Shown piece by piece: positions 1 to 64,000 of a stretch of DNA of 64,000 bases (within the stretch, counting starts at the first letter, position 1; each line of letters begins with the position of its first letter). Both the position numbers and the translations under genes were made by a program. The notes under the pieces were generated by a model. That model saw only the letters and a program-made list of their open reading frames with translations. It was not told the origin of the DNA and searched no databases. Source of the stretch: Kofleriaceae bacterium. GTDB lineage: Bacteria > Myxococcota_A > Polyangia > Haliangiales > Haliangiaceae. The stretch spans positions 1 through 64,000 of the forward strand of contig JANTGM010000007.1 in NCBI GenBank assembly GCA_024762925.1. Direction: 5' to 3'.

Positions 1-123
1 CCTTTGAACGCCTTCGGCTCATCGTTGCTCAGATCCTTCCTTGCCCCAGCAAGGTCGTCCTTCGCGCCTTGTCAAAGAACGAGCTCCCGTCGCCAGGTCA
101 TTTCTATTCCTCTGAGCCGCACA

Positions 124-633
124 CTAGAAGGCGCAGGCGTAGTCCGCAGCACTTGCCTCAAAGGCTTCGAAGTGTGCGCGAAGCTCGAGAAGAAGCAGCG
201 CCTCACGACGCTGATGTGCTTGCTCCGAGGCGTGAGCGGTCGCAACGTCGACCGTCGTGAGCATGCCAACCTGATGCGCGTGAAGCTCTGTCTGCAACTC
301 ATCGAGCGCCGCACTCGCATCGGCAATGTCAACAAACTCTCCATCGACATTGCTGCAAGCTTTGAGCTCCTGCAACGTCGAACGCATCTCCCAAGCAGCC
401 GCCGACGCGACTCGCGCCCACTCAAGCTCTTCAACAACAACATGGCTAACTACCTCGCCCTTCATGACCACACCAACATGCGCGCTGGTTTGCGTATCGA
501 AACCTGCGCGAATCGATTCGAAGGCTTGCAGCCTTGGCATCATCGATTGCGGATCGTCTGAGGTGGATACGGACTCGCCGCAAGCTAGGAGAGCAAAAGG
601 AAGGACAGCGAGAGCGAGAGACTTAAGCATCAT
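124..633 (-). CDS. Small predicted lipoprotein, paralogue of the one at 40041-40553
   Basis: The 169-residue product starts with a hydrophobic signal and a lipobox ending at Cys18 (LLAC), so it should be a lipid-anchored envelope protein. No known domain is recognised. Its C-terminal half matches the protein at 40041-40553: both carry an ELxAHQVxM segment, a TxVDxxTAxA stretch, and end in Y-x-CAF. Besides the lipobox cysteine, each keeps one central Cys and one Cys two residues before the C-terminal Phe, which could form a disulfide. Two ATGs are adjacent at the start (633 and 630) and no strong Shine-Dalgarno is visible. It lies just beyond the terminator at 755-782, so it is probably transcribed on its own. 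Function unknown. Confidence 0.75.
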   Translation of the reverse strand: MMLKSLALAVLPFALLACGESVSTSDDPQSMMPRLQAFESIRAGFDTQTSAHVGVVMKGEVVSHVVVEELEWARVASAAAWEMRSTLQELKACSNVDGEFVDIADASAALDELQTELHAHQVGMLTTVDVATAHASEQAHQRREALLLLELRAHFEAFEASAADYACAF

Positions 634-754
634 TCAATCATCCAAGTTCGAGAGACTCGCCAGTCTTGTTACTGGCAGACACAGGGACCGAGCATCAATC
701 CGAGTGCAACTTGTAGATCGGTGATGAGACAGAGAGCTTTATGGAATGAAACAA

Positions 755-782
755 AGAAGGCAGCCTATCTAGGCTGCCTTCT
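755..782 (-). terminator. Strong intrinsic terminator for the 7761-813 operon
   Basis: A perfect 12-bp stem (755-766 with 771-782) with a 4-nt loop is followed, reading leftwards on the minus strand, by the T-rich tail TTTGTTT. It lies 30 nt after the stop codon of the 48-codon ORF and separates it from the lipoprotein at 124-633. Confidence 0.85.
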
Positions 783-812
783 CAATTCGCATGTCTTGCT
801 ACTTAGCTTATG

Positions 813-959
813 TCAGCTCTTGGGTGGAACGCCGATACAGGGGAACCCCACACTGCCGCACGAGAGCGCCAGCGTTTCAAAGACCTTCTCAGAGACGATC
901 ATGGGCTTCTCGTAGACCTTGCGGTCTTTTGCTTCGTTGTTCTTATCTTCTTCATTCAT
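813..959 (-). CDS. 48-residue candidate RiPP precursor peptide
   Basis: ATG at 959 to TGA at 813 encodes 48 residues, preceded by AGGAG at 969-973 with a 9-nt spacer. The first third is charged (Glu/Lys/Asp-rich). Then comes YEKPMIVSEKVFETLALSCG, followed by a short tail rich in Gly, Pro and Val with a second Cys and ending KS. Y16-x-x-P19 followed by hydrophobic residues resembles the leader motif bound by PqqD-like recognition domains in lasso-peptide leaders (family knowledge). The two cysteines, C34 and C41, are six residues apart. It is the last gene before the terminator and lies 34 nt after the FG-GAP gene, in an operon encoding a PqqD-like protein and a radical SAM/SPASM enzyme. The precursor role is inference; the alternative is a small protein of unrelated function. 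Confidence 0.7.
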   Translation of the reverse strand: MNEEDKNNEAKDRKVYEKPMIVSEKVFETLALSCGSVGFPCIGVPPKS

Positions 960-968
960 AGCCAAAAG

Positions 969-973
969 CTCCT
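969..973 (-). promoter_or_regulatory. Ribosome binding site supporting the 48-codon ORF
   Basis: AGGAG on the minus strand, 9 nt before the ATG at 959 and inside the short gap after the FG-GAP gene. It is one of the clearest Shine-Dalgarno sequences on this strand and argues that the tiny ORF is translated. Confidence 0.6.
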
Positions 974-993
974 ATCTCTTAATAGCACGCACG

Positions 994-3900
994 CTACTCG
1001 TCAAACAACACTTCGAATAGTCCAGTCGCAGTGCCAGCACCACCGGCCAGCCAGTCTGCCCAAGCTAAGTCGGGCAGGCCATCGTTGTTGACATCGCCAG
1101 CCCAGATGGCTGGAACGGTTGGTGGAGAGAACAGCGCGTGAGAGTTGACGAAGCCAACTGGCCGTATCACAACGTGGTCCCGTGTATTCGTCCCAACATC
1201 GCCCGTGGGAATTGTTCCCCCGTACCAGATGTGCATTCCGCCAGAAGCGCTAATCACAAGATCCTCAATTCCATCACCGTTGATATCGGGGCTGGTTGTG
1301 AGAGCGTTGTTGGCCACACCCGTACCGATTCGAGTACCTTCTGACGATTCGGCAGTTATCTTGGTGAGGTAGTTTGCCGAGTTGGTGAGGTCGATCGTGC
1401 CAGTCGTGCTACCTGAGACGATCCAAACCGTGCCGTCAGGTGAGCCTTCGAGATTGCCACCAATGACGATATCTCGAAACCCATCGCCATTTTGGTCGGC
1501 GATTGAGCCCATCGAGACTCCAAACTCAGGTGCTGTGTCGGCAGTGGTGTTGTTGATTCGCAAGTCCGTTCCAGGAACGAAATCTGTGAAGTTCATGCCA
1601 GGCACAAGCAGAGTGCGTCCCCGAAGCACGAAGATGACATTGTCATCCGTGCCCGGATCAACATCAGATTGGTAGGTAATAGCCACGTCGCCAACACCAT
1701 TACCGGCACGAGTGTCACCGAGGTAATCGAGGCGCTCGCCAAACTGGCTACCATTGACGGCATCTTGTGGGTTCTCAAAGATGAGTCCTGCAAGGCCGAG
1801 CATGTCGGCGGAGCTGGCGTTGTTGCTGAGCGTGATGGTGTCGCCAACATCGAGTGTGCCACCGTAGATGATCGCCACACCACCGTCGCCACCAGGGTTG
1901 GTCGTAGACTTTCCGCCACCGCTGCCACCAGTTGGAACACCGATGATGAGGTCTTCCGGAGTGCCGTTGGCATCGAGCTGGCCACTGGCAAGCTGAGCAC
2001 CAAGGCCGCCACCTGTGAACCAATCACCACCAGTGCCAGCAATAGTGATTTCCAAGTCACGACTTGTTGCAGGGATAACTCCAGGAACAGAGAGCGTGCC
2101 GTTGTGGAAGATGTAGATGCTGTTGGAGAGCGGTGCTGCAACCGCAAGTCCGTCACCCGTTCCGTCCCAATCGAGACGAGCCATGCTGAAGCCAAAGATT
2201 TCCACGGCCGTGCCTTCGAGCACAACATCAGGAGTTACATCGGTACCTGCTGGAGTCACAACGCCCTCAGCGCTTCCGTAGTAGATGAAGACGCGACCTT
2301 GGAATCCGTTTGCCAATGGAGACGCCACAGCGACGTCATCAAAGCCATCGGAGTTGAAGTCGCCCGATACCAGACGCATTCCGAATCGGTCGCCATCGGC
2401 GCTACCACCGGCAACCACAGCTCCCGTTCCATCAAAGTCGGGGATGACCGGGCCGATGCTGGCAGGATTTGAGCGGTTTCCAACAGCATCCACGGCAATC
2501 ACACCAAGGTGGTAGGTGGTGCCTGCATCCAGTGGAGTAATGGTTGTGCTCTCGTTGACAATCGCGCCAGGCCAAATTTCACCCTGGGTCTCAAACGTTG
2601 CAAGGTCGGTAGCGAACGGGGCGGTGGCAATGCGGACCACATAGGTCGAGTCGAGCACTGCACCCCAAGAGAAGTCGATGCTTCGGTGATCGGTCGCTGT
2701 TGCAACCAAGCCGACTGGAGCATCGGGTGGTGTTAGGTCGACGTCGACGCTAATCGAGGCGCTGCCCGAGCGCGTATCGAGCGTCGAGTTGGCAACTGCA
2801 TCGAGAGTGTGGGTGCCTGCGGTGAATGCCACTGGTGCATCCGTGCAGAACTGTCCACCACCAAAGGTCGTTGGAAGGTCGGCACCACCATCGAGGTTCA
2901 CGGTAACCGTGACCGTGGCTTCGCTAACCGTCACGCAAACCGTGGTCTCAAGAGCACCGGCGCCGTTGATGGTTCCTTCGGAGACTCCGAGCAAGCCATC
3001 GCCAACAGGGTCTTCAAAGTCGACATCGATGTCTTCAAGTCGAATGTCACAGCCCGCGGTGCTCGCCTCGTTGCCAAGAGCATCGCTCACTCGTGCGCGA
3101 ACATCGTTGTTACCGGGTAGGAGGTCAATGTTCAGCGGAGCTCCGAGATCAGGAGCTGCAACCGTCGTTGTACCAGCACTGTTCACAACATCAACATCGC
3201 GAGTTGCGGCGAATGGAGCAATCACAGCAACGGTAATCTGAAAGCCATTGCTAAGGTCGCCATCAGCATCGTTTGCGACGTTGCGTGCGAGAGTTTCGCC
3301 GCAGTCGAGGCTCGCTGGGCTAATGAGGGAGAGCGATACGCCTGGAGCTTCGGTGTCCCAAGTCACGTCACGTCCATCGCTGGTCTGAAAGTTATCGCTG
3401 TTGACGACGCGAGCGGTGCATGTTGCCTCGCCTTCAGAGTTTGCATCGCCATCAAGAGTGACGTTTGAAACCGTTGTGAGTCCGCCTGCAGGTACAACCT
3501 CTGAGCTCTCGCCCTGGCCACAATCCACAAAGACCGTCTCGCCTTCGCAGGCCGTGTCGACCGTGACGGTGAAGTTTGCTTGCATTCCGTTTACCGGATC
3601 GCCATCCGAGTCGGCGGTCACGATTGCCGCTGGGCCATCAATCGAGATCGCACAGCCGTCGAGAATCACCGGAACATCGAAGCCGGCGCTGCATACGTTG
3701 CCCGCGTGGTCTTGCGTCACGAAGCTCACAGCGAAGGTTCCTGGAGAAGTGAACTCGGCGAGTTCACTGGCGCTGTTGCCATCTTCGTCGATGGGGATTG
3801 CATCGAACTCAAGAGCATCGCGGAAGAACGAAGCGTCTTCGCCCTCGGTATCGTTTTCTTCACCGTCATCAACGCTGCCTGTCCAAGTCATTTGGATGCC

Positions 3901-4731
3901 GTTGCCAATGTCGCCATCGGTATCGTCATCTGGAGTGACAGTGACACCATTGGTGGGAACGTTCAGTTCGCAAGTAGGAACAACCGTGTCAACGCGAACG
4001 GTGTTGGTTGCAGATGCCTCGTTGACGCTGCCACTCACACAAGTCGCGCGAATCGCTTGAACGCCTTGAGCAAGAGTCGTTGCGAAGGAAGCAGCACCAT
4101 CAGCGTCAGCGGTAACGGTGCCAAGACTTGCTTCGCTTCCCAAAGCCACATCCAGAACAAAAACTTCAACCTGGAAGCCAGCACCACTTGTGATGTCTAG
4201 ATTCGCTTGGAAGTTTGGAAGAGCGGCATCGCTATCATTGGTTGAATTGAGAACGGGAATGGGTGCGAAGAACTCGTTGTCGATTGGGCCTTCGGCGATG
4301 TTCAGATCGCAGGCGGCATCAGTCACAACAGTGACGACAACTTCATCGCTTCCCGAGCCACAACCATCGTCGGAGGTGCCGGTGACTTCAAGAGTGACTT
4401 CGCCCGCAGGAAAGGTGACACCTTCAAAGGTCACATCACCATCGGCGTTTGAGGTCGCGGTAATTTGCTCGACCGCATTGTCCGCGTTGGTAACCGTCAG
4501 CGTGAAGTCGTCGCCGCTCGACAAATTCGAGCGAACCGTGACATCACTCTGAATGCCAGCACGCGCGGTATCGCTATCGTTTGCGCTGGAGAGGTTGCCC
4601 CCGGTGACCGGGTTCTGAAAGACAACAACGATTTCCGATGGACACGTTGGTCCGTCTCCACAAGCCGAAGCAATTCCGGCTGTTGTCAGCAGCGCCAGTA
4701 GCGCTCGTCCATTCGCGAGTGTTTTCAACAT
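994..4731 (-). CDS. Large surface lipoprotein with Ig-like, Fn3-like and FG-GAP repeats
   Basis: The 1245-residue product has a signal peptide with a lipobox ending at Cys24 (IASAC). Residues about 30-650 hold repeated acidic Ig-like modules containing NDSD or DxDGD segments. Residues about 660-750 look like a fibronectin type III domain. From about 770 to the end there are FG-GAP/VCBS units with calcium-loop sequences such as DFNSDGFDD, DQNGDGFRD and DINGDGIED. This is the architecture of an integrin-alpha-like propeller on an adhesive stalk, probably on the cell surface. The start is supported by GGGGA six bases before the ATG. It sits 65 nt after the radical SAM gene and 34 nt before the candidate precursor, so it may be co-transcribed with the peptide-modification genes. 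No enzymatic motif was seen. Confidence 0.85.
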   Translation of the reverse strand: MLKTLANGRALLALLTTAGIASACGDGPTCPSEIVVVFQNPVTGGNLSSANDSDTARAGIQSDVTVRSNLSSGDDFTLTVTNADNAVEQITATSNADGDVTFEGVTFPAGEVTLEVTGTSDDGCGSGSDEVVVTVVTDAACDLNIAEGPIDNEFFAPIPVLNSTNDSDAALPNFQANLDITSGAGFQVEVFVLDVALGSEASLGTVTADADGAASFATTLAQGVQAIRATCVSGSVNEASATNTVRVDTVVPTCELNVPTNGVTVTPDDDTDGDIGNGIQMTWTGSVDDGEENDTEGEDASFFRDALEFDAIPIDEDGNSASELAEFTSPGTFAVSFVTQDHAGNVCSAGFDVPVILDGCAISIDGPAAIVTADSDGDPVNGMQANFTVTVDTACEGETVFVDCGQGESSEVVPAGGLTTVSNVTLDGDANSEGEATCTARVVNSDNFQTSDGRDVTWDTEAPGVSLSLISPASLDCGETLARNVANDADGDLSNGFQITVAVIAPFAATRDVDVVNSAGTTTVAAPDLGAPLNIDLLPGNNDVRARVSDALGNEASTAGCDIRLEDIDVDFEDPVGDGLLGVSEGTINGAGALETTVCVTVSEATVTVTVNLDGGADLPTTFGGGQFCTDAPVAFTAGTHTLDAVANSTLDTRSGSASISVDVDLTPPDAPVGLVATATDHRSIDFSWGAVLDSTYVVRIATAPFATDLATFETQGEIWPGAIVNESTTITPLDAGTTYHLGVIAVDAVGNRSNPASIGPVIPDFDGTGAVVAGGSADGDRFGMRLVSGDFNSDGFDDVAVASPLANGFQGRVFIYYGSAEGVVTPAGTDVTPDVVLEGTAVEIFGFSMARLDWDGTGDGLAVAAPLSNSIYIFHNGTLSVPGVIPATSRDLEITIAGTGGDWFTGGGLGAQLASGQLDANGTPEDLIIGVPTGGSGGGKSTTNPGGDGGVAIIYGGTLDVGDTITLSNNASSADMLGLAGLIFENPQDAVNGSQFGERLDYLGDTRAGNGVGDVAITYQSDVDPGTDDNVIFVLRGRTLLVPGMNFTDFVPGTDLRINNTTADTAPEFGVSMGSIADQNGDGFRDIVIGGNLEGSPDGTVWIVSGSTTGTIDLTNSANYLTKITAESSEGTRIGTGVANNALTTSPDINGDGIEDLVISASGGMHIWYGGTIPTGDVGTNTRDHVVIRPVGFVNSHALFSPPTVPAIWAGDVNNDGLPDLAWADWLAGGAGTATGLFEVLFDE

Positions 4732-4765
4732 GTCTTTCCCCAGTTCTTCCTAATTAGTGTCGAAG

Positions 4766-4795
4766 CGTTTTTGCGGCGCTGGGCGCCGTTTTTGC
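4766..4795. repeat. Hairpin flanked by a 9-bp direct repeat, between radical SAM and FG-GAP genes
   Basis: CGTTTTTGC occurs at 4766-4774 and again at 4787-4795. Between and overlapping them is a GC-rich hairpin (stem 4774-4779 with 4783-4788, 3-nt loop). Read on the plus strand, the hairpin is followed by TTTTT, so it has intrinsic terminator form, but in the direction opposite to the flanking genes. On the minus strand the tail is A-rich, so it should not stop the operon transcript. It could end an antisense transcript or be a protein-binding site. Confidence 0.45.
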
Positions 4796-4796
4796 C

Positions 4797-5957
4797 CTAA
4801 AGTACTTTCAGCGCGGATGAGCGCCTACCGCCTGATGGCAGCCTGTCATGCTGTCCATCGGCCGCTACGCGATTCCATGTAGGTGGAAGTTGCGTTTCGG
4901 TCGCAGGAATTACTCCGCGATCTCGTAAAGAGTCGCGAACAGCCACTGTGTGCCGGCAGGCCTCCAGTGACGGACCTCTCATCTCACCATGCTCGATCTG
5001 AGCCATTGCATGGCACCTGGTGCAATACGAGCGCACCGGGCATTCATTACACTCTTGAATCGTCGCCCACTTAAGGCCGCGAACTTCGGTGAGCCCATCG
5101 GATGCGCTCCAGATACTGGCAAAGCTCTGCTTGCGAAGATCTCCTACAGGCATTGGCAGGCTATTGCACGGCCACACCTCGCCTTGCGGGTTGATGGCAC
5201 AGACGTCCTTGCCTGCGCGACACGGAGTTTCACCTAGAGGTCGTAAGTCCTCTTCGTAGGCGTTTGAAAAGCCCTGATCGATGAACGTTGCCATTGTATC
5301 GCCATAGAAATTCGCCATGTCTTCCTGGCTCATTCGAAGTCTTGTTGTCTTCAGGTCTCCGTCCTCAATCGCGGTGATTTTTGGATCAAACGTAAATCGA
5401 GCTCCAAGACTATCGGCCATCTCAGCAATGGCCTTGAGGTCGGCGACATTCGATTGCATCACAGGTGTTTTGAGAACCACGGGAATCTTGCGAGCAACCA
5501 TGCGTTTAATGGCATCCGTGCTGCGCTTCCAGGAGCCTTCTTGCCGAGTCACATGCTCGTGAATCGCGGGCTTTGATCCGTAGATTGAAATATCGATCTG
5601 CAGTGGGCGAATCGTTGCGAGAAAGTCAGCGCGCTTTTCTGTGATGTGATGACCGGTGGTAAGGACTTTGATCGCAAACCCAAGATCGTGCGCCGTTTGC
5701 AAAATCTCGTCGGCATCACGGCGCATAAAAAACTCGCCGCCCATAAACGTCAAAAAGAGAACGCCCGCTTTGGCAAGTTGCTCGAGGATGTCGAAAACCT
5801 CTTCCGATGAAAGCTCGTTGTGGCCAACGTGCTCTTGGTAGCAATGCGAACAGCTGTAGTTGCACACGTCGGTGACTTGAAACGTGACATAGCTTGGCGC
5901 TCCACAAGCACTAGCTTGTTCGGCCAATAAGTCCGCTGCTCTGGTTTGCACTTTCAT
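4797..5957 (-). CDS. Radical SAM/SPASM peptide-modifying enzyme
   Basis: This 386-residue protein carries the radical SAM cluster motif CX3CX2C at Cys32, Cys36 and Cys39, then a GGE motif at 73-75 for SAM binding. A SPASM-type auxiliary cluster domain follows, with Cys246, Cys253, Cys264, the group CX2CX5CX2C at 303-315, and Cys334. Members of this family install thioether, carbon-carbon or similar crosslinks in ribosomal peptides or mature quinohaem-type proteins. Its ATG overlaps the stop of the HPr-kinase-like gene (ATGA), which indicates translational coupling. With a PqqD-like protein upstream and a two-Cys peptide downstream, the likely substrate is the peptide at 813-959. The last 35 residues, rich in Arg, Pro and Ser, are not part of the conserved fold. 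Confidence 0.92.
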   Translation of the reverse strand: MKVQTRAADLLAEQASACGAPSYVTFQVTDVCNYSCSHCYQEHVGHNELSSEEVFDILEQLAKAGVLFLTFMGGEFFMRRDADEILQTAHDLGFAIKVLTTGHHITEKRADFLATIRPLQIDISIYGSKPAIHEHVTRQEGSWKRSTDAIKRMVARKIPVVLKTPVMQSNVADLKAIAEMADSLGARFTFDPKITAIEDGDLKTTRLRMSQEDMANFYGDTMATFIDQGFSNAYEEDLRPLGETPCRAGKDVCAINPQGEVWPCNSLPMPVGDLRKQSFASIWSASDGLTEVRGLKWATIQECNECPVRSYCTRCHAMAQIEHGEMRGPSLEACRHTVAVRDSLRDRGVIPATETQLPPTWNRVAADGQHDRLPSGGRRSSALKVL

Positions 5958-6823
5958 TCGTCGTCTGCCTTGACCCAGGGTATCGGGGCACCTGCTTGTT
6001 CACAAGTGATACCAAGCACTTCCCCTACACTTGGGTGCTTTGCAAATTTGAGTTCGTAACAGGGCACCGAAGAGACGAGGTCGGCCACAAGGCTCAAGAT
6101 CTTTGCGCTGGTCTTGGGTGCTCTCGCGTACGTGACGACATGTCTGCACAATTCGTTCATGGCTTCAGCGGATCTGATCTGCTTTCGCAGGTGGGCAGGT
6201 GCCTGAACCAGAAAGTTTAGCGAAGCTAGTTTGCGAGACTCTCCATGGGGCAACCCCTCACTGCCTTTGAACGGAGCCACTGCCACAGACCAACTCCCGC
6301 CGGATTTACTGACAAAGAGCAGCTCATCAGCGAGCTTCAGCGCACCACAGTGATCCGAGAGCATCGTGGAAATCGTTGACTTGCCTGCACCGCTCACTCC
6401 AGAGAAGACCAGTGCGCCATCGGGTCCAGCAACCGAGGAGGAATGCAAGATGAGGGTGTCGCGATGAGGCAGTGCAAGCGATGCCGCGATTCGAATAATG
6501 GCTTCCAGACCGCTTGGCGCCTGATGGCTCTGAAAGTGCGCATGCAGCTTGCCGTTCTCGCCAATGTCGATGTGTCCACGTGCACACTTTCTCGACAGCA
6601 CAAGTTCACGATCGGAGAAACGCACTGTTTCGAAGGCGGGATATGTGGGCCCTTCGGGATCGTCTTTGCCGAGCCCGGGAACCACCTCTAAGTCAATGCG
6701 AACATCTACTGGACCGCCCCGAGATGGGTACGCCTCGTAGGTGCCAAGACGCTCGGGTGAGCATGGACCGCTGATGGCCACTTCAAACTCTACACCCTCA
6801 ATATTAAAGGTAAAATCTGTCAT
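5954..6823 (-). CDS. HPr-kinase-like P-loop protein of a PqqD/radical SAM system
   Basis: The 289-residue protein has a Walker A motif GVSGAGKST at 142-150, followed by LADE at 164-167. This is the layout of HPr kinase/phosphorylase-like proteins that travel with PqqD homologues in RiPP and related loci. The first 120 residues are a variable beta-rich region. No HPr protein is encoded nearby, so a classical phosphotransferase role is unlikely; an ATP-dependent role in peptide maturation or in phosphorylating a peptide or sugar is inferred. The chosen ATG at 6823 directly follows the methyltransferase stop and has AGGA just upstream. An upstream start would overlap the methyltransferase by 46 bases. 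Confidence 0.8.
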   Translation of the reverse strand: MTDFTFNIEGVEFEVAISGPCSPERLGTYEAYPSRGGPVDVRIDLEVVPGLGKDDPEGPTYPAFETVRFSDRELVLSRKCARGHIDIGENGKLHAHFQSHQAPSGLEAIIRIAASLALPHRDTLILHSSSVAGPDGALVFSGVSGAGKSTISTMLSDHCGALKLADELLFVSKSGGSWSVAVAPFKGSEGLPHGESRKLASLNFLVQAPAHLRKQIRSAEAMNELCRHVVTYARAPKTSAKILSLVADLVSSVPCYELKFAKHPSVGEVLGITCEQAGAPIPWVKADDE

Positions 6824-6825
6824 TC

Positions 6826-7485
6826 CTAGGTTGCGTGAGGCTTGTGCAAATGGAGCACACAGTGGTTCCACAGCGCATCTGATAGCCGAGATGGCAACTT
6901 TGGATGCATGCGCAGGGCATAGGGATATCGGCGGATGCTTCGAAAGAGCTCAACCTCATGAACACGCAAGCCTGCATGTCGCGCGGGCCTTGCGAGGTCC
7001 TCGACGTCGAGCAGCGCAAACTCATCAATGGGCTCTTGCTTGCGCCCCAAGACCTGTCGAATGCTCAGGCCGCGCCCAAACTGATGGACAGCACACCGCC
7101 CTCCTGCCTTTAGGACCCGGGCGATCTCGCCAAACGCGTGACGGGCTTCCATGTAGCGAATGACACCTTGTGCCGCAATTACGGCATCGAAGCTGCCTGA
7201 AGCAAAGGGCAGATGATGTCCATCTGCTCGGGCGATTGATGCCGACTTCCTCTTTGCCAGACGCAACATCTCGATGGACAAATCAATGCCCACAACCCGC
7301 TCTTCGTTGCTCACATTGAGCAAGCGCCCAGTGCCACACCCCAGGTCCAAAACCCGCCCCCGAGCCAAGAGGCTGCGAAGAGACTTCTCAATTACTATGT
7401 ATTTACGCTGTGTTGCGAGATGCCCAGCATCATAGCCCGCTGCGCTGCGATCATACCAATCGGTAACCGTCTCGATGGAGGGCAT
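6826..7485 (-). CDS. Class I SAM-dependent methyltransferase
   Basis: This 219-residue protein has the Rossmann motif I LDLGCGTG near residues 46-53, an acidic IDLS strand end, and the post-motif LPFASGSFDAV typical of the Methyltransf_11/25 group. The C-terminal part (after about 160) is basic and resembles lipid- or quinone-type methyltransferases less clearly, so the substrate cannot be assigned. It lies between the PqqD-like gene (6-nt gap) and the HPr-kinase-like gene (2-nt gap). The context suggests methylation of the peptide product or of a leader-bound intermediate, but this is inference. Confidence 0.85.
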   Translation of the reverse strand: MPSIETVTDWYDRSAAGYDAGHLATQRKYIVIEKSLRSLLARGRVLDLGCGTGRLLNVSNEERVVGIDLSIEMLRLAKRKSASIARADGHHLPFASGSFDAVIAAQGVIRYMEARHAFGEIARVLKAGGRCAVHQFGRGLSIRQVLGRKQEPIDEFALLDVEDLARPARHAGLRVHEVELFRSIRRYPYALRMHPKLPSRLSDALWNHCVLHLHKPHAT

Positions 7486-7491
7486 CGACGC

Positions 7492-7761
7492 TTAGCCGTC
7501 AGCCTGCATCAGCCCTTGTGCCACGAAGGACTCCAAGCACTCGGTGACATCTTTGCGGGCCGTCTCCAGATCGACCTCATATGCCAAGACAAGCTCCCTG
7601 GCAGCCTCATCGACTGTCACGCCATCGGCGCCAAGTGACCACAGAAGCGTGCCCGAGCTATTAAGCGTGTGCATCTTGTTGTCGTCTGCTGTGATGACAA
7701 ACGCGACCCCATCGAGGACACGGCCAGCGGTGAGTGGGTGCTTGCGATAAATACGAGCCAT
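7492..7761 (-). CDS. PqqD-like peptide recognition protein
   Basis: With the ATG at 7761 the product is 89 residues, the usual size of PqqD-family proteins. It shows the family pattern: a beta-hairpin (AFVITADDNKMHTLNSSG), the aromatic TLLW, then helices with VDEAARELVLAYEVD and a C-terminal CLESFVAQGLM. PqqD homologues bind leader peptides and deliver them to radical SAM enzymes; here the partner would be the enzyme at 4797-5957. The reading frame stays open upstream to a GTG at 7890, but that extension has no PqqD similarity. AAAGG about 10 nt before 7761 supports the shorter form. It is the first gene of the operon. Confidence 0.82.
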   Translation of the reverse strand: MARIYRKHPLTAGRVLDGVAFVITADDNKMHTLNSSGTLLWSLGADGVTVDEAARELVLAYEVDLETARKDVTECLESFVAQGLMQADG

Positions 7762-7782
7762 AGAGGGAGAAACCTTTTGCAG

Positions 7783-7812
7783 GTAGTACCCCATCGGGGC
7801 AAATGCGTTCAA
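7783..7812 (-). promoter_or_regulatory. Possible promoter of the radical SAM operon
   Basis: On the minus strand TTGAAC (7812-7807) is followed after 18 nt by TACTAC (7788-7783). The start point would fall about 20 nt before the ATG at 7761. The match to a sigma-70 promoter is weak, and the alternative upstream start would place it inside coding sequence. Confidence 0.3.
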
Positions 7813-7962
7813 CCGGGATCGGACCGAAGTGCAAATCCCAGAAATGCGTCCCAAAAAGCCAACCCTGGCCTGGTTGTGAACGCTTTGCACAAGGAATATC
7901 CGGATTGATGAACGCCGACGGACTTGCGGACACCAACCCTAAAACCCGCCAATTTCCAAGAG

Positions 7963-7992
7963 TTGACAGCCATTTACCGAGCTGGTTACTCT
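7963..7992 (+). promoter_or_regulatory. Possible promoter for the polysaccharide operon
   Basis: TTGACA at 7963-7968 is a consensus -35 box. TACTCT at 7987-7992, 18 nt later, is a poor -10 box. It lies 14 nt before the first plus-strand gene (ATG 8006). This places the divergent start regions of the polysaccharide and radical SAM operons within about 240 nt. Confidence 0.4.
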
Positions 7993-8005
7993 AGAAAGCG
8001 ATTCC

Positions 8006-8578
8006 ATGCTGAAGCTTCGCAACACACTTTTCCTAGCCGCTCTCGCGTCGATTGCCCTCGGCGGCAGTCTTCTCCGAGCACAGCCTGCCGGAGACGATGC
8101 CCCGGAAGTAACAGCGCCGGTTCAGAAAGAAGCCAATCTCACACCAGCTGAGATGCAGTCCGCTTCAGAAAAATACCTTAAGGAAATGCAGGACATCCTG
8201 GTGCGGGTGGTCGAGTTGCAGAACCTGGCACGCAAGCAAAAGGATGTCATCAAACTCAACTGCGTGAACGATAAACTCCTACAGGTCAAGCAGCTTCTCA
8301 ACATCGCAGAAGCCGGGCGCACAGATCTCATTGAAGCCATCGCCCAACAAGACTCCGACTCCACCGCTCATCAGTTTAGCCAAATCTCGATCGCGAAAGA
8401 AAAGACCGATGGTCTCCACGGTGAAGCAGAAGGCTGCATCGGCGAAGAACTGATCTTCCTCGGTCCTACAGAAGTGACTGTTGATGACCCAGGTCTTCCA
8501 GACGACCCAACTGGTGAGGACGCTTTCGATTGGAGCGATGTCATCGAACCTCCCGGCTACGCGAGCCCTTTCCTCTAA
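8006..8578 (+). CDS. Exported protein of unknown function, first gene of the polysaccharide operon
   Basis: The 190-residue protein has a cleavable signal peptide (cleavage probably near residue 25, after SLLRA). A helical, Lys/Glu/Gln-rich middle (about 45-135) has a single Cys in KLNCVND, a second Cys follows in EGCIGEE, and the C-terminus is acidic (DDPTGEDAFDW). The helices suggest a periplasmic coiled-coil or bundle protein. It is followed after 34 nt by an outer-membrane barrel gene and then sugar-nucleotide genes, so a role in export or envelope anchoring of the polysaccharide is plausible. No family is recognised. Confidence 0.8.
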   Translation: MLKLRNTLFLAALASIALGGSLLRAQPAGDDAPEVTAPVQKEANLTPAEMQSASEKYLKEMQDILVRVVELQNLARKQKDVIKLNCVNDKLLQVKQLLNIAEAGRTDLIEAIAQQDSDSTAHQFSQISIAKEKTDGLHGEAEGCIGEELIFLGPTEVTVDDPGLPDDPTGEDAFDWSDVIEPPGYASPFL

Positions 8579-8612
8579 GCTTTTCTCTTAAACTTCCTCC
8601 GAGCCTAGCTTC

Positions 8613-9857
8613 ATGAAATTTTCCCCAACCGCAACTGTGGTTGCCTTCCTCGCACTTGGAAGCACCGCAGTTTTCGCGCAAGACGCCATTGTTCAGGGGT
8701 CTGGTTACCAAGTCAGCGAGAACACGGTCGTGCACCCTTCCGTGGGTGCGCAAACCGGGTTTGACTCCAACGTTTTCTATGAGGATGGCTCGACAACTGG
8801 TGCGGGCCTACTCCAACTCTCAGGGGCCCTCACTCTTGCCCCTATGGAAGATGTCTCGGGAAAGGGCGGAAGCCCTCCTGATTACACCTTTACTGCGGGT
8901 GCTCGCTTTCAGTATCAGGAATATCTAAGCAGCAATCCCAACGTTACGTCGCAACGCAACCTGGGGCTTGGAGCAGATCTCGAGCTTGGGCTTCTGCAAT
9001 CTGGGCAGTTTCCCGTTGGCATCGAGAACCACTTCATTCGCACCAATCGGCCAACCAACTTCGAGAACAACACCACCATTTCTCGGGACATCAACTCGCT
9101 AAGAGCTGGTATCAAGTACATGCCCGAGGGTAAGAACATTTCGGGGCGGCTGTCGTACACCAATACCGTCGACTACTTCGAAGGTGAGAGCACGTTTGCA
9201 AACCGCTTCCTAAACGAGTTCAAGCTCGGTGTGGACTGGCAGTTTCTTCCCATCACCCGCTTCTTCGTGGAAGGGAGCTATGGGCTAAACAGCGGACTTG
9301 GTGCCAACTCGACAAAGATCAGCTCCCAGCCAATGCGCGGAATCGCTGGTGTTGCTTCCGCAATTACTGAGAGCATCACGGTGCGAGCTCATGGTGGCTA
9401 TGGAATTGGCGCGTATTCGAGTGGTGCGAGCTATTCGACGTTCCTGTATCACCTTGAGGGCGGCTATCGCTACAGCCCGGTAGGTCGGGTGCGTCTCATC
9501 TTCGACAGAGACTTTCAGGACTCGGTCAACGCAAACTTCTACGGCGACTACAAGCTTAAGCTCGCAGTCGATCAACAAATCGATCGGGTCATGCTTCAAG
9601 CTCACGTCACAGGGATTCTGCGCAACTACCAAGGTGGCCTCGTAGTTGACTTGGGAGGCGGACAAGCGGCTCGCGATGACGTCATTCTGAGTACGGGAGT
9701 AGCGGCAAATCTCGAAGTTCGAGAGTGGATTGCGGTTAACGCCAGCTACATGCTTGCTAGCGTTCAAACGGACTACCTCTCCATGGCCGATGGAGAAATC
9801 GATGACCCCAGCTTCGTTCGCCATCAGCTGATGGTCGGTGCGACCGCTGCCTTCTAG
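8613..9857 (+). CDS. Outer-membrane beta-barrel protein
   Basis: The 414-residue protein has a signal peptide (AVFAQ, cleavage near residue 22) followed by alternating hydrophobic and polar strands separated by Gly/Asn/Asp-rich turns, ending in an aromatic residue (GATAAF). This is the pattern of an outer-membrane barrel of the BBP2 or OmpL-like kind seen in exopolysaccharide loci of delta-proteobacteria. It probably serves as a secretion pore or surface anchor for the polymer. There are no cysteines to suggest a lipoprotein. It lies 14 nt before rfbF and is likely co-transcribed. Confidence 0.8.
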
Positions 9858-9871
9858 TACTCGGTGCAATC

Positions 9872-10642
9872 ATGAAAACCGTAATCCTCGCCGGAGGGCT
9901 CGGCACGCGCATTTCCGAAGAGACGCATCTGAAGCCGAAGCCGATGATCGAGATCGGTGGTCGGCCGATCTTGTGGCACATCATGAAGATGTATTCCGCC
10001 CACGGCTTGAACGACTTTGTGATCTGCTGCGGCTACAAGGGCTACATCATCAAAGAGTACTTTGCGAACTACTTCCTGCACATGTCGGACGTGACATTCG
10101 ACATGACCGAAAACAGCATGGAGGTACATCAACGCAAAGCAGAGCCATGGCGGGTAACGCTGGTTGATACTGGAGACTCCACGATGACCGGTGGCCGCCT
10201 CAAGCGGGTAGCGCCCTTCATTGAGAACGATGAATCGTTTTGCTTCACCTATGGCGATGGCGTGAGTGACGTCGATATCGCGAAGCTCATCGCGTTTCAC
10301 AAGACGCATGGCAAGTGGGCCACGGTCACTTCCGTTCGTCCTCCTGGTCGCTACGGTGCATTGCAGCGCGAAGGTGATGCGGTCACCGGCTTCTCAGAAA
10401 AACCCCGAGGAGATGGCGGACAGATCAATGGCGGGTTCTTTGTGCTATCGCCCAAAGTGCTCGATCTGATCGCTGGTGACGACATGCCTTGGGAGCGAGA
10501 GCCCATGAACACCCTGGCACAGCGCGGCGAGATGATGGCATTCGAACACTCGGGCTTCTGGCAACCCATGGACACGCTGCGCGAGAAGAACCAGCTGGAA
10601 GAGCTCTGGGAGTCGGGCAAAGCGCCCTGGAAGACCTGGTAA
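9872..10642 (+). CDS. rfbF: Glucose-1-phosphate cytidylyltransferase
   Basis: This 256-residue protein makes CDP-glucose from glucose 1-phosphate and CTP. The nucleotide-binding signature GGLGTR sits at 8-13, followed by [18 protein letters not shown], and later the conserved [12 protein letters not shown] and RPPGRYGAL segments. Length and sequence fit the RfbF/DdhA family closely. Its TAA shares an A with the ATG of rfbG, so the two steps of the CDP-sugar pathway are translationally coupled. Confidence 0.95.
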
Positions 10643-11745
10643 TGGCAGCGCCGCCCCTCTTTCTGCGGCCTGATCGCGCATTCTGGCGTGGCCGCCGCGT
10701 GTTAGTCACGGGCCATACCGGCTTTAAGGGCAGCTGGATGACGCTCTGGCTTTCCTCTCTTGGAGCCCAGGTAACCGGCATAGCGCTCGCTCCAAACACC
10801 GAACCGAATCTTTTCGACCTGGCTGATGTCGCTGGCCAGACGACAGCAAGCCACATCACCGATATTCGCGATGCCAAAGCGCTGCGAGAAATCGTCGCTG
10901 TTGCCAACCCGCAAGTCGTCTTCCACATGGCAGCACAAGCTCTCGTCCTCGATAGCTATGACGACCCTCTCACCACCTTCTCCACCAACGTGCAAGGAAC
11001 GGCAAACTTCTTAGACGCGTTGCGCGCAGCTCCAGACGTTGAGGTTGCGGTGATGATCACAACCGACAAGGTGTATGAGAATCCAGGCGATGGCTATCCC
11101 TTCCGCGAGACCGATCCGCTTGGTGGCCATGACCCCTACAGCGCGAGCAAGGCCGCATCCGAAATCGTGATCGAAAGCTATCGCCGTAGCTTCCTCGATT
11201 CTCAAGGAGTCGCAATTGCCCCAGCGCGGGCGGGTAACGTTATCGGTGGCGGCGACTGGTGCAAGAATCGTTTGATCCCGGATGCTGTGCGGGCTTGGAC
11301 CAGCGATACACCACTTGAGGTGCGCAGTCCTGCGGCGATTCGACCATGGCAGCACGTACTCGAACCTCTGGCTGGCTATCTGTGTCTTGCAGAGAAGCTC
11401 GCCGCCGAACCCAAACTGGCTGGCAGCTACAATTTTGGTCCACAGACCCACGAGGCCGCGACGGTCCGTGATGTGCTGACACTGGCGCGCAAGGCGTTTG
11501 GCCGAGGCGACATTCAATGGAACGAGGCGGCAGCGACTCGCCACGAAGCCGGCTGGCTTTCCCTGGAGACAACGAAGGCCCGCCACAAGCTTGGGCTTGT
11601 GCCGCGCTGGTCGTTGCAAGAAGGTGTGTCGCGCACCATGAACTGGTATCGCCAACAGAACGAGGGAGCGGATGCAAAAGCACTTTGCGTAGCGGATATT
11701 GACGCTTTTGAAGCCGCCAAATCCCAGGAAAGAATCGACACGTGA
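10642..11745 (+). CDS. rfbG: CDP-glucose 4,6-dehydratase
   Basis: The 367-residue enzyme converts CDP-glucose to CDP-4-keto-6-deoxyglucose. The Rossmann motif TGHTGFKG is at 23-30, the TTDK segment at 140-143, and the catalytic YxxxK at Tyr166/Lys170 (PYSASK). RPWQHVLEPLAGYL near the middle is characteristic of RfbG. The ATG at 10642 overlaps the rfbF stop; a longer frame from 10489 lies inside rfbF and is not credible. Together with rfbF it commits the locus to a CDP-linked 6-deoxy sugar. Confidence 0.95.
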   Translation: MAAPPLFLRPDRAFWRGRRVLVTGHTGFKGSWMTLWLSSLGAQVTGIALAPNTEPNLFDLADVAGQTTASHITDIRDAKALREIVAVANPQVVFHMAAQALVLDSYDDPLTTFSTNVQGTANFLDALRAAPDVEVAVMITTDKVYENPGDGYPFRETDPLGGHDPYSASKAASEIVIESYRRSFLDSQGVAIAPARAGNVIGGGDWCKNRLIPDAVRAWTSDTPLEVRSPAAIRPWQHVLEPLAGYLCLAEKLAAEPKLAGSYNFGPQTHEAATVRDVLTLARKAFGRGDIQWNEAAATRHEAGWLSLETTKARHKLGLVPRWSLQEGVSRTMNWYRQQNEGADAKALCVADIDAFEAAKSQERIDT

Positions 11746-12275
11746 TCTTTACCGAAACGCCATTGGCCGGTGCCTTCACGATCGGGCTCGAAAAACGCGA
11801 GGACGCCAGAGGGCATTTCGCACGGGCATTTTGCACGCAAGAGTTTGCTGCTCACGGGCTGGAGACGACCTATCTGCAGGCCAATCACAGCCTCAACAAG
11901 AAGACGGGGCTTGTGCGGGGCATGCACTTTCAGCGCGGCGTGGACGCGGAAGTAAAACTTGTGCGCTGCGTTCACGGCGCCATCTACGACGTCATTGTTG
12001 ACAACCGACCAGAGTCGCCGACCTACTTGCAGTGGTTCGGCGCCGAGCTCTCTGAAGACAATGGACTGATGATGTACGTGCCCAGAGGCTTCGCCCATGG
12101 CTACCAATCGCTCACGGCGGGCGCGACCGCATTTTATATGGTGAGCAATGCCTATGCCCCTGGTGCTGAAGGCGGACTCCGCTTCGACGATCCCGCCATC
12201 GGCATCGAGTGGCCCATGGCCGTGACAGACCTTTCAGACAAAGACGCCAAGTGGCCACTGGTGGAGCAAGGATGA
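11742..12275 (+). CDS. dTDP-4-dehydrorhamnose 3,5-epimerase-like enzyme
   Basis: This 177-residue cupin starts at a GTG overlapping the rfbG stop. It has the family's key residues: His62 in RGMHFQ as the catalytic base, Tyr132 as the acid, and the YVPRGFAHGYQ segment. Classical members act on dTDP sugars. Because it sits directly after rfbF and rfbG and no dTDP-glucose genes are present in the window, it probably epimerises the CDP-4-keto-6-deoxy sugar at C3 and/or C5. That substrate assignment is inferred from context. Confidence 0.9.
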   Translation: MIFTETPLAGAFTIGLEKREDARGHFARAFCTQEFAAHGLETTYLQANHSLNKKTGLVRGMHFQRGVDAEVKLVRCVHGAIYDVIVDNRPESPTYLQWFGAELSEDNGLMMYVPRGFAHGYQSLTAGATAFYMVSNAYAPGAEGGLRFDDPAIGIEWPMAVTDLSDKDAKWPLVEQG

Positions 12276-13261
12276 GCGCTTCGGATGAGACCGTATTGGT
12301 CACTGGGGCGTCCGGCTTCATCGGCAGCGCCTTGGTGCAGCACCTGATCAACGCACAGGTCTCGGTCATCCCGACGGCGCGAAGCCACACCGATGTTTTG
12401 TCTGAGTGCTTCGGCATGAAGGTGCTGCCGCTCGATGTGATGGGTGATCTCTCGCTTCGCAATGCAGAATTCGATGCGGCAACCACCCTCGTTCATTGCG
12501 CAACACCAAACGACATCCAGTCCAAGGGCGAGGACGGCGGCTTGTCGCTCGCGACCCATGGCACGTACCGGCTGATCGAGCATGCGGCGGCGCACGGCAT
12601 TCGCCGTGTCGTGTATCTCTCAACTCTTCAGGTCTACGGCACCGAACTGCAAGGCACTCTCGACGAGACAACGCCGGTGCATTGCGAAACTGCCTACGGG
12701 CTAAACCACTTTCTTGGCGAGGAGGTCTGCCGGCTCGCGGTTCGACGACACAACATCGACATTGTTGCGTTGCGTCCGTCCAACGTTTACGGCGTGCCCT
12801 CTGTGCCCACGGTCGCACGCGACACATTGGTGCCAATGTGTTTCGTTCGCGATGCCAAGGCAAGTGGAGCGGTCGAACTGCGTTCCTCTGGCAACCAGAA
12901 CCGCAATTTCGTATCGACCGGCGAAGTAGCGGAAATCATCGCCACACTGATCACAGAGTTTCCCGCGGGCTACACGATCGTCAACGCAGTCTCGGCGTAT
13001 ATGGCGAGCATTCGAGAGATTGCCGACATGACAGAGTCCATTTGGAACCGAGTCTCAAAGACGCCGATGCAGCTGCGGGTCCTCTCCGACGAGCCCGCCG
13101 AAGGCAATGCCTTCACCATCACCTCCAACATCATCGCGCCGCGTCTTAGTGAGGACCAGTCCCGCAGCCGCATGGCCGACACCATCGAACAACTGATTCA
13201 GCGCACGAACAACGAATTCAGCGCAACCAAGAAATGTGAGAGCAAAAACTATGGCCAATGA
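12272..13261 (+). CDS. NAD-dependent epimerase/reductase (SDR) for the CDP sugar
   Basis: A 329-residue extended SDR with TGASGFIG at 11-18 and YLSTLQVYG in the middle. The catalytic Tyr is kept (Tyr142), but the usual Lys four residues later is His146 (YGLNH), which is unusual. It probably reduces the 4-keto group of the CDP-6-deoxy sugar made by the preceding three enzymes, or epimerises it. The ATG overlaps the previous stop (ATGA). The longer frame from 12209 is inside the epimerase gene. Confidence 0.85.
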   Translation: MSASDETVLVTGASGFIGSALVQHLINAQVSVIPTARSHTDVLSECFGMKVLPLDVMGDLSLRNAEFDAATTLVHCATPNDIQSKGEDGGLSLATHGTYRLIEHAAAHGIRRVVYLSTLQVYGTELQGTLDETTPVHCETAYGLNHFLGEEVCRLAVRRHNIDIVALRPSNVYGVPSVPTVARDTLVPMCFVRDAKASGAVELRSSGNQNRNFVSTGEVAEIIATLITEFPAGYTIVNAVSAYMASIREIADMTESIWNRVSKTPMQLRVLSDEPAEGNAFTITSNIIAPRLSEDQSRSRMADTIEQLIQRTNNEFSATKKCESKNYGQ

Positions 13262-13994
13262 CCCAATCAAGACCTTCTTCGATGAGCGCGAAGCTGACAT
13301 TGCTGCGATGGGCGCCGACGAGGAGTTGCGGCAAAAATCCCTCGACTGGATGCTGCATGCCGACAAGTACAAGTACACGTACAACTACACTTGGATGGGC
13401 AGGCCCATCATCAAGTTTCCCAATGACATGGTCGTCCAGCAGGAGATGATGTGGGAACTCAAGCCAGACCTCATCATCGAGACTGGCATTGCGCATGGCG
13501 GCTCGATCATCTTCACCGCCTCCATGATGGAAATGATGGGCATCGAGGGTGAGGTTGTTGGCATCGATGTCGATATTCGGGATCACAATCGGAAGGCCAT
13601 CGAAGACCACCCGATGATGAAGCGCATCACGATGTACGAAGGCGATTCCGTCGCGCCCGACATGGTCGATAGGGTGCGCAAGCATACCGAGGGCAAGAAG
13701 TGCGTGATGGTGATTCTCGATTCGCTGCACAGCCACGAGCATGTCTACAAAGAGCTGCTCGCATACGCGCCCATGACCACGGTTGGCAGCTACTGTGTCC
13801 TGCCCGATACCTTCATCGAATTCTTCCCCAAGGGCTACTACTCCGACACGCGACCTTGGGATGTTGGCGACAACCCACACACAGCGATGAAGCAGTACCT
13901 TAGCGAGACCGACCTGTTCGAGACCGACCACTCGCGTACCAACAAAGCGATGATCACCGAGACCATCGACGGCTATCTGAAGCGAGTCCGCTAG
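13251..13994 (+). CDS. CmcI/rhamnosyl O-methyltransferase family protein
   Basis: The 247-residue protein has the family signatures LIIETGIAHGGS (SAM site), VVGIDVDIR and VMVILDSLHSHEHVYKEL (metal-binding region), followed by YCVLPDT and RPWDVGDNP. These match the cephalosporin hydroxylase/CmcI group, which also contains sugar O-methyltransferases of surface polysaccharides. It overlaps the upstream SDR gene by 11 bases. An O-methyltransferase acting on the deoxy sugar is the most likely role; the family name is misleading here. A GTG at 13236 is an alternative start. Confidence 0.85.
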   Translation: MANDPIKTFFDEREADIAAMGADEELRQKSLDWMLHADKYKYTYNYTWMGRPIIKFPNDMVVQQEMMWELKPDLIIETGIAHGGSIIFTASMMEMMGIEGEVVGIDVDIRDHNRKAIEDHPMMKRITMYEGDSVAPDMVDRVRKHTEGKKCVMVILDSLHSHEHVYKELLAYAPMTTVGSYCVLPDTFIEFFPKGYYSDTRPWDVGDNPHTAMKQYLSETDLFETDHSRTNKAMITETIDGYLKRVR

Positions 13995-13996
13995 TC

Positions 13997-14488
13997 ATGC
14001 TGCGCATTGCCGAGACCGCAGAGATTTCGCCGATGGCGCATGTCGAGGAATCGAAGCGTGGAACCGAGATAACGATCGAGGACCACGTGTACATCGATTC
14101 TTTTGTGCGCATCCGCCCCGTTGGCGGTGACGGCGCTGTGCGAATTGGCAAGAACAGCTTCATCAATGCCGGAACGGTTATCTTCTCTGGCAATGGCATC
14201 GACATTGGCGAGTGGGTCTTGATTGCGCCGAACTGCACGCTAGCGCCGACGAACCACGCCTATCAGTCCCGTGAGACCACGATTCGTCATCAGGGCTTTC
14301 TGCCAAGCAAGGGCGGTATCGTCATCGAGGACGATGTGTGGATCGGTGCCGGCTGCACCATCTTGGATGGAGCGATTCTTCGGCAGGGTTGTGTGATCGG
14401 AGCGAACTCGCTCGTTAGGGGTGAGGTCGAAGCCTATTCGATCCAATCCGGCAATCCGCTGGTCAAGCGCGGAATGCGTGGTGAGTGA
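13997..14488 (+). CDS. Left-handed beta-helix acyltransferase
   Basis: A 163-residue protein built of hexapeptide repeats ([LIV]-G-x4 rungs such as VRIGKNSFINAGTVIFSG and IVIEDDVWIGAGCTI). It has the catalytic-type His in PTNHAYQ and the C-terminal NPLVKRG typical of WbbJ/maltose O-acetyltransferase relatives. It probably acetylates a sugar hydroxyl or amino group of the polymer. It begins 2 nt after the methyltransferase gene, and its last bases overlap the next gene. Confidence 0.88.
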   Translation: MLRIAETAEISPMAHVEESKRGTEITIEDHVYIDSFVRIRPVGGDGAVRIGKNSFINAGTVIFSGNGIDIGEWVLIAPNCTLAPTNHAYQSRETTIRHQGFLPSKGGIVIEDDVWIGAGCTILDGAILRQGCVIGANSLVRGEVEAYSIQSGNPLVKRGMRGE

Positions 14489-15767
14489 GAATACTTCTCA
14501 GCCCAGCGCGATCGACAGCTTCATCGCCGACTTCCATCGCCACGAACTAGAGGCGGATCTTCTGTCGCTATGCGATTCGGAGGGCTTTCCATGGTGGGAT
14601 CTCATTCGCTACAGCGTCCAATTCTCGCTCTGCGTGGAGCAGGGCATCCATGGCCATCCGAAGTCGCCCACTGCACCGCCACTAACGCGCGCTAAGAGCT
14701 TCGCAAAGCAGAGCGTGGCGCTCGCCCGAGACACCCAGCGACTTCGCCGCATCGCGCCGGGACAAGTCAGTCAGATGCTAATCGCGACCCGTCATGCCCA
14801 GCCACTTGAACATGATGCCGACGAGATGCGCCGAGAGGGTCGCGTCGCGCTTCTGGTGAATCGCGATGGTCTGTGCGAGCCACCCCACCGCGCCATTGCC
14901 AAGCAGAGCATCGATTTCTTCACCAGGCTGTCGATGCGCACCATGCGCATGCCGCCAAGTCTCGCTGCAACCGTCCGCAAGGTAGCCGATGCTGTCGGCA
15001 AGCGTTTTGAGAGTCGCCTCGACATCTTTGCCATCATCGAACAAGCCTACTGTCGTCACCTCGCAGCCAAACGGCCTTGGAGCTTTGTCCTTGATCGCAT
15101 GGGGTCGCTAGAACGCATCGCGTTTGTAAATGATGGCACTCTAAAGACCTTGGTCTTCCTCGCCAAAGAGCGCGGCATTGCGACCCAGGAGATTCAGCAC
15201 GGCTACATGGGCCGCTCGCACGTTGGCTACTCCTACCCACCCGTGGAGCACGCTCCGGCCACTCTGCCTGGCAGTGTTCTGATCACCCGCGAGACCGGCG
15301 ACATCGTCTATCCCGTCGAAAAAGTCTTGGCACCGAAACCCTCCATAGACCTATCGCAAACGCCGCGTGACATTGATGTCCTAGTGGCTGCAAGCCCGGC
15401 CAATATGCAACGCACGCTAGACGTAACGGGGACGCTTCTTGGTCGTGGCTGGCATGTCGCCGTCAAACTCCATCCCTCGCAGACTGCTGAGTCATCCGGC
15501 CTTTCGGCGCGCTTCTCCTCGGATGAGCTTACGATCCATGACAGCAGCGAGAAGTTTGTGTCGCTAGCGCAACGCGCAAAGGTCTTTGTTCCCGCCAACC
15601 CCATGTCGACCACCACATATGAAGCGGTGGAGAACGGCGCAAAGTTGATTGTCGTGGACTATGACGGGGTCAAGATGACATCCCAGGCCGATGGCATCGT
15701 CTTTGCGCGGGTCGATGCTGTGTCCAAGCTTGCTGAAGCGGTAGCGAACGCGCTGGCCGAACGCTAG
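14481..15767 (+). CDS. Probable capsule-type GT-B glycosyltransferase
   Basis: The 428-residue product starts at one of two adjacent GTG codons (14478 or 14481) overlapping the acyltransferase gene. The C-terminal half resembles GT-B transferases of the Kps/CDP-glycerol type: QHGYMG (residues about 240-245), VKLHPS, and a final NPMSTTTYEAVENGAKLIVVDYDG. The N-terminal half is helical and unlike known domains. It is likely the transferase for the sugar made by the preceding genes, but neither donor nor acceptor can be read from the sequence. Confidence 0.65.
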   Translation: MSENTSQPSAIDSFIADFHRHELEADLLSLCDSEGFPWWDLIRYSVQFSLCVEQGIHGHPKSPTAPPLTRAKSFAKQSVALARDTQRLRRIAPGQVSQMLIATRHAQPLEHDADEMRREGRVALLVNRDGLCEPPHRAIAKQSIDFFTRLSMRTMRMPPSLAATVRKVADAVGKRFESRLDIFAIIEQAYCRHLAAKRPWSFVLDRMGSLERIAFVNDGTLKTLVFLAKERGIATQEIQHGYMGRSHVGYSYPPVEHAPATLPGSVLITRETGDIVYPVEKVLAPKPSIDLSQTPRDIDVLVAASPANMQRTLDVTGTLLGRGWHVAVKLHPSQTAESSGLSARFSSDELTIHDSSEKFVSLAQRAKVFVPANPMSTTTYEAVENGAKLIVVDYDGVKMTSQADGIVFARVDAVSKLAEAVANALAER

Positions 15768-15896
15768 GATCGGAAAACCGGTGAAGTTCTTAGAATGGAC
15801 AGGACTTCGAGGGGAAGATAGCGATTGAACGCGCCGGTTGAGCGCGACGTTGTTGCTCACGAGCCGAGCCGCCTTGTGCACGACGTCATGACAACG

Positions 15897-15917
15897 CCTA
15901 TCCAGGGCCCTGATAGG
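15897..15917. terminator. Palindrome between convergent operons
   Basis: CCTATC-C-AGGGCCCT-GATAGG is a palindrome with one bulged C. It lies midway between the plus-strand stop at 15767 and the minus-strand stop at 15941. There is no T tract on either side, so a terminator role is only a guess. The rest of the 15768-15940 gap shows nothing else. Confidence 0.3.
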
Positions 15918-15940
15918 AGCCGGTGAGAGGACGTGGGTTG

Positions 15941-16600
15941 CTACTTCGTCTTCGAAATCTCATTAACGAATAACTCTGGATCCTTCATTAGGGGGATTTT
16001 GCTCCTCAAGAATTCGAACTCCAGATCCCACCACTCAGTCGCTAAGAGCTTCTCGATGATGTCATCAGTAAATCGATACTTGATGACTTTTGCGGGATTT
16101 CCCACTGCAATCGCATACGCGGGAATATCACTTGTCACAACACTGCCCGAACCAATGATCGCACCATTTCCGATGGTGATGCCCGCCATGACAAGAGCAT
16201 TTGCACCAATCAGTACGTCATTCTCGATCGTCGTATCTCCCCCTTCTTCCAGGTGCGAGTACGTCGAAGAGCCAACCACGCCTCTTTTGTGAGAATAGAA
16301 AACGGGACTTGTTGATACCCAGTCGTGAGGGTGAGGGCCCAGCCCAATTTTTGCCCCATGAGAGATTGAGCAAAATTTGCCAATGGACTTCGTATTTGTT
16401 CCCAAGATTACGTCTTGGTTTAGAAAGGTAAAATCGCCAATGGACACCCCGTCTTGAATAAAGCACCCAGTTGAGATCACAACACGCTCTCCAAGGGCAC
16501 AATGAAAGGGCACAAAAGAGTGAATCTCGCACGTTGGATGCTTAAGAGAATTTCGGATGTACATACTGGACTTGTATGCTGTCTTTAGAATCTCTTTCAT
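15941..16600 (-). CDS. CatB/NeuD-type O-acyltransferase (LbetaH)
   Basis: This 219-residue protein has hexapeptide rungs (TNTKSIGKFCSISHGAKIGLG, TTIENDVLIGANALVM, GAIIGSGSVVT), the catalytic His in GPHPHDWVST, and the end segment VGNPAKVIKYRF. These identify a xenobiotic/sugar O-acetyltransferase of the CatB-related group. It is the last gene of the minus-strand sialic-type block, and probably O-acetylates the nonulosonic acid or another residue. The ATG at 16600 is chosen; a GTG two codons upstream is possible. An unused gap of 95 nt separates it from the GT2 gene. Confidence 0.88.
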   Translation of the reverse strand: MKEILKTAYKSSMYIRNSLKHPTCEIHSFVPFHCALGERVVISTGCFIQDGVSIGDFTFLNQDVILGTNTKSIGKFCSISHGAKIGLGPHPHDWVSTSPVFYSHKRGVVGSSTYSHLEEGGDTTIENDVLIGANALVMAGITIGNGAIIGSGSVVTSDIPAYAIAVGNPAKVIKYRFTDDIIEKLLATEWWDLEFEFLRSKIPLMKDPELFVNEISKTK

Positions 16601-16695
16601 AATCACTCTATGTAGGGGTTTATCTTAGACCTTGTTGGACTACCGAGCAATCGCATGATCACTCTCGGGTGCCAGATGTTGGTATCATTGAGGAG

Positions 16696-17649
16696 TTACT
16701 TGCCGCGTCGAAAGCGCCCAAGCACGAAGGAGAGGTTCTCCCTGGCGAATCCAGCCACCGACGCTGGTATCGTGACGGCGAGCGCCTGTGGCATTACCCG
16801 GGCGGTCTTTTTCGCATAGAGGTAGTGAATGTTCATGCGCCTGGTCAGCGTTCCGAGCTTTGCCTTAACTCCTCGGCTACCTGCGGCCGTGTAGCTCTTT
16901 GTCGTGCTCTGTGTATGACAAGTCCACTGAGCGCGGTCCGAGTATTTCACAGGGCCTTGCAAGAGCTGGTCGAACAAGTACACATAACAATAGTTCGTCA
17001 ACACTCCGGCATTCGGATAGAAGTACCCATCGAATCCGCATTTTCGTAGGTTCTCGACACGGTGCACACCATAGAAGAACGTGTCATCAGACGGGCCGAC
17101 GATATACCTGCCCAGTCGAACCAGAAGACTTCGGCTCGAATTCTTCCGTTGCCATCGTTTCTCTCCGTTGCCGCTCTCGTCCGCCATGATCCACTCGCCC
17201 ATGGCAGCAACTGCATCGTGATCGTCCTCGAGCAGAGATACGAGAACCTCAAGGTAGTTGGCTGAGATTTCGTCGTCATCAGCCAGCCACATGAAGTATC
17301 TCGTTTCTGCACACGCCAGAGCGAACTGGAAGTTGGGAATTGCACCGAGGTTATCGTGTTGCGGAATTAGGTAGACTTCGGGAAGCCTGTCGGCGAATTC
17401 CCGAACGGCCTCAAGGGTGTTCTCGTCATCTCCTGCGTTGTCGGAAACGATAACGACGAAATTCCGGAAGCTCTGTGCTGCGAGACTCGAAAGCGCACGC
17501 CGTATCGTGTCGGGTCGTTTATACGTTGGCACGCCTACCGTGACTAAGGGCTGGCCCTCCAGATTCTTCTGGTGGAACGAGGGACGCATGCTGTGGATAT
17601 CAAGCACACTCCCCCAATCGAGGTCTTGTTTGCGAGAGATGTCCGTCAT
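16696..17649 (-). CDS. Family 2 glycosyltransferase
   Basis: The product has the GT-A signatures VGVPTYKRPDTIRRAL, VSDNAGDD, and WLADDDE (the metal-binding DxD-like motif). The C-terminus is basic with hydrophobic helices (ALAVTIPASVAGFAREN), which suggests membrane association. With the ATG at 17649, supported by GGAAG 9 nt upstream, it is 317 residues. The frame stays open upstream to TTG codons at 17718-17721 that overlap the preceding GT4 gene. It probably adds one sugar to the lipid-linked repeat unit in the cytoplasm. Confidence 0.87.
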   Translation of the reverse strand: MTDISRKQDLDWGSVLDIHSMRPSFHQKNLEGQPLVTVGVPTYKRPDTIRRALSSLAAQSFRNFVVIVSDNAGDDENTLEAVREFADRLPEVYLIPQHDNLGAIPNFQFALACAETRYFMWLADDDEISANYLEVLVSLLEDDHDAVAAMGEWIMADESGNGEKRWQRKNSSRSLLVRLGRYIVGPSDDTFFYGVHRVENLRKCGFDGYFYPNAGVLTNYCYVYLFDQLLQGPVKYSDRAQWTCHTQSTTKSYTAAGSRGVKAKLGTLTRRMNIHYLYAKKTARVMPQALAVTIPASVAGFARENLSFVLGRFRRGK

Positions 17650-17698
17650 CGCTTCGATCTTCCAGGACAAAGCTTCGTGCCAGAACTCAGAAAACCTC

Positions 17699-18841
17699 TC
17701 ACCGCACAGCCTCTTCAACAAACCGTTTCAAATTCTCAACCTTGACGTCCCAATCGAGAACTTGTCTTGCACAAGCCTCCATGCGTTCTCTCATCCTTTG
17801 ATGATCGATGCTCCTGTAGTGTTCAATCACAGCGTCCATGTCGATGTCTCCCTCGACATTTCCGGTGTCGAAGAGAAACTCACGCACACTCTCCAGGTCT
17901 TTATCTGGCGCGCTGAAAAGAAACGGCGTGCCGCGAGCGACGTATTCTTTGGACTTCAGGGTGGACGACTCGACCATGTTGAGTCGATGCATCGCCAGGC
18001 TGTCACAGGCCATGTGGCACTCATCAAAGTAGGGATCTAGCTCTTCCCCGTACTTCTTGCCGACGACATCGACGGTGATCTTGTTGTTGTCTTGCGCCTT
18101 GCGAATATGTGGGTCGAAGCTCTCATTGACCACGCCGATCAGCGTGAGCTTGATACGAAAATCTCCTGCGTACCTTGCGAGGCTATCAAGCAACCGATCA
18201 AGCCCGTGCCAGGCAGAATAGTTCGAGGCAATGAAGAGCAGCCGAAACTCGTCCTGCAGTTCGGGCACAGCCTTCCGCGGAAACCCCTCGGGATCGATGC
18301 CGTTTGCAAAGCGCATGGACTTGCCTTCGAATCCGGTGCGCTTTATTTCGTAGTCCAGCAGGTCATCAGAGATGCCAACCATGCCGGCAATCTTCTTGAA
18401 GAAGAGCGGTGCCAGGTACTTTTCAAAACCGTATTGGCCGATCTTGAAAATCTTGTGGATGCGGTAGTTCCCAATCTCCTCAAGTTCTTTGCCGTGATGC
18501 TCTGTGATGGTCTTGTGCCCGTACTTCCGGGAGAACCAAAGGGACGAGAAATCCATGAGTGGATATCGCAGGACGATCGCATCGCAGGCGTCGAGGTCGA
18601 CCACTTTTGAAATCAACCATAGCTTCCACATCCGGCTCCGCATGCCGAGAAATGACGGAGAGTGCAATCGCTCATCCAGACTGACAAAGAGAATCTCGCC
18701 GCACACTTCATCCTTGCTATTGGTCACGACGATGGTCTCGACGCCGTGCTTCTTCATATAGCGGGATTCGGCCGCAAGCTTTTTCTCCACACCCGCCATG
18801 TTGTCCAGCGAGAAGATTTGACTGATGTAAACGATTTTCAT
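17699..18841 (-). CDS. Family 4 glycosyltransferase
   Basis: A 380-residue GT-B enzyme. The N-terminal half has KIVYISQIFSLDNMAGVEKK. The C-terminal donor domain has FASNYSAWHGLDRLLDSLA, followed by STLKSKEYVARGTPFLFSAPD, with the family Glu in KSKEYVARG. The ATG at 18841 has a GGGGAAG Shine-Dalgarno six bases upstream; an upstream in-frame start is less good. It lies in the minus-strand nonulosonic-acid block and may transfer the sialic-type sugar or its neighbour. Confidence 0.87.
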   Translation of the reverse strand: MKIVYISQIFSLDNMAGVEKKLAAESRYMKKHGVETIVVTNSKDEVCGEILFVSLDERLHSPSFLGMRSRMWKLWLISKVVDLDACDAIVLRYPLMDFSSLWFSRKYGHKTITEHHGKELEEIGNYRIHKIFKIGQYGFEKYLAPLFFKKIAGMVGISDDLLDYEIKRTGFEGKSMRFANGIDPEGFPRKAVPELQDEFRLLFIASNYSAWHGLDRLLDSLARYAGDFRIKLTLIGVVNESFDPHIRKAQDNNKITVDVVGKKYGEELDPYFDECHMACDSLAMHRLNMVESSTLKSKEYVARGTPFLFSAPDKDLESVREFLFDTGNVEGDIDMDAVIEHYRSIDHQRMRERMEACARQVLDWDVKVENLKRFVEEAVR

Positions 18842-18873
18842 GGGTGACTTCCCCGGCAATCCGCAACGACGCA

Positions 18874-19614
18874 CTAGGCAGACTTGGCGACAAAGGCCTC
18901 GGAATCGCGCGTCAGTGCTTCCATGCAGCAGTCGTCGAAGTCCTTTGCGCGAAACACGCGGACGACGCTCTTGCCAATGTCACGAATGACCGCGGCGCCT
19001 TTGGCTTCCAGCATGGATCCGGCGATAGAGGGATCCTTCTTGAAACCCATTTCTCGGCGAACAAAATATCGCTGCGAGATTGGACGCACAACCTTCTCTC
19101 CGTCCATCAACTGTCCCTCAAACTCCTTGTACATGTTGTACGGCATTTTCAGACGTTCTTCTGCAAGGTGATAGAGCGTGCATTTGTTGTAGCCAATTCC
19201 GAGCATCATGATCTTGCCGTCGTTCTCCAAGAGGCGCGTCATCGTCGCGGTGTCATCGAGGTGGCTGTGATAGGGCTGTGTGTACTCTGCGGCACGCGGG
19301 CCTATGGCGCAAAAGGAGGACATGGGTACGCAGGACCGCACGACATTGGGCATCAGCCGGAAGCGTTCCGTTAGAAGGCCTGTCTCGCTGGGCTGGGCCA
19401 TATCGAAGCGCCCAGTTTTTGCGAACGATCGCGAATCCGCCATCATGACAAGCGTGCCTTCTTCACCGATGGCCGCACGCATGGCGTCGATGATTCCATC
19501 TACCGGTTCTTCGATTTGCCCCAAGGCCCCAAGGGAAGCATGGACGAGAACATCATCGCCCGGCTCCAGCACCTCAGCCATCGTTCTTTGGATATCCAAT
19601 TGGGTAACAAGCAT
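18874..19614 (-). CDS. AAC(3)-family N-acetyltransferase
   Basis: The 246-residue protein matches aminoglycoside 3-N-acetyltransferase-like enzymes: VLVHASLGALGQ near the start, EEGTLVMM, then SCVPMSSFCAIGPRA and the PYHSHLDDTATMTRL and MLGIGYNKCTLYHLAEE segments. Homologues inside polysaccharide clusters acetylate amino sugars rather than antibiotics. Because it sits next to neuA, an N-acetylation of the nonulosonic acid or of another amino sugar is the likely role. It should not be read as a resistance gene. Confidence 0.85.
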   Translation of the reverse strand: MLVTQLDIQRTMAEVLEPGDDVLVHASLGALGQIEEPVDGIIDAMRAAIGEEGTLVMMADSRSFAKTGRFDMAQPSETGLLTERFRLMPNVVRSCVPMSSFCAIGPRAAEYTQPYHSHLDDTATMTRLLENDGKIMMLGIGYNKCTLYHLAEERLKMPYNMYKEFEGQLMDGEKVVRPISQRYFVRREMGFKKDPSIAGSMLEAKGAAVIRDIGKSVVRVFRAKDFDDCCMEALTRDSEAFVAKSA

Positions 19615-19659
19615 CTAAGTCTCTTTCGTTTTCTGGATAGGGGGGTTGGACGCTGCGAC

Positions 19660-20346
19660 CTAGTCCTTGCGGCGCAAATAGGCCTGGGCGGCTACGAGAT
19701 CTTCTGGGGCGTCAATGTCGACGGAGCGCTCGTGAGGCATGACAACGAGTCCCGTGCGTCCACCCCACAGCTTCCCCGTCTTGGCGAACCACTCTCTGGT
19801 TGTCCAGAAAATGGCGCCGTTGCGACGACAAACCGGTGGCAAGTCTTGCCGTCTTGCGGTTTCGAATTCTGGGCTGACAGAGCGAGCCAAATCTCCCTCC
19901 ATGAAATACATCTTGGCTGGATGATGCTCTGTCACGGGAAAGCCGCTGATAACAGAATCGAACTTGCCGCTGTTGATGAGCTCGCGAGCTGCGATGACAT
20001 CGTCGTCTTGGCGGAGCGGCGAGGTGACTTGAAGAATCAAGATCTGGTGAAACTTCGTGGCACTTGGATCGAGGTTCTCTAAGAGATCTTCTACGACACT
20101 GGCAGTCGTGCTCTGGTCTTGTGCGAGATGACCGGGGCGGGGAATGACCCGAGCGCCGCGCTTGCCTGCCGCCGCTGCCATTTCTTCATCCTCTGTCGAC
20201 ACCAAGACTTCATTTGGTGCAAAGCATCGAAGAGCCTGATCGATGGTCCGATCCAAGAGCGTGTCGTTCCCCACCAAAGGAGAGAGATTCTTCCGCGTGA
20301 TTCCCTTGCTGCCCCCGCGAACTGGAATGATGCATGCCACACTCAT
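19660..20346 (-). CDS. neuA: Acylneuraminate cytidylyltransferase
   Basis: This 228-residue enzyme activates a nonulosonic acid with CTP to give the CMP sugar. It has the family motif IIPVRGGSKGITRKN at 6-20, STEDEEMAAAA, LQVTSPLR, and the C-terminal VDIDAPEDLVAAQ. It is shorter than bifunctional NeuA proteins, so it carries the transferase domain only. It lies 18 nt after neuC in the order neuB-neuC-neuA. Confidence 0.92.
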   Translation of the reverse strand: MSVACIIPVRGGSKGITRKNLSPLVGNDTLLDRTIDQALRCFAPNEVLVSTEDEEMAAAAGKRGARVIPRPGHLAQDQSTTASVVEDLLENLDPSATKFHQILILQVTSPLRQDDDVIAARELINSGKFDSVISGFPVTEHHPAKMYFMEGDLARSVSPEFETARRQDLPPVCRRNGAIFWTTREWFAKTGKLWGGRTGLVVMPHERSVDIDAPEDLVAAQAYLRRKD

Positions 20347-20364
20347 CGCTAGCAGGAACGGTCC

Positions 20365-21537
20365 TTAGGCGTTGTCTTCATCGACATACGAAATGCGCTT
20401 TTGCACCGAGAGCGAGCATGTTGCCAGAACATCGGCAATCTGACGACCCGCGGTTCCGTCACCAACCAACGTCGATTTGGGATAGCGGCCATGAGCGATT
20501 TGATGATCGATTGCCGCTCCAATCGCTTCGGCGTCGTTTGCCACATCCATGACATTCGCCGCCCGTTCCCGTCCTGCTTGGCGAGTGCCGATGTTTACGC
20601 ACGGGGCTCCGAGAAATGCGCCTTCCCGCAGTCCTGAAGACGAGTTACCGACGATGCAGCGAGCATTGGCCAAAAGGCGAACATAATCTTCCGCCGAAAA
20701 GTTCATGTAGAAATGCATGTTCGAGGTGTCGTTGTTTTCTCGAAACACACGAATGCCCTTGGCAATGTGGTCTGAACCCGCATCCACATTCGGCCACAGC
20801 CACACCACCTGCATTCCCGCCTTGGCTCGTTTGTACACTGCCTCAAGCGTGGCATTGATCTGCGCAAATCCGCTGCCAAACTCCGTTGTAACAGGGTGCT
20901 GCAGAACGATGATGTAGTCCTTACCAGGAGACAGGTCATCGCCAACGCCCTTGTATCGCTCGAAGATATCCTCAGGCAGAGCCAGGTCGTTTTCAGCCAC
21001 GATGTCGATGGCGGGACAGCCCGTGAGATGCACTGTCTCGGCGGGCTCACCCATGCGAATCACATAGTCGCGCGCACGCTCGGTAGCAGGGAAGTGGATA
21101 TGAGCCATCTTGGTAATGGCATGCCGAACGGATTCGTCGATAGACCCGGTCACCTCGCCACCCTGGGTGTGAGCCAGCGGGATGTTCATGTAGCTCGCGG
21201 CCACGGCAGTCGACAAGGTCTCGTGACGGTCAGCAACCGTCAAAACGATGTCCGGTTGCAGATTGCCAAAGTGGGTAGCCAGTTCAATGATGGCCAACCC
21301 CGTGGACTTCGCCATGGTGATAGGAATCTCGCCTTCGACCACCGAATGCACAACAGCAGCCGCTTCGAACCCGTCTTTCTCGATTTGGCTAATCACTTTT
21401 CCAAATCGGTGCAACAGAGCCGAGGAGCCGACTATGAGTTGCAGTTCTAGATCGGGGTGATCTTGAACTGCGCGAAGAACAGTCTTAATGCGACCATAGT
21501 TCGCACGGCTATGGACGACGATACAGACTTTACGCAT
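20365..21537 (-). CDS. neuC: Hydrolysing UDP-N-acetylglucosamine 2-epimerase
   Basis: The 390-residue protein matches NeuC: VHSRANYGRIKTVL at the N-terminus, TVADRHETL, LAHTQGGEVTGSIDESVRHAITKMAHIHFPAT, and GNSSSGLREGAFLGAPCVNIGTRQ. It would release ManNAc, or a related sugar, from the UDP sugar to feed NeuB. LegG-type homologues act on the diacetylated sugar, and sequence reading alone cannot decide between them. The ATG at 21537 is preferred over a TTG at 21546; it follows the neuB stop by one base. Confidence 0.92.
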   Translation of the reverse strand: MRKVCIVVHSRANYGRIKTVLRAVQDHPDLELQLIVGSSALLHRFGKVISQIEKDGFEAAAVVHSVVEGEIPITMAKSTGLAIIELATHFGNLQPDIVLTVADRHETLSTAVAASYMNIPLAHTQGGEVTGSIDESVRHAITKMAHIHFPATERARDYVIRMGEPAETVHLTGCPAIDIVAENDLALPEDIFERYKGVGDDLSPGKDYIIVLQHPVTTEFGSGFAQINATLEAVYKRAKAGMQVVWLWPNVDAGSDHIAKGIRVFRENNDTSNMHFYMNFSAEDYVRLLANARCIVGNSSSGLREGAFLGAPCVNIGTRQAGRERAANVMDVANDAEAIGAAIDHQIAHGRYPKSTLVGDGTAGRQIADVLATCSLSVQKRISYVDEDNA

Positions 21538-21538
21538 G

Positions 21539-22567
21539 TTACTCAAGGTCCTCTCTCCTCAGCAGACGGTCGGCGGCGAGGTCTCGCCTAAGAACTTTAC
21601 CGACCAAAGTTTCACGTTCCGACCACGGAATCCCGCTGCCGGGTTTCTTCTCCGCAAGGTCCTCCAACAAGAGGACGTGGCCAGCAGCGCAATCTTGGCG
21701 AAGCGACACGCTGCGGGCAAAGAGCGCCTTTTGCTGCGCGAGAGCTTCTGCCTTGGCATCCTTGTCAATGGGGTTGGCATTCATGAGTGCAGTCTCTCGT
21801 GCAAACTCGACGAGCTGGCCGATTTCATCGACAGTCAGTGAGGCAATCACATCTGGCCCGAACATGCGCTTGTCAAAGGTTGCATGCACTTCGACGAGAC
21901 CAAAGCCACGAGCAATCGCACACAGCGCCGGGCTCATCTTGCCCGAGTGATCCGAGAGCCCAACTCGACAGTCGTATCGTTTTTGCATCTCGTCGAGAAC
22001 GTTGAGGCCCACGTCGGTGAGCGGGGTTGGGTAGGCGCTTGTGCATTGCATAACAGCAAATGGAGAACCTGATGCGCGTAGGCGTTCAATGACCTTGTCG
22101 ATTTCCTGCCACGAACTCATTCCCGAACTCGTAATGATGGGTTTGCCCGAAGCCAAGATTGGCGCCAAGATGCCTTCGGCCTGCACATCCCCCGATCCAA
22201 TCTTCCAAGCATCAACACCAACCCGGTTCAGTAGGTGTACCGCGTCTGCGGAAAACGCTGTGCTGAGAAACATGATCCCGCGTTCGTCGGCATGGGCTTT
22301 CAGTCCGTGCCACTGCTCTTCGCTGAACTCCATCCGGCGCCAGTAGTCGTAGCGTGTCTCGTCCTGGTTGGAGAACTTGACGCGGAACGCCTCATCTTTG
22401 GTCGACTCGGCTGAGGCGATGTGCGTTTGAAATTTGATCGCGTCCGCACCCACATCTGCCAGGGCGTCGATATACGCGTGACACATCCCCAGGGAGCCAT
22501 CGTGGTTTTGGCCGATCTCCGCGACGATAAAGGGGGCATCGATTTGCATCAGCTTTGTGATTGTCAT
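21539..22567 (-). CDS. neuB: N-acetylneuraminate (nonulosonic acid) synthase
   Basis: A 342-residue enzyme condensing PEP with an N-acylated hexosamine. The N-terminal TIM barrel has FIVAEIGQNHDGSLG, DAIKFQTHIA, KIGSGDV and ITSSGMSSWQEI, then VGLSDHSGKM. The C-terminal SAF antifreeze-like domain (about 280-342) has SLRQDCAAGHVLLLEDL and KVLRRDLAADRLL. A 146-nt gap to the ABC gene holds only a 31-codon frame that I do not call. It is probably the first sugar gene of the nonulosonic-acid block. Confidence 0.93.
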   Translation of the reverse strand: MTITKLMQIDAPFIVAEIGQNHDGSLGMCHAYIDALADVGADAIKFQTHIASAESTKDEAFRVKFSNQDETRYDYWRRMEFSEEQWHGLKAHADERGIMFLSTAFSADAVHLLNRVGVDAWKIGSGDVQAEGILAPILASGKPIITSSGMSSWQEIDKVIERLRASGSPFAVMQCTSAYPTPLTDVGLNVLDEMQKRYDCRVGLSDHSGKMSPALCAIARGFGLVEVHATFDKRMFGPDVIASLTVDEIGQLVEFARETALMNANPIDKDAKAEALAQQKALFARSVSLRQDCAAGHVLLLEDLAEKKPGSGIPWSERETLVGKVLRRDLAADRLLRREDLE

Positions 22568-22713
22568 TTCTCGTATGCCTTTGGTTCTGGGCGAGTCATG
22601 CTATGCGCTCTACTTTCGATTTGAAAGTCTGCACGGGATCTTAGAGTACTTACCCGCTTCGGCGGCGAGCTTCTCGAGCACGTTGGCAATCGAGTCGCGG
22701 TTCATCGACGGAT

Positions 22714-24528
22714 TCACTCCGCATTCCGTATCGTTGCGATGCGCTGGAACTCATCGTTTTCGGCCATGAGTTGGTCCCAAGGCCCAAGGCCCACAACCCG
22801 CCCGCGCTCGAAGACAGCAATGCGCGCACAGTCGCGTAGTGTGGTTAAGCGGTGTGCAATGATGAGTACGGTTATGTCGTGCGGAAGCGCGTTGATCGCA
22901 TCCATCACACTAGCCTCGGTTTGGTTGTCCAAGGCACTGGTCGCTTCATCGAGCACGATCACCTCAGCTTGGCGATAGAGCGCACGAGCAATGCCAATGC
23001 GTTGACGTTGGCCGCCGGAGAGACGCACGCCGCGCTCACCCACCTGCGTGTCGTATCCATCGGGGAGCTCGTCTTCGATGAACCGATCCAACTGCGCAAT
23101 GCGACACGCCTCTTTCACTCGGTCGATATCAAACTGATCTTCTGGCAGCCCCAAGGCAATGTTTTCGCGGATCGTTGCATCTGCCAAGAAGATGCTCTGG
23201 GGAACGTAGCCCACGGTTTGCTGCCAGGCGCGCAACGTGTCTGCGTCGAGCGCGGTTCCATCCACCCGGATCGTGCCTTGAACGGGTGTAATGAGCCCTA
23301 GTAGCAAATCTGCCATCGTGGATTTGCCGGCGCCTGAGGTGCCTACCAAGCCAATTCGCTCACCCGCTTTGACTTCCAAGTTCACTTCAAAGATGCCCTT
23401 GGTTGCGTCCGACGGATAGGTGTAGCTCACGTTGTCGAAGACGATGCTCTCTTGCAAACCCATGGCGGGAACGAGGGGCTCTGGCAGAGGGTTTGAAGAT
23501 CGGCTGGATTGGTGATCTTTGTAGACCGCATCGAGTGTGGCCACGCCAAAGCGCATCGTCGAGAGCCCATGATGCAGCCGCTGAAACTCGGGGATCATCC
23601 GCTGGGCGGCAAAGGCGAAGACGCCCAATACGGGTATGAGGTCGTTCATCGCTCGCCCCGACTGCACATCAGCGGGTTCCACGATAATCAGTACCAAGAT
23701 CAGAAAGCCGACGAAGGTTAGGCCCTGGAGGAACTGCGACGGCAGCTCGCCGAAGAGGATTGAGGTGACATGTGCTCGCGCCATCTTGAGAGAGGGTTTC
23801 TCGAAGGAACGCAGGGAATCCCGTTCGCGCGCAGCAAGCTTGATGTCCTTGATTCCGCCAAAGATCTCACCCACGATTTTGTGGCGGTCTTCATTCGCCG
23901 CCAAACGCTCTTTGCTGGCGCGGGCCAGTGCCCGCCGACTCATCAAAAGAGCCGACCCAAAGAGCGTCCCCAAAACCCCAAGGCTTGCAAAGGTGATGAG
24001 CGGATCCACCACGATCAGCAGTACCACGATCGCAGCAATGGAGAAGATGGCTGCCACGACGTTGGAGGCCGGACGGAAGAACTGATTTACCAGCAGCTGG
24101 CTCTCGGAGAGGATTTGGGTGCCAAGGGAGCCAGAATGCCGATTCACGAAGAAGGGATAGGATTGCCGGAGATAGCCATGGAGAAGGTCATGGGCGATGG
24201 TGTGCATTCCCATCGCTACGAAGCGCGACGTCACATACACCCGCAGCACTTGGATTCCGGTCGTAACGACAATGATGGCAATCGAGGCCAGTCCAAGCGC
24301 CACAACAAAGCTGTAGGTTGAACTGAAGCCGAAGCGTTCGTAGGCCCATGCCAAGGCGGGCACAGACTCGATTCGGCTCGGGTCGGTCACCACCGATAAG
24401 AAGGGCAAGATCGAGCCAACCATCACAGCCGAGACCAGCCCGGACACGACAGCAACGACCAAAACCACCACGGCTCTTCGGCGCTCGTCCGGGTTGAGCA
24501 GCGCCCAGGCTTTCTTCCAATTGTTCAT
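22714..24528 (-). CDS. ABC transporter, permease-ATPase fusion (PglK/MsbA-like flippase)
   Basis: This 604-residue half-transporter has about six membrane segments in the first 330 residues. The ATPase domain has Walker A GTSGAGKST near 396, Q-loop YVPQS, signature LSGGQRQR, Walker B VIVLDEATSALD, and the H-loop in IAHRL. Sequence style and context resemble PglK, which flips lipid-linked oligosaccharides, so it may replace a Wzx flippase; none was found in the locus. It is the first gene of the minus-strand block and is divergent from asnB. The ATG at 24528 is chosen over a TTG at 24567. Confidence 0.88.
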   Translation of the reverse strand: MNNWKKAWALLNPDERRRAVVVLVVAVVSGLVSAVMVGSILPFLSVVTDPSRIESVPALAWAYERFGFSSTYSFVVALGLASIAIIVVTTGIQVLRVYVTSRFVAMGMHTIAHDLLHGYLRQSYPFFVNRHSGSLGTQILSESQLLVNQFFRPASNVVAAIFSIAAIVVLLIVVDPLITFASLGVLGTLFGSALLMSRRALARASKERLAANEDRHKIVGEIFGGIKDIKLAARERDSLRSFEKPSLKMARAHVTSILFGELPSQFLQGLTFVGFLILVLIIVEPADVQSGRAMNDLIPVLGVFAFAAQRMIPEFQRLHHGLSTMRFGVATLDAVYKDHQSSRSSNPLPEPLVPAMGLQESIVFDNVSYTYPSDATKGIFEVNLEVKAGERIGLVGTSGAGKSTMADLLLGLITPVQGTIRVDGTALDADTLRAWQQTVGYVPQSIFLADATIRENIALGLPEDQFDIDRVKEACRIAQLDRFIEDELPDGYDTQVGERGVRLSGGQRQRIGIARALYRQAEVIVLDEATSALDNQTEASVMDAINALPHDITVLIIAHRLTTLRDCARIAVFERGRVVGLGPWDQLMAENDEFQRIATIRNAE

Positions 24529-24818
24529 GGGAGATTGGCGCCGAATTCCATCAGCGGTTTTGAACAAATGGCTATCGTCTGGTTCAACACAGTTCCTCTA
24601 AAATGGTCCACGGCAGTTGGGTAGGCGGAAGCGGCCATACTGTCCACCAGGTCTCGGTCACCGTCAAACTCGTGATAGCTCTCGCTGGAGATACTGTGTC
24701 TCCCACCGGAGCAACTGTTCATTCGCTCACTCGATTCCTTCACTCCTGCGATAGCTCCGCCCGATTCCTTGATAATGGCTTGGTGTGTGCGATGCTCCGT
24801 GCACGAACCCGGGCTCGT

Positions 24819-26753
24819 ATGTGCGGCATTGCAGGATACTTCGAAGCACCCGACGCTGTCCGGGCGCGTTCCCTGGACGTCGCGGCGCAAGAGATGGCGC
24901 GTTCGATGCGGGCGCGCGGTCCCGATGACCAAGGAACTTGGACCGACGAGAGAAGCGGCGTTGCCCTTGCCCATGCTCGCTTGTCCGTTGTCGAGGTAAG
25001 CCAGGCAGGGCATCAACCAATGACCTCTGCGTGTGGTCGCTACGTCCTTGTCTACAACGGCGAGACCTACAACACGGAAGAGCTGCGAGAGGAGCTGGGG
25101 CCGGACGGCTCATGGCGCGGCCATTCCGATACCGAGGTGGTGCTCGCGTGCTGTGCAAGATGGGGCGTTCGACGCACAGCCGAGAAGCTCCTTGGAATGT
25201 TCGCCTTTGCGCTGTGGGACGCAGAGGAGCAACGCCTCACCCTCGTGCGAGATCGGATTGGCATTAAGCCTCTGTACTGGGGGCTGTTGGATGGAAGCTT
25301 CCTTTTCGCATCAGAATTGAAAGCACTGATGACGATTCCCGGATGGAAGAGAGAGATCGATCGGGACGCATTGGCCTCGTATTTCCGCTTTGGCTACGTT
25401 CCAACACCCTGGTCGATTTTTGCGGGGGTTCACAAACTTGAGCCCGGGACTATTCTTACGTGGCAACGCGGGAGAGAGCCGAGCATTGAGCAATTCTGGA
25501 GCTTTCGAGACGTTGCTCGCTTTGGTGGCGAACACCTACTTGCGCTTGGAGACACAGAGGCAACTGACGCGCTCGATGCTCTGATCTCGGATGCCGTGAG
25601 CCGCCGGATGATTGCTGATGTGCCGGTTGGAGCGTTCCTATCCGGAGGTATCGATAGCTCCGTTGTTGTCGCCGCGATGCAAGAGCTCTCGAGCAAGCCT
25701 GTGCACACGTTCACAATTGGCTGGCAAGAAGCCCAGTACAACGAAGCTGAGCACGCGGCAGTCATCGCTTCTCACTTGGGCACGCATCACACCGAGCTAC
25801 ACGTGAGCCCAGAGGACGCGCAGGCGGTGATTCCCCATCTAGCCGACTACTACGATGAACCATTCGCAGACAGCTCACAGGTTCCAACGTTCTTGGTAAG
25901 TCAGCTGGCCCGGCAAGATGTCACTGTGGCCTTGTCGGGAGACGGCGGCGACGAGCTTTTGTGCGGCTACAATCGCTACCTTTGGGGTGAGAAGATTTGG
26001 AATCGGACTGGGCACCTGCCACTAGGTCTGCGCAAGTTGGCAGCTCGCTCGATCACCAGACTATCTCCGGGGGATTGGGATCGAATCACCCAAGCGGTTC
26101 CCAAAGCGTTGCGTCCACCGCTACTCGGCATGAAGCTTCACAAGGTCGCTAGCGTCATGGCTGTGAACGATCAGGCTGCCCTCTATCGTCGCCTTGCCAG
26201 CCTTTGGCCCAATCCCACCCAACTCGTTCCACAGGCTTTGGAAGCGAAGAACGTCTTATGGGACGCAGGCATGGCAAGCGACTTCCCGAGCTTTCGCGAG
26301 AGAATGCAGGTTTGGGATGCGCTCACCTACCTGCCTGACGACATTCTCGCAAAGGTCGACAGAGCATCCATGAGCGTATCTCTTGAGGCGAGAGTTCCCC
26401 TTCTTGACCATCGGATTGCCGAGTTTGCGTTCCGATTGCCAGGGCACCAACGTGTGCGAGATGGCCGCGGAAAGTGGCTTCTGCGCGAGGTACTCGCTCG
26501 TCGCGTGCCAAGACATATGTTCGAGAGGCCCAAGATGGGCTTTAGCATTCCGATTGCCGAATGGCTTCGGGGGCCGCTTAGACCGTGGGCCGAGAATTTG
26601 CTGTCTCCTGAAGCGCTTGGCTCAGGTGGGCTGCTCGATTTACGCCCGATTCGCCAGGCTTGGCAGGAACATTTGACGGGTCGCGCAAGCAATGAGGGGC
26701 AGCTATGGGCGGTCTTGATGTTCCAGGCCTGGCGGCAGCATTGGTCGATATAA
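24819..26753 (+). CDS. asnB: Glutamine-hydrolysing asparagine synthetase-type amidotransferase
   Basis: The 644-residue protein begins MCGIAGYF; Cys2 is the catalytic nucleophile of the class II glutaminase domain once Met is removed, which fixes the start at 24819. VYNGETYN and the DRIGIKPLYWG segment complete that domain. The synthetase domain has the PP-loop SGGIDSS near 276 and SGDGGDELLCGYNRY. Homologues inside polysaccharide loci probably amidate uronic or other acidic sugars, so the substrate may not be aspartate. The 290-nt region before it contains the divergent start region for the ABC gene and an inverted repeat GGAGA-N7-TCTCC near 24686-24702. Confidence 0.9.
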   Translation: MCGIAGYFEAPDAVRARSLDVAAQEMARSMRARGPDDQGTWTDERSGVALAHARLSVVEVSQAGHQPMTSACGRYVLVYNGETYNTEELREELGPDGSWRGHSDTEVVLACCARWGVRRTAEKLLGMFAFALWDAEEQRLTLVRDRIGIKPLYWGLLDGSFLFASELKALMTIPGWKREIDRDALASYFRFGYVPTPWSIFAGVHKLEPGTILTWQRGREPSIEQFWSFRDVARFGGEHLLALGDTEATDALDALISDAVSRRMIADVPVGAFLSGGIDSSVVVAAMQELSSKPVHTFTIGWQEAQYNEAEHAAVIASHLGTHHTELHVSPEDAQAVIPHLADYYDEPFADSSQVPTFLVSQLARQDVTVALSGDGGDELLCGYNRYLWGEKIWNRTGHLPLGLRKLAARSITRLSPGDWDRITQAVPKALRPPLLGMKLHKVASVMAVNDQAALYRRLASLWPNPTQLVPQALEAKNVLWDAGMASDFPSFRERMQVWDALTYLPDDILAKVDRASMSVSLEARVPLLDHRIAEFAFRLPGHQRVRDGRGKWLLREVLARRVPRHMFERPKMGFSIPIAEWLRGPLRPWAENLLSPEALGSGGLLDLRPIRQAWQEHLTGRASNEGQLWAVLMFQAWRQHWSI

Positions 26754-26837
26754 AACTGCCTTGGACTTGAACATGACAGCGATCATTGACGACAAATCCA
26801 CATCCGATAGTGTTAACGGTATCGGAACCAAGCTTCG

Positions 26838-27425
26838 ATGCGAATTCTCAATTTCATAGTACTGGTTGTCCTTTTCACGATGGGATGTGGGGATCCACCC
26901 GCAAGCGAGTATCCAACCCAGGAGGCTCACACCGGCGATGCAACCTTTGCTCCTGGTGACACCTTTGAAGTGCGGATCTATCGGCAAGAAGACATGAGCG
27001 GGGCCTACGAAGTGTCTGGCGAAGGCACGATATCATTCCCTCTCATCGGCATCGTCGAGGCGAAAGGAAAGACTCCATCACAAGTGGAGCGCGAAATTCA
27101 CGATCGCTTGGCCGATGGGTATCTCAAAAACCCCAACGTCTCGGTCCTGGTTAAGGAGCTCAAGTCAAAGAGCGTTTCGGTTCTTGGCGAAGTGAGTAAG
27201 CCCGTTACGTTGGTATTCGCCGACGGCATGACGATCGTTGACGTGATTGCAAGGGCGGGCGGATTCACCGCGATGGCGCGAAAAAACGCCGTCACTGTCA
27301 CGCGCACCACAGATCAGAAGAAAACGCGCTACACCGTGCCTGTCGCCGATATTGGCAATGGCAAAGCCGACAACTTCTTCATCCGGCCGGGCGACGTAAT
27401 CAATATTCCTCGTCGGGTCTGGTAG
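26838..27425 (+). CDS. Wza-type polysaccharide export lipoprotein
   Basis: The 195-residue protein has a signal with a lipobox ending at Cys17. A Poly_export domain follows (FAPGDTFEVRIYRQEDMSG, ISFPLIGIVEAKG, LKNPNVSVLV), then an SLBB domain (KSVSVLGEVSKPVTLVFADG, ARAGGFTAMARKNAV, IRPGDVINIP). It is shorter than E. coli Wza and lacks the C-terminal outer-membrane helix, so it would need another pore; the beta-barrel at 8613-9857 is a candidate. It is followed after 33 nt by the ligase/polymerase gene. Confidence 0.92.
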   Translation: MRILNFIVLVVLFTMGCGDPPASEYPTQEAHTGDATFAPGDTFEVRIYRQEDMSGAYEVSGEGTISFPLIGIVEAKGKTPSQVEREIHDRLADGYLKNPNVSVLVKELKSKSVSVLGEVSKPVTLVFADGMTIVDVIARAGGFTAMARKNAVTVTRTTDQKKTRYTVPVADIGNGKADNFFIRPGDVINIPRRVW

Positions 27426-27458
27426 CCGCGTTCAGGGCTGCGCACCAAGGTAGCCATC

Positions 27459-29753
27459 GTGCGGCAAAATGAACAAAGAGCGCTTGTCGTTGCCATGCTG
27501 GTGCTTGGCTTCGCTACCCTGGCGATCGGCTCTGCACCGAGATGGGCGGCCTGCATAACCAGTGCGCTGGCAGTGATGGCGGTTGTGCCCCTCGTGAGTT
27601 CACGACGCATGTTGGAAGGTCCGAGGCCGCTCCTCATCCTGCTGGCCATTCCGCTATTTGCCACCGCCTTGCAGGTGGTTCCACTGCCAGCAGGGCTGGT
27701 TCGCCTCATCGCCCCAGCAAGTTATGCTCTCGCCGAAGCCAATGCACACGCGTATGGGCATTCCATGGCGAGCTTCCTACCGCTCAGTCAGGACTGGCCT
27801 GCGACTCTTGTGGAGCTGGCTAAGTTTGCTGGCTACGTGGCATTTGCCTATGTCTGCACCAGGCTTTCGATGTCCCGCCGCGCGCGCCTCTGGCTCGTGG
27901 TCGCAATTTGCTCTGTGGGCACGTTGGTAGCGCTCTGTGCGCTTGGTCATCGAATCATGGGTGCCACAACGCTTCTTGGCATCTACAAACCAGAGTCGGT
28001 AAACCCACAGTCGATTTCGCCGTTCTTCAATCCAAATCACTTAGCGGGATACCTGGCCTTCATCACTCCGCTTTGCCTGGGATTGGCAGTACAAAGGCGC
28101 TCCTGGCCGTTTCTGGCCATGGGTGGTGTCTGCGCTCTCACCTCCATCCAAGCGATGTCGCGAGGTGGCATTGTTTCGCTCAGCATCGGCCTTCTCGTCG
28201 CACTGGTGCTGCTCGCAAGAACACAAACGAGGCGGCAGGCGAAGGGCAACGCTAGCACCTATGCGATCGCCATTGGGCTGGGCCTGCTCTTTGTAGGACT
28301 GGCGGTCTTTGGAGCAACAGCGGGACAAGAGCTTTTGGAGATCGACCTTGAGCGCGAGCAAGACATTGGCAAGTTCATGGCTTGGGGAGCGGCTCCTGCC
28401 CTGCTCGCGAGTTCGCCTTGGGTTGGCGTTGGACGTGGGGCGTTTGAGCACAGCTTCACGCAATTTCAGCCACCAAACCGCGTGACCTTCTCGCACATCG
28501 AGAACGAGTACATACAAACGGTTCTCGATTGGGGCGTGCCAGTAACCCTTGCTATGGCTGTGGCGTTTGCATTTCTTGTTCGCAGCCTGCTTCGACGAGG
28601 CCCGATGGACGCGATGGCGGCTGGATGTCTTGGTGGGCTAACAGCATTGCTCGCACAAAACGTGGTCGACTTTGGTCTGCAGCTCCCCGGCATAATGCTT
28701 CCAGCGATTGCTGTCATGGCAGTGGTGCTACCAAGCAAGATGGGGGTGATTCGGGAGAAGAAGAGCCGCCGATTGGTCTCGAGCTTACGGCTAGCGGGAG
28801 TTGTGGGCGGTGTGCTTCTCTGCGCCTTGGCCTTCTCTCCTCTTGGAGCCCGGCCATCGGAGGACATCGCTTCTGCCCCAGAGCTGCAGGCCGGATACCG
28901 TGGATCAGGTGCGTCGGTTCTAGCAGCGGCCTCACGCATCACAAGACGTCACCCAAGCAGCTACCTGGTGGCAGCCAAGGTCGCAGGAGTCTTGTGGAAA
29001 AAGCGTAATCCGGCGGCCTTTGGGGCCCTTGGTAGAGCGCTTGCTCTCAATTCAAACCATGCGGGGGTTCACTTGCTGGCCGCGCACATGCTCGGTGCAT
29101 CACAACAGCCGCGCCAGGCGATCGCCGAATATCGTGCTGCTTTGGAGATAAGCGGTCCACAACCTAATGTCTTGCGAACGATGGCGGCGCAATTTCCGGC
29201 TGTAGAAGACCTGCTGCTTGTTGTTCCAGAAGACCGAGACCTTGTGGGACGTTTTGCTATCACCTTTCTCCAAATCGGCAGAGCGGACGTTGCAGAGAGC
29301 CTGGCAAGGCACCACATCAAATATGGCAAGCCCACATTCCTCCTCTACAAGGCGGGTATTGAGGCAGCGCTAAAGAATTCACACATCGACTGGGCGATCG
29401 AGATGGGGAGAGATGCCCATGAGCGGTTCCACACCGAAGAGAGCCTTTCCATCTATGTGGCAGCTCTTCGCGCAGGGCAGTCACCAAGAGCCGCGATTGA
29501 GGTGCTCCAGAAGGCCCTGATAGCCGGAATCAAGAAGTCTCCTAAGCTATTGAATATACTATGCTCGCTCCAGATGGAAGTGGGGGATTGGTCAGCGGCC
29601 CGAGAGACAGCCGAGCAACTGATGCAAGTGGCAGGGAACACCCAGCTTCGCGTCATCGCCCATCGCCACCTGGCAACAATTGAAGAACAAACAGGAAATG
29701 CCCATCAGGCGCGATGGCATCGGCAGCAAGCTACCGATCTACGAGATCGTTGA
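27459..29753 (+). CDS. O-antigen ligase/polymerase family membrane protein with C-terminal TPR-like repeats
   Basis: The 764-residue protein starts at GTG. About ten to twelve membrane segments fill residues 10-460. The Wzy_C/WaaL-type periplasmic loop region has SISPFFNPNHLAGYLAFITP, MSRGGIVSL, and GRGAFEHSFTQFQPPNRVTFSHIENEYIQ. After residue 470 comes a soluble helical region with TPR-like units (GVHLLAAHMLGASQQPRQAIAEYRAAL). Enzymes of this shape polymerise repeat units or ligate them to an acceptor in the periplasm. Confidence 0.85.
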   Translation: MRQNEQRALVVAMLVLGFATLAIGSAPRWAACITSALAVMAVVPLVSSRRMLEGPRPLLILLAIPLFATALQVVPLPAGLVRLIAPASYALAEANAHAYGHSMASFLPLSQDWPATLVELAKFAGYVAFAYVCTRLSMSRRARLWLVVAICSVGTLVALCALGHRIMGATTLLGIYKPESVNPQSISPFFNPNHLAGYLAFITPLCLGLAVQRRSWPFLAMGGVCALTSIQAMSRGGIVSLSIGLLVALVLLARTQTRRQAKGNASTYAIAIGLGLLFVGLAVFGATAGQELLEIDLEREQDIGKFMAWGAAPALLASSPWVGVGRGAFEHSFTQFQPPNRVTFSHIENEYIQTVLDWGVPVTLAMAVAFAFLVRSLLRRGPMDAMAAGCLGGLTALLAQNVVDFGLQLPGIMLPAIAVMAVVLPSKMGVIREKKSRRLVSSLRLAGVVGGVLLCALAFSPLGARPSEDIASAPELQAGYRGSGASVLAAASRITRRHPSSYLVAAKVAGVLWKKRNPAAFGALGRALALNSNHAGVHLLAAHMLGASQQPRQAIAEYRAALEISGPQPNVLRTMAAQFPAVEDLLLVVPEDRDLVGRFAITFLQIGRADVAESLARHHIKYGKPTFLLYKAGIEAALKNSHIDWAIEMGRDAHERFHTEESLSIYVAALRAGQSPRAAIEVLQKALIAGIKKSPKLLNILCSLQMEVGDWSAARETAEQLMQVAGNTQLRVIAHRHLATIEEQTGNAHQARWHRQQATDLRDR

Positions 29754-29856
29754 TCCATCTGGGGCCTGGTGCTAGCGTGCCGCGCGACGGACGCTTGAAC
29801 AATTTGCCTAGCAAGGGCAACTAGCCTGTCATGCGCCCTGGAGGACCCAGCGAATC

Positions 29857-32046
29857 GTGAGCGATACAGACAGCAATAGCGACTTTGAGAGCGTTGGTGA
29901 TGGCGATGGGGCAACCAAGGGCCTGCAAGACGCCTTGATGGTCGCCCGCAAGCACTGGCTGATTATCGTCTTGGTATTTTGCACGGGAGTCGCAGGATCA
30001 GTCCTCTACACAATGCACCAGCCGAAGGTCTACCAGGCCACCGCTTCGGTCGTGATTGACCCTCAGCCACCACAAGTGTTTGGCTCACAGGTGCAGGAAG
30101 TTATCACCTTGGGAACGGGCTCCTTCTGGTCCAACCAGGAGTACTACAACACGCAAGTTGAAATACTCAGAGGCTATGACCTCGCCAAGCTCACGGTCGA
30201 TCATCACGAGTTGTGGAACGAGCAAGGGCTTGTTCCTTCGGAACAGGCAGGGCTTGATGATGCGTCGAAACTAAATATCGCAGCGAGTACGTTTGCTGCT
30301 GGCCTCAGCGCTGCCCACGATCGAAACAGCAGAATCGTGAGAATCAGCGTAGCGAACGGAGACCCGAAGCTGGCGGTGCGCTTAGCCAACCTCCATGTCG
30401 CCACGTTCCTTGAATACACAAGAGGGCTAAGAACTGGCGGCACCGGCAAGGTTTCAAAATACCTTTCCACCGAGCTGGATCGAGCAGAGAACCAACTTCG
30501 CAAATCTGAAGACGCGGTGTTGGAGTTCAAGCGCACCAACAATCTGCTATCGACCTCAATCGAAGAAGCGCAGAGCATCTTGGCAAAGGAGCTTAGCCGC
30601 TACACCACCGCCCTTGGTGATGCGCGAATCAAGCGAACAGAGCAAGGCAGCGCCCTCAAACGCGCCAAGGCGCTCTTGAGCGAGAACGTCTTGGAGTCGC
30701 CAATCTTCGCTCTGGCGGAGAGCAGTGGAGTAGACGAACTCAAGGCGCAATACGCAACAGAGTCGAGGAAACTCCGCGAGCTTGCAGAACAGTTTGGTCC
30801 CAAGCATCCACAGTTTCAAGGCCAGGAAAAACAGGTCGCTGCAATCACAGCGAGCTTGCAGCGCGAGGCTCGTAGAACGGTTCGCGAGCTGCAGGAGAGG
30901 TTCCAAGCAACCGTTGCTGTGGAAAATCAGTTTCGGAGCGAAGTTGATCGACTCAAGGCTGAGGCCATGGAACTGGAGCCAAAGACCATTGAGTACAACC
31001 GACTCAAGAGACAACAAGTCGCCGACGCAGAAACCTACGATGCTCTAAGGCAGCGACTCAACACCAGCAACATGACTGGTCGCAACGAAGCTATCAACAT
31101 TCGCAGTCATGTCGAAGCCCGCCACGCCGCTATGGTGAGTCCCAGCATGACTCGCAATGTAGGGGCCGCGATTGTTCTCTCGCTCTTGCTTGGGTTTGGT
31201 ATTGCGTTCCTACTCGACCTTCTCGACCGCACCATCAAGACCGCGGATCAAGTGGAAAGCTTGCTCGGGGCCCCGGTTCTCGGAGTTATTCCGATTGTCA
31301 CCGGGGGTACGCACGACAGGATCAATCAGGAAGAGACGAAGAATCGCGATTTGCACATCTTTGAGAACCCTTCATCGCCAGCGGCTGAGTGCTGTCGAGC
31401 CATTCGAACGAACATCCTCTTTGCGGCAACGGACAAGCGCATGAAGACGCTGACGATTTCGAGCCCAAGGCCCAAGGAAGGCAAGAGCACGACCAGTATC
31501 TATCTAGGCACAACCATGGCGCAAAGCGGCCAGCGCGTCTTGCTTGTCGATGCAGACCTACGTCGCCCGCGCTTGCACAAGGCCATGAACGTATCTCGCG
31601 AGACGGGCCTCACCACAGTGCTATTGGGTGATGCATCCATCGACGATGCAATCAAGTCCACCGAAGTGCCTGGGCTCTTCATCTTGCCAGCGGGGCCACA
31701 ACCGCCCAACCCTGCCGAGTTGCTCCTCACCGACACATTTCACAAGCTGCTCGAGGAGCTTGAAGGCAAGTTCGATCGAATTCTTCTCGATTCGCCACCG
31801 CTCTTGGCCGTTTCTGATCCCGTGGTCCTATCGCGACTCTCCGATGGTGTCTTGCTGGTTCTGCAGTCTGGCAAGACTCGCATTGATGATGCCACGTTGA
31901 GCGTTCGCTCGCTGCGTGGCGTCAAAGCTCCTGTCCTAGGTGTTGTTCTCAATGACATCGACCTGGACAACCGCCGCTATGGATATGGCTCGAAGTACTA
32001 TGGGTACGGCGGCTATGGATATGGCGAAGACGCCACCGCCTCTTAG
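29857..32046 (+). CDS. Wzz-BY-kinase fusion controlling polysaccharide chain length
   Basis: The 729-residue protein starts at GTG. A Wzz domain runs from the first membrane segment (about 34-52) through a long coiled coil to the second membrane segment (about 430-452). A cytoplasmic tyrosine autokinase domain follows, with Walker A PKEGKST near 537-543, Walker A' LLVDADLRRPRLH and Walker B ILLDSPP. The C-terminus is a Gly/Tyr tail with seven tyrosines in about 20 residues, the autophosphorylation cluster. It sets chain length together with the Wza-like and polymerase proteins encoded just upstream. Confidence 0.93.
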   Translation: MSDTDSNSDFESVGDGDGATKGLQDALMVARKHWLIIVLVFCTGVAGSVLYTMHQPKVYQATASVVIDPQPPQVFGSQVQEVITLGTGSFWSNQEYYNTQVEILRGYDLAKLTVDHHELWNEQGLVPSEQAGLDDASKLNIAASTFAAGLSAAHDRNSRIVRISVANGDPKLAVRLANLHVATFLEYTRGLRTGGTGKVSKYLSTELDRAENQLRKSEDAVLEFKRTNNLLSTSIEEAQSILAKELSRYTTALGDARIKRTEQGSALKRAKALLSENVLESPIFALAESSGVDELKAQYATESRKLRELAEQFGPKHPQFQGQEKQVAAITASLQREARRTVRELQERFQATVAVENQFRSEVDRLKAEAMELEPKTIEYNRLKRQQVADAETYDALRQRLNTSNMTGRNEAINIRSHVEARHAAMVSPSMTRNVGAAIVLSLLLGFGIAFLLDLLDRTIKTADQVESLLGAPVLGVIPIVTGGTHDRINQEETKNRDLHIFENPSSPAAECCRAIRTNILFAATDKRMKTLTISSPRPKEGKSTTSIYLGTTMAQSGQRVLLVDADLRRPRLHKAMNVSRETGLTTVLLGDASIDDAIKSTEVPGLFILPAGPQPPNPAELLLTDTFHKLLEELEGKFDRILLDSPPLLAVSDPVVLSRLSDGVLLVLQSGKTRIDDATLSVRSLRGVKAPVLGVVLNDIDLDNRRYGYGSKYYGYGGYGYGEDATAS

Positions 32047-32052
32047 TCACTC

Positions 32053-33348
32053 ATGATTGGTCTTCTCGTTAGTGCGATGTTGGCGATCTTCGCCTTCGCA
32101 TTGGTGACACCTGCTACGCGTGGATACCGCCCCTGGGAAAAGAGCCTCATCTCCTATGCGTTGCTCGCACACTTCGCGGGCACTCTCGCACTGCTGGCTG
32201 TGTACCTCTACTACTATGGTGGTGGTGACCTAGTCACGTATCACCATGTCGGCGGGATGATCTCCGCTCATCTCTCAGCAGACTTTGGCAACGTGGCGCC
32301 TAGGGTCTTCTCGCTACTCATTGGTACTGGCGGTACTGAGCTCACCACGACCGGGGCTGCAGGTTCAACCGGCAGCATGCACGCCCTCGCAAGCATTCTC
32401 TCGTATCTCCTAGGAGACTCGATCCTGGCCTCCTCAACACTCATCGGGTCGGGTGCATTCTTCGGCAAGCTCGGTATCTATTCCGTGCTCCGCCGAGAAC
32501 TCAGTCCAGAGTTTCACAAGCCTGCACTGATCGGCGCCCTGCTGGTGCCCTCCGCTGTTTTTTGGTCGGGAAGTCTGCTCAAGGAATCTGTTGTCATGTC
32601 GTTCCTTGGTGCGCTCATTTGGGGTGGCTATATGGTTGGTACTGGGCGCAGAAGAGCCGTTGGTGCGTTTGCTCTCGCCATTGGTGTAGTTGGGTGCGCG
32701 CTCTTTAAGGGATATCTGCTGGTGCCCGCAGCTGTCGCCGGAATGGTTTGGCTGTACGTGCGACGCAGCAATCGAAGCACACATGTCGCTGCAAAGCCTA
32801 TCTATGTGCTTGCCGCTGCAGGCGCGACGTTAGGGCTCTTGCTCCTGATCGGTAACTTCAATCCCCGATACGACGTCTTTCGCGCAGAAAAGCAACTCGT
32901 GCATGAAGCCGAGACCATGGGCGGATCCGCAGGCGGATCCAACTACACACTTCTCGACACCTCTGGAGAGACATCAACCACAACTCTGCTTCTCACGGCT
33001 CCATGGGCGGTATTCACCGCATTGCTCCGACCGGCGATTATCGAAGCTCGCAATCCACTCTCGCTAGTAAACGGTCTTGAGACTCTGGTCCTAACCATCA
33101 TGCTAATACGAGTTATTCGGAGACGCGGGTTTTGGGCAAGCGTATCCGCGATTCGCAAGTCACCCATTCTGGCGTTCTGCGCTGTCTTCACCCTATTGCT
33201 AGCCATTGGCGTAGGCTTTGCGACAACCAATATGGGCACTCTGTCGCGCTATCGAATGCCGCTCGTTCCATTCTTCGCCGTACTGCTCGGCGTACTCGGG
33301 ACGATTCCCAGGAGACAGCGAGCGCCTGCTATGGTGAAGGAAAGATAG
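32053..33348 (+). CDS. Polytopic membrane protein, possible polysaccharide polymerase
   Basis: A 431-residue protein with about ten hydrophobic segments and short loops, including FWSGSLLKES in the middle and RYRMPLVPFFAVLLGVLG near the end. The last segment resembles the C-terminal motif of EpsG/Wzy-like and GT-C-like membrane proteins, but the family is not certain. It starts 6 nt after the Wzz-kinase stop and is followed by a GT4 gene 7 nt later, so it clearly belongs to the operon. Confidence 0.75.
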   Translation: MIGLLVSAMLAIFAFALVTPATRGYRPWEKSLISYALLAHFAGTLALLAVYLYYYGGGDLVTYHHVGGMISAHLSADFGNVAPRVFSLLIGTGGTELTTTGAAGSTGSMHALASILSYLLGDSILASSTLIGSGAFFGKLGIYSVLRRELSPEFHKPALIGALLVPSAVFWSGSLLKESVVMSFLGALIWGGYMVGTGRRRAVGAFALAIGVVGCALFKGYLLVPAAVAGMVWLYVRRSNRSTHVAAKPIYVLAAAGATLGLLLLIGNFNPRYDVFRAEKQLVHEAETMGGSAGGSNYTLLDTSGETSTTTLLLTAPWAVFTALLRPAIIEARNPLSLVNGLETLVLTIMLIRVIRRRGFWASVSAIRKSPILAFCAVFTLLLAIGVGFATTNMGTLSRYRMPLVPFFAVLLGVLGTIPRRQRAPAMVKER

Positions 33349-33355
33349 GCAATCG

Positions 33356-34480
33356 GTGGCCAAGCGGCTCTTATTCATTATCAACGACCCAGCGTTCTTT
33401 CGCTCTCACCGGCTCCCACTCGCCCTTGGAGCTGTCGAAGCGGGCTACGACGTCTACATCGCCTCCCCCCCTGGCGATGCAGTCGAGGACCTTACGGTGA
33501 GCGGCATCAAGCACGTGCCATTCTCTCTTGTTCGCGCATCGATGAACCCCTTACGCGAACTGGAAGCGCTGGCCGTTATGGGAAACGTTGTGGCCCAAGT
33601 CAAGCCCGATGTGATGCACACGATTACCATCAAGCCCGTGCTCTATGGTGGCTTGCTCGGTCGCATGCTTCGCGTCCCGCTCACGGTGTCGGCAATCTCG
33701 GGGCTGGGCTACACCTTTCTCTCCAAAGGCACGCGCGCTGCCATTCTCCGCCGTGGCATCTTGTCAGCCTTCAAGGCTGCACTGAATCACTCGCGCAGCC
33801 GAGTTATCTTTCAGAACCCCGATGACCGGGACCTCTTTCTCGGCCATGGCATTCTCAAAGATCATCAGGTACGAATGATTCCCGGCTCGGGAACAGACCT
33901 CTCTGCCTTTGATCCCGCAGAGAAGAGCTCCACAGAGGTTCCAACAGTTCTCCTCCCAGCGCGGATGCTTTGGGACAAAGGCGTGCGTGAGTTTGTTGAT
34001 GCCGCAACGATCTTGAAAGAAGAAGGCCACAAGGCACGCTTCGTTTTGTCTGGCAACACTGACGATCAGAATCCGGCTGCCGTGCCACAGAAGCAGCTCG
34101 ATGCATGGAATCGCGAAGGCGTTGTCGAGTGGCTGCCTCACACGAAGAACATCGCTGACCGCTTGGCCCAAAGTCACATTGTGGTGTTGCCATCCTACCG
34201 TGAAGGTTTCCCAAAGACGCTCATCGATGCTGCAGCGGCCGGGCGGGCGATTGTAACGACCGACGTTCCCGGCTGTCGCGATGCGATTGAAGAGGGCACC
34301 ACCGGTCTACTCGTGCCTCCCAAGGACAGCCCGAGCTTGGCCGAGGCGATTGAGTCACTGCTTCTAGATTCGGAACGGCGCCGAGAGATGGGCCGCGCTG
34401 GCAGACGCCTTGCCGAAGCTCGATACTCCATCGAGGATGTGGTGGCCCAGCACCTCGCAATCTACGCAGAAGCACCATAG
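33356..34480 (+). CDS. Family 4 glycosyltransferase
   Basis: A 374-residue GT-B enzyme starting at GTG. The N-terminal part has FIINDPAFFRSHRLPLALGA and HTITIKPVLYGGLLGR. The donor domain has LPARMLWDKGVREFVDAA, LPSYREGFPKTLIDAAAAGRAIVTTDVPGCRDAIEEG and LLVPPKD, with the EGFPKTLIDAAA segment carrying the family Glu positions. Close relatives (PglA/WbpT/CapM style) add the second sugar to an undecaprenyl-PP-sugar, which fits the initiating transferase encoded next to it on the other strand. Confidence 0.92.
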   Translation: MAKRLLFIINDPAFFRSHRLPLALGAVEAGYDVYIASPPGDAVEDLTVSGIKHVPFSLVRASMNPLRELEALAVMGNVVAQVKPDVMHTITIKPVLYGGLLGRMLRVPLTVSAISGLGYTFLSKGTRAAILRRGILSAFKAALNHSRSRVIFQNPDDRDLFLGHGILKDHQVRMIPGSGTDLSAFDPAEKSSTEVPTVLLPARMLWDKGVREFVDAATILKEEGHKARFVLSGNTDDQNPAAVPQKQLDAWNREGVVEWLPHTKNIADRLAQSHIVVLPSYREGFPKTLIDAAAAGRAIVTTDVPGCRDAIEEGTTGLLVPPKDSPSLAEAIESLLLDSERRREMGRAGRRLAEARYSIEDVVAQHLAIYAEAP

Positions 34481-34590
34481 CAGCGCAGGAAATTTCAGCG
34501 TGGGTGGTTGCCCCTGCTTAGTGCCAAGTTCAGGAGTATAGATTTCCTCTCGCGAAGCAGGCTTGTTCTCTGGAAAGGCACGAACGACGA

Positions 34591-34606
34591 CCTTACCGGG
34601 GTAAGG
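34591..34606. terminator. Weak hairpin between convergent genes
   Basis: CCTTACC-GG-GGTAAGG can pair over 7 bp with a 2-nt loop. It lies between the GT4 stop (34480) and the minus-strand transferase stop (34673). A second short pairing GCGCTG/CAGCGC (34610-34615 with 34628-34633) follows. There is no T tract, so a terminator function is uncertain. Nothing else is seen in 34481-34672. Confidence 0.25.
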
Positions 34607-34672
34607 GAGGCGCTGAGCTGGCCATGCCAGCGCGTCCAGAGGGCAAGACAGCGAGCGAGAGGGCTCTAGATA

Positions 34673-35953
34673 CTAGCGGGAACCGAAGCCAGTGAGCATG
34701 ATAGCGATGGTCTTCACCGTGATCATCACGTCGAGCCAGGGAGAGAAGTACTTGATGTAGTAGAAGTCGTAGTGCAGCTTGGTGGTTGCCGCTTCAACGT
34801 CCCAAACGTTGCCCTGGTTCACCTGCGCCCAGCCTGTGATGCCAGGACGTACAATATGACGGTATGAATAGAATGGAATCGCAGATTCGTATTTTTCTGA
34901 GAGGTCAATGGCTTCGGGGCGCGGTCCGATCCAGCTCATCTGCCCCGCGAAGATATTGATGATCTGTGGAAACTCATCGATCCGAAATTTTCGGAAGATC
35001 GCGCCGACAGCAGTGACACGCGGATCGTTGTCCTCGGTGTAGCTCGTGCCGTTGTCCTTGCGAACTTGCATCGTGCGAAGCTTGATGATCTTGAAGGGCT
35101 TGCCACGAAATCCCATTCGCTCTTGTAAGAAGAAAACGGGCCCTCGGCTCGTGAGTTTTATGAGAATGGCGGCGATGAAAATTATGGCCGTGAAGGGCAC
35201 GAGCATGAGCAGACCGAGCACCAGGTCTACGAGGCGCTTTGCGCGTGCATAGGATAACGAGGGAATGATGGTTCCAAAGCTGTTCTCCGAGAGATGCTCA
35301 ATCTGCACGGCCCCCGTTGTGAGTTCACTGAAGTGTTTGACGTGATAGACGGGGATGCCTGAAAGCGCGGCCTGCGCAACGTACTTCTCCCACACCAAGC
35401 CAAGGTCTGCGCGAAAATCAGCGACAATGGCATCGAATTGGCGTGGATCCTCGGTTGGTGAATCAAGCGGCTCAGCAGCAATGATGTTGCCATGGCGAAT
35501 GTTGTCGATGGTGCCGCCGGGCACTAGGCCCACCAAGATCTTCTTCGTCTTGGTGCTCACATAGATGAGCCCAAAAAACCACACAAGCGCGAAGAAGAGG
35601 CTCATCAAGAGCTGAAATCGCGAGTACTCGATGCGAAACATCACGAGCACAAAGAACATGATGCCGTAGACCGAGCCGAAGACCGGAACGACATGGGAGT
35701 AGGACGTTCGCGCCGGGTAGACGATGAATTTGTTGTACAGGTAGTAGCCAGTGACCAGAGCGATGCTGGTGGCAATGAGGCTGTTGAAGAAGCTACCTGT
35801 GGGATCGTTGAAAAGGAATCGGATACGAATGAGGGCAGGCACAAGCACACCCACCAACACGCCTCCGATGAGGCCCGCACTCAAATAAGCGCCGACGCTA
35901 ATTCTTCTGCTGTGTTGCATTGCCGCTGGGCTGCTGAGTATCGCGATCTGCAT
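34673..35953 (-). CDS. Initiating polyprenyl-phosphate sugar-1-phosphate transferase
   Basis: The 426-residue protein has four to five N-terminal membrane segments (about 20-140), a CoA-binding-like middle domain (HGNIIAAEPLD onward), and a C-terminal bacterial sugar transferase domain with KRLVDLVLGLLML, GPVFFLQERMGFRGKPFKIIKLRTMQ, FRKFRIDEFPQIINIFAGQMSWIGPRPE and PGITGWAQVNQG. This WbaP/ExoY-type enzyme puts the first sugar phosphate on undecaprenyl phosphate at the inner membrane, which starts repeat-unit assembly for the locus. The gap 35954-36124 behind its start shows no gene. Confidence 0.95.
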   Translation of the reverse strand: MQIAILSSPAAMQHSRRISVGAYLSAGLIGGVLVGVLVPALIRIRFLFNDPTGSFFNSLIATSIALVTGYYLYNKFIVYPARTSYSHVVPVFGSVYGIMFFVLVMFRIEYSRFQLLMSLFFALVWFFGLIYVSTKTKKILVGLVPGGTIDNIRHGNIIAAEPLDSPTEDPRQFDAIVADFRADLGLVWEKYVAQAALSGIPVYHVKHFSELTTGAVQIEHLSENSFGTIIPSLSYARAKRLVDLVLGLLMLVPFTAIIFIAAILIKLTSRGPVFFLQERMGFRGKPFKIIKLRTMQVRKDNGTSYTEDNDPRVTAVGAIFRKFRIDEFPQIINIFAGQMSWIGPRPEAIDLSEKYESAIPFYSYRHIVRPGITGWAQVNQGNVWDVEAATTKLHYDFYYIKYFSPWLDVMITVKTIAIMLTGFGSR

Positions 35954-36124
35954 GGGGCTTCAAGACCGTAAGGTCTGATGTACCAAGGCTCGCTAGTGTT
36001 CAATCTTTGTTGTGCGATGGGTGCTCGCACATGCCCGACACGTGATCTCTACCTTGAGCAAGGAGCACTTTGCCAACCTCAGATCTGGCCAGCGATTCTC
36101 AGGGCCAAGCAATTCAGCACTAGT

Positions 36125-37561
36125 CTACTCTGTGGCCCGTCGAAAGACTCTCCAATAGGGAGCCCCATCATCATCAAACCAGACTTCACCGGTACTCGGA
36201 TCAGCGGTTTGCACCAACTCAACCTGTCCATCTCCATCGAGGTCAACCGTCAACCACTGCTTCTCACCCTCACCCTCGCGCAGAGAGTAGAATCCGGTCT
36301 CGGTCTCGGAGTCAGGGACCGGCCAGGTTGTTGGTGTCGTGGAAAAGCCATCAGTGCCACCTAGATAGACCTTCCATTGATCGGAATTGGGTGATCCCCA
36401 AACTGTGGCACTTGCCGACGAGGGGTTGGCAGTGTGAACAAGGTCGGGATTTCCATCGCCATCTACATCGATAACATCCCACTGCAGATTGCCCTCGGAT
36501 TGGGCGAGGGCATCGAAGGGAACCACCGCTGTTGGCAATGCCCATTGCCCCGAGGTGGAGCTGAACGAATTGCCAGACTTCGCAAAAACTCTCCAAAAGG
36601 GTGCAGTGCCGTCATAGAAGGGCCCCACGAATGGACTCACGATTTCGCCGAATTGAATGAGCTCCATCGAGCCATCATTGTCGAGATCCAATGTCCTCCA
36701 TCGACCGGCGAGATCAGTGTCGTAGAATCCTCTTGGATGGCCATTAACGGGCACAGGCCAGGTTGTGGCAGTGGTCGCAAACCCCGATGCGCTACCGACA
36801 TAGACATGCCAGTTTGGCGTCTTGGGATCGAAGACATCAAGAGGCGGCTCGGCGCTGTGAACCAGATCGGCAATCCCATCACCAGTGATGTCTGTCGTTG
36901 TCCAGATGCCTGTTCCAGCCACACGAGTCGTCTCTCCAAGGGTGCCAGGACCGATGTCTGGAAGTGACCAGAACTCTTCCGCGCCAAACCCCGATGGACC
37001 ACCTCGGAAAATTCGCCACGATAGCTGGCCGCTATTTTGCCACAGCTGACCTGTAGCCGGGTCGATCAGGTGAACGAGATCAACATGACCATCCCCATCC
37101 AAATCGAGTGTCTCTGAGATGCCCGATAACTTGATCCCAAAGAAGCCACTTGTGCCACGCTCGGGCAACGAGAACTCCTCGAATGGCGCTACGAATCCAC
37201 CGGGCCCTGACGAGTAAGCGCGCCAGTGCTGCTGGCCTGCCCCGGAAGACCAGACGGTGCGCGCGATCGGATCTAGCGTGTGAACGAACTCTGGAACGGC
37301 ATCCCCATCTAGGTCTAACAAGGCCCAGTTTAGCGGCAACGTGGCAGTGAATGCGCCCTCTGCTGTTCCGGTGTCAGGCACCCGCCACTCTTCGTACTCC
37401 ATGGAGAACCCAAAGACTTCTGCCACCTCAGCATCTGGATTGGGCCCAATTGCCGCGTCGAAAATGGCATCCCCGCCATCACCGTTGGGCAGTGCCGGGG
37501 TGCTCGAATCAAAGAAACAGGCTGGGGCAACAATGAGCAGGAGTGGGAACCAGGGCTTCAT
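36125..37561 (-). CDS. FG-GAP/VCBS repeat lipoprotein
   Basis: A 478-residue protein with a signal peptide and lipobox ending at Cys15 (APAC). It is almost entirely six units of about 70 residues, each with a calcium-loop D-x-D-G-D-x-x-x-[ED]-[FL]-[VI] core followed by H or Q, then Trp-rich spacers such as WPVP and WRVF. This predicts a propeller on the cell surface, possibly carbohydrate- or protein-binding. It differs from the FG-GAP protein at 994-4731 in lacking Ig-like and Fn3-like modules. It lies 111 nt after the stop of the cysteine-rich lipoprotein gene, on the same strand. Function unknown. Confidence 0.85.
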   Translation of the reverse strand: MKPWFPLLLIVAPACFFDSSTPALPNGDGGDAIFDAAIGPNPDAEVAEVFGFSMEYEEWRVPDTGTAEGAFTATLPLNWALLDLDGDAVPEFVHTLDPIARTVWSSGAGQQHWRAYSSGPGGFVAPFEEFSLPERGTSGFFGIKLSGISETLDLDGDGHVDLVHLIDPATGQLWQNSGQLSWRIFRGGPSGFGAEEFWSLPDIGPGTLGETTRVAGTGIWTTTDITGDGIADLVHSAEPPLDVFDPKTPNWHVYVGSASGFATTATTWPVPVNGHPRGFYDTDLAGRWRTLDLDNDGSMELIQFGEIVSPFVGPFYDGTAPFWRVFAKSGNSFSSTSGQWALPTAVVPFDALAQSEGNLQWDVIDVDGDGNPDLVHTANPSSASATVWGSPNSDQWKVYLGGTDGFSTTPTTWPVPDSETETGFYSLREGEGEKQWLTVDLDGDGQVELVQTADPSTGEVWFDDDGAPYWRVFRRATE

Positions 37562-37672
37562 AGGAGTTTAGGTGCTAGGGCAGTCGAGAACCGTAGAAGA
37601 CAAGTCTACACCGAGTCACGGACGCATTGTCGTTTTCGCGCCCCGATGACAGAATTACCCAGTACAAACCCG

Positions 37673-39805
37673 TCAGCCAATGGTGCACTGGCCTGTGGCC
37701 TGGTTACAGCTCTCTCCAACGCCACAGCAACCTCCACCGCAGACGGTCTCGAAGGGCTCACATTGGGGCACGCAGTTGCCGCCGATGCAGAGTTCGCCGA
37801 ACTGGCAGCCGTCGTTGCAGTCGTCGGGCACGCAGAGGCCGTCGACGCATTCGAAGCCGCTCTCAATGCAGGGTCCATCACAGATCCCACCACAGCCGTC
37901 GGAGGAACCGCAGGTGCCGCTGGAACAATCTGGCGCACAGCAGGTACCGCCATTGCAGACTTCATCGCTTGGGCAGCACTCGCCAGCGCAGGCAATGGTG
38001 TTGTTGGCACAGCAGAAGTCGTCGGCGGGAGTGGCGTTTTGGTCATCGAAGCAGGTTTGGCCGTTGTTGCAGCATGCTCCCGAGTCTTCACAGGCACGCG
38101 AGCCTGAGTTGCAGCAGAAGTCGTTGCCGGCGTTGCCGTCATTGTCGTTGAAACACGTCTCGCCAGCGCTGCAACATGCACCGCTGTCGCCGCAGAATGC
38201 GTTGGCGCTTGGGCAACAGGTATCGTTGCCAGCGTTGCCATCGTTGTCGGCGTTACATACCTCGCCAACACCACAACACGAGCCATTGTCTCCACAAAAA
38301 GCGGCCGCACTTGAGCAGCAAGTGTCGTTGCCGGCGTTGCCATCGTTCTCGGCGTTGCACACATCGCCAGCGGCGCAGCAGTTGTTGCTGTCATTGCAAA
38401 ACTGGCCGCCGCTTGCGCAGCAAGTGTCGTTTGCGGCGTTGCCATCGTTGTCGTCAAAGCAGGTCTCACCATTGCCACAACACGATCCACTATCAGAACA
38501 ATACTGAGCACCACTGCCGCAGCAAACATCGTTATTTGGGTTACCATCGGCATCGCCGAAGCAGGTCTCGCCTGCGCCACAGCAGGTTCCACTATCCTCG
38601 CAGGTCGCGGCCGCACCACAGCAGCTGTCGTTGCCAGCATTTCCATCATTGCCATCGATGCAGGTTGTGCCACCACCACAACACGTCTCGCTATCGGCAC
38701 AGAAACGCTCGGCAGTACAACACTGATCAACGGTGCCAAAGCAGGTCTGTCCCGATGGGCAGCAATCACCGCTGCACTCGGTAGTCAAGCACTGGCAGGA
38801 TGTGTCGCCCACGCACGTTTGGTCGGTATCAGTACAGGTTCCATTGCAGGTTCCGCCACAGCCATCATCATCGCCGCAAGCCGCACCTGCACAATCGGGC
38901 ACGCACTCGCACATGCCACCAAGGCACTGCTCTTGCGTTCCAGGACAGGTTCCCGGGCACACGCCACCGCAACCGTCATCATCGCCGCACGCCGCGCCGT
39001 CGCACTCGGGGCCACACACACACATGCCGGCCGCACAGATCTCTCCTTCGGGACAATCGCCATTGCACGTTCCACCGCAGCCATCGGGTTCACCACAGGC
39101 TTGGCCTTCACAATCGGGCTCGCAGGCCTGGCAGTTTCCAAAGATGCAAACTTCAGGCTCGGTGCAGTCACATCCCTCGCAGGTGTCGACACAATCGCCG
39201 TTCACGCAAATGGATCCGGGGTCGCAAGTCACATCGGCGCATGGGTTTGCGTTGCATGCCCCTTGAATGCAGACCTCTCCTTCGCCACAGACAATGCCAT
39301 CGCAAGGGGAAGGCGGGAAGCAGCGGACAGCACATGCATAGCCATCATTGCAAGTCCCTTCACAGGCGACGAGTGGGATACAGGCGCCAAAGTTACAAAA
39401 CTCGTCCTCAGAACAATTCGCACCAAGGCATGGCGACGGTGCGAAGCAACCGGGGACACACTGGCCTTCGACACAGGTCTCTTCATCTGCACAGTCTAGT
39501 CCCTCACAAGGGTCGGAAAGTGGTACGCACTGTTGGCGACACACCTGACCTGGCGCGCAGGGGCTCTCCGAAGGCACACAGCTGTCGGGGGCGCACTCTC
39601 CGCCAAAGCACAGGGTGCCATCGGGGCATGCTTCGCCACCCGGTTCGTCGCAGCCAGGCGCTGAGCCATTGGCATCAATCTCACACGTCGCTCCTTCGCA
39701 GCCAGCATCAACCGCGTTGGTGATGTCGCCTGCTCCGCAGGCCGAGAGCGTGATCAGCATGCTGAGAAATGCGATGACATATACAGAACGAGTGGATGTA
39801 GACAT
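37673..39805 (-). CDS. Very cysteine-rich repeat lipoprotein
   Basis: With the ATG at 39805 (AGGGGA upstream) the protein is 710 residues and has a lipobox ending at Cys23. The N-terminal third has EGF-like or Dickkopf-like short modules (CxxGxxCxxGxC). The middle has units such as CGPECDGAACGDDDGCGG. Then come about eight units of 31-34 residues with double cysteines and a loop DNDGNAGND, and a final GCCGVGESC element. Asp/Asn loops of this form resemble calcium-binding type-3 thrombospondin repeats; the CC pairs suggest dense disulfides. Such proteins occur on the surface of predatory and myxobacteria-like groups. An upstream in-frame start at 39967 is unlikely. Confidence 0.85.
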   Translation of the reverse strand: MSTSTRSVYVIAFLSMLITLSACGAGDITNAVDAGCEGATCEIDANGSAPGCDEPGGEACPDGTLCFGGECAPDSCVPSESPCAPGQVCRQQCVPLSDPCEGLDCADEETCVEGQCVPGCFAPSPCLGANCSEDEFCNFGACIPLVACEGTCNDGYACAVRCFPPSPCDGIVCGEGEVCIQGACNANPCADVTCDPGSICVNGDCVDTCEGCDCTEPEVCIFGNCQACEPDCEGQACGEPDGCGGTCNGDCPEGEICAAGMCVCGPECDGAACGDDDGCGGVCPGTCPGTQEQCLGGMCECVPDCAGAACGDDDGCGGTCNGTCTDTDQTCVGDTSCQCLTTECSGDCCPSGQTCFGTVDQCCTAERFCADSETCCGGGTTCIDGNDGNAGNDSCCGAAATCEDSGTCCGAGETCFGDADGNPNNDVCCGSGAQYCSDSGSCCGNGETCFDDNDGNAANDTCCASGGQFCNDSNNCCAAGDVCNAENDGNAGNDTCCSSAAAFCGDNGSCCGVGEVCNADNDGNAGNDTCCPSANAFCGDSGACCSAGETCFNDNDGNAGNDFCCNSGSRACEDSGACCNNGQTCFDDQNATPADDFCCANNTIACAGECCPSDEVCNGGTCCAPDCSSGTCGSSDGCGGICDGPCIESGFECVDGLCVPDDCNDGCQFGELCIGGNCVPQCEPFETVCGGGCCGVGESCNQATGQCTIG

Positions 39806-39875
39806 TGGTCCCCTTGGCATGGCTATAGAGGGGGTATCGGCAGGTATGCAGAAAAGCACAGTGTGCGCAGAGCCT

Positions 39876-39899
39876 TTCCCCGAAGACTTCCCCGAAGAC
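39876..39899. repeat. Two tandem 12-bp repeats
   Basis: TTCCCCGAAGAC occurs twice in a row in the divergent intergenic region 39806-40040, between the cysteine-rich lipoprotein (minus) and the small lipoprotein (plus). It may be a regulatory binding site or chance slippage. Confidence 0.5.
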
Positions 39900-40040
39900 T
39901 TCGTCCCCACCTGCGATGCTAGAGGTTGCGATCCCCTGTGGCAATGAAACGGCGGGTAGCGAATCAACCCCTAAAGCCTTTGCCAGTTGAGCCGTACAGC
40001 TTGGGGTAGGGCCAAGTGATGGCTCTGGAAGGAGTTGCAT

Positions 40041-40553
40041 ATGTCTGGATTGTTTGCACGTTCTCTCTTGGTCGCCGCGTCCCTTGGTCTTATCGCTTGC
40101 GGAAGCGATGGAGAAGAAACCCCATCTGCGAGTGCGCTTGAGAGTTCAGAAGATTTCCAGGAGGCGCAAGGCCGCCTTACTGGCGCGGCGGAAGACCACA
40201 CGGGTTTGGTGATGAGCCGAGATGTGCTTTCTGATGTCACCCTTGACGAGGTGCACTTTCACGATCGCTCGGTTGATGCGATTGCAGAAATGGAGTGGCA
40301 GCTGCAGATTCTCGGAACGTGCCGGTCAGCGAGTGGCGAGTTGCTCGATACCTCGGGCGCGATTGCAGCCGTGCAGGACCTTCGGGCTGAGCTCTCCGCA
40401 CACCAAGTCGCCATGATTACGATGGTGGACCGAGAAACCGCTCAAGCTGCTGAGATGAATTTTCATGGCCGGCAGGTGCCTCTCTTTGAAGAGCTGGAGG
40501 CGCATGGGGAGAATTTTGCGGCCCTCGCCGACGGATACGACTGCGCATTCTAA
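40041..40553 (+). CDS. Small predicted lipoprotein, paralogue of the one at 124-633
   Basis: The 170-residue product has a signal with lipobox ending at Cys20 (LIAC). The start at ATG 40041 is set by AGGAG six to seven bases upstream. The C-terminal half shares with the protein at 124-633 the ELxAHQVxM helix, TMVDRETAQAAE-like stretch and terminal YDCAF. Middle Cys (GTCRSAS) and the Cys near the end are conserved with it. Predicted mostly helical, possibly a small periplasmic-facing bundle. No function known. Confidence 0.8.
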   Translation: MSGLFARSLLVAASLGLIACGSDGEETPSASALESSEDFQEAQGRLTGAAEDHTGLVMSRDVLSDVTLDEVHFHDRSVDAIAEMEWQLQILGTCRSASGELLDTSGAIAAVQDLRAELSAHQVAMITMVDRETAQAAEMNFHGRQVPLFEELEAHGENFAALADGYDCAF

Positions 40554-40592
40554 CACCCAGGTCGGTGCAGCATAGCTGCTAACTCGAATCAG

Positions 40593-40618
40593 AAGAGCTC
40601 GGCAATCGCCGGGCTCTT
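40593..40618 (+). terminator. Hairpin after the small lipoprotein gene
   Basis: AAGAGCTCGGC (40593-40603) pairs with GCCGGGCTCTT (40608-40618) with one G-T pair and a 4-nt loop. It lies 40 nt after the stop at 40553. The T run is missing, so it may be a weak or Rho-assisted terminator. No gene is seen in 40554-40789. Confidence 0.5.
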
Positions 40619-40789
40619 ACGCGTTTGCTCCGCTGAGCGGACCTCGACGACGACCTCCTGGAGTGCGATTCTCCTAGGGGCCAAGCGATTCAAGGGGTAC
40701 ATTGATGAGACCTTGCGCCTTGTCGATACATTTCCGCTCTAGCTTGGAAACGACTGTCCGAACCACAAGGTAGAGCTAGGTCTGCCCTG

Positions 40790-41398
40790 ATGTTGACATC
40801 GCGAATCATCGTTTACTCCGATCTGAACTGCCCGTTCTGCTTCACACTCAATGAGTGGCTAGAAGCTAATAGCCAGGCGCATCAGGTCCTGTGGCGAGGA
40901 GTGGAACACATGCCGCAGCTCGTTCCGGGGGCACCGATGACTGAGAGCCTCACCAGCGAGCTGGTCTCGGAAGTTGCCAGCGTGCGCGAGCGAGCGCCTT
41001 CGCTGGAAATTGTCTGCCCGCCGCTGCGCCCCAACACCAGGCTCGCGATTGCCACAATTCTTTCCGTCCAAGATGTGGCTCCAGAGAAGAGTGCGATGCT
41101 GCGAACGTCAGTCTTTCGAGCGCTTTGGCAAGATGGGCTAGACATCTCGAGTCCTGGCGTTCTAGCCGAGCTGTTGCGGAGGGCCGGCCTTGACCAGAGA
41201 GACCTTCCCGGCCCCTACTTTGAGTCCGCGGCAGAGTGCTTCGGTGAGTGGGATCGCGCGAACTACCGTCGTATTCCCGTCATGCGAGCTCCGACGGGAG
41301 CAACCTACCTGGGGCTCGGCGACGAAACGGCGCTCAACCTCTACATGGGCTCAGCCCTCTTCGACATCACTCGCGACGGTAGCTGCTCGCCTCGGTAG
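40790..41398 (+). CDS. DsbA/FrnE-like thioredoxin-fold protein
   Basis: This 202-residue protein has no signal peptide, so it is cytoplasmic. The active-site-like CPFC is at Cys14-Cys17 in YSDLNCPFCF, followed by a helical insertion and a late cis-Pro region (RRIPVMRAP). It fits the DsbA/2-hydroxychromene-2-carboxylate isomerase superfamily. The end (DITRDGSCSPR) is polar. It is followed after 9 nt by a hybrid histidine kinase gene, so a redox signal feeding the kinase is conceivable, but there is no direct evidence. Confidence 0.8.
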   Translation: MLTSRIIVYSDLNCPFCFTLNEWLEANSQAHQVLWRGVEHMPQLVPGAPMTESLTSELVSEVASVRERAPSLEIVCPPLRPNTRLAIATILSVQDVAPEKSAMLRTSVFRALWQDGLDISSPGVLAELLRRAGLDQRDLPGPYFESAAECFGEWDRANYRRIPVMRAPTGATYLGLGDETALNLYMGSALFDITRDGSCSPR

Positions 41399-41407
41399 GC
41401 CAGAACT

Positions 41408-43060
41408 ATGCCCAAGGCCGCCAATCCAAAGTCGCGACTTGAAGCGACGGTCGAGGACCAGCTACGAGCCGCGACTCGCGATCGCGATCGCCTGGAGAAT
41501 GAGCTGACAAACGTCATCCATCAGCTACCGCGCCTGCGTCAGATGATTGAGCACAGCACCGATATCATGCTTCTCGTCGACGAGGCTTGCACGATTCGAG
41601 ACTGCAATCGTTCGGCGACCGTTGAGCTTGGCTATCCAAGAGACGGTCTCCATGGGAGAGACGTCCGCAACCTTTGGGTCGGCGATGCAAGTGGCCTAGT
41701 CGCAGGCCTGGAGCAAGCGCAGCCGGGCCAGCACACGATTCTAACGGGCGACCTGTCTAGACAGGACGAGACTCGAATACCAATTGAAGCCCACATCGCC
41801 GCCTTTGACGAAGGAGCGCATCGCTACAGAGTTGTGGTCGCCCGCAATGTTTCCGATCGACAGCAGCTCGAACTCTCGCTCCGTCACATCCAGGAGCAGC
41901 TCGCCTTCGTTCACGAGCGACGGGCCATGGAGCAAGAACTCCAGAAGTCCAACCGGCTCGAAGCGCTTGGCACTCTGGCCGGAGGCATTGCCCACGACTT
42001 CAACAACATCTTGGCCGTCATTCGGGGCAACGTTGAGATCTTGTCAGAGCTGCCAGAGGACGAGCGGGAAGAAGCCCGAGAGGATGCGCTCGAGGGCCTC
42101 CGACAGGCCACCAACATGGCTCAGCAGCTGCTGACGTTCTCCAAGGGAGGCACAGTGATCCGGCGGCCAACAGACACCGCAGCCTGGCTTTCCTCGTGTT
42201 GCCGCTTGGCGATGAGCGTATCCAACCACGAACTCATCCTCGATCTCGACGACGCCCTGCCCTCGGTGGAAATCGACGAGGGGCAAATGACTCAGGTCGT
42301 ACACAACCTTCTCAAGAACGCTCAAGAAGCCATGACAAAACGCGGGGCCATCACCGTCACTGGGCGACTGGGCGAAGATTCCGGGTTTGATACCCCGGTG
42401 CTCGTCATTTCCGTACGAGACCAGGGTCCGGGAATCGCCAGCGATTTGGCTCAGCGAGTGTTCGACCCATTCTTCACGACGAAGGAAGAAGGTACGGGCA
42501 TCGGCCTGGCGACCTCGCACAAAATCGTTCGCGAACACGAAGGCGTTCTACGCACAGCGGCAACGGAAGGCGCTGGCGCGACATTCGAAATCGTTCTCCC
42601 CGTGGCGGCGGCTTCGACAAGCAGCACCTTTACCTCGCGCCCATCGGCCGATCAAATACCAGATCTAACCGGGCTGTGCGTCCTTCTGATGGATGACGAA
42701 CAAAATGTCAGGAGCGTCATTGCTCGCACGCTGCGCTTCGCGGGTGCCCAAGTCGAAGAGTGTGAACGCGGAGAAGATGCGACCAAGCTCTACCAATCAC
42801 GCCTCGAGCAAGGTTCTCCCTACGATGCGGCAGTGCTCGATCTTGTGATCCGCAAGGGCATGGGAGGCATAGCAACGATCGCAAAGCTGCGCGAGCTCGA
42901 TCCTGGGGTGCTCGCAATCGTGTGTAGTGGCTATTCCGATGAAGCGGTTCGCGATCGCTTTCACAGCTTGGGGTTCCACGGATATGTATCCAAGCCGTTC
43001 TCGCCTTCCGAACTGGTCGGCGCAATCGCCGACGCTGTCGCTGAGCATGCCAGCAGGTGA
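41408..43060 (+). CDS. Soluble hybrid histidine kinase with receiver domain
   Basis: A 550-residue kinase without membrane segments. A PAS-like domain (about 40-150) follows a short coiled coil. The dimerisation domain has the H-box GGIAHDFNN with phosphoacceptor His196. The ATPase has N-box HNLLKNAQE (Asn300, Asn304), G1 DQGPGI and G2 GTGIGLA. The receiver domain (about 423-548) has the acidic pair Asp429-Asp430, phosphoacceptor Asp478 and Lys529 in SKPF. The order sensor-kinase-REC is typical of Myxococcota hybrid kinases. The partner output protein is not in the window. Confidence 0.93.
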   Translation: MPKAANPKSRLEATVEDQLRAATRDRDRLENELTNVIHQLPRLRQMIEHSTDIMLLVDEACTIRDCNRSATVELGYPRDGLHGRDVRNLWVGDASGLVAGLEQAQPGQHTILTGDLSRQDETRIPIEAHIAAFDEGAHRYRVVVARNVSDRQQLELSLRHIQEQLAFVHERRAMEQELQKSNRLEALGTLAGGIAHDFNNILAVIRGNVEILSELPEDEREEAREDALEGLRQATNMAQQLLTFSKGGTVIRRPTDTAAWLSSCCRLAMSVSNHELILDLDDALPSVEIDEGQMTQVVHNLLKNAQEAMTKRGAITVTGRLGEDSGFDTPVLVISVRDQGPGIASDLAQRVFDPFFTTKEEGTGIGLATSHKIVREHEGVLRTAATEGAGATFEIVLPVAAASTSSTFTSRPSADQIPDLTGLCVLLMDDEQNVRSVIARTLRFAGAQVEECERGEDATKLYQSRLEQGSPYDAAVLDLVIRKGMGGIATIAKLRELDPGVLAIVCSGYSDEAVRDRFHSLGFHGYVSKPFSPSELVGAIADAVAEHASR

Positions 43061-43156
43061 GCGACTGCCATGACCGAGCGATCACGTCCTAGGTAGGTGG
43101 TGCTAGCAGCCAAGTCGCTCGTCCCAGGCAAGCGCTTGGGACGAATGACTGGTGCA

Positions 43157-43507
43157 TTAGAGCGCGGCTTGTTTCTCTTCGGGTGCCGTCTCGTTGGAGC
43201 CAGTCGCCATTCCGCACATCGCGGTTGGGTTCATGACCTGAATAATCGGTATGTAGGTACCAAGGATAGCGTTGACAAGTCCGCCAACAAAGCTGACACG
43301 CTCTTCAATGACAACCGTACCGCCTGCACAGGCTGACTCGAGGTTGACCTCAGGGCTCAGTTCGATGATGCCAAGCAGAGACATGTGCATGTTGTTGGAG
43401 ACCGAAGTTGACTCCGTTACCGGTTGTGGCGCTTTGAGGTGAATTGACGCCTTGTAGCAACCAGTAAATGCCGTTGCTGCGATGATGGCAAGTGCTATGC
43501 GCTTCAT
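43157..43507 (-). CDS. Bor-like small lipoprotein (second of a pair)
   Basis: A 116-residue protein with lipobox ending at Cys17 (FTGC). The segment ACAGGTVVIEERVSFVGGLVNAILGTYIPIIQV...MC resembles Bor of phage lambda (cysteine, glycine pair, a central hydrophobic GLLGFITLGIYTP-like stretch, C-terminal cysteine). Bor is an outer-membrane lipoprotein linked to serum resistance in E. coli. The start ATG has AAGGAG 8 bases upstream and overlaps the stop of the upstream Bor-like gene (ATGA). The last 15 residues are an extra polar tail. Confidence 0.75.
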   Translation of the reverse strand: MKRIALAIIAATAFTGCYKASIHLKAPQPVTESTSVSNNMHMSLLGIIELSPEVNLESACAGGTVVIEERVSFVGGLVNAILGTYIPIIQVMNPTAMCGMATGSNETAPEEKQAAL

Positions 43508-43797
43508 TGTGCGGCTCCTTTTCCACAGCTAACTTCGTAGGTACGAGGTGTGTAGAGACCAATGGTCACAGCACCAAGAAGGATGTCGCCAAATGTGAAC
43601 CGGGACTGCACCTTCGCGACACCTTCAGGGCATGTTCGCTCTGCGTGAATCTCCTTGGAGCCAGCGAGCCCAAAGATGAAGTAGTGACCAGTCTCCTCTG
43701 ACACCTGTCCAGTGGGCATGGTCGAAGGGTTCACATAGGTGACCTTGTTGCATGCCGAGGCGAACAGAAGCGCCCCCAATAGAATGGATATTTTCAT
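43504..43797 (-). CDS. Bor-like small lipoprotein (first of a pair)
   Basis: With ATG 43797 the product is 97 residues with a lipobox ending at Cys16 (FASAC). The hallmark Bor region is clear: HYFIFGLAGSKEIHAERTCPEG, then FTFGDILLGAVTIGLYTPRTYEVSC. It is a closer match to lambda Bor than its neighbour. An alternative ATG at 43827 would put the inverted repeat at 43801-43821 inside the coding region. No phage genes surround it, so it is a domesticated or ancestral member of the family. Confidence 0.8.
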   Translation of the reverse strand: MKISILLGALLFASACNKVTYVNPSTMPTGQVSEETGHYFIFGLAGSKEIHAERTCPEGVAKVQSRFTFGDILLGAVTIGLYTPRTYEVSCGKGAAQ

Positions 43798-43800
43798 AGC

Positions 43801-43821
43801 GGGAAGCCTAGCGGGCTTCCC
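43801..43821. repeat. Inverted repeat directly before the Bor-like start codon
   Basis: GGGAAGCC-TAGCG-GGCTTCCC forms an 8-bp perfect stem that ends only three bases from the ATG at 43797. Folded in the mRNA it would cover the ribosome-binding region. It has no T tract. It may regulate translation, or signal that the true start is the ATG at 43827. Confidence 0.5.
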
Positions 43822-44029
43822 TGACATGCCGCAATTGCATGCAACCCCTATATAGAGGAGCCAGCCCGACCACTCTCACACCGACCCAGGACGTGTGCGT
43901 TTGGTCACCGGGAGCGAGAGAGACGCATTACCCAACGTCTGGGCGGCCACTGGATGTTCTACCTCCGCGTCTGCCCTTGGCGTTCTGCTCGGCGTAGGCC
44001 TGGAGAATCTACCAGCGCGTTTAGAAGGT

Positions 44030-44803
44030 TCACGAGTGCCACTTCTTGTACGTCGAGAAGTAGCCTTCAAGCTCCTCCTTGGCGTTCTCCAACACCGGGT
44101 CTCCATGGGCAGGCACCAGGTGCTTGAACTCAAAGTCGAGAATGTCGGTGAGCGACTTCTTGCTGGGCTTGGCGATTTTCACCCAGTTTGGGCCGATGTA
44201 CGTGGGCTTGGGAAGCAGCCTGGAGAGAGTTCGGACCAGGCCATTGGCGTGTTCATCATCGGCGGTCATGTTGACCAAGCTATCGCAGCTCAGCAAGACC
44301 CCTCCATTCGACGGCATGACGAGCACTGCTTCGGGAATTTTCGAACCCTCGAAAACGTGAACCTTAAGGTCCAAGAACGGCAGCGTTGGGTGGTCGTTCA
44401 GAACGTCGTCAGCCTTGTAGTCATCCAGCGATTTGTCGTCGTTTAACATCCAGAGCTTGGGCGAAAACGTATCCATGTAGTAGGGGATGTCTACCGAATG
44501 CAGGCTTCCGATCTTCAGGATGTGATCGATGCTCCCATGAGCGAGTAGGGCCTCTTCCCCCTCGGAGCTGAGCCTGACCGGATTGACAAGGATCAGCGAG
44601 TTGCCGCTCTTGAGCACGGTCATGTTTCTTGAATATCGAAACACGCCAAAGAGCCTCATGGTGCCCTTTACCAAAAGCACATCTGGGAAGATGGTGACCA
44701 GTTTGCCATGATGGAGCGTTCGAAAGTGCTTGGCGTTCTTTGTCATCTCTTGGTGGCTCGTGACGAAATCTGTCGAATTTGGTGCTTCGTACGGACTAAG
44801 CAT
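44030..44803 (-). CDS. Metallo-beta-lactamase-fold-like protein without the usual zinc motif
   Basis: The 257-residue product resembles DUF4336/MBL-fold hydrolases in its order of strands: IFPDVLLVKG, NSLILVNPVRLSSEGEEALLAHGSIDHILKIG, VLVMPSNGGVLLSCDSLVNM, and the late VPAHGDPVLENAKEEL. The canonical HxHxDH motif is absent, so hydrolase activity is doubtful. The ATG at 44803 overlaps the end of the oxidoreductase gene by 8 bases, so the two are probably one operon. The gap 43798-44029 beyond its stop shows no gene. Confidence 0.65.
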   Translation of the reverse strand: MLSPYEAPNSTDFVTSHQEMTKNAKHFRTLHHGKLVTIFPDVLLVKGTMRLFGVFRYSRNMTVLKSGNSLILVNPVRLSSEGEEALLAHGSIDHILKIGSLHSVDIPYYMDTFSPKLWMLNDDKSLDDYKADDVLNDHPTLPFLDLKVHVFEGSKIPEAVLVMPSNGGVLLSCDSLVNMTADDEHANGLVRTLSRLLPKPTYIGPNWVKIAKPSKKSLTDILDFEFKHLVPAHGDPVLENAKEELEGYFSTYKKWHS

Positions 44804-45848
44804 AACTCGGAGTAGCCGGGAGCAGGTCCAAAGCCGGGAGCAGGTTCTGACCATCAGCCATGTCGATGACAACGCTACCGCGAGGGCGAGAACCTTCGAG
44901 CGCCGCATGAGCGCGGGCAATCTCGTCTAGCGAGTAACGCTCGCCAATCACCGGCCGCAGTGCACCTTCGCTCACGAGTTCACAAATGTCCCGGAGGTTC
45001 TCGGCACTGCCCATGGCCACGCCCACGATGGCGCGGGGACCTCGGCGCATCGCTGTGGTTGCCTGTTCAAAGAGCACGCGGACGGTCATGTAGAGCGTGA
45101 GGTAGCGGCCGGTTGGCGTAAGCGAGCCACAAAAGGATTGAAAGTGATTGCCCTCGGTCGTATCGAAGATGACATCCCATGTTTGGCTGCTCTGGGTGAA
45201 GTCCTCCGACTTGTGATTGATGAACTCGGAGGCACCGAGCGAGCGCACCAGATCTTCGTCTCGGCTGGCGACCCCCGTCACATGAGCGCCCAAGTGCTTT
45301 GCCAGCTGTACCGCCATGCGCCCAACACCACCAGAGGCGCCGACGACGAGTACTCTCTGGCCGGGCTGCACCTTCGCCAGATCTCGCAGGAAGACCAGGG
45401 CCGTCACCGCGCCGTAGGGCAGCGCGGCGGCTTCGGCGTAGGTGGTATTCGTCGGCATCTTGGCCAGGGCGCTGTTCTCGGAGACCGCCAGGTACTCTGC
45501 GTAGGCGCCCCGCATTACAGCGCCGTAGACATCGTCGCCCACCGCGTAGCTGGTCACCTTGGAGCCCACAGCAACCACACGCCCGGCAAAGTTAGTGCCC
45601 CCCACCTGGTTGCGCGGACTGAAGACGCCAAACATCAGGCGACCGAAGAGGGCCGTAAAACCCGGAAAATCGGCAGCGCGCAGGCGCCGGTCGCCCTGAG
45701 TGACATCTGAGGCCAGGACCTGGACCAGGACTTCCCGAGGCCCTGCGGTCGGCCTGGGGGCCTCGCTCAGCCTCAACACACTGGGATCGCCGTACTCATC
45801 GTTGATGGCAACTCGCATGGAAACGTTCCGGTCTTCGTTGGTGGACAT
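44796..45848 (-). CDS. Zinc-independent MDR-family oxidoreductase (quinone reductase-like)
   Basis: About 350 residues from the ATG at 45848. The GroES-like N-domain has APRPTAGPREVLVQVLASDV and GGTNFAGRVVAVG; the Rossmann domain has VLVVGASGGVGRMAVQLAK. Catalytic zinc ligands of alcohol dehydrogenases are absent, as in quinone reductase/zeta-crystallin relatives. Other possible starts are 45893, 45866 and 45818; 45893 would cover the LysR-box-like site. It is divergent from a LysR gene, the usual arrangement for a regulated oxidoreductase. Confidence 0.88.
   Translation of the reverse strand: MSTNEDRNVSMRVAINDEYGDPSVLRLSEAPRPTAGPREVLVQVLASDVTQGDRRLRAADFPGFTALFGRLMFGVFSPRNQVGGTNFAGRVVAVGSKVTSYAVGDDVYGAVMRGAYAEYLAVSENSALAKMPTNTTYAEAAALPYGAVTALVFLRDLAKVQPGQRVLVVGASGGVGRMAVQLAKHLGAHVTGVASRDEDLVRSLGASEFINHKSEDFTQSSQTWDVIFDTTEGNHFQSFCGSLTPTGRYLTLYMTVRVLFEQATTAMRRGPRAIVGVAMGSAENLRDICELVSEGALRPVIGERYSLDEIARAHAALEGSRPRGSVVIDMADGQNLLPALDLLPATPSYA
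44814..44845. repeat. 14-bp direct repeat in the oxidoreductase C-terminus
   Basis: AGCCGGGAGCAGGT occurs at 44814-44827 and 44832-44845 (period 18 bp, in frame). It encodes LLPALD-LLPATP at the protein end and looks like a small tandem duplication that lengthened the C-terminus. Confidence 0.6.
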
Positions 45849-45871
45849 GGATTCGAGTATGCCCATGCGTA

Positions 45872-45894
45872 TTGGTTTCGACAATTGCCACAAT
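45872..45894. promoter_or_regulatory. LysR-type operator candidate
   Basis: TTGGTTTCGACAA (45872-45884) fits T-N11-A with inverted ends TTG/CAA. ATTG-CCA-CAAT (45884-45894) abuts it as a second dyad. Together they lie in the short divergent region between the oxidoreductase and the LysR gene, where LysR proteins normally bind. Confidence 0.4.
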
Positions 45895-45919
45895 CTGCAC
45901 CTGTGATATACGAAAACGC

Positions 45920-46846
45920 ATGGATAAGCCCATGAGCAGCTTCGACTGGAACCGAGCCCGAGCCTTCCTGGCGACCGCCGATGCTGGCTCGTTCTCCGGC
46001 GCAGCCCGCCTGCTCGGCACCACCCAGCCCACTGTAGGGCGCCAAATCGCAGCGCTGGAAGAAGAGCTCGGCGTGGTGCTCTTTGAGCGCCTCGGTCGGG
46101 GGCTCAGCCTCACCCCCACCGGCCTCGAACTCATCGAGCCCCTGCGAACCATGGACGAAGCCGCCCACCAATTCTCTCGAATGGCGACCGGGCAGTCTCT
46201 CTCCCTCGATGGCGTCATCCGCATCAGTGCCGGCGAGGTCACCGCCGCCCACGCCCTCCCTCCCATCGTGGCGGAAATTCGTGCCCTCCATCCAGCCATC
46301 ACCATCGAGATTGTGGCGACGAACCAGGTGAGTGACCTCGGTCGACGTGAGGCCGACATTGCCGTGCGCAACTTCCGACCCTCCGAAGAGAACCTAGTGG
46401 CGCGCAAAATCCGAGAGGATACCGCGTATCTCTACGCCACCCCGGACTACCTCGAATCCCTCGGACACCCGGCCGAGCTAGAAGAACTCGCAAGCGCAGA
46501 GTTTGTGGCCTTCGACGAAACCGACGTCTTCATGAAAGGCCTCAACGCAAAAGGGCTATCCCTAGGCCCTAAGAACTTTCCCTGGATAAGCGCCAACCAG
46601 CAAGTTCAGTGGGCACTCATCACACAAGGTTCAGGTATTGGGGTGATGATGGCGCAAATCGGCGACCCGGACGAGCGCGTGGTGCGGGTGATGCCAGAGC
46701 ACGTCAGCTTCACCGCTCCTATGTGGCTCACCAGCCACCGGGAAGTACGCACCAGCCGCCGTGTGCGAGTGGTGTTTGATATTCTCGCCAAACGCCTCGC
46801 CGCCTCGCCGCCCGAACCAACCACGGTCACTACGCCAGAGCATTGA
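45920..46846 (+). CDS. LysR-family transcriptional regulator
   Basis: A 308-residue regulator. The winged HTH is at about 7-66 (FLATADAGSFSGAARLLGTTQPTVGRQIAALEEELG). The effector domain follows with RISAGEVTAAHALPPIVAEIRALHP and RREADIAVRNFRP. Start at ATG 45920; a second Met at 45932 is possible. It is divergent from the MDR gene, which it probably controls. The final third of the gene (46574-46843) is duplicated as a degraded copy at 49198-49454. Confidence 0.92.
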   Translation: MDKPMSSFDWNRARAFLATADAGSFSGAARLLGTTQPTVGRQIAALEEELGVVLFERLGRGLSLTPTGLELIEPLRTMDEAAHQFSRMATGQSLSLDGVIRISAGEVTAAHALPPIVAEIRALHPAITIEIVATNQVSDLGRREADIAVRNFRPSEENLVARKIREDTAYLYATPDYLESLGHPAELEELASAEFVAFDETDVFMKGLNAKGLSLGPKNFPWISANQQVQWALITQGSGIGVMMAQIGDPDERVVRVMPEHVSFTAPMWLTSHREVRTSRRVRVVFDILAKRLAASPPEPTTVTTPEH

Positions 46847-46949
46847 AAGGCGATGGCCAAATATCCATCGGTTTTTGTCGAAGAATTTCTGCCATACAGC
46901 CTCAGTGCCGCCGCACTCCCATTTGTGAAGGCACAGCAGTCTCTCTCGA

Positions 46950-48200
46950 CTAGAGAGCCTGAATCTCGACCGACTCGAAGAGCCCCTCAAGGAGGCTGTG
47001 ACTGCTGGCCGAGCGATTGTAGTTCTCCTGCCCATAGCCCACATCGAGGAGTACCCAGGAACTTCGGTTCTGCCACTGGGCCCCAAAGACCGGGGCGGGA
47101 TTGCCTCCCGTCACGCTTAGGAGCAGCTGCTGAAACTGGGCCCAGGAGATCTCCACCTGGAAGGTCTTGTCGTCAAAAGGGGCCACCTGGGTCGAGCTTC
47201 CCCAAGAGGTCCAAGCCGAGGCTCCAGAAACGCTGGTGGACTCCCCGGTCGCTGCAATCGGGCCGACCACCGCGATGAGTCCCCCTTGACCACCATCATT
47301 GAAGGCGCTTCCCTCATCGAAACTGGTATAGGCGCCGACTCCGCGAATGTAGGTTTTGAAGTTGAGTTGGAGCTGGCAAAACGAGCTTGAACTCGCGATC
47401 TGACAATCCTCATTGATGACATTCATCCACAGAACCTGCTGGAGTTGTTGATTCTCGGGATCATCGAGAACCGCTCGGTTCACAGACTCTTTGACGATCA
47501 GCGCCACGCGGATTTGCTCATCCGTGGCCGAGTTTCCTCCCCAAGGACGAAGGCGATTGGGAACATTGCTCAGGAAGGGGGTGTTGAAGGAGGTATAGGC
47601 CGCCTGAATATAGGCGTTGGCACCAGTCGCATTTTGGCCGCTGGAACCAAAGCTCTGGAAGGCTCCATCCGGCAGGATCTCCGTGCGTAGCAGGTGCTGG
47701 GGAGCTTCGTGTGCGAAAGCATCCGCATCGACGACGGGACCATAGGCTCCTTCACATTCGGGATAAAAGGCCTGGAAAATCGGAATTCCCGACACTCCCA
47801 AGGGGTGCTCCACATTGTCGCCATAGCCCGGCGACGCGCAGCCATTGTTCTGGAAGCGCCCCCAAAAGACCGTGCTGCGAGTCCCCTTGGGAACCGCCTC
47901 GGGATAGCTCTCAATCCCCCAAACGCTCGCACTTCGAGGCGCCGTGGCATCGCCGTAAAAATAGCTCTGTGAAAGGGCAATCGGAGTCGGATCCGGCGTC
48001 GGTGGCACCTCGAGTGTCCCGCCGTCGCTCATCTCCATCTCCCCTCCCCCATCGGCGCCGGTCTCCGAAGGACCCGCATCCACCACAGGATCGTCAGGAA
48101 GGGCGCCATCCGCTTCCCCATCCAAACTCCCCGAACCGGAGTTTGAGGGCCCGCTGCTGCAGGCGACGAGCAAAAGACTAAGGGGGACAGTGAGACGCAT
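46950..48200 (-). CDS. Predicted lipoprotein of unknown function
   Basis: A 416-residue protein with lipobox ending at Cys14 (LVAC) and a following Ser/Gly/Asp-rich linker to about residue 55. The rest is a globular domain rich in aromatic, Gly and Ser residues (for example WGIESYPEAVPKGTRSTVFWG, YGQENYNRSAS) with few recognisable motifs. AAGGAA about 9 bases before the ATG at 48200 supports this start over the upstream frame from 48236. It sits between the two copies of the LysR 3' sequence. Not assigned to any family. Confidence 0.75.
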   Translation of the reverse strand: MRLTVPLSLLLVACSSGPSNSGSGSLDGEADGALPDDPVVDAGPSETGADGGGEMEMSDGGTLEVPPTPDPTPIALSQSYFYGDATAPRSASVWGIESYPEAVPKGTRSTVFWGRFQNNGCASPGYGDNVEHPLGVSGIPIFQAFYPECEGAYGPVVDADAFAHEAPQHLLRTEILPDGAFQSFGSSGQNATGANAYIQAAYTSFNTPFLSNVPNRLRPWGGNSATDEQIRVALIVKESVNRAVLDDPENQQLQQVLWMNVINEDCQIASSSSFCQLQLNFKTYIRGVGAYTSFDEGSAFNDGGQGGLIAVVGPIAATGESTSVSGASAWTSWGSSTQVAPFDDKTFQVEISWAQFQQLLLSVTGGNPAPVFGAQWQNRSSWVLLDVGYGQENYNRSASSHSLLEGLFESVEIQAL

Positions 48201-48259
48201 TGAAACCATTCCTTTTGTGCAAAGCGCCCTCAGCAATAGAGAAGGAGCAAACGGCGACC

Positions 48260-48613
48260 CTACATCGCGCTCCCCCCGAGCACCAGAGGAACGCCCCTTC
48301 TTCCTATGCTTCCTGCTAGGGGCACGCCCTCGGCATCGAGCAGAGCGGGCAAGAGAAAGTCGAGACTGTCGATAGTGCCGAAGCCCTCGGAGGCGTTCCA
48401 GACAATGTCGACCGGCGACTCGCGGAGCCTGTGCATGACTTCCATCGGATCGTCATGAGCGCCGAGCAGCTTCACCGTGTGTCCGCGCTGCCGAAGGGCG
48501 TGGGCAATCTGATATTCCGGATCCGGCTCGCTCTTGAAGGAAGGCGCCATGACCTCGTCGTAGTAGGCCGGTTCGGCGGGAAAGCTCGAGTCAAATACGA
48601 TCGCGACGTTCAT
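48260..48613 (-). pseudogene. Truncated ATP-grasp (D-Ala-D-Ala ligase-like) gene
   Basis: The 117-residue frame matches only the N-terminal domain of a D-alanine ligase-like ATP-grasp protein: MNVAIVFDSS, HALRQRGHTVKLLG, VDIVWNASEGFG and LPALLDAEGVPLAGS. Homologues continue from that last segment into the ATP-binding domain, but here the sequence turns into unrelated residues and stops. No continuation was seen in any frame between it and the lipoprotein gene. It is best read as a broken gene. Confidence 0.7.
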
Positions 48614-48691
48614 GGCGGCCTTATGTGCCGATTATGACGCGCCGGTGTGCTGATTTCGAGTTTTGAGACGCCGAGGTCTGCTGTCAGCGTC

Positions 48692-49135
48692 TCAGGAGGC
48701 ACCTGCATCGGGTGTCTCTATAGATTCTGCCAGGAAGCGTTGGCGCTGGTGAGAATGTCGAATAGACAGGAGGGCCTCAACAGACTTTCTAAGTCGGTTT
48801 GCGACGATGTCTAGCAACTCCAACGCAAGATCTTGGACTCCGCCGAACGCGCCAATGAACAGGAAGAGGATCGTTGGGATGGAGATGGCGAGCCAAAACA
48901 TGAGAGAAGCGGCGCGAAATGGCGCACGCACCGTGCTCCATAGAACGTGTTTGGCCGTTGAAGATTCCTGCAGATTGAGCGCTGCCTGGGAAAAGCTGCG
49001 CTCACACGAATCGCACCGCCGCAGCCGCGCCGGCCGATGCTCACCACAAAATGGTCGGCCGCAACGCCTGCAGGTGTGCTTCGCTGGCTCTTTGCAGGTG
49101 TCGCAGCGCGCAATTAGAGCTGTTTCGCGGAACAT
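48692..49135 (-). CDS. Zinc-ribbon membrane protein of unknown function
   Basis: From ATG 49135 the product is 147 residues. The first 40 hold two zinc-finger-like groups: CDTCKEPAKHTCRRCGRPFCGEH and CDSCERSF (B-box or RING-like Cys/His spacing). One membrane segment follows (about 70-95, LMFWLAISIPTILFLFIGAFGG), then a helical tail. An inverted repeat TGAGACGC/GCGTCTCA overlaps the stop (48664-48694). The longer frame from 49441 runs through the decayed LysR copy and is not credible. Confidence 0.65.
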   Translation of the reverse strand: MFRETALIARCDTCKEPAKHTCRRCGRPFCGEHRPARLRRCDSCERSFSQAALNLQESSTAKHVLWSTVRAPFRAASLMFWLAISIPTILFLFIGAFGGVQDLALELLDIVANRLRKSVEALLSIRHSHQRQRFLAESIETPDAGAS

Positions 49136-49197
49136 GGAGGCGCAATCCAGGCGCGCTAGGCCTGAGCTTTGCGCCGATGTGGAGAGCAGACGATACC

Positions 49198-49454
49198 AAC
49201 TTTCCCTGGATAAGCGCCAACCAGCAAGTTCAGCACTCATCACACAAGGTTCAGGATTGGGGTGATGATGGCGCAAATCGGCGACCCGGACGAGCGCGTG
49301 GTGCGGGTGATGCCAGAGCACGTAAGCTTCACCGCTCTTATGTGGCTCACCAGCCACCGGGAAGTACGCACCAGCCGCCGTGTGCGAGTGGTGTTTGATA
49401 TTCTCGCCAAACGCCTCGCCGCCCGAACCAACCACGGTCACTACGCCAAAGCAG
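49198..49454 (+). pseudogene. Degraded copy of the LysR gene 3' end
   Basis: From AACTTTCCCTGG (49198) onward the DNA is nearly identical to 46574-46843, the last 90 codons of the LysR gene. Differences are a 4-base deletion (TGGG), a 1-base deletion, an 8-base deletion and a few substitutions. The two copies lie about 2.35 kb apart in the same orientation. The deletions break the frame, so it is not functional. The remainder of the gap 49136-49662 shows no gene. Confidence 0.88.
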
Positions 49455-49662
49455 AAGCTGTAGAGCCAGGCTCTTGTCCCAGGTGGACAAGGTCTCCCCG
49501 ATGTCTGGTGAGGAACACACCAACGCTCGCTCGCAACCGTTTGCTGTTTTTTTGTCCTTTTCGGGACAAAGAAAACGAGCTAGTGCGCAAGAAAGGATGC
49601 TGGAGACAAGGCTGGCAGACCTCGGCAGATATCGGCCTCGCCGGCCCGATTCAGCCGCCAAT

Positions 49663-50781
49663 ATGATACGGACGATGAGCCCAATGGCACCTGGACACTC
49701 AGACAAACGATCTTATGGAGCGCATGCATTGAGACTTCTCGTTGTGCTTGCCCTCTTACCCGCGGGCTGTCGAACGCACATCGCGAAGTACGAAGGGAAT
49801 CGAATACGCCAAGCGGGCTGTTTCGGACCGTGGACCAGGCCCGTAGCCGATGTTCACAGCGCCGCACGCGAGGCGATTGCGAGCCACACCAAGGCGAAGA
49901 TAGAGCGAGATGATGCAACCGAAACCTGGTTCGTCGTCTCCACCGATCGTCGCAAGATCGAGGGGCGTTTGACGGATGGCCTGGTGACAATCAAGGTCCT
50001 CAATACGCATATGCGCGAGCCGTTCGAGAGCGATACACAACTCGCCTGCGCTGTGTTTGCCGCGTTGGACACAGAGGCCGCTGCGAAAGTGACTACAGAG
50101 GCTGACACGATGGAAGAGGGCATCAAAGAAGGAGGACTTCTTCCACCGGAGGACGGGGAATTCACAGCCGAGCTAACTGCGATCGACGCAGATCGCGTGG
50201 ACTGGACCCTGATCCAACACCTCGGCGGTAACCTCTATGGTGGAGAAGTAGGCACCCATGGGGGGTTGCTCCTCAAGCTTTCTGGGCGAAACGTGCCGTC
50301 CTTTGTTGACCGGCGATACGTCTCCCGGTCCAAGCTGCAGCTGGGTCTGTTTGGCGAAGTACATGCCATCGCCAGCCGTCTACGAGTGGGTCCGTCCATC
50401 GGTATTTCCTGGCTATCTCAGTGGTCAAGGGTCGAGGGCTCGAAGGTTCGTGCGTCGACCCTCCCATGGGGCGTCGCGCTGGACGCCGGAGCGCTCTTTG
50501 ACACTGATGGTCGTGGAGGCGGCTTCGTTCGAGCAAGCGTGAACTGGCCACCATTCTATGGGATCTATGTACGCGGCGACTTGCTGGACTTCGGCGACGG
50601 CTACGCCCCTGGTTTCGGTGGCGGTCTCCAGCTCTTTTTCCCGGAAGGAACCAAAGACATGGCGAAGCAAGCAAGCGGAGCGGTTGTAGGAGCGGCATTT
50701 GTAGCTCTCGTCGCCCCTGTTGTGATCTTCGCTTTGCGCGGGCTCGCTATCCGCGATGAACCGCCAAACTTTGAACCCTAG
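49663..50781 (+). CDS. Predicted lipoprotein with C-terminal membrane segment
   Basis: About 372 residues from ATG 49663 (49675 and 49684 are alternatives). A hydrophobic signal ends at a lipobox LPAGC. Residues from about 60 to 170 look like a soluble envelope domain; from 170 to 330 there are beta-rich Gly segments (YGGEVGTHGGLLLKLSG, GGGFVRASVNWPPFYGIYVRG) that may form a small barrel. A hydrophobic stretch near the end (AAFVALVAPVVIFAL) precedes a short polar tail. No family recognised. Confidence 0.65.
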   Translation: MIRTMSPMAPGHSDKRSYGAHALRLLVVLALLPAGCRTHIAKYEGNRIRQAGCFGPWTRPVADVHSAAREAIASHTKAKIERDDATETWFVVSTDRRKIEGRLTDGLVTIKVLNTHMREPFESDTQLACAVFAALDTEAAAKVTTEADTMEEGIKEGGLLPPEDGEFTAELTAIDADRVDWTLIQHLGGNLYGGEVGTHGGLLLKLSGRNVPSFVDRRYVSRSKLQLGLFGEVHAIASRLRVGPSIGISWLSQWSRVEGSKVRASTLPWGVALDAGALFDTDGRGGGFVRASVNWPPFYGIYVRGDLLDFGDGYAPGFGGGLQLFFPEGTKDMAKQASGAVVGAAFVALVAPVVIFALRGLAIRDEPPNFEP

Positions 50782-50814
50782 CGACACCGCGACGCAACAC
50801 ACAGGGCCCAACAC

Positions 50815-51696
50815 TCACTCGCCGATAGGACGGTGCTGCGGCCAACGCTCTGCATGCGCTAGGCCCTCCTCAGAAGATTCCCATAGGTACAATCTGTCGA
50901 GAGCATCGCGCACAATGGGGGCATCACAACGAGCTTCGTCCGCACATTGATCCCCGCAGTATCGAGGCTGGCAGTAGAGGGCCGCAATCGAGCTGAGATT
51001 CCAGTCGGTGTAGCGCTTGGAGTAGTCGAGCTTGTACCTGGCATCTCCAACCTCTACACATTCATCGACCTCGTTCACACCCATGGACATGCTGGCGCAT
51101 GGCCCCTCCGCGAAGGCCCACGAGGTGTAGTGCATGATCGAATCCGAGTCGTAGGGGCCAATCAGCCGATAGTCGGATAGGACTCGAAATTCCTGAACAC
51201 GGCCCGCGGCGATAAAGTCTGTGTGAACAGTGATGTTCTCATCCCTGTCGGCGCGCCCCTGCGTATGCCCCAGCCCGGCGATATGTCCAAATTCGTGGCG
51301 GACGTTGATGAGATCGGAGTTGGCCTCACCCCCCTCGGTCACTCCCACCGGAGCAAATCCTCCCGAGCCAAAGCCCGGCGTATCGTCGAAGTGGAGCCAG
51401 TAGCCACTGGGAGATTCGGCTCCATCCGAAATGAAGTGCACTCGAATCGGCGTCATTTCTGCGAGGTCTGCCGCCGTGTTCTCCACTTCAATCCGCAGTG
51501 CAGGTCTGATGTCGTCGGCGAGCACGATGTAGATGTCACCCTGGGGCCACAAGACGCTGGCTTCCGCAACACTATCTTCCCGCTCCGAACCGGGATCGTT
51601 GGCGTCCACCTCAGCGCAGCCGCCGACAGTGCCGCCAACCAGGACGAGACCAACGAGAGAGAGCAGGAAATGAACACGAAGCACCCAGCGATTCAA
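50815..51696 (-). CDS. Astacin-like zinc metallopeptidase lipoprotein
   Basis: The 293-residue protein starts at TTG (a GTG at 51684 is possible) with a lipobox ending at Cys27. The zinc site HEFGHIAGLGH is at 134-144 with general base Glu135. The following RADRDENITVH matches the astacin pattern, and the Met-turn SIMHY is at 186-190. The C-terminal 60 residues hold several Cys pairs (CQPRYCGDQCADEARC). It is likely secreted to the surface and lipid-anchored, where it would cleave proteins. The genes around it do not suggest a substrate. Confidence 0.82.
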   Translation of the reverse strand: MNRWVLRVHFLLSLVGLVLVGGTVGGCAEVDANDPGSEREDSVAEASVLWPQGDIYIVLADDIRPALRIEVENTAADLAEMTPIRVHFISDGAESPSGYWLHFDDTPGFGSGGFAPVGVTEGGEANSDLINVRHEFGHIAGLGHTQGRADRDENITVHTDFIAAGRVQEFRVLSDYRLIGPYDSDSIMHYTSWAFAEGPCASMSMGVNEVDECVEVGDARYKLDYSKRYTDWNLSSIAALYCQPRYCGDQCADEARCDAPIVRDALDRLYLWESSEEGLAHAERWPQHRPIGE

Positions 51697-52284
51697 AGCA
51701 AGCGCAATGCCAACGCCGCTAATCGGGTCACTTCGTAGGAATTCCCCCTACTTCGGAAAGCGTTTGTGGCGCGCAAGATCGCGAACTGGAGACAGCTCTC
51801 CCCAAATTCGACAGGTTGCGCTAGGGCGTTCGCTAAAAAGATCCGCAGCTTTGTGGAACAAGGCCACGGCGATGACGCTTACCGAGATAGCCCGAAGGCC
51901 AGTCGCGAGATAGAGGAGCTCATCACAGATCAGATTGCAGTCGGCTATCAGGACTTGTGAGACGCGGGAACTCATGCCCCACATGAATCCACTCGGGTGG
52001 CCTTTCGCGAATCATTTCGTGGATCGAACGATTCTCTGCTCGATGGAACGATTCCTAGAGGTAGCGGAGCTGGTTGCCACTCTCAGCGATTGCCTAGTGA
52101 TTCAGCGAACGAAAGGCTAATACCACTAGCGTTAGTCGGTCGAGGAGCCTTCAGAATTCCTCTGAACCGTTTCAGCTCCCTCGCAAGATCCTGACAGAGG
52201 TGTCGCATTCCCGATATTTCCGGTGGCGAAGTCCACAAGTTCACTTCCTCTTCATCTGGAATACGCGTTGCACCGGGGGTGGCG
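51697..52284. other. Region with no supportable gene
   Basis: Several frames of 60-96 codons are open on both strands here, but none has a good start, a family match or a matching neighbour. The plus frame 51766-51960 ends IEELITDQIAVGYQDL, faintly like a four-helix-bundle protein, and could be a remnant. I see no RNA gene or repeat. Confidence 0.4.
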
Positions 52285-52698
52285 ATGCGAAGATTCATTT
52301 GTGCGCTGACAGTTTTTATTGCCTGTTGTGGAGGAACTAACGAGGATGACCAATGCTCGTTTGGGAGCGGCACCCTCGAGCCCGGGCAGGTCGCTTATGC
52401 ACTCGATGGATGCAATCGCTGCATGTGCGACCCGAATAACGAAGGATCGGGACAAGTAGAGTGCACAGGCGTCGACTGCTCGGTCACTCTCCGGGCTCCT
52501 GAGAACTGTGCTCTTACGTCGTCAGAAGCGTGTCCAGCTGAGTTTCCTGAATATGGCTCTCCATGCAGTCTAGAGACTGGCAGTGACTGCGTGTACAGCG
52601 TCAACGAAGAAGATCCACCTGTCACCGTCACCATCGCAATTTGCAACGAAGGCAGCTGGGATCACAGTGGCGCTCGGTGCGGTGATGGCGACCACTAG
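52285..52698 (+). CDS. Cys-rich small lipoprotein
   Basis: From ATG 52285 the product is 137 residues with a lipobox ending at Cys14 (FIAC). It then has twelve further cysteines, including CNRCMCDPN and CALTSSEAC. These resemble pacifastin-like or von Willebrand type C fragments, but no firm match can be made by eye. It probably forms a compact disulfide-bonded surface module. A GTG at 52279 is an alternative start. It stands alone, before the IS3 remnant. Confidence 0.7.
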   Translation: MRRFICALTVFIACCGGTNEDDQCSFGSGTLEPGQVAYALDGCNRCMCDPNNEGSGQVECTGVDCSVTLRAPENCALTSSEACPAEFPEYGSPCSLETGSDCVYSVNEEDPPVTVTIAICNEGSWDHSGARCGDGDH

Positions 52699-52723
52699 CG
52701 AGTCCTGTCAGATTGAAAGGACA

Positions 52724-52905
52724 GAACGTGGGCTTGCTGAAGGCCGCCGAATCGGGGCGGCCCGTTGCTGCCAGCACAAATTCTCGAACGGCAGTTTCTA
52801 CGCGTGGAAGAAGAAGTTTGGTGGCATGGAGGTTTCCGACGCCCGAAAACTTCGTAGTCCTGAGGATGAGAATCGGCGAATCAAGAAACTCGTATCGGGT
52901 CCAGA
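52724..52905 (+). pseudogene. Remnant of an IS3-family transposase orfA
   Basis: Two frames together read like IS3 OrfA: LLKAAESGRPVA in one frame, then, after a frameshift near 52770, a CCQHKFSNGSFYAWKKKFGG segment and MEVSDARKLRSPEDENRRIKKL in another. The WKKKFGGMEVS and ENRR.KKL segments are hallmarks of that family. No full orfB or terminal inverted repeats were seen, so it is a decayed fragment. Confidence 0.75.
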
Positions 52906-53299
52906 ATGGTTGAGCGATGATCCGTCGCCCGATTTCTTTGTTAGGGATGACGTCTGCATGAAAATGGGCTGACCGCTGTCATTCGGGGACTCGATGACGT
53001 GGAGCCTCGGACCTGCTCAGCGGCTACTCGGGCCGAGTCAAGCCGAAGACTCGAGCCATGTTCTTGTGCTCGCGATTGGTTGCGCGCAAAACGATACCTG
53101 GTGGACGGCTCGAGGCCTCAAAAGCGCCGTATTGACCAACGCCTTCGCGCACAACTGCCGTGACATTGGTCGGGGATGAGCCCGGAAAGCTGGAACACTG
53201 GGGTGAACAGAAGGGCGAGCGCGTATCATCGCGTCATGCTGCCGAGTCACAGCGTTAGGAATACGAAACGATATTGCCCCACGCGCCCCTGCGCGACTG
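52906..53299. other. Region after the IS3 remnant without a supportable gene
   Basis: Short open frames occur on both strands, but none has a recognisable motif, and no transposase orfB segment could be identified. It is likely debris from the same insertion, up to the stop of the LysR gene at 53300. Confidence 0.35.
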
Positions 53300-54220
53300 T
53301 TAGCGCTTGTGCAACTCGAGGATCTGCTCACGCAACCAGTGGTGGGCCGGGTCGTCTCGCTTGACCTCACCATAGGTCATCGTCAACTCAACGGGATCTA
53401 GGCGCAAACGGAGGGGGGGGCCCACCAGTGCGAGCCCAAGGCTGGGAGCCAGGGTCGCGACCAAAGAACGCGGCAGGGTGGTGATTAGGTCGCTTTGGGC
53501 GACGGTGCGAAGAGCAAGCGAGAAGCTGTCGGTCACCAAGCTCAGCTTGCGCTCCCTGCCCAGTCCGGAGAGTGCTGCATCGACTGTGCTGCCCGGGGTG
53601 CCTCTCGGGCTGACCAGCACATGGGCGGCCTTGCAGTACATTGACAGGCTCAAGGCTTTCCCCGTTGTGACCATTGGGTGCTTGTTGCGCATCGCCACCA
53701 CGAACGGGTCTTTCCTCAGGACCCGTCTGAGAATTCCACTGAGTGGGCGGTAGCGGGAACCGAGGGCAAGGTCCATGTCACCATCACGAACCAGTCGATC
53801 CACATGGTCTCCTGTGCGGTAGACGTGCAGGCGCAATCCTGGGGAGTGCTCGGCCAGGTGAGTGATAAGGCGAGGCACGATGACAGCGCTGGCGTAGCCA
53901 CTGGCGCTGATATGAAACTGTAGCTGACTCTCCGCAGGCGAGAACGAACGCCTGGAAATAACCGCAACCAACTGTGCCACTGCGTTCTTGGCGGGCAGAC
54001 GTAGGCTCTCCGCAACTGGAGTCAGCGTCATCTGGTTGCCTGTGCGTACCAGGAGTGGATCGTCAAAGAGCTCTCGAAGCCGGGCCAAGGCATGGCTCAG
54101 CCCTGACTGGGTTCGGCCCAGTTGGCGGGCACTCTCGCTGACACTGGTCGTGGTGAGCAGGGAGTCTAAGAGTGGCAGCAGGTTGAGGTCTACGTCGCCA
54201 AGGTCATGCACCTGCCGCAT
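53300..54220 (-). CDS. LysR-family regulator (NodD/LeuO-like group)
   Basis: A 306-residue regulator with an HTH at about 10-68 (LNLLPLLDSLLTTTSVSESARQLGRTQSGLSHALARLRELFDDPLLVR), typical of the NodD-like subgroup. The effector domain includes FHISASGYASAVIVPRLI and DMDLALGSRYRPLSGILRRVL. It is divergent from the APCDD1-like lipoprotein gene, with starts 81 nt apart, so that gene may be its target. It does not share sequence detail with the first LysR at 45920. Confidence 0.9.
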   Translation of the reverse strand: MRQVHDLGDVDLNLLPLLDSLLTTTSVSESARQLGRTQSGLSHALARLRELFDDPLLVRTGNQMTLTPVAESLRLPAKNAVAQLVAVISRRSFSPAESQLQFHISASGYASAVIVPRLITHLAEHSPGLRLHVYRTGDHVDRLVRDGDMDLALGSRYRPLSGILRRVLRKDPFVVAMRNKHPMVTTGKALSLSMYCKAAHVLVSPRGTPGSTVDAALSGLGRERKLSLVTDSFSLALRTVAQSDLITTLPRSLVATLAPSLGLALVGPPLRLRLDPVELTMTYGEVKRDDPAHHWLREQILELHKR

Positions 54221-54301
54221 ATCTTATATGAGCACGCAGCCTTTGTGGAGCCATTACTGGGAACATATGGTGGATTCATCAAACCTCTCAAAGGAACACC
54301 C

Positions 54302-54928
54302 ATGCATATTACAAATAGTAAAACTCTCCAGGCGCTGATCTTTGGCATTGTCATCCCCGCGTGTGGCTCCAACTCGTCCAAGCCAGCCACTCCAGACGCA
54401 CACGTCGATCCCGCTATTGCCCTGGCACAAGACATGTCGGGACGATGGAGCAGTAGCTGCTTGCCCCAAACGTCGGGCTTTGCCAAGTTGGACTTTCAAA
54501 TCGACACGCCCTCCTGGCAGCTCGACTATGTCGTGCACGGCAATGCGGACTGCACCTTCCCCCTCGCCACTGTTGCTATCGAGGGCCCTTTTGAAATCGG
54601 AGATGCCTCTGCTGTCCCCAATGCCTATGAGGCGGTCTTTGGGTTTCGTTCCAAGACCATCACGCCTCACGTAGAGGATCTACGGGACACGTTGCAAGCT
54701 ATGAGCTGTGGCAGTGAGGACTGGGTGGTAGGTGAGTCCCAGAGCGTGCTGGAGTCAGGGTGTGCAGGTTTTGGGCAGTATCCAGTGGGGGACTGTGCCA
54801 GTGACTATGATCTGGTGTCTCTTCAAAATGGCCAGCTACAGTTTGGTGCTCGACCCCAGGACAACAACATGTGCACTCCGGACAAACGCCCCACAGCACT
54901 GGCGGACTTCACCCTCACTCGCCAGTAG
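54302..54928 (+). CDS. APCDD1-like lipoprotein
   Basis: From ATG 54302 (AGGA 8 bases upstream) the product is 208 residues with a lipobox ending at Cys21 (IPAC). The rest resembles an APCDD1 domain: SGRWSSSCLPQTSGFAKLDF, an NADCTFPLATVAIEG-PFEIG segment, CGSEDWVVGE, and the late DYDLVSLQNGQLQFG and RPTALADF. In animals this domain is in a lipid-binding Wnt antagonist; bacterial members are surface lipoproteins of unknown function. The assignment is by eye. Confidence 0.65.
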   Translation: MHITNSKTLQALIFGIVIPACGSNSSKPATPDAHVDPAIALAQDMSGRWSSSCLPQTSGFAKLDFQIDTPSWQLDYVVHGNADCTFPLATVAIEGPFEIGDASAVPNAYEAVFGFRSKTITPHVEDLRDTLQAMSCGSEDWVVGESQSVLESGCAGFGQYPVGDCASDYDLVSLQNGQLQFGARPQDNNMCTPDKRPTALADFTLTRQ

Positions 54929-55040
54929 CAGGCGAAGGTAGAACATCACGCTGCTGCTGTACGCCGCACATCGACACTCACCGCCAAGGCTTAATAGAGT
55001 GTGAGACGGAATCTGTGCGTTCTGACGCCACGGGCTCGAC

Positions 55041-55075
55041 CCAGCACCTCTCAAAGGTCCCTTGAGAGGTGCTGG
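55041..55075. repeat. Perfect 14-bp inverted repeat between convergent genes
   Basis: CCAGCACCTCTCAA (55041-55054) and its exact reverse complement (55062-55075) flank a 7-nt loop. It lies between the stops at 54928 (plus) and 55268 (minus). No T tract follows on either strand, so it may be a protein-binding dyad or a Rho-independent-like terminator lacking a tail. Confidence 0.6.
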
Positions 55076-55159
55076 CCGCACATCGACCGTCGGATCATAG
55101 CCCGCCGGCACGATGTAGATTTGCTGGACAGACTGACATCTCACCTCGCTGCCACGTCG

Positions 55160-55181
55160 AATCGTTGTGCAATCGTTGTGC
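55160..55181. repeat. Tandem 11-bp repeat (two copies)
   Basis: AATCGTTGTGC occurs twice head to tail. It is next to the terminator-like hairpin at 55191-55222 and may reflect slippage. Confidence 0.6.
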
Positions 55182-55190
55182 AGCAACGAA

Positions 55191-55222
55191 GAAGGCTACT
55201 CGGCGAGTGCCAAGTAGCCTTT
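55191..55222. terminator. Terminator-like hairpin after the Glt operon
   Basis: AAGGCTACT (55192-55200) pairs with AGTAGCCTT (55213-55221), and an inner GGC/GCC pair closes a 4-nt loop. On the minus strand it lies about 45 nt after the gltG stop and runs into CTTCG; on the plus strand it runs into TTTATC. It probably acts for the minus-strand operon, perhaps on both strands. Nothing else was found in 54929-55267. Confidence 0.6.
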
Positions 55223-55267
55223 ATCAGTGGAGCTTCGGGACTTTCCCCTTACCTCTAGAGTGCGATT

Positions 55268-56692
55268 CTAGGCGCCTGGCTTGAGCAGCAAGGGAACCTC
55301 AAAGTCGGCGCTGGTTGGCTTGCCTTCGTCCTTTGGAGCAGAGAAGCGCCACTTGGATGCCTGGCCCCGGATGCATGCATCGACAGTTGGGTCAAAGCCT
55401 TTGACAGATGCTTTGGTTACGCGACCTGTGGGTCCAACCGTGAAGCGAATTGTCACTTTGCCTTGGGCTTTTGGGTCGACCTTTAGAACACGTTGGTGAC
55501 AACGCTTGATGCCCGCGAGGTACTTGCCGCGAATACGCTTAACAACAGCGTTCGGATCCAAGTCGGAAAGGCTCAAGTCCTCCGCCCGACCAAACTTGGT
55601 GAGCGACTTAATCTTATCTTCTTGTTTGGTACCGCCTGCACCACCTTTGGTGCCCTTTGGACCACTCACAGCGCCATTGCCTTTGTCGGTACCGAGCTCG
55701 CCTGAGCCCTGACCGCGTTGGCGCCGATCACCAGCACCGCCACCCGTTGTGGCGGTCGCTTTGCCCTTAGCGTGGGCGATCGAATCATCGAGACTCGCAC
55801 CTTGGTCGGTGCCGCTCATCTCTGAAAACGCGCCACCTGCGCCACCGAGACCGGTGAGAACTGCAACCACTGCCGTGTTCTGAATTGCTTCAGACACTGC
55901 CGCATCATCAGGCGACCCAGAGCTGTCACCACCAGAATCACCGGTTGGTTCGTTGTTGTCACGCGGTCGGCTTGGCTTGTCGTTCTTGGGAGTATCCGTT
56001 CCTGCAGCCTCGGCAGTTGTCTCGCCCTCTTCGCTGTTGGTGTTTTCAATGACGACTGGCTCCACCTTGGGAGGTGGCTCGTATTGGCCAACCTGAAAGC
56101 TTCGCGCGATTTTATCGACAGGACGTTCGACCACTTGGTCGCGCGTGTATGCCCACAAGCCAATCGCAAAGTGTGTGATGACCGAGCAACTAAGAATAAT
56201 TGCAAGGCGAGGCTCAATGCGATCTGCCAGTGTTCCACGAACAGACGCAGGCAACCTTGGTCTTGGAGGCAACGGTGGCGCCGTCACAAATTGAAAGAGC
56301 AGTGTCATTGCCCCAACGGAGACTTTGCCTCGCGCACGCTCGTCAAGTTCAATGGCCCAGCTATCGCCACGGCGTTGTGCCCCATTGCTCTTAAGCTGCG
56401 CGAGTGTGTGCACAGCGCCACCCGCAGAGATACGCCCATCCATGTTGTCCTGGAAGTTCAGGACATACTTGCCGTTCTCAAGGGCAAACACGGGAAATGT
56501 CTTAGGGAGTCCTTCAATGGGAATAGAGAAGCTGTTCTTTGAGCTTTGACCAATCGTGATGGTCTCGCGCTTCCGAACCAAGCGTTCTTCAATGATGTTT
56601 CCACCGAGCACCACGCCAATGCGCAAAATGCGAGTACTGGGAACGTGTGCCCCTTGAGGGCTAGCCTGTCGCTGCTGTTGAGCCTGAGCCAT
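55268..56692 (-). CDS. gltG: GltG-like gliding motility protein (FHA-like, TM, TonB/AgmX C-terminus)
   Basis: A 474-residue protein. An FHA-like N-domain (about 20-136, LGGNIIEERLVRKRETITIGQS), one membrane segment (163-182), a long Gly/Thr/Pro-rich periplasmic linker, and an AgmX/PglI-type TonB-like C-terminus (about 385-474, GIKRCHQRVLKVDPKAQGKV, VTKASVKGFDP, WRFSAP). This order matches Myxococcus GltG, which couples the inner-membrane motor to the outer envelope in gliding. The ATG shares a base with the gltF stop (TAATG). It is the last gene before the terminator region. Confidence 0.85.
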   Translation of the reverse strand: MAQAQQQRQASPQGAHVPSTRILRIGVVLGGNIIEERLVRKRETITIGQSSKNSFSIPIEGLPKTFPVFALENGKYVLNFQDNMDGRISAGGAVHTLAQLKSNGAQRRGDSWAIELDERARGKVSVGAMTLLFQFVTAPPLPPRPRLPASVRGTLADRIEPRLAIILSCSVITHFAIGLWAYTRDQVVERPVDKIARSFQVGQYEPPPKVEPVVIENTNSEEGETTAEAAGTDTPKNDKPSRPRDNNEPTGDSGGDSSGSPDDAAVSEAIQNTAVVAVLTGLGGAGGAFSEMSGTDQGASLDDSIAHAKGKATATTGGGAGDRRQRGQGSGELGTDKGNGAVSGPKGTKGGAGGTKQEDKIKSLTKFGRAEDLSLSDLDPNAVVKRIRGKYLAGIKRCHQRVLKVDPKAQGKVTIRFTVGPTGRVTKASVKGFDPTVDACIRGQASKWRFSAPKDEGKPTSADFEVPLLLKPGA

Positions 56693-57024
56693 TAGAAAGG
56701 CGCCTTCTTTACCGATTGTCGGATGCTGGGCAGGAAGTCCTGTTTCAGGTTTTCCCACTCGTAGTTGATAGCCGTGGCCTGAAGAACATAGATGACATTG
56801 GGTTTAGGAACTTTTCCACACACAACAAACGCCTTCTCGATTACAAAAACCTTGCGCCCGTCTGGGCCCGTCACGGTCTTGTAGTTCTTGCCGCTGTTCG
56901 CCTCGTCTTGCTTGTCGGAACAAGGATCAGCGTGCACAACAGTTGCCGATGTGGAGAATCCAGCAAATGCCACCGCGACTGCAGCGCCAGCAAGAGCCAA
57001 TCGGTTTCGAAATCGATACGTCAT
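56692..57024 (-). CDS. gltF: Small exported protein of the Glt operon (GltF-like position)
   Basis: A 110-residue protein with a signal peptide (cleavage near STSATVVHA, residue 32). The mature part has two cysteines (DPCSDKQ and VVCGKVP) and ends in basic residues. Its position between the GltE-like and GltG-like genes matches gltF in Myxococcus, but sequence resemblance cannot be confirmed here. ATG directly follows the gltE stop (TAGATG). Probably periplasmic. Confidence 0.65.
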   Translation of the reverse strand: MTYRFRNRLALAGAAVAVAFAGFSTSATVVHADPCSDKQDEANSGKNYKTVTGPDGRKVFVIEKAFVVCGKVPKPNVIYVLQATAINYEWENLKQDFLPSIRQSVKKAPF

Positions 57025-58263
57025 CTACTCAAAGCCTCCTTCGCCAAACTCATCTTCCTCGCTGCCTTTGCTCTCTTCACGCTTGCGCTTCTTCTCTTCG
57101 AGCGCACGCAAACGCGCTTCTCTGTCGGCCTTCTTCTTGCGAAGTAGCTCTTCGCGATCGATAAGCTTTTGCGCGACCGCAGCCGTACTGTCGACAAGCT
57201 TTAGGTCCGCACCAGCAAGTCGGCGGTACTCGTCAAAATAGGTCTTGGCTTGCTTAAGCCGTACAACGGTGTCCATCTCACCTGCCGCTGTGGGAAACGG
57301 GTCGGCATCTAGGTAGAGCAGCCCCAGGTTGAAATACGCATTGCCGTAGTTCTTGTTGATGCTAACTGCGCGCTTGTATGCAAGCTCGGCATTGAGAATG
57401 AGCTTGTTGCGCTGAGCAACGTCCTTTACCTGAAACTCCAGAGACAAGCCGCGGTAGGCAGAACCGAGGTTGGTCCAAACCGACGCGTCGTTCATTCCAA
57501 GCTCATTGGTGAGCCGCTCAAAGGCGCGAACCGCATCGGAGTAGCGCTTGAGACGCAGATTGTGAACGCCAAGGTTCATGATGGCGCTCTTGTAATTTGG
57601 ATCGAGAGTGAGCGCGTTTTGATAGGCAATTGGCGCCTTGTCGAGACGCTTGGTTTTCTCGTAGACAAGGCCGAGCAGGAAGTACGCCTTCTTGTTGCTC
57701 TTGCCGCCCCGATCAAACGCCTTCATAAGAACGTCTTCGGCCAAATCGTAGTAACCCTTGACGAGGTTGCCATGAGCCAGGAGAACCATGGCTTCAATGC
57801 TGGTCTCATCGACCTGCAATGCCGCCTTCGCCTGCTCGATCGCACGCTGTGGGTCTGCATTGTTTTGCATGGCCGCGGTGGCAGCTTGCAGGTGGCTGGC
57901 AACACGCGATGCCTTTTCTGATGGAGAAATATCGAGACCTGGAGGCGTTATCTCAGGTGGTCCACCATCCCCAGGCTCGGTTGAGTTAGGGTCGGTTGGC
58001 GTGATTTGCTCTGGTGGCTTGTCGTTGGGATCGGCAGTCGGAATGTCGCCATCTGGGTCCATATTGGCCGGATCAAAGCCCGGATCCAAAGGAGTTCCAT
58101 CGCTTACGGTCCCTGTCGAGGTCGTTGGCGTGGTCTTCTTCTTCTTGTCTTTGCCACCACAAGCACCCACCCCAATGGCGAGTGAGAGGCCCACAACGAC
58201 CGGAGTTAGAGCATTCACACTCAGATGTACGCGCCACATCCCTTTGCGATCTAAACGAGTCAT
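57025..58263 (-). CDS. gltE: GltE-like TPR lipoprotein
   Basis: A 412-residue lipoprotein with a lipobox ending at Cys35 (GVGAC) and a Pro/Asp/Thr-rich linker to about 135. Then come about six TPR units (for example AQAKAALQVDE-like helices, LDKAPIAYQNALTLDPNYKSAIMNLGVHNLRLKRYSDAVRAFERL). The end is a charged Lys/Arg/Glu coiled coil. This is the layout of the gliding-motility TPR lipoprotein GltE (AglT). The ATG overlaps the upstream stop (TAATG). Confidence 0.8.
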   Translation of the reverse strand: MTRLDRKGMWRVHLSVNALTPVVVGLSLAIGVGACGGKDKKKKTTPTTSTGTVSDGTPLDPGFDPANMDPDGDIPTADPNDKPPEQITPTDPNSTEPGDGGPPEITPPGLDISPSEKASRVASHLQAATAAMQNNADPQRAIEQAKAALQVDETSIEAMVLLAHGNLVKGYYDLAEDVLMKAFDRGGKSNKKAYFLLGLVYEKTKRLDKAPIAYQNALTLDPNYKSAIMNLGVHNLRLKRYSDAVRAFERLTNELGMNDASVWTNLGSAYRGLSLEFQVKDVAQRNKLILNAELAYKRAVSINKNYGNAYFNLGLLYLDADPFPTAAGEMDTVVRLKQAKTYFDEYRRLAGADLKLVDSTAAVAQKLIDREELLRKKKADREARLRALEEKKRKREESKGSEEDEFGEGGFE

Positions 58264-61200
58264 TATGGAATCTCCGTTCCTTCGCGCAATTCGTTGCGCA
58301 GCACTGGGAAAAGGTCTTGCGAAACAAAGTCGTGCAAGCGCTCTTGGGCAAGCTGGGTCCACTCATTGGAGATGCCCTGGGACTTGCCAGCGTCCATCAC
58401 AGCTTCCCACTGCTTGGTCGCCTGGTCCTCAAGCGGAGCCACCAGGGCATTAATCGCGTCCTCGTATTGGATCAAAATGTCTTTGTCTGGGAAGCGATCA
58501 TCGAGCCGGGTGATTTCTTTTGGCGTTGGGATCTCGGCGATTTTTAGCGCCTGGAAGTAGCGAACGTCGCCAACTCGGACACGAGCGGCGAGAGCCCAAG
58601 GTCCACTCTCGAACTTCGCGAGGTCGAGGTAGGCCTGCTGCGCATTGTCCGCAAGGCTAATGAGCTGACCGAGCACCTTGTCGGCTTCCTTCTTCGTCTT
58701 TGGCGCCCGCTTGATCTTAAACGGAGCGAACTTTGCGTTGTAGTTTGCCTCGGCTTTCTCAAACGCAAACTCTGCTGCAAGATCAGAAGCGACTTCGTTC
58801 TTTGGGCTTCCTACTTTTACCCAGGCTGCGAGAGTTGCGGCTTTGGCTTTGTTGGCATCGCGAGTCTTGCCCGCCTTCTCGTATTGCTTGGCCACATCGT
58901 AGAAAGAAAAGACGTAGTCATCAGCATTGATTGCCAGGTTGCCGTACTTAGCGCGCCACGCTGCATAGGCCTTCTCTTGTAGACGCATGTTCTTTGCGCC
59001 CTTCCAAACTCGAGCCACGGCAAACAGGGCTCGGTCAGCTTTGCGAGCGTCCTTCTCAAGTGCCGCGTAGCGCTGATAGAGCGACGCGGCGCCCGTGCCC
59101 TTCGCAGACTTCGGATCCGAGTAGACCCTATCGAGCTCGCGAAGAACGGCTGCATTGAAGAGCGCGTCAAGACGCATTTCGTCTGCTGTTCGATCGCCCG
59201 CTGGTGGCTTGCGGCTTTTGTCGCTAGCCGCTTTGACAACCTCAAGGTATCCGCTCACAGCGTTGTCGTAGTCGAATGCTCGATATGAGGAGACAGCCGT
59301 GAGGTAGAGCGCTGGCAAATAGTACTCACTGCCACGGAATGCCGGGTCGGTGTTATCGGTAAATTCCTTAAAGAGGTACACAGCCGTCTTTGGCTTGCCA
59401 CTCTTGTCGTAGGCGATGGCACCGTTGTAGAGAGCAATCGGACGGTTGGCATCATCAGCGGGAGCCGTCTTGTAGAACTTGTAAAATGCAATAGCTGCTT
59501 CAGAATACTTCTGTTCCTTGAAGAGGCCAGCTGCCTCGCGAAATTCCTTTGAGCGATTTTGGGACTCGGCCAAAGCGACATCGCTGTCGGAACCACACTT
59601 GGAACTAATGAAGTCGGCGTTGGTTTGCTTGAACTTGTCATCCTCGCCCTGAGCCTCGTAGATCGCGAGCAGAGCGTCCTTGCTCTTTACCGCCTGGCTG
59701 CTGCCACAGAACCTATCGAGCGTGCCCTTAAAGCGTGCCTCGGCATCTGCAAGATCAAGGTGACGATATGAAATAAGAGCGGCTTCAAACCCCATGTTTG
59801 GTGCCGTTTGCGGGTCGTTGACAAGCTTCTGATACTCGTCCAAAGAGCGCTGCAAATCCAAGTACGCTTGTGGAATTGTGATCGGCGCAATGGGCTTTGG
59901 CATTGCCAACAAGTCGTCGATGCTTGGAAGCGGAGGCTCCGAGACGCTTTGGTCGGCTAAGAGTTTATCTAACTCCTTCTGATAGGACTGAACCACCGAG
60001 CGAGCAGCTTTTTCAAAACGCTCTTCGCTTAGATCGCGATGATCACGCACCCAAATGTAGTGTGGGATTGCCTCTTGGTAGCGTTCGGCAAAGAACAGAA
60101 CTTCCCCTAGACGATAGGTGAACTCGTACGACACGTCCGAAGTGGGATTCTCAACAAGGAAGCGCTCGTAGAGAGCAGCCGCTTTGAGATACAGCTCGAT
60201 GTAGCGCGCCTTGCCCTCTTCGGTCTGTTCGATCTTCCACTCGGCGCGAGCATTCTGTGCCGACTTGTGCGTGCTCTCGGCCGCAGCCCGCAGCATGCGC
60301 TCTCCAATGCGACGCTGGCTCTCCATGGCCTCGCGATTGGTCTCGTTGGCGTTGTACCACTCGGAGCCTGGAGCATAGGTTGCAGCCAGGCGGCCAGCCT
60401 CTTCCGCCGCAAGGTCGCGATCACCCATCTCTTCAAAGGCGGTGACCATACGTTGGTGAATCTCGGGGTTGTCTGGCTCTAGAGGCCAGTTCTTGAGAGC
60501 GAGGCGATAGGAGTCGGCCGCTTGCGTGTACGCCTCGAGGATCGAGAACGTCTCACCAAGCTGAATGAAGACATCCCGAACATGGGGCTCATCCAACCGG
60601 TCTTTATAGAAATCGAATGCGCGATCGTAGCTGCGCACTGGATCGGGTTGCTCGTTGATGCTCCACGGATCCGTAAACGAAATCGCGATGTACTGAATAG
60701 CCTCACCGCGGAGGTCGAGAGGAGGCAACCCCTTGGCCATCAAGCGGTCGTAGTTGATGACCGATGAATCGAAAGCAACGATGCCCTCCATGAAGTCATC
60801 GTTGCGATAGTAAGACCAAGCGAGCTTATAGAGAGCTTCCGAATAGAACTTACTCTCTTTGTCTCCGACGACCTTGTTGTAGGCCTCGATGGCGCTACCA
60901 AGCTCGCCAGCCGTCAAGAAGTGAATATCGCCGATGCCACGAACCCACGCATCCTGGATTAGTGTCTTGTTGTCGGTGAGCGCCTCACAGCCTTCATACT
61001 TGTTGCTAACCGTCGCGCTTGCGGGCTCACCAAGCGCTGCTCGGGCAGCCGCCAAATCTGGTACGGGCTCGGGCTCAGCCAATGGGTCGTACTTGTTGTT
61101 GCAGACCAAGCCTCGAAACACCTGGAGGGCTTTGCGCTCAACTTCCGTTTCTTTGAGGTAGTACGCGAGCAGATACAAGGTGCTAGCTCGTTGTCGATAA

Positions 61201-61853
61201 TTGGGAAACTTCGTAGCGATGTCTTCCCACATCGCCAACGGCTTTGAATAGTCCACGGACGCAAGGTCACCTTCTTCGTCGATACCTACACTAAAGTCGG
61301 GCTCGGCAAAGTCGGCCTCGTCGTCAAAGCTCTTTTCGAATTCGTACTCAGCCTGCTCAAGATAGAGATCTGCCAAGCGGAACATCGCATCGGGCGTGAA
61401 TTTCTTGTGGTCGGGGTAGTCCTGAACGAACTTCTCAAGAAGCGCAATCGCACTGAGCCTTCGCTCGTACTCTTGCTCCTCGGCATTGGCGATTTTGGCG
61501 GCGTATCGAGCCTCCAGGCGCCCTTTGCGATCTTTGTATTCACCGCTGAGAATCGCCTGCATTCGGCGGTGGTGTTGACCAGCGCTCGCTTCGTAGCGTT
61601 TTAGGTCTTGCTCGATCTCGGCGAGCACTTCGAGCTCTTCGGGGGTGTGCGTTGGAATCGCCGCTGGCTGCGGTGGCACCGTCACAGGACCTGGAGCGAC
61701 GGGCTCAGCGGCAGCTGGAGCTGGCGTGCCTCCCGGTTGCGCATTCGCAACTTCGGTAAGGACGCCCCCAAGCGTAAGGCTGCCAAGAAGGGCAGTCCCA
61801 AACAGTACGCGTCTCGCTAAGGAACGAGCGAAGGATGTGCCAATTGCGTTCAT
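58263..61853 (-). CDS. gltD: Large periplasmic TPR protein (GltD/AgmU-like)
   Basis: A 1196-residue protein with a signal peptide (cleavage after TEVANA, near residue 38), a Pro/Ala-rich spacer, then many TPR-type helical repeats through the whole length. Size, export and the order before gltE, gltF and gltG match Myxococcus GltD (AgmU), a periplasmic scaffold that links the motor to the outer membrane. The assignment rests on order and architecture, not on a detailed match. The start overlaps the stop of the next upstream gene (TAATG). Confidence 0.7.
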   Translation of the reverse strand: MNAIGTSFARSLARRVLFGTALLGSLTLGGVLTEVANAQPGGTPAPAAAEPVAPGPVTVPPQPAAIPTHTPEELEVLAEIEQDLKRYEASAGQHHRRMQAILSGEYKDRKGRLEARYAAKIANAEEQEYERRLSAIALLEKFVQDYPDHKKFTPDAMFRLADLYLEQAEYEFEKSFDDEADFAEPDFSVGIDEEGDLASVDYSKPLAMWEDIATKFPNYRQRASTLYLLAYYLKETEVERKALQVFRGLVCNNKYDPLAEPEPVPDLAAARAALGEPASATVSNKYEGCEALTDNKTLIQDAWVRGIGDIHFLTAGELGSAIEAYNKVVGDKESKFYSEALYKLAWSYYRNDDFMEGIVAFDSSVINYDRLMAKGLPPLDLRGEAIQYIAISFTDPWSINEQPDPVRSYDRAFDFYKDRLDEPHVRDVFIQLGETFSILEAYTQAADSYRLALKNWPLEPDNPEIHQRMVTAFEEMGDRDLAAEEAGRLAATYAPGSEWYNANETNREAMESQRRIGERMLRAAAESTHKSAQNARAEWKIEQTEEGKARYIELYLKAAALYERFLVENPTSDVSYEFTYRLGEVLFFAERYQEAIPHYIWVRDHRDLSEERFEKAARSVVQSYQKELDKLLADQSVSEPPLPSIDDLLAMPKPIAPITIPQAYLDLQRSLDEYQKLVNDPQTAPNMGFEAALISYRHLDLADAEARFKGTLDRFCGSSQAVKSKDALLAIYEAQGEDDKFKQTNADFISSKCGSDSDVALAESQNRSKEFREAAGLFKEQKYSEAAIAFYKFYKTAPADDANRPIALYNGAIAYDKSGKPKTAVYLFKEFTDNTDPAFRGSEYYLPALYLTAVSSYRAFDYDNAVSGYLEVVKAASDKSRKPPAGDRTADEMRLDALFNAAVLRELDRVYSDPKSAKGTGAASLYQRYAALEKDARKADRALFAVARVWKGAKNMRLQEKAYAAWRAKYGNLAINADDYVFSFYDVAKQYEKAGKTRDANKAKAATLAAWVKVGSPKNEVASDLAAEFAFEKAEANYNAKFAPFKIKRAPKTKKEADKVLGQLISLADNAQQAYLDLAKFESGPWALAARVRVGDVRYFQALKIAEIPTPKEITRLDDRFPDKDILIQYEDAINALVAPLEDQATKQWEAVMDAGKSQGISNEWTQLAQERLHDFVSQDLFPVLRNELREGTEIP

Positions 61854-64000
61854 TACTTACCTGCCGCTTGGTCGAAGAGCTCTTGTGCCTTTGCTTCGCG
61901 AATCTCTCGAATCACGTCAGCAAAGTTGGAATCGAGGGTTCGCCTCTCACGAGCTTGGTCCAAATTGAGTCGTTTGAGGGCCGTCTCTGCGCCTTCCTTG
62001 AGAGACCACGCAACATCGACAATACCCACGTCAGAGCGAATGAGAATGTCGTAGAACTTGTTGGAGACGTTCTGAAAGCTCAGCGCCAAGACTTCGCCGC
62101 CAAGCCCTCGTGATTCAATTTCGTAGTTTGTGAATTCTTGCTTGTAGGCACCTAGCTGCGCTTTCTCTTCGGAGAGTGCACTGCGGACCTCGCCAAGAGC
62201 TTCATCGACAATTCCATCAATGGTTTTGTTGATCGTATCGAGCCCAGCCGTTGCCTTGCGCGCTTGTGCAGTGAGGCGCGTGATGTTCTGCATCTTGGCC
62301 TGGTCTTTCGACTTCATCTTGCCTGCCATGCGCTTCATGAAATCGTGCTCGGTATCGAGCGCGGCCCGCAGGTCTCTTCGCAAGCGCTTGCGCGTTTGAG
62401 CAGCCTCATCGCCTGTGCCCGCGCGATCTCTTGCCAGCGTTGAGTCTCGACGAATTGCCGCCAGCTCCGCACGCATCTCGTTGACGTCGTCGCGCATGGT
62501 CTTCATCTCGGTGTTGATCTTGGCCACTTCCTCGGCCTTTAGATCGGCACCCTGATCTTGCACATACTTCTCAAGGGCAACCAGTTGCGCCTCTGTTACT
62601 TCGATGATGGTTGCGACTTCGGCAGCCCGCTCATCGAGTTTTGTGAAGCGTCCGCGAGCTTTGCCAACCCGCTCGCTCTCGGTCACTTCGCCATCGGGAA
62701 GTTCCGCTAGCGCCTTGGTGATCGCGTTGCGTGCCATTCGCAGCGTTTGAAGTTGGGATTTTTCTGATTCGCTTGCGTACTTCGCGGTCAAGGCGCTCTC
62801 ATGATTTGAAAGCTCTGCTCGCAACTTGAACGTCTCCTCCAAGATTTCTGTACTGCGAAAGCGCTTCTTCGCCAGGCTTGGAAAGATGTTCACGCGAGAC
62901 GGTGTATTGATAGCGGCTTCAAGACGCGCGATCGTCTTTTCCGCCTCGGCAATCTCGCCTTCGATCTGCCCGAGGTCGGTCTCGATGTTGACCACCCGCG
63001 AGACATCTGGCTGTTGTCGCAGCCACGCGGCGGCAACTTCAGGAAGCGTTGATGCGACGTCAAACGTCTTCGAGCTGCGACCCGTGATTTGCTCTAGGAA
63101 TCCTGACGCATCGCCTTGCTCGGCAATCAGGGCTTTGAGCTTCTCGTGAGACTCGCGAAAGTTCTCGCGGGTGAAGTCAAACACCTCTACCGCCCGGTCA
63201 TACTCTTCTTTGCTGTTGCCCTTGCCCTCTTCCTCGATGCGCTGTGCTTTTCGGATGCGCAAGTTGCCTTCGAGAATGCGCACATCGGGCATGCGTTGTG
63301 AGGTTGGGTCGGCAAGAGCCAAGAGTTCGAGCGCCCGAAGTGCTTTGTCGAACTCCTTGTTCTTCACATAGACCCAAGTAACTTCGTAGAGAGCCTCATC
63401 GAAGAGATCGGAGCGACGCGAGATACGCAGGTACTCATCGACTGCTTTGGAAGGCTGGTCGCGCTCGTAGTACAGGCGCCCAAGTGCCATGTGCGAAAGC
63501 TCTGCAACACGCTTCTCTTCGTCGCTTGTTGCTTGTCGCTGAGCGAGAGCCTTGAACGTGTCGACTGCTTTGCCGAGCTCAAGCTTGGCGACGTGGGTGA
63601 CGCCGATGAAATAGCGTGCTTGCGCAAAATACTTAGATGTCGCTGGCACCAATTCAAAGTGCTTGAGTGCCTCATCATGCTGGTCGAGGAAGTAGGCATA
63701 CTTGCCTCGCACATACGGAACGGAGTCACGTAGCTCTTGCTGGGGAACTCTGTCCAAAGCGCTGAGCCACTGGTCCACCTTGCTTGCATCGTCGAGTTTG
63801 AGAGTGAGTTCGATGAGCCGCTCAAGGGATTGCTGATAGAACTTGCTGCCTGTGCCTCGTTCATCAACCAGACGAATGAAGTACGACCGCGATGCCACAT
63901 AGTCGCCTTTTTGGAAGAGCGACTCAGCTAAGTAGTAGAGCGCCTCATCCCACGAGCGATGGGTTGGGTGCTTCTCGACAAAGTCGTAGAGCATGACGGC
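61853..64000 (-). CDS. TPR/coiled-coil protein, 5' end beyond the window
   Basis: At least 715 residues; the frame stays open through the right edge, so the start is missing. TPR units fill the first 270 visible residues (for example ALYYLAESLFQKGDYVASRSYF and AKLELGKAVDTFKALAQ). From about 320 there is a long coiled coil with Glu/Lys/Arg heptads, and the C-terminus (LKRLNLDQARERRTL) is helical. It is co-transcribed with the GltD-like gene (TAATG). It may be a GltC-like or another Glt scaffold protein, but I cannot name it. Confidence 0.7.
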   Translation of the reverse strand, partial: AVMLYDFVEKHPTHRSWDEALYYLAESLFQKGDYVASRSYFIRLVDERGTGSKFYQQSLERLIELTLKLDDASKVDQWLSALDRVPQQELRDSVPYVRGKYAYFLDQHDEALKHFELVPATSKYFAQARYFIGVTHVAKLELGKAVDTFKALAQRQATSDEEKRVAELSHMALGRLYYERDQPSKAVDEYLRISRRSDLFDEALYEVTWVYVKNKEFDKALRALELLALADPTSQRMPDVRILEGNLRIRKAQRIEEEGKGNSKEEYDRAVEVFDFTRENFRESHEKLKALIAEQGDASGFLEQITGRSSKTFDVASTLPEVAAAWLRQQPDVSRVVNIETDLGQIEGEIAEAEKTIARLEAAINTPSRVNIFPSLAKKRFRSTEILEETFKLRAELSNHESALTAKYASESEKSQLQTLRMARNAITKALAELPDGEVTESERVGKARGRFTKLDERAAEVATIIEVTEAQLVALEKYVQDQGADLKAEEVAKINTEMKTMRDDVNEMRAELAAIRRDSTLARDRAGTGDEAAQTRKRLRRDLRAALDTEHDFMKRMAGKMKSKDQAKMQNITRLTAQARKATAGLDTINKTIDGIVDEALGEVRSALSEEKAQLGAYKQEFTNYEIESRGLGGEVLALSFQNVSNKFYDILIRSDVGIVDVAWSLKEGAETALKRLNLDQARERRTLDSNFADVIREIREAKAQELFDQAAGK

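Follow-up and report, generated by a model that had tools for sequence, protein, structure and literature searches.

The locus considered here raises a simple question: do six genes on one strand of a Kofleriaceae genome (GenBank assembly GCA_024762925.1, contig JANTGM010000007.1, positions 1 to 64,000; this stretch of 64,000 nucleotides is called the window) form a system that makes a modified peptide and, if so, what is done to the peptide and where does it act? The answer to the first part is that the six-gene cassette is a real, conserved system of the RiPP type. For the second part we favour, with a probability of roughly 0.6, a RiPP operon of a phylum-wide and apparently undescribed family, in which a radical SAM enzyme would cross-link a Cys-containing core, a kinase would phosphorylate the C-terminal Ser and the peptide would act together with an FG-GAP lipoprotein. 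The operon structure, the conservation, the motifs and the predicted folds are results of the analysis, whereas each chemical step is inferred by analogy; the role of the peptide beside the lipoprotein is a conjecture.

Organization of the operon

The six genes are co-directional on the minus strand from 7761 to 813, in the order PqqD, methyltransferase, HprK-like, radical SAM/SPASM, FG-GAP lipoprotein and peptide (Table 1). The distances between them are, in gene order, 6, 2, -4, 65 and 34 nt, followed by 29 nt to the terminator; the overlap of 4 nt (ATGA) is at the junction of the HprK-like and radical SAM genes. The HprK-like reading frame opens with a GTG at 6871, a start that was dropped in favour of the ATG at 6823, 2 nt past the methyltransferase stop. 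The peptide is encoded by 48 codons starting with the ATG at 959, with AGGAG 9 nt upstream. The initial annotation had described six genes on one strand with close or overlapping ends and a strong terminator, all of which are found as placed, and the domain identities that it gave to the five larger products are backed by profile matches.

Table 1. Features of the cassette in the window
Feature	Position	Strand	Evidence
PqqD-like peptide chaperone / RiPP recognition element, 89 aa	7492..7761	-	PF05402; ATG at 7761
Class I SAM methyltransferase, 219 aa, optional member	6826..7485	-	PF08241 (Methyltransf_11), E 4e-19
HprK-like P-loop kinase, proposed C-terminal Ser kinase	5954..6823	-	TIGR04352, E 1.5e-8, under cut-off; AF2 fold
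Radical SAM/SPASM peptide maturase, 386 aa	4797..5957	-	PF04055, E 2e-19; PF13186, E 1e-10
FG-GAP / Ig-like surface lipoprotein, 1245 aa	994..4731	-	PF01839, E 2e-16; PF13517; lipobox
Precursor peptide MNEEDKNNEAKDRKVYEKPMIVSEKVFETLALSCGSVGFPCIGVPPKS, 48 residues: YxxP leader, two-Cys core, C-terminal Ser	813..959	-	RBS; conserved peptide family
Intrinsic terminator, 13-bp stem and T-rich tail	754..783	-	

The PqqD protein scores 47 bits with PF05402 against a cut-off of 23.4, is the only PqqD of the genome above threshold and belongs to a family with an invariant Asn. The radical SAM family has an invariant CxxxCxxC motif and seven conserved SPASM Cys. The solved radical SAM enzymes nearest to it are all peptide modifiers, namely SkfB (6efn, the nearest, E 5.5e-43), PqqE, SuiB and CteB, the last two being the enzymes that we take to be represented by structures 5v1q and 5wgg. 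All curated maturase models stay under their cut-offs on this protein: SkfB reaches 87 of 300 bits, AlbA 69 of 850 and StsB 89 of 625. The methyltransferase, which had been counted as a member of the operon, does belong to it in the window but not to the core of the system; it lies on the cassette strand only within the family of loci to which the window belongs and is a local addition.

The peptide family and its distribution

A profile of the peptide, run against 318 genomes of the class and also against further classes of the phylum, was positive in 67 of the 318, far more than chance would give, and found members in the other classes too. At these loci the modifying enzymes adjoin the peptide wherever the contig permits, with very few exceptions, and the conserved core consists of the HprK-like protein, PqqD, the radical SAM enzyme and the peptide. 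This co-localization recurs at about 85 loci of the phylum, with several different gene orders. The expectation that a conserved short Cys peptide would accompany homologues of the radical SAM enzyme is borne out. A single search of genome contigs with the radical SAM protein itself returned only two named MAGs.

The precursors align as YxxP or WxxP followed by an FE-AL-C pattern, and at least two Cys fall within the last 25 residues in all 85 distinct sequences. The gene is thus what is expected of a RiPP precursor: short, with leader and core, and conserved beside modifying enzymes. The C-terminus shows an extreme bias. The last residue is Ser or Thr in 71 of the 85 precursors (Ser in 63), and one of the last two positions is Ser or Thr in 82, against a background of about 13%. 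Among members less than 50% alike, 48 of 61 end in Ser or Thr (binomial P about 8e-31, with phylogeny ignored), while such ends occur in 0-22% of control proteins from the same loci. A further 20 loci come mostly from outside the class; in 15 of them the peptide ends in Ser, and in two more it has Ser at position -2. The resulting rule (YxxP, FE-AL-C, a second Cys and a terminal Ser) makes the class searchable.

The kinase-like protein and the C-terminal serine

HPr-kinase homologues of lasso peptide clusters phosphorylate a C-terminal Ser (PMC8498205, PMC9266682), and the window peptide ends in the residue on which these enzymes act. The HprK-like family of the cassette has an invariant His, a P-loop of the form GxSGxGK[ST]T and an Asp-Glu/Asp pair; its AF2 model (pLDDT 87) has the PEPCK/HPrK fold. 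With respect to the His-Lys-Asp-Asp signature, His and Lys are invariant, the window has Asp-Glu and most members have Asp-Glu or Asp-Asp. Moreover, His and Gly are 15 residues apart, as are H148 and G163 of BsfK (PMC10368454). The kinase-like protein most likely phosphorylates the C-terminal Ser of the peptide.

Phosphorylation may not be universal, because the catalytic Asp of the kinase is replaced by Asn in one clade (L112 to L118, family f24) whose peptides nevertheless retain a C-terminal Thr. Changes in the kinase motif and in the last residue of the peptide show no significant covariation (Fisher P 0.37). At locus L169 no HprK was found within 12 kb, yet the peptide ends in Ser, and at L037 none was found on the contig, though the peptide ends in Ser/Thr. 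A PF14907 nucleotidyltransferase, first flagged by a blastp clustering of all locus ORFs that was otherwise swamped by antisense ORFs, lies beside the peptide or PqqD gene in 24 loci; this parallels psmK/psmN of pseudomycoidin (PMC9266682).

The surface lipoprotein

The FG-GAP protein has a lipobox and a C-terminal beta-propeller of the integrin-alpha type; residues 760-1245 are modelled by AF2 with a pLDDT of 87.5 and match integrin alpha at E 1e-12. The whole genome contains about 14 FG-GAP genes. Of 69 class loci, 40 have the FG-GAP gene immediately 5' of the peptide gene, as do 14 of the 20 further loci. The pairing holds in at least two gene orders, in agreement with the linkage of the two genes proposed in the initial annotation. 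This frequency, about 60% of loci with differing gene orders, suggests a dedicated surface partner and favours a function at the cell surface over that of a released antibiotic; the peptide itself may be displayed there. About 40% of loci with enzymes and peptide have no FG-GAP gene. FG-GAP orthologues without the cassette occur in related genomes, which indicates a protein with a life of its own, and a search downstream of these cassette-less genes found no peptide.

Proposed mechanism and alternative explanations

In the reading that we prefer, the 48-residue peptide would be made without a signal sequence, and PqqD would bind its leader at YxxP and hand it to the enzymes. Next, the radical SAM/SPASM protein would modify the two-Cys core, most likely with a thioether of the sactionine or ranthionine type or a similar radical cross-link, and the HprK-like kinase would phosphorylate the C-terminal Ser. 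In many relatives the PF14907 nucleotidyltransferase may put further groups on the C-terminal phosphate, and in the lineage of the window the methyltransferase may methylate. The finished peptide would work with the co-expressed FG-GAP lipoprotein, through its surface-exposed integrin-like propeller, probably as ligand, cargo or cofactor. The cassette has neither a linked leader protease nor a linked exporter; a C39 peptidase (C124) is encoded elsewhere in the genome.

A competing explanation, which we consider unlikely, concerns the kinase step: the system would still make a RiPP, but the HprK-like protein would phosphorylate another residue or would be a P-loop protein that binds the peptide or has a regulatory role. 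The terminal Ser would then be kept for some other reason, for example because a protease, a transporter or the surface lipoprotein recognizes it. The Asn-bearing clade with its retained Thr and the Ser-ended peptide of L169 speak for it, as does BsfK, a related kinase that modifies Ser3 and not the terminal residue (PMC10368454). Against this, the characterized relatives in such an operon context are peptide kinases only, most members retain the full catalytic signature, and the extreme C-terminal bias for Ser/Thr is just what lasso C-terminal kinases need.

PqqA and mycofactocin MftA are peptides from which small molecules are cut, and the peptide could likewise be the source of an excised redox cofactor or signalling molecule, used by the lipoprotein, which would be an enzyme or a receptor. 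Matches of the radical SAM protein to MftC and PqqE, the lack of a dedicated exporter and the single partner protein per locus would fit, but this is quite improbable: PqqE (103 of 381 bits) and MftC (111 of 265 bits) are nowhere near their curated cut-offs, no associated dehydrogenase or cofactor-use genes were seen, the peptide has two conserved Cys and not a conserved Glu-Tyr or Val-Tyr pair, and FG-GAP proteins are to our knowledge not redox enzymes. A PQQ- or mycofactocin-like cofactor was accordingly kept as a minor rival only. That the short ORF and the enzymes mature the FG-GAP lipoprotein, with the peptide as activator or chaperone, would agree with the presence of the FG-GAP gene within the operon in most loci; it is very improbable given the loci that lack this gene, its orthologues without enzymes and the fact that it is the peptide that carries the conserved Cys, the YxxP and the terminal Ser. 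An ordinary operon without RiPP chemistry, its genes neighbours by coincidence, is hardly credible in view of their conservation across the phylum.

Comparison with known systems

The cassette shares features with four known systems. Phosphorylated lasso peptides (paeninodin PadeK, ThcoK, SyanK, pseudomycoidin PsmK/PsmN, BsfK) have a PqqD-type RRE, a YxxP leader, an HPr-kinase-like enzyme, a precursor C-terminal Ser (not in BsfA) and, in many clusters, a nucleotidyltransferase; our precursors carry the YxxP of the leader motif YxxPxL of a lasso kinase system (PMC10368454). Unlike these clusters, the cassette has a radical SAM/SPASM enzyme, a two-Cys core and a surface lipoprotein; it contains no lasso cyclase (Asn-synthetase-like), and nothing in the whole genome exceeds the cut-off for the B2 transglutaminase-like protease PF13471. 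A lasso peptide was ruled out since neither cyclase nor B2 protease is linked. An Asn synthase with a glutaminase domain is encoded at 24603-26753, 17 kb from the cassette and inside a polysaccharide cluster.

With sactipeptides and ranthipeptides (SkfB, CteB, AlbA) the cassette shares core Cys and a maturase of the radical SAM/SPASM type that has two sets of auxiliary-cluster Cys; the CxxxCxxC and SPASM Cys of the maturase and the core Cys of all 85 precursors correspond to this type. It differs in that its RRE is a separate PqqD protein and that a kinase and a surface protein are added.

The SynChlorMet cassette also has a PqqD-like protein. Its HprK-like (ScmC) and radical SAM/SPASM (ScmE/ScmF) components (NCBIfam TIGR04249-TIGR04251) match ours weakly and far under the cut-offs (ScmE 118 of 400 bits, ScmF 57 of 400, ScmC at best E 2.3e-10 among relatives), and the model set implies two radical SAM enzymes, whereas the cassette has one. 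We know of no FG-GAP partner or two-Cys peptide in descriptions of SynChlorMet. The genes of the HprK-related A system lie near polysaccharide genes; its model, TIGR04352, has a cut-off of 200 and gives our protein 34 bits. HprK-like and PqqD-like proteins are common to this system and the cassette, and in the cassette a radical SAM enzyme and a peptide are central.

The combination of genes had seemed unfamiliar from the start, and searches of open-access literature on FG-GAP with radical SAM and RiPP, on SynChlorMet and on radical SAM with RiPP and HPr kinase found no account of it. We tentatively propose, as somewhat less than an even bet, a Myxococcota-wide RiPP class of radical SAM cross-linked two-Cys peptides with a C-terminal phosphoserine, in some lineages with PF14907 decoration, that act on an integrin-like surface lipoprotein encoded with them, as its ligand or cofactor. 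This would be a bacterial pair of peptide and adhesin in a phylum noted for predation and multicellularity, and lasso-type phosphorylation of the C-terminal tail and sactipeptide-type radical SAM/SPASM chemistry of the core, so far seen apart, would be united in one system.

Organization of the cassette

The cassette consists of six consecutive ORFs separated by 6, 2, -4, 65 and 34 nt and is followed by a terminator that starts 29 nt past the last of them, so that the run of closely spaced same-strand genes and the terminator described in the initial annotation are borne out. Pfam and NCBIfam assign PqqD, a class I methyltransferase, an HprK-like P-loop protein, a radical SAM/SPASM enzyme and an FG-GAP/Ig-like protein, in agreement with the enzyme kinds it had listed. 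The 48-codon ORF has a ribosome site (AGGAG) 9 nt 5' of its ATG and no family match in Pfam or NCBIfam; an NCBIfam search with 62 family peptides gave 0/62 matches. We consider the cassette to be a RiPP operon, with a probability of about 0.9. No protease or exporter that could serve for leader removal or export is linked to it; the C39 and transglutaminase-like matches in the genome (6.8 Mb, 246 contigs; the window is the beginning of contig 7) lie on other contigs.

Features of the window and of homologous loci (L numbers) from relatives
Feature	Location	Strand	Remarks
Cassette	window 7761-813	-	six ORFs
Terminator	window 783-754	-	13-bp stem
Small lipoprotein-like ORF	window 124-633	cassette strand	169 aa, LLAC lipobox, no family match; downstream of terminator
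p190 and p414	window 8006-9857	divergent to adjoining cassette	190 and 414 aa, no Pfam match; position beside cassette kept in several relatives
Polysaccharide-type cluster	window 9872-33348		nucleotidyl transferase, epimerases, UDP-GlcNAc 2-epimerase, ABC transporter, Asn synthase with glutaminase domain, O-antigen ligase/Wzy, AAA_31 (Wzc-like)
Protein with cyclic-nucleotide-binding domain matches	L137: 4281-5624		adjoins HprK on its 5' side; ORFs that look alike precede HprK in L138 and L141-L143
Second radical SAM gene	L092: 8795-9970	opposite to cassette	near cassette
EGF-like/PPC-domain surface proteins	L094: 2730-5939; L114: 6205-10242		in the place of FG-GAP, 5' of peptide

Distribution and conserved gene set

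The order PqqD-(methyltransferase)-HprK-radical SAM-FG-GAP-peptide is also found in other members of the window's family and order, with radical SAM identities of 45-61%; when the radical SAM protein was compared with genome contigs, the closest named carriers were the MAGs Kofleriaceae bacterium (JAGPCY010000002) and Myxococcales bacterium (JAEUJY010000167). A peptide profile built from 11 sequences has matches in 67 of the 318 genomes of the class, and a broader one extends to other classes of the phylum. The neighbourhood search proposed at the outset, for the radical SAM gene with a short Cys peptide in relatives, was run: across the neighbourhoods compared, the peptide is nearly always accompanied by HprK, PqqD and radical SAM, contig edges allowed for, the exceptions for HprK being L169, with none within 12 kb, and L037, whose contig lacks one. 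The cassette-strand methyltransferase occurs there in the window's family only. In G002, a genome of the window's genus, no window-type cassette was found; it carries a diverged cassette (L035) whose peptide ends in Thr and which has no FG-GAP gene.

In several clades the gene adjoining the peptide belongs to PF14907, 'uncharacterised nucleotidyltransferase', which a profile search placed in 24 loci. It lies less than 150 nt from the peptide in two families (f16 and f24) and adjoins PqqD in L022, L026, L027 and L031, four loci closely related to the window; the window's genome has one PF14907 gene, on a contig other than that of the cassette.

The precursor peptide and the surface lipoprotein

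The peptide consensus in the window's family and order is YExPAVxSxEVFETLALSCAKANxFxCPGGNPxRS. The leader motif YxxP is nearly invariant (WxxP in one clade), and all 85 distinct precursors have at least two Cys within the last 25 residues. The C-terminal residue is Ser or Thr in 71/85, and one of the final two is in 82/85, against 13% Ser/Thr elsewhere in the precursors and 0-22% as last residue in other proteins of the same loci. In a non-redundant set (<50% alike) 48/61 end in Ser/Thr (binomial P 8e-31, only indicative given relatedness). The 20 further loci of the phylum search, 18 of them from outside the class, have terminal Ser in 15 and Ser at -2 in two more. Profile selection is not the whole cause of this ending, since many profile matches end before the last residue.

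FG-GAP is directly 5' of the peptide in 40/69 class loci and 14/20 further loci, on the same strand every time. The orders enzymes-FG-GAP-peptide and FG-GAP-peptide-enzymes fall in separate clades of the radical SAM tree, which indicates that the pair was kept together through rearrangement; with about 14 FG-GAP genes in the genome, the pairing is not due to chance. The genomic pairing of lipoprotein and peptide ORF noted at the outset is supported. Residues 760-1245 are predicted to form a propeller (pLDDT 87.5) closest to integrin alpha subunits (best E 1e-12), and a lipobox is present in 39/51 homologues, most others being cut at contig ends. Some related genomes that have no close radical SAM homologue also carry FG-GAP orthologues, with no peptide found downstream of them, and this argues against strict dependence on the cassette; several of these orthologues adjoin the p414 gene (L043, L048, L051). 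We give even odds to peptide and FG-GAP protein being surface partners.

Candidate modifications and comparison with known systems

The radical SAM family has an invariant CxxxCxxC and seven SPASM cysteines. No curated radical SAM model was reached by the cassette protein; among solved structures it is closest to SkfB (E 5.5e-43) and PqqE, and 5v1q (SuiB) and 5wgg (CteB) rank lower. By analogy, the Cys core would quite probably undergo radical modification.

The HprK-like protein has a predicted PEPCK/HPr-kinase P-loop fold (pLDDT 87), and its family shows an invariant His 15 residues ahead of the first P-loop Gly, a GxSGxGK[ST]T loop and, in most members, Asp-Glu/Asp. It is read as a C-terminal Ser kinase mainly because PqqD, kinase, nucleotidyltransferase, YxxP and terminal Ser recur together; by analogy with phosphorylated lasso peptides, phosphorylation of that Ser appears reasonably likely. 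In one clade, family f24 (L112, L113, L115, L116, L118, L183), Asn replaces the catalytic Asp, so the protein may be inactive there, possibly a pseudokinase; most peptides of this clade have a terminal Thr.

In the open-access literature, to which the search was largely confined, we found no account of this gene combination; to that extent the cassette is undescribed, as first supposed. The enzyme kinds it joins are already known. The nucleotidyltransferase PsmN is presumably a PF14907 member. Kinase-bearing lasso clusters often include a nucleotidyltransferase, and PsmN has been linked to hexose addition on phosphoserine (PMC9266682, PMC7533575). In paeninodin biosynthesis the PqqD-like B1 protein binds its own leader with nanomolar affinity (PMC5067487), and YxxPxL is also found in lasso leaders of BsfK-type clusters; BsfK itself, however, modifies Ser3 and not the C-terminal residue (PMC10368454). 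The HprK-like motifs of the cassette are those of the signature listed for lasso kinases, given as His-Lys-Asp-Asp (PMC9266682) and, for BsfK, as H148-G163-G166-G168-K169-S170-D186-D187 (PMC10368454).
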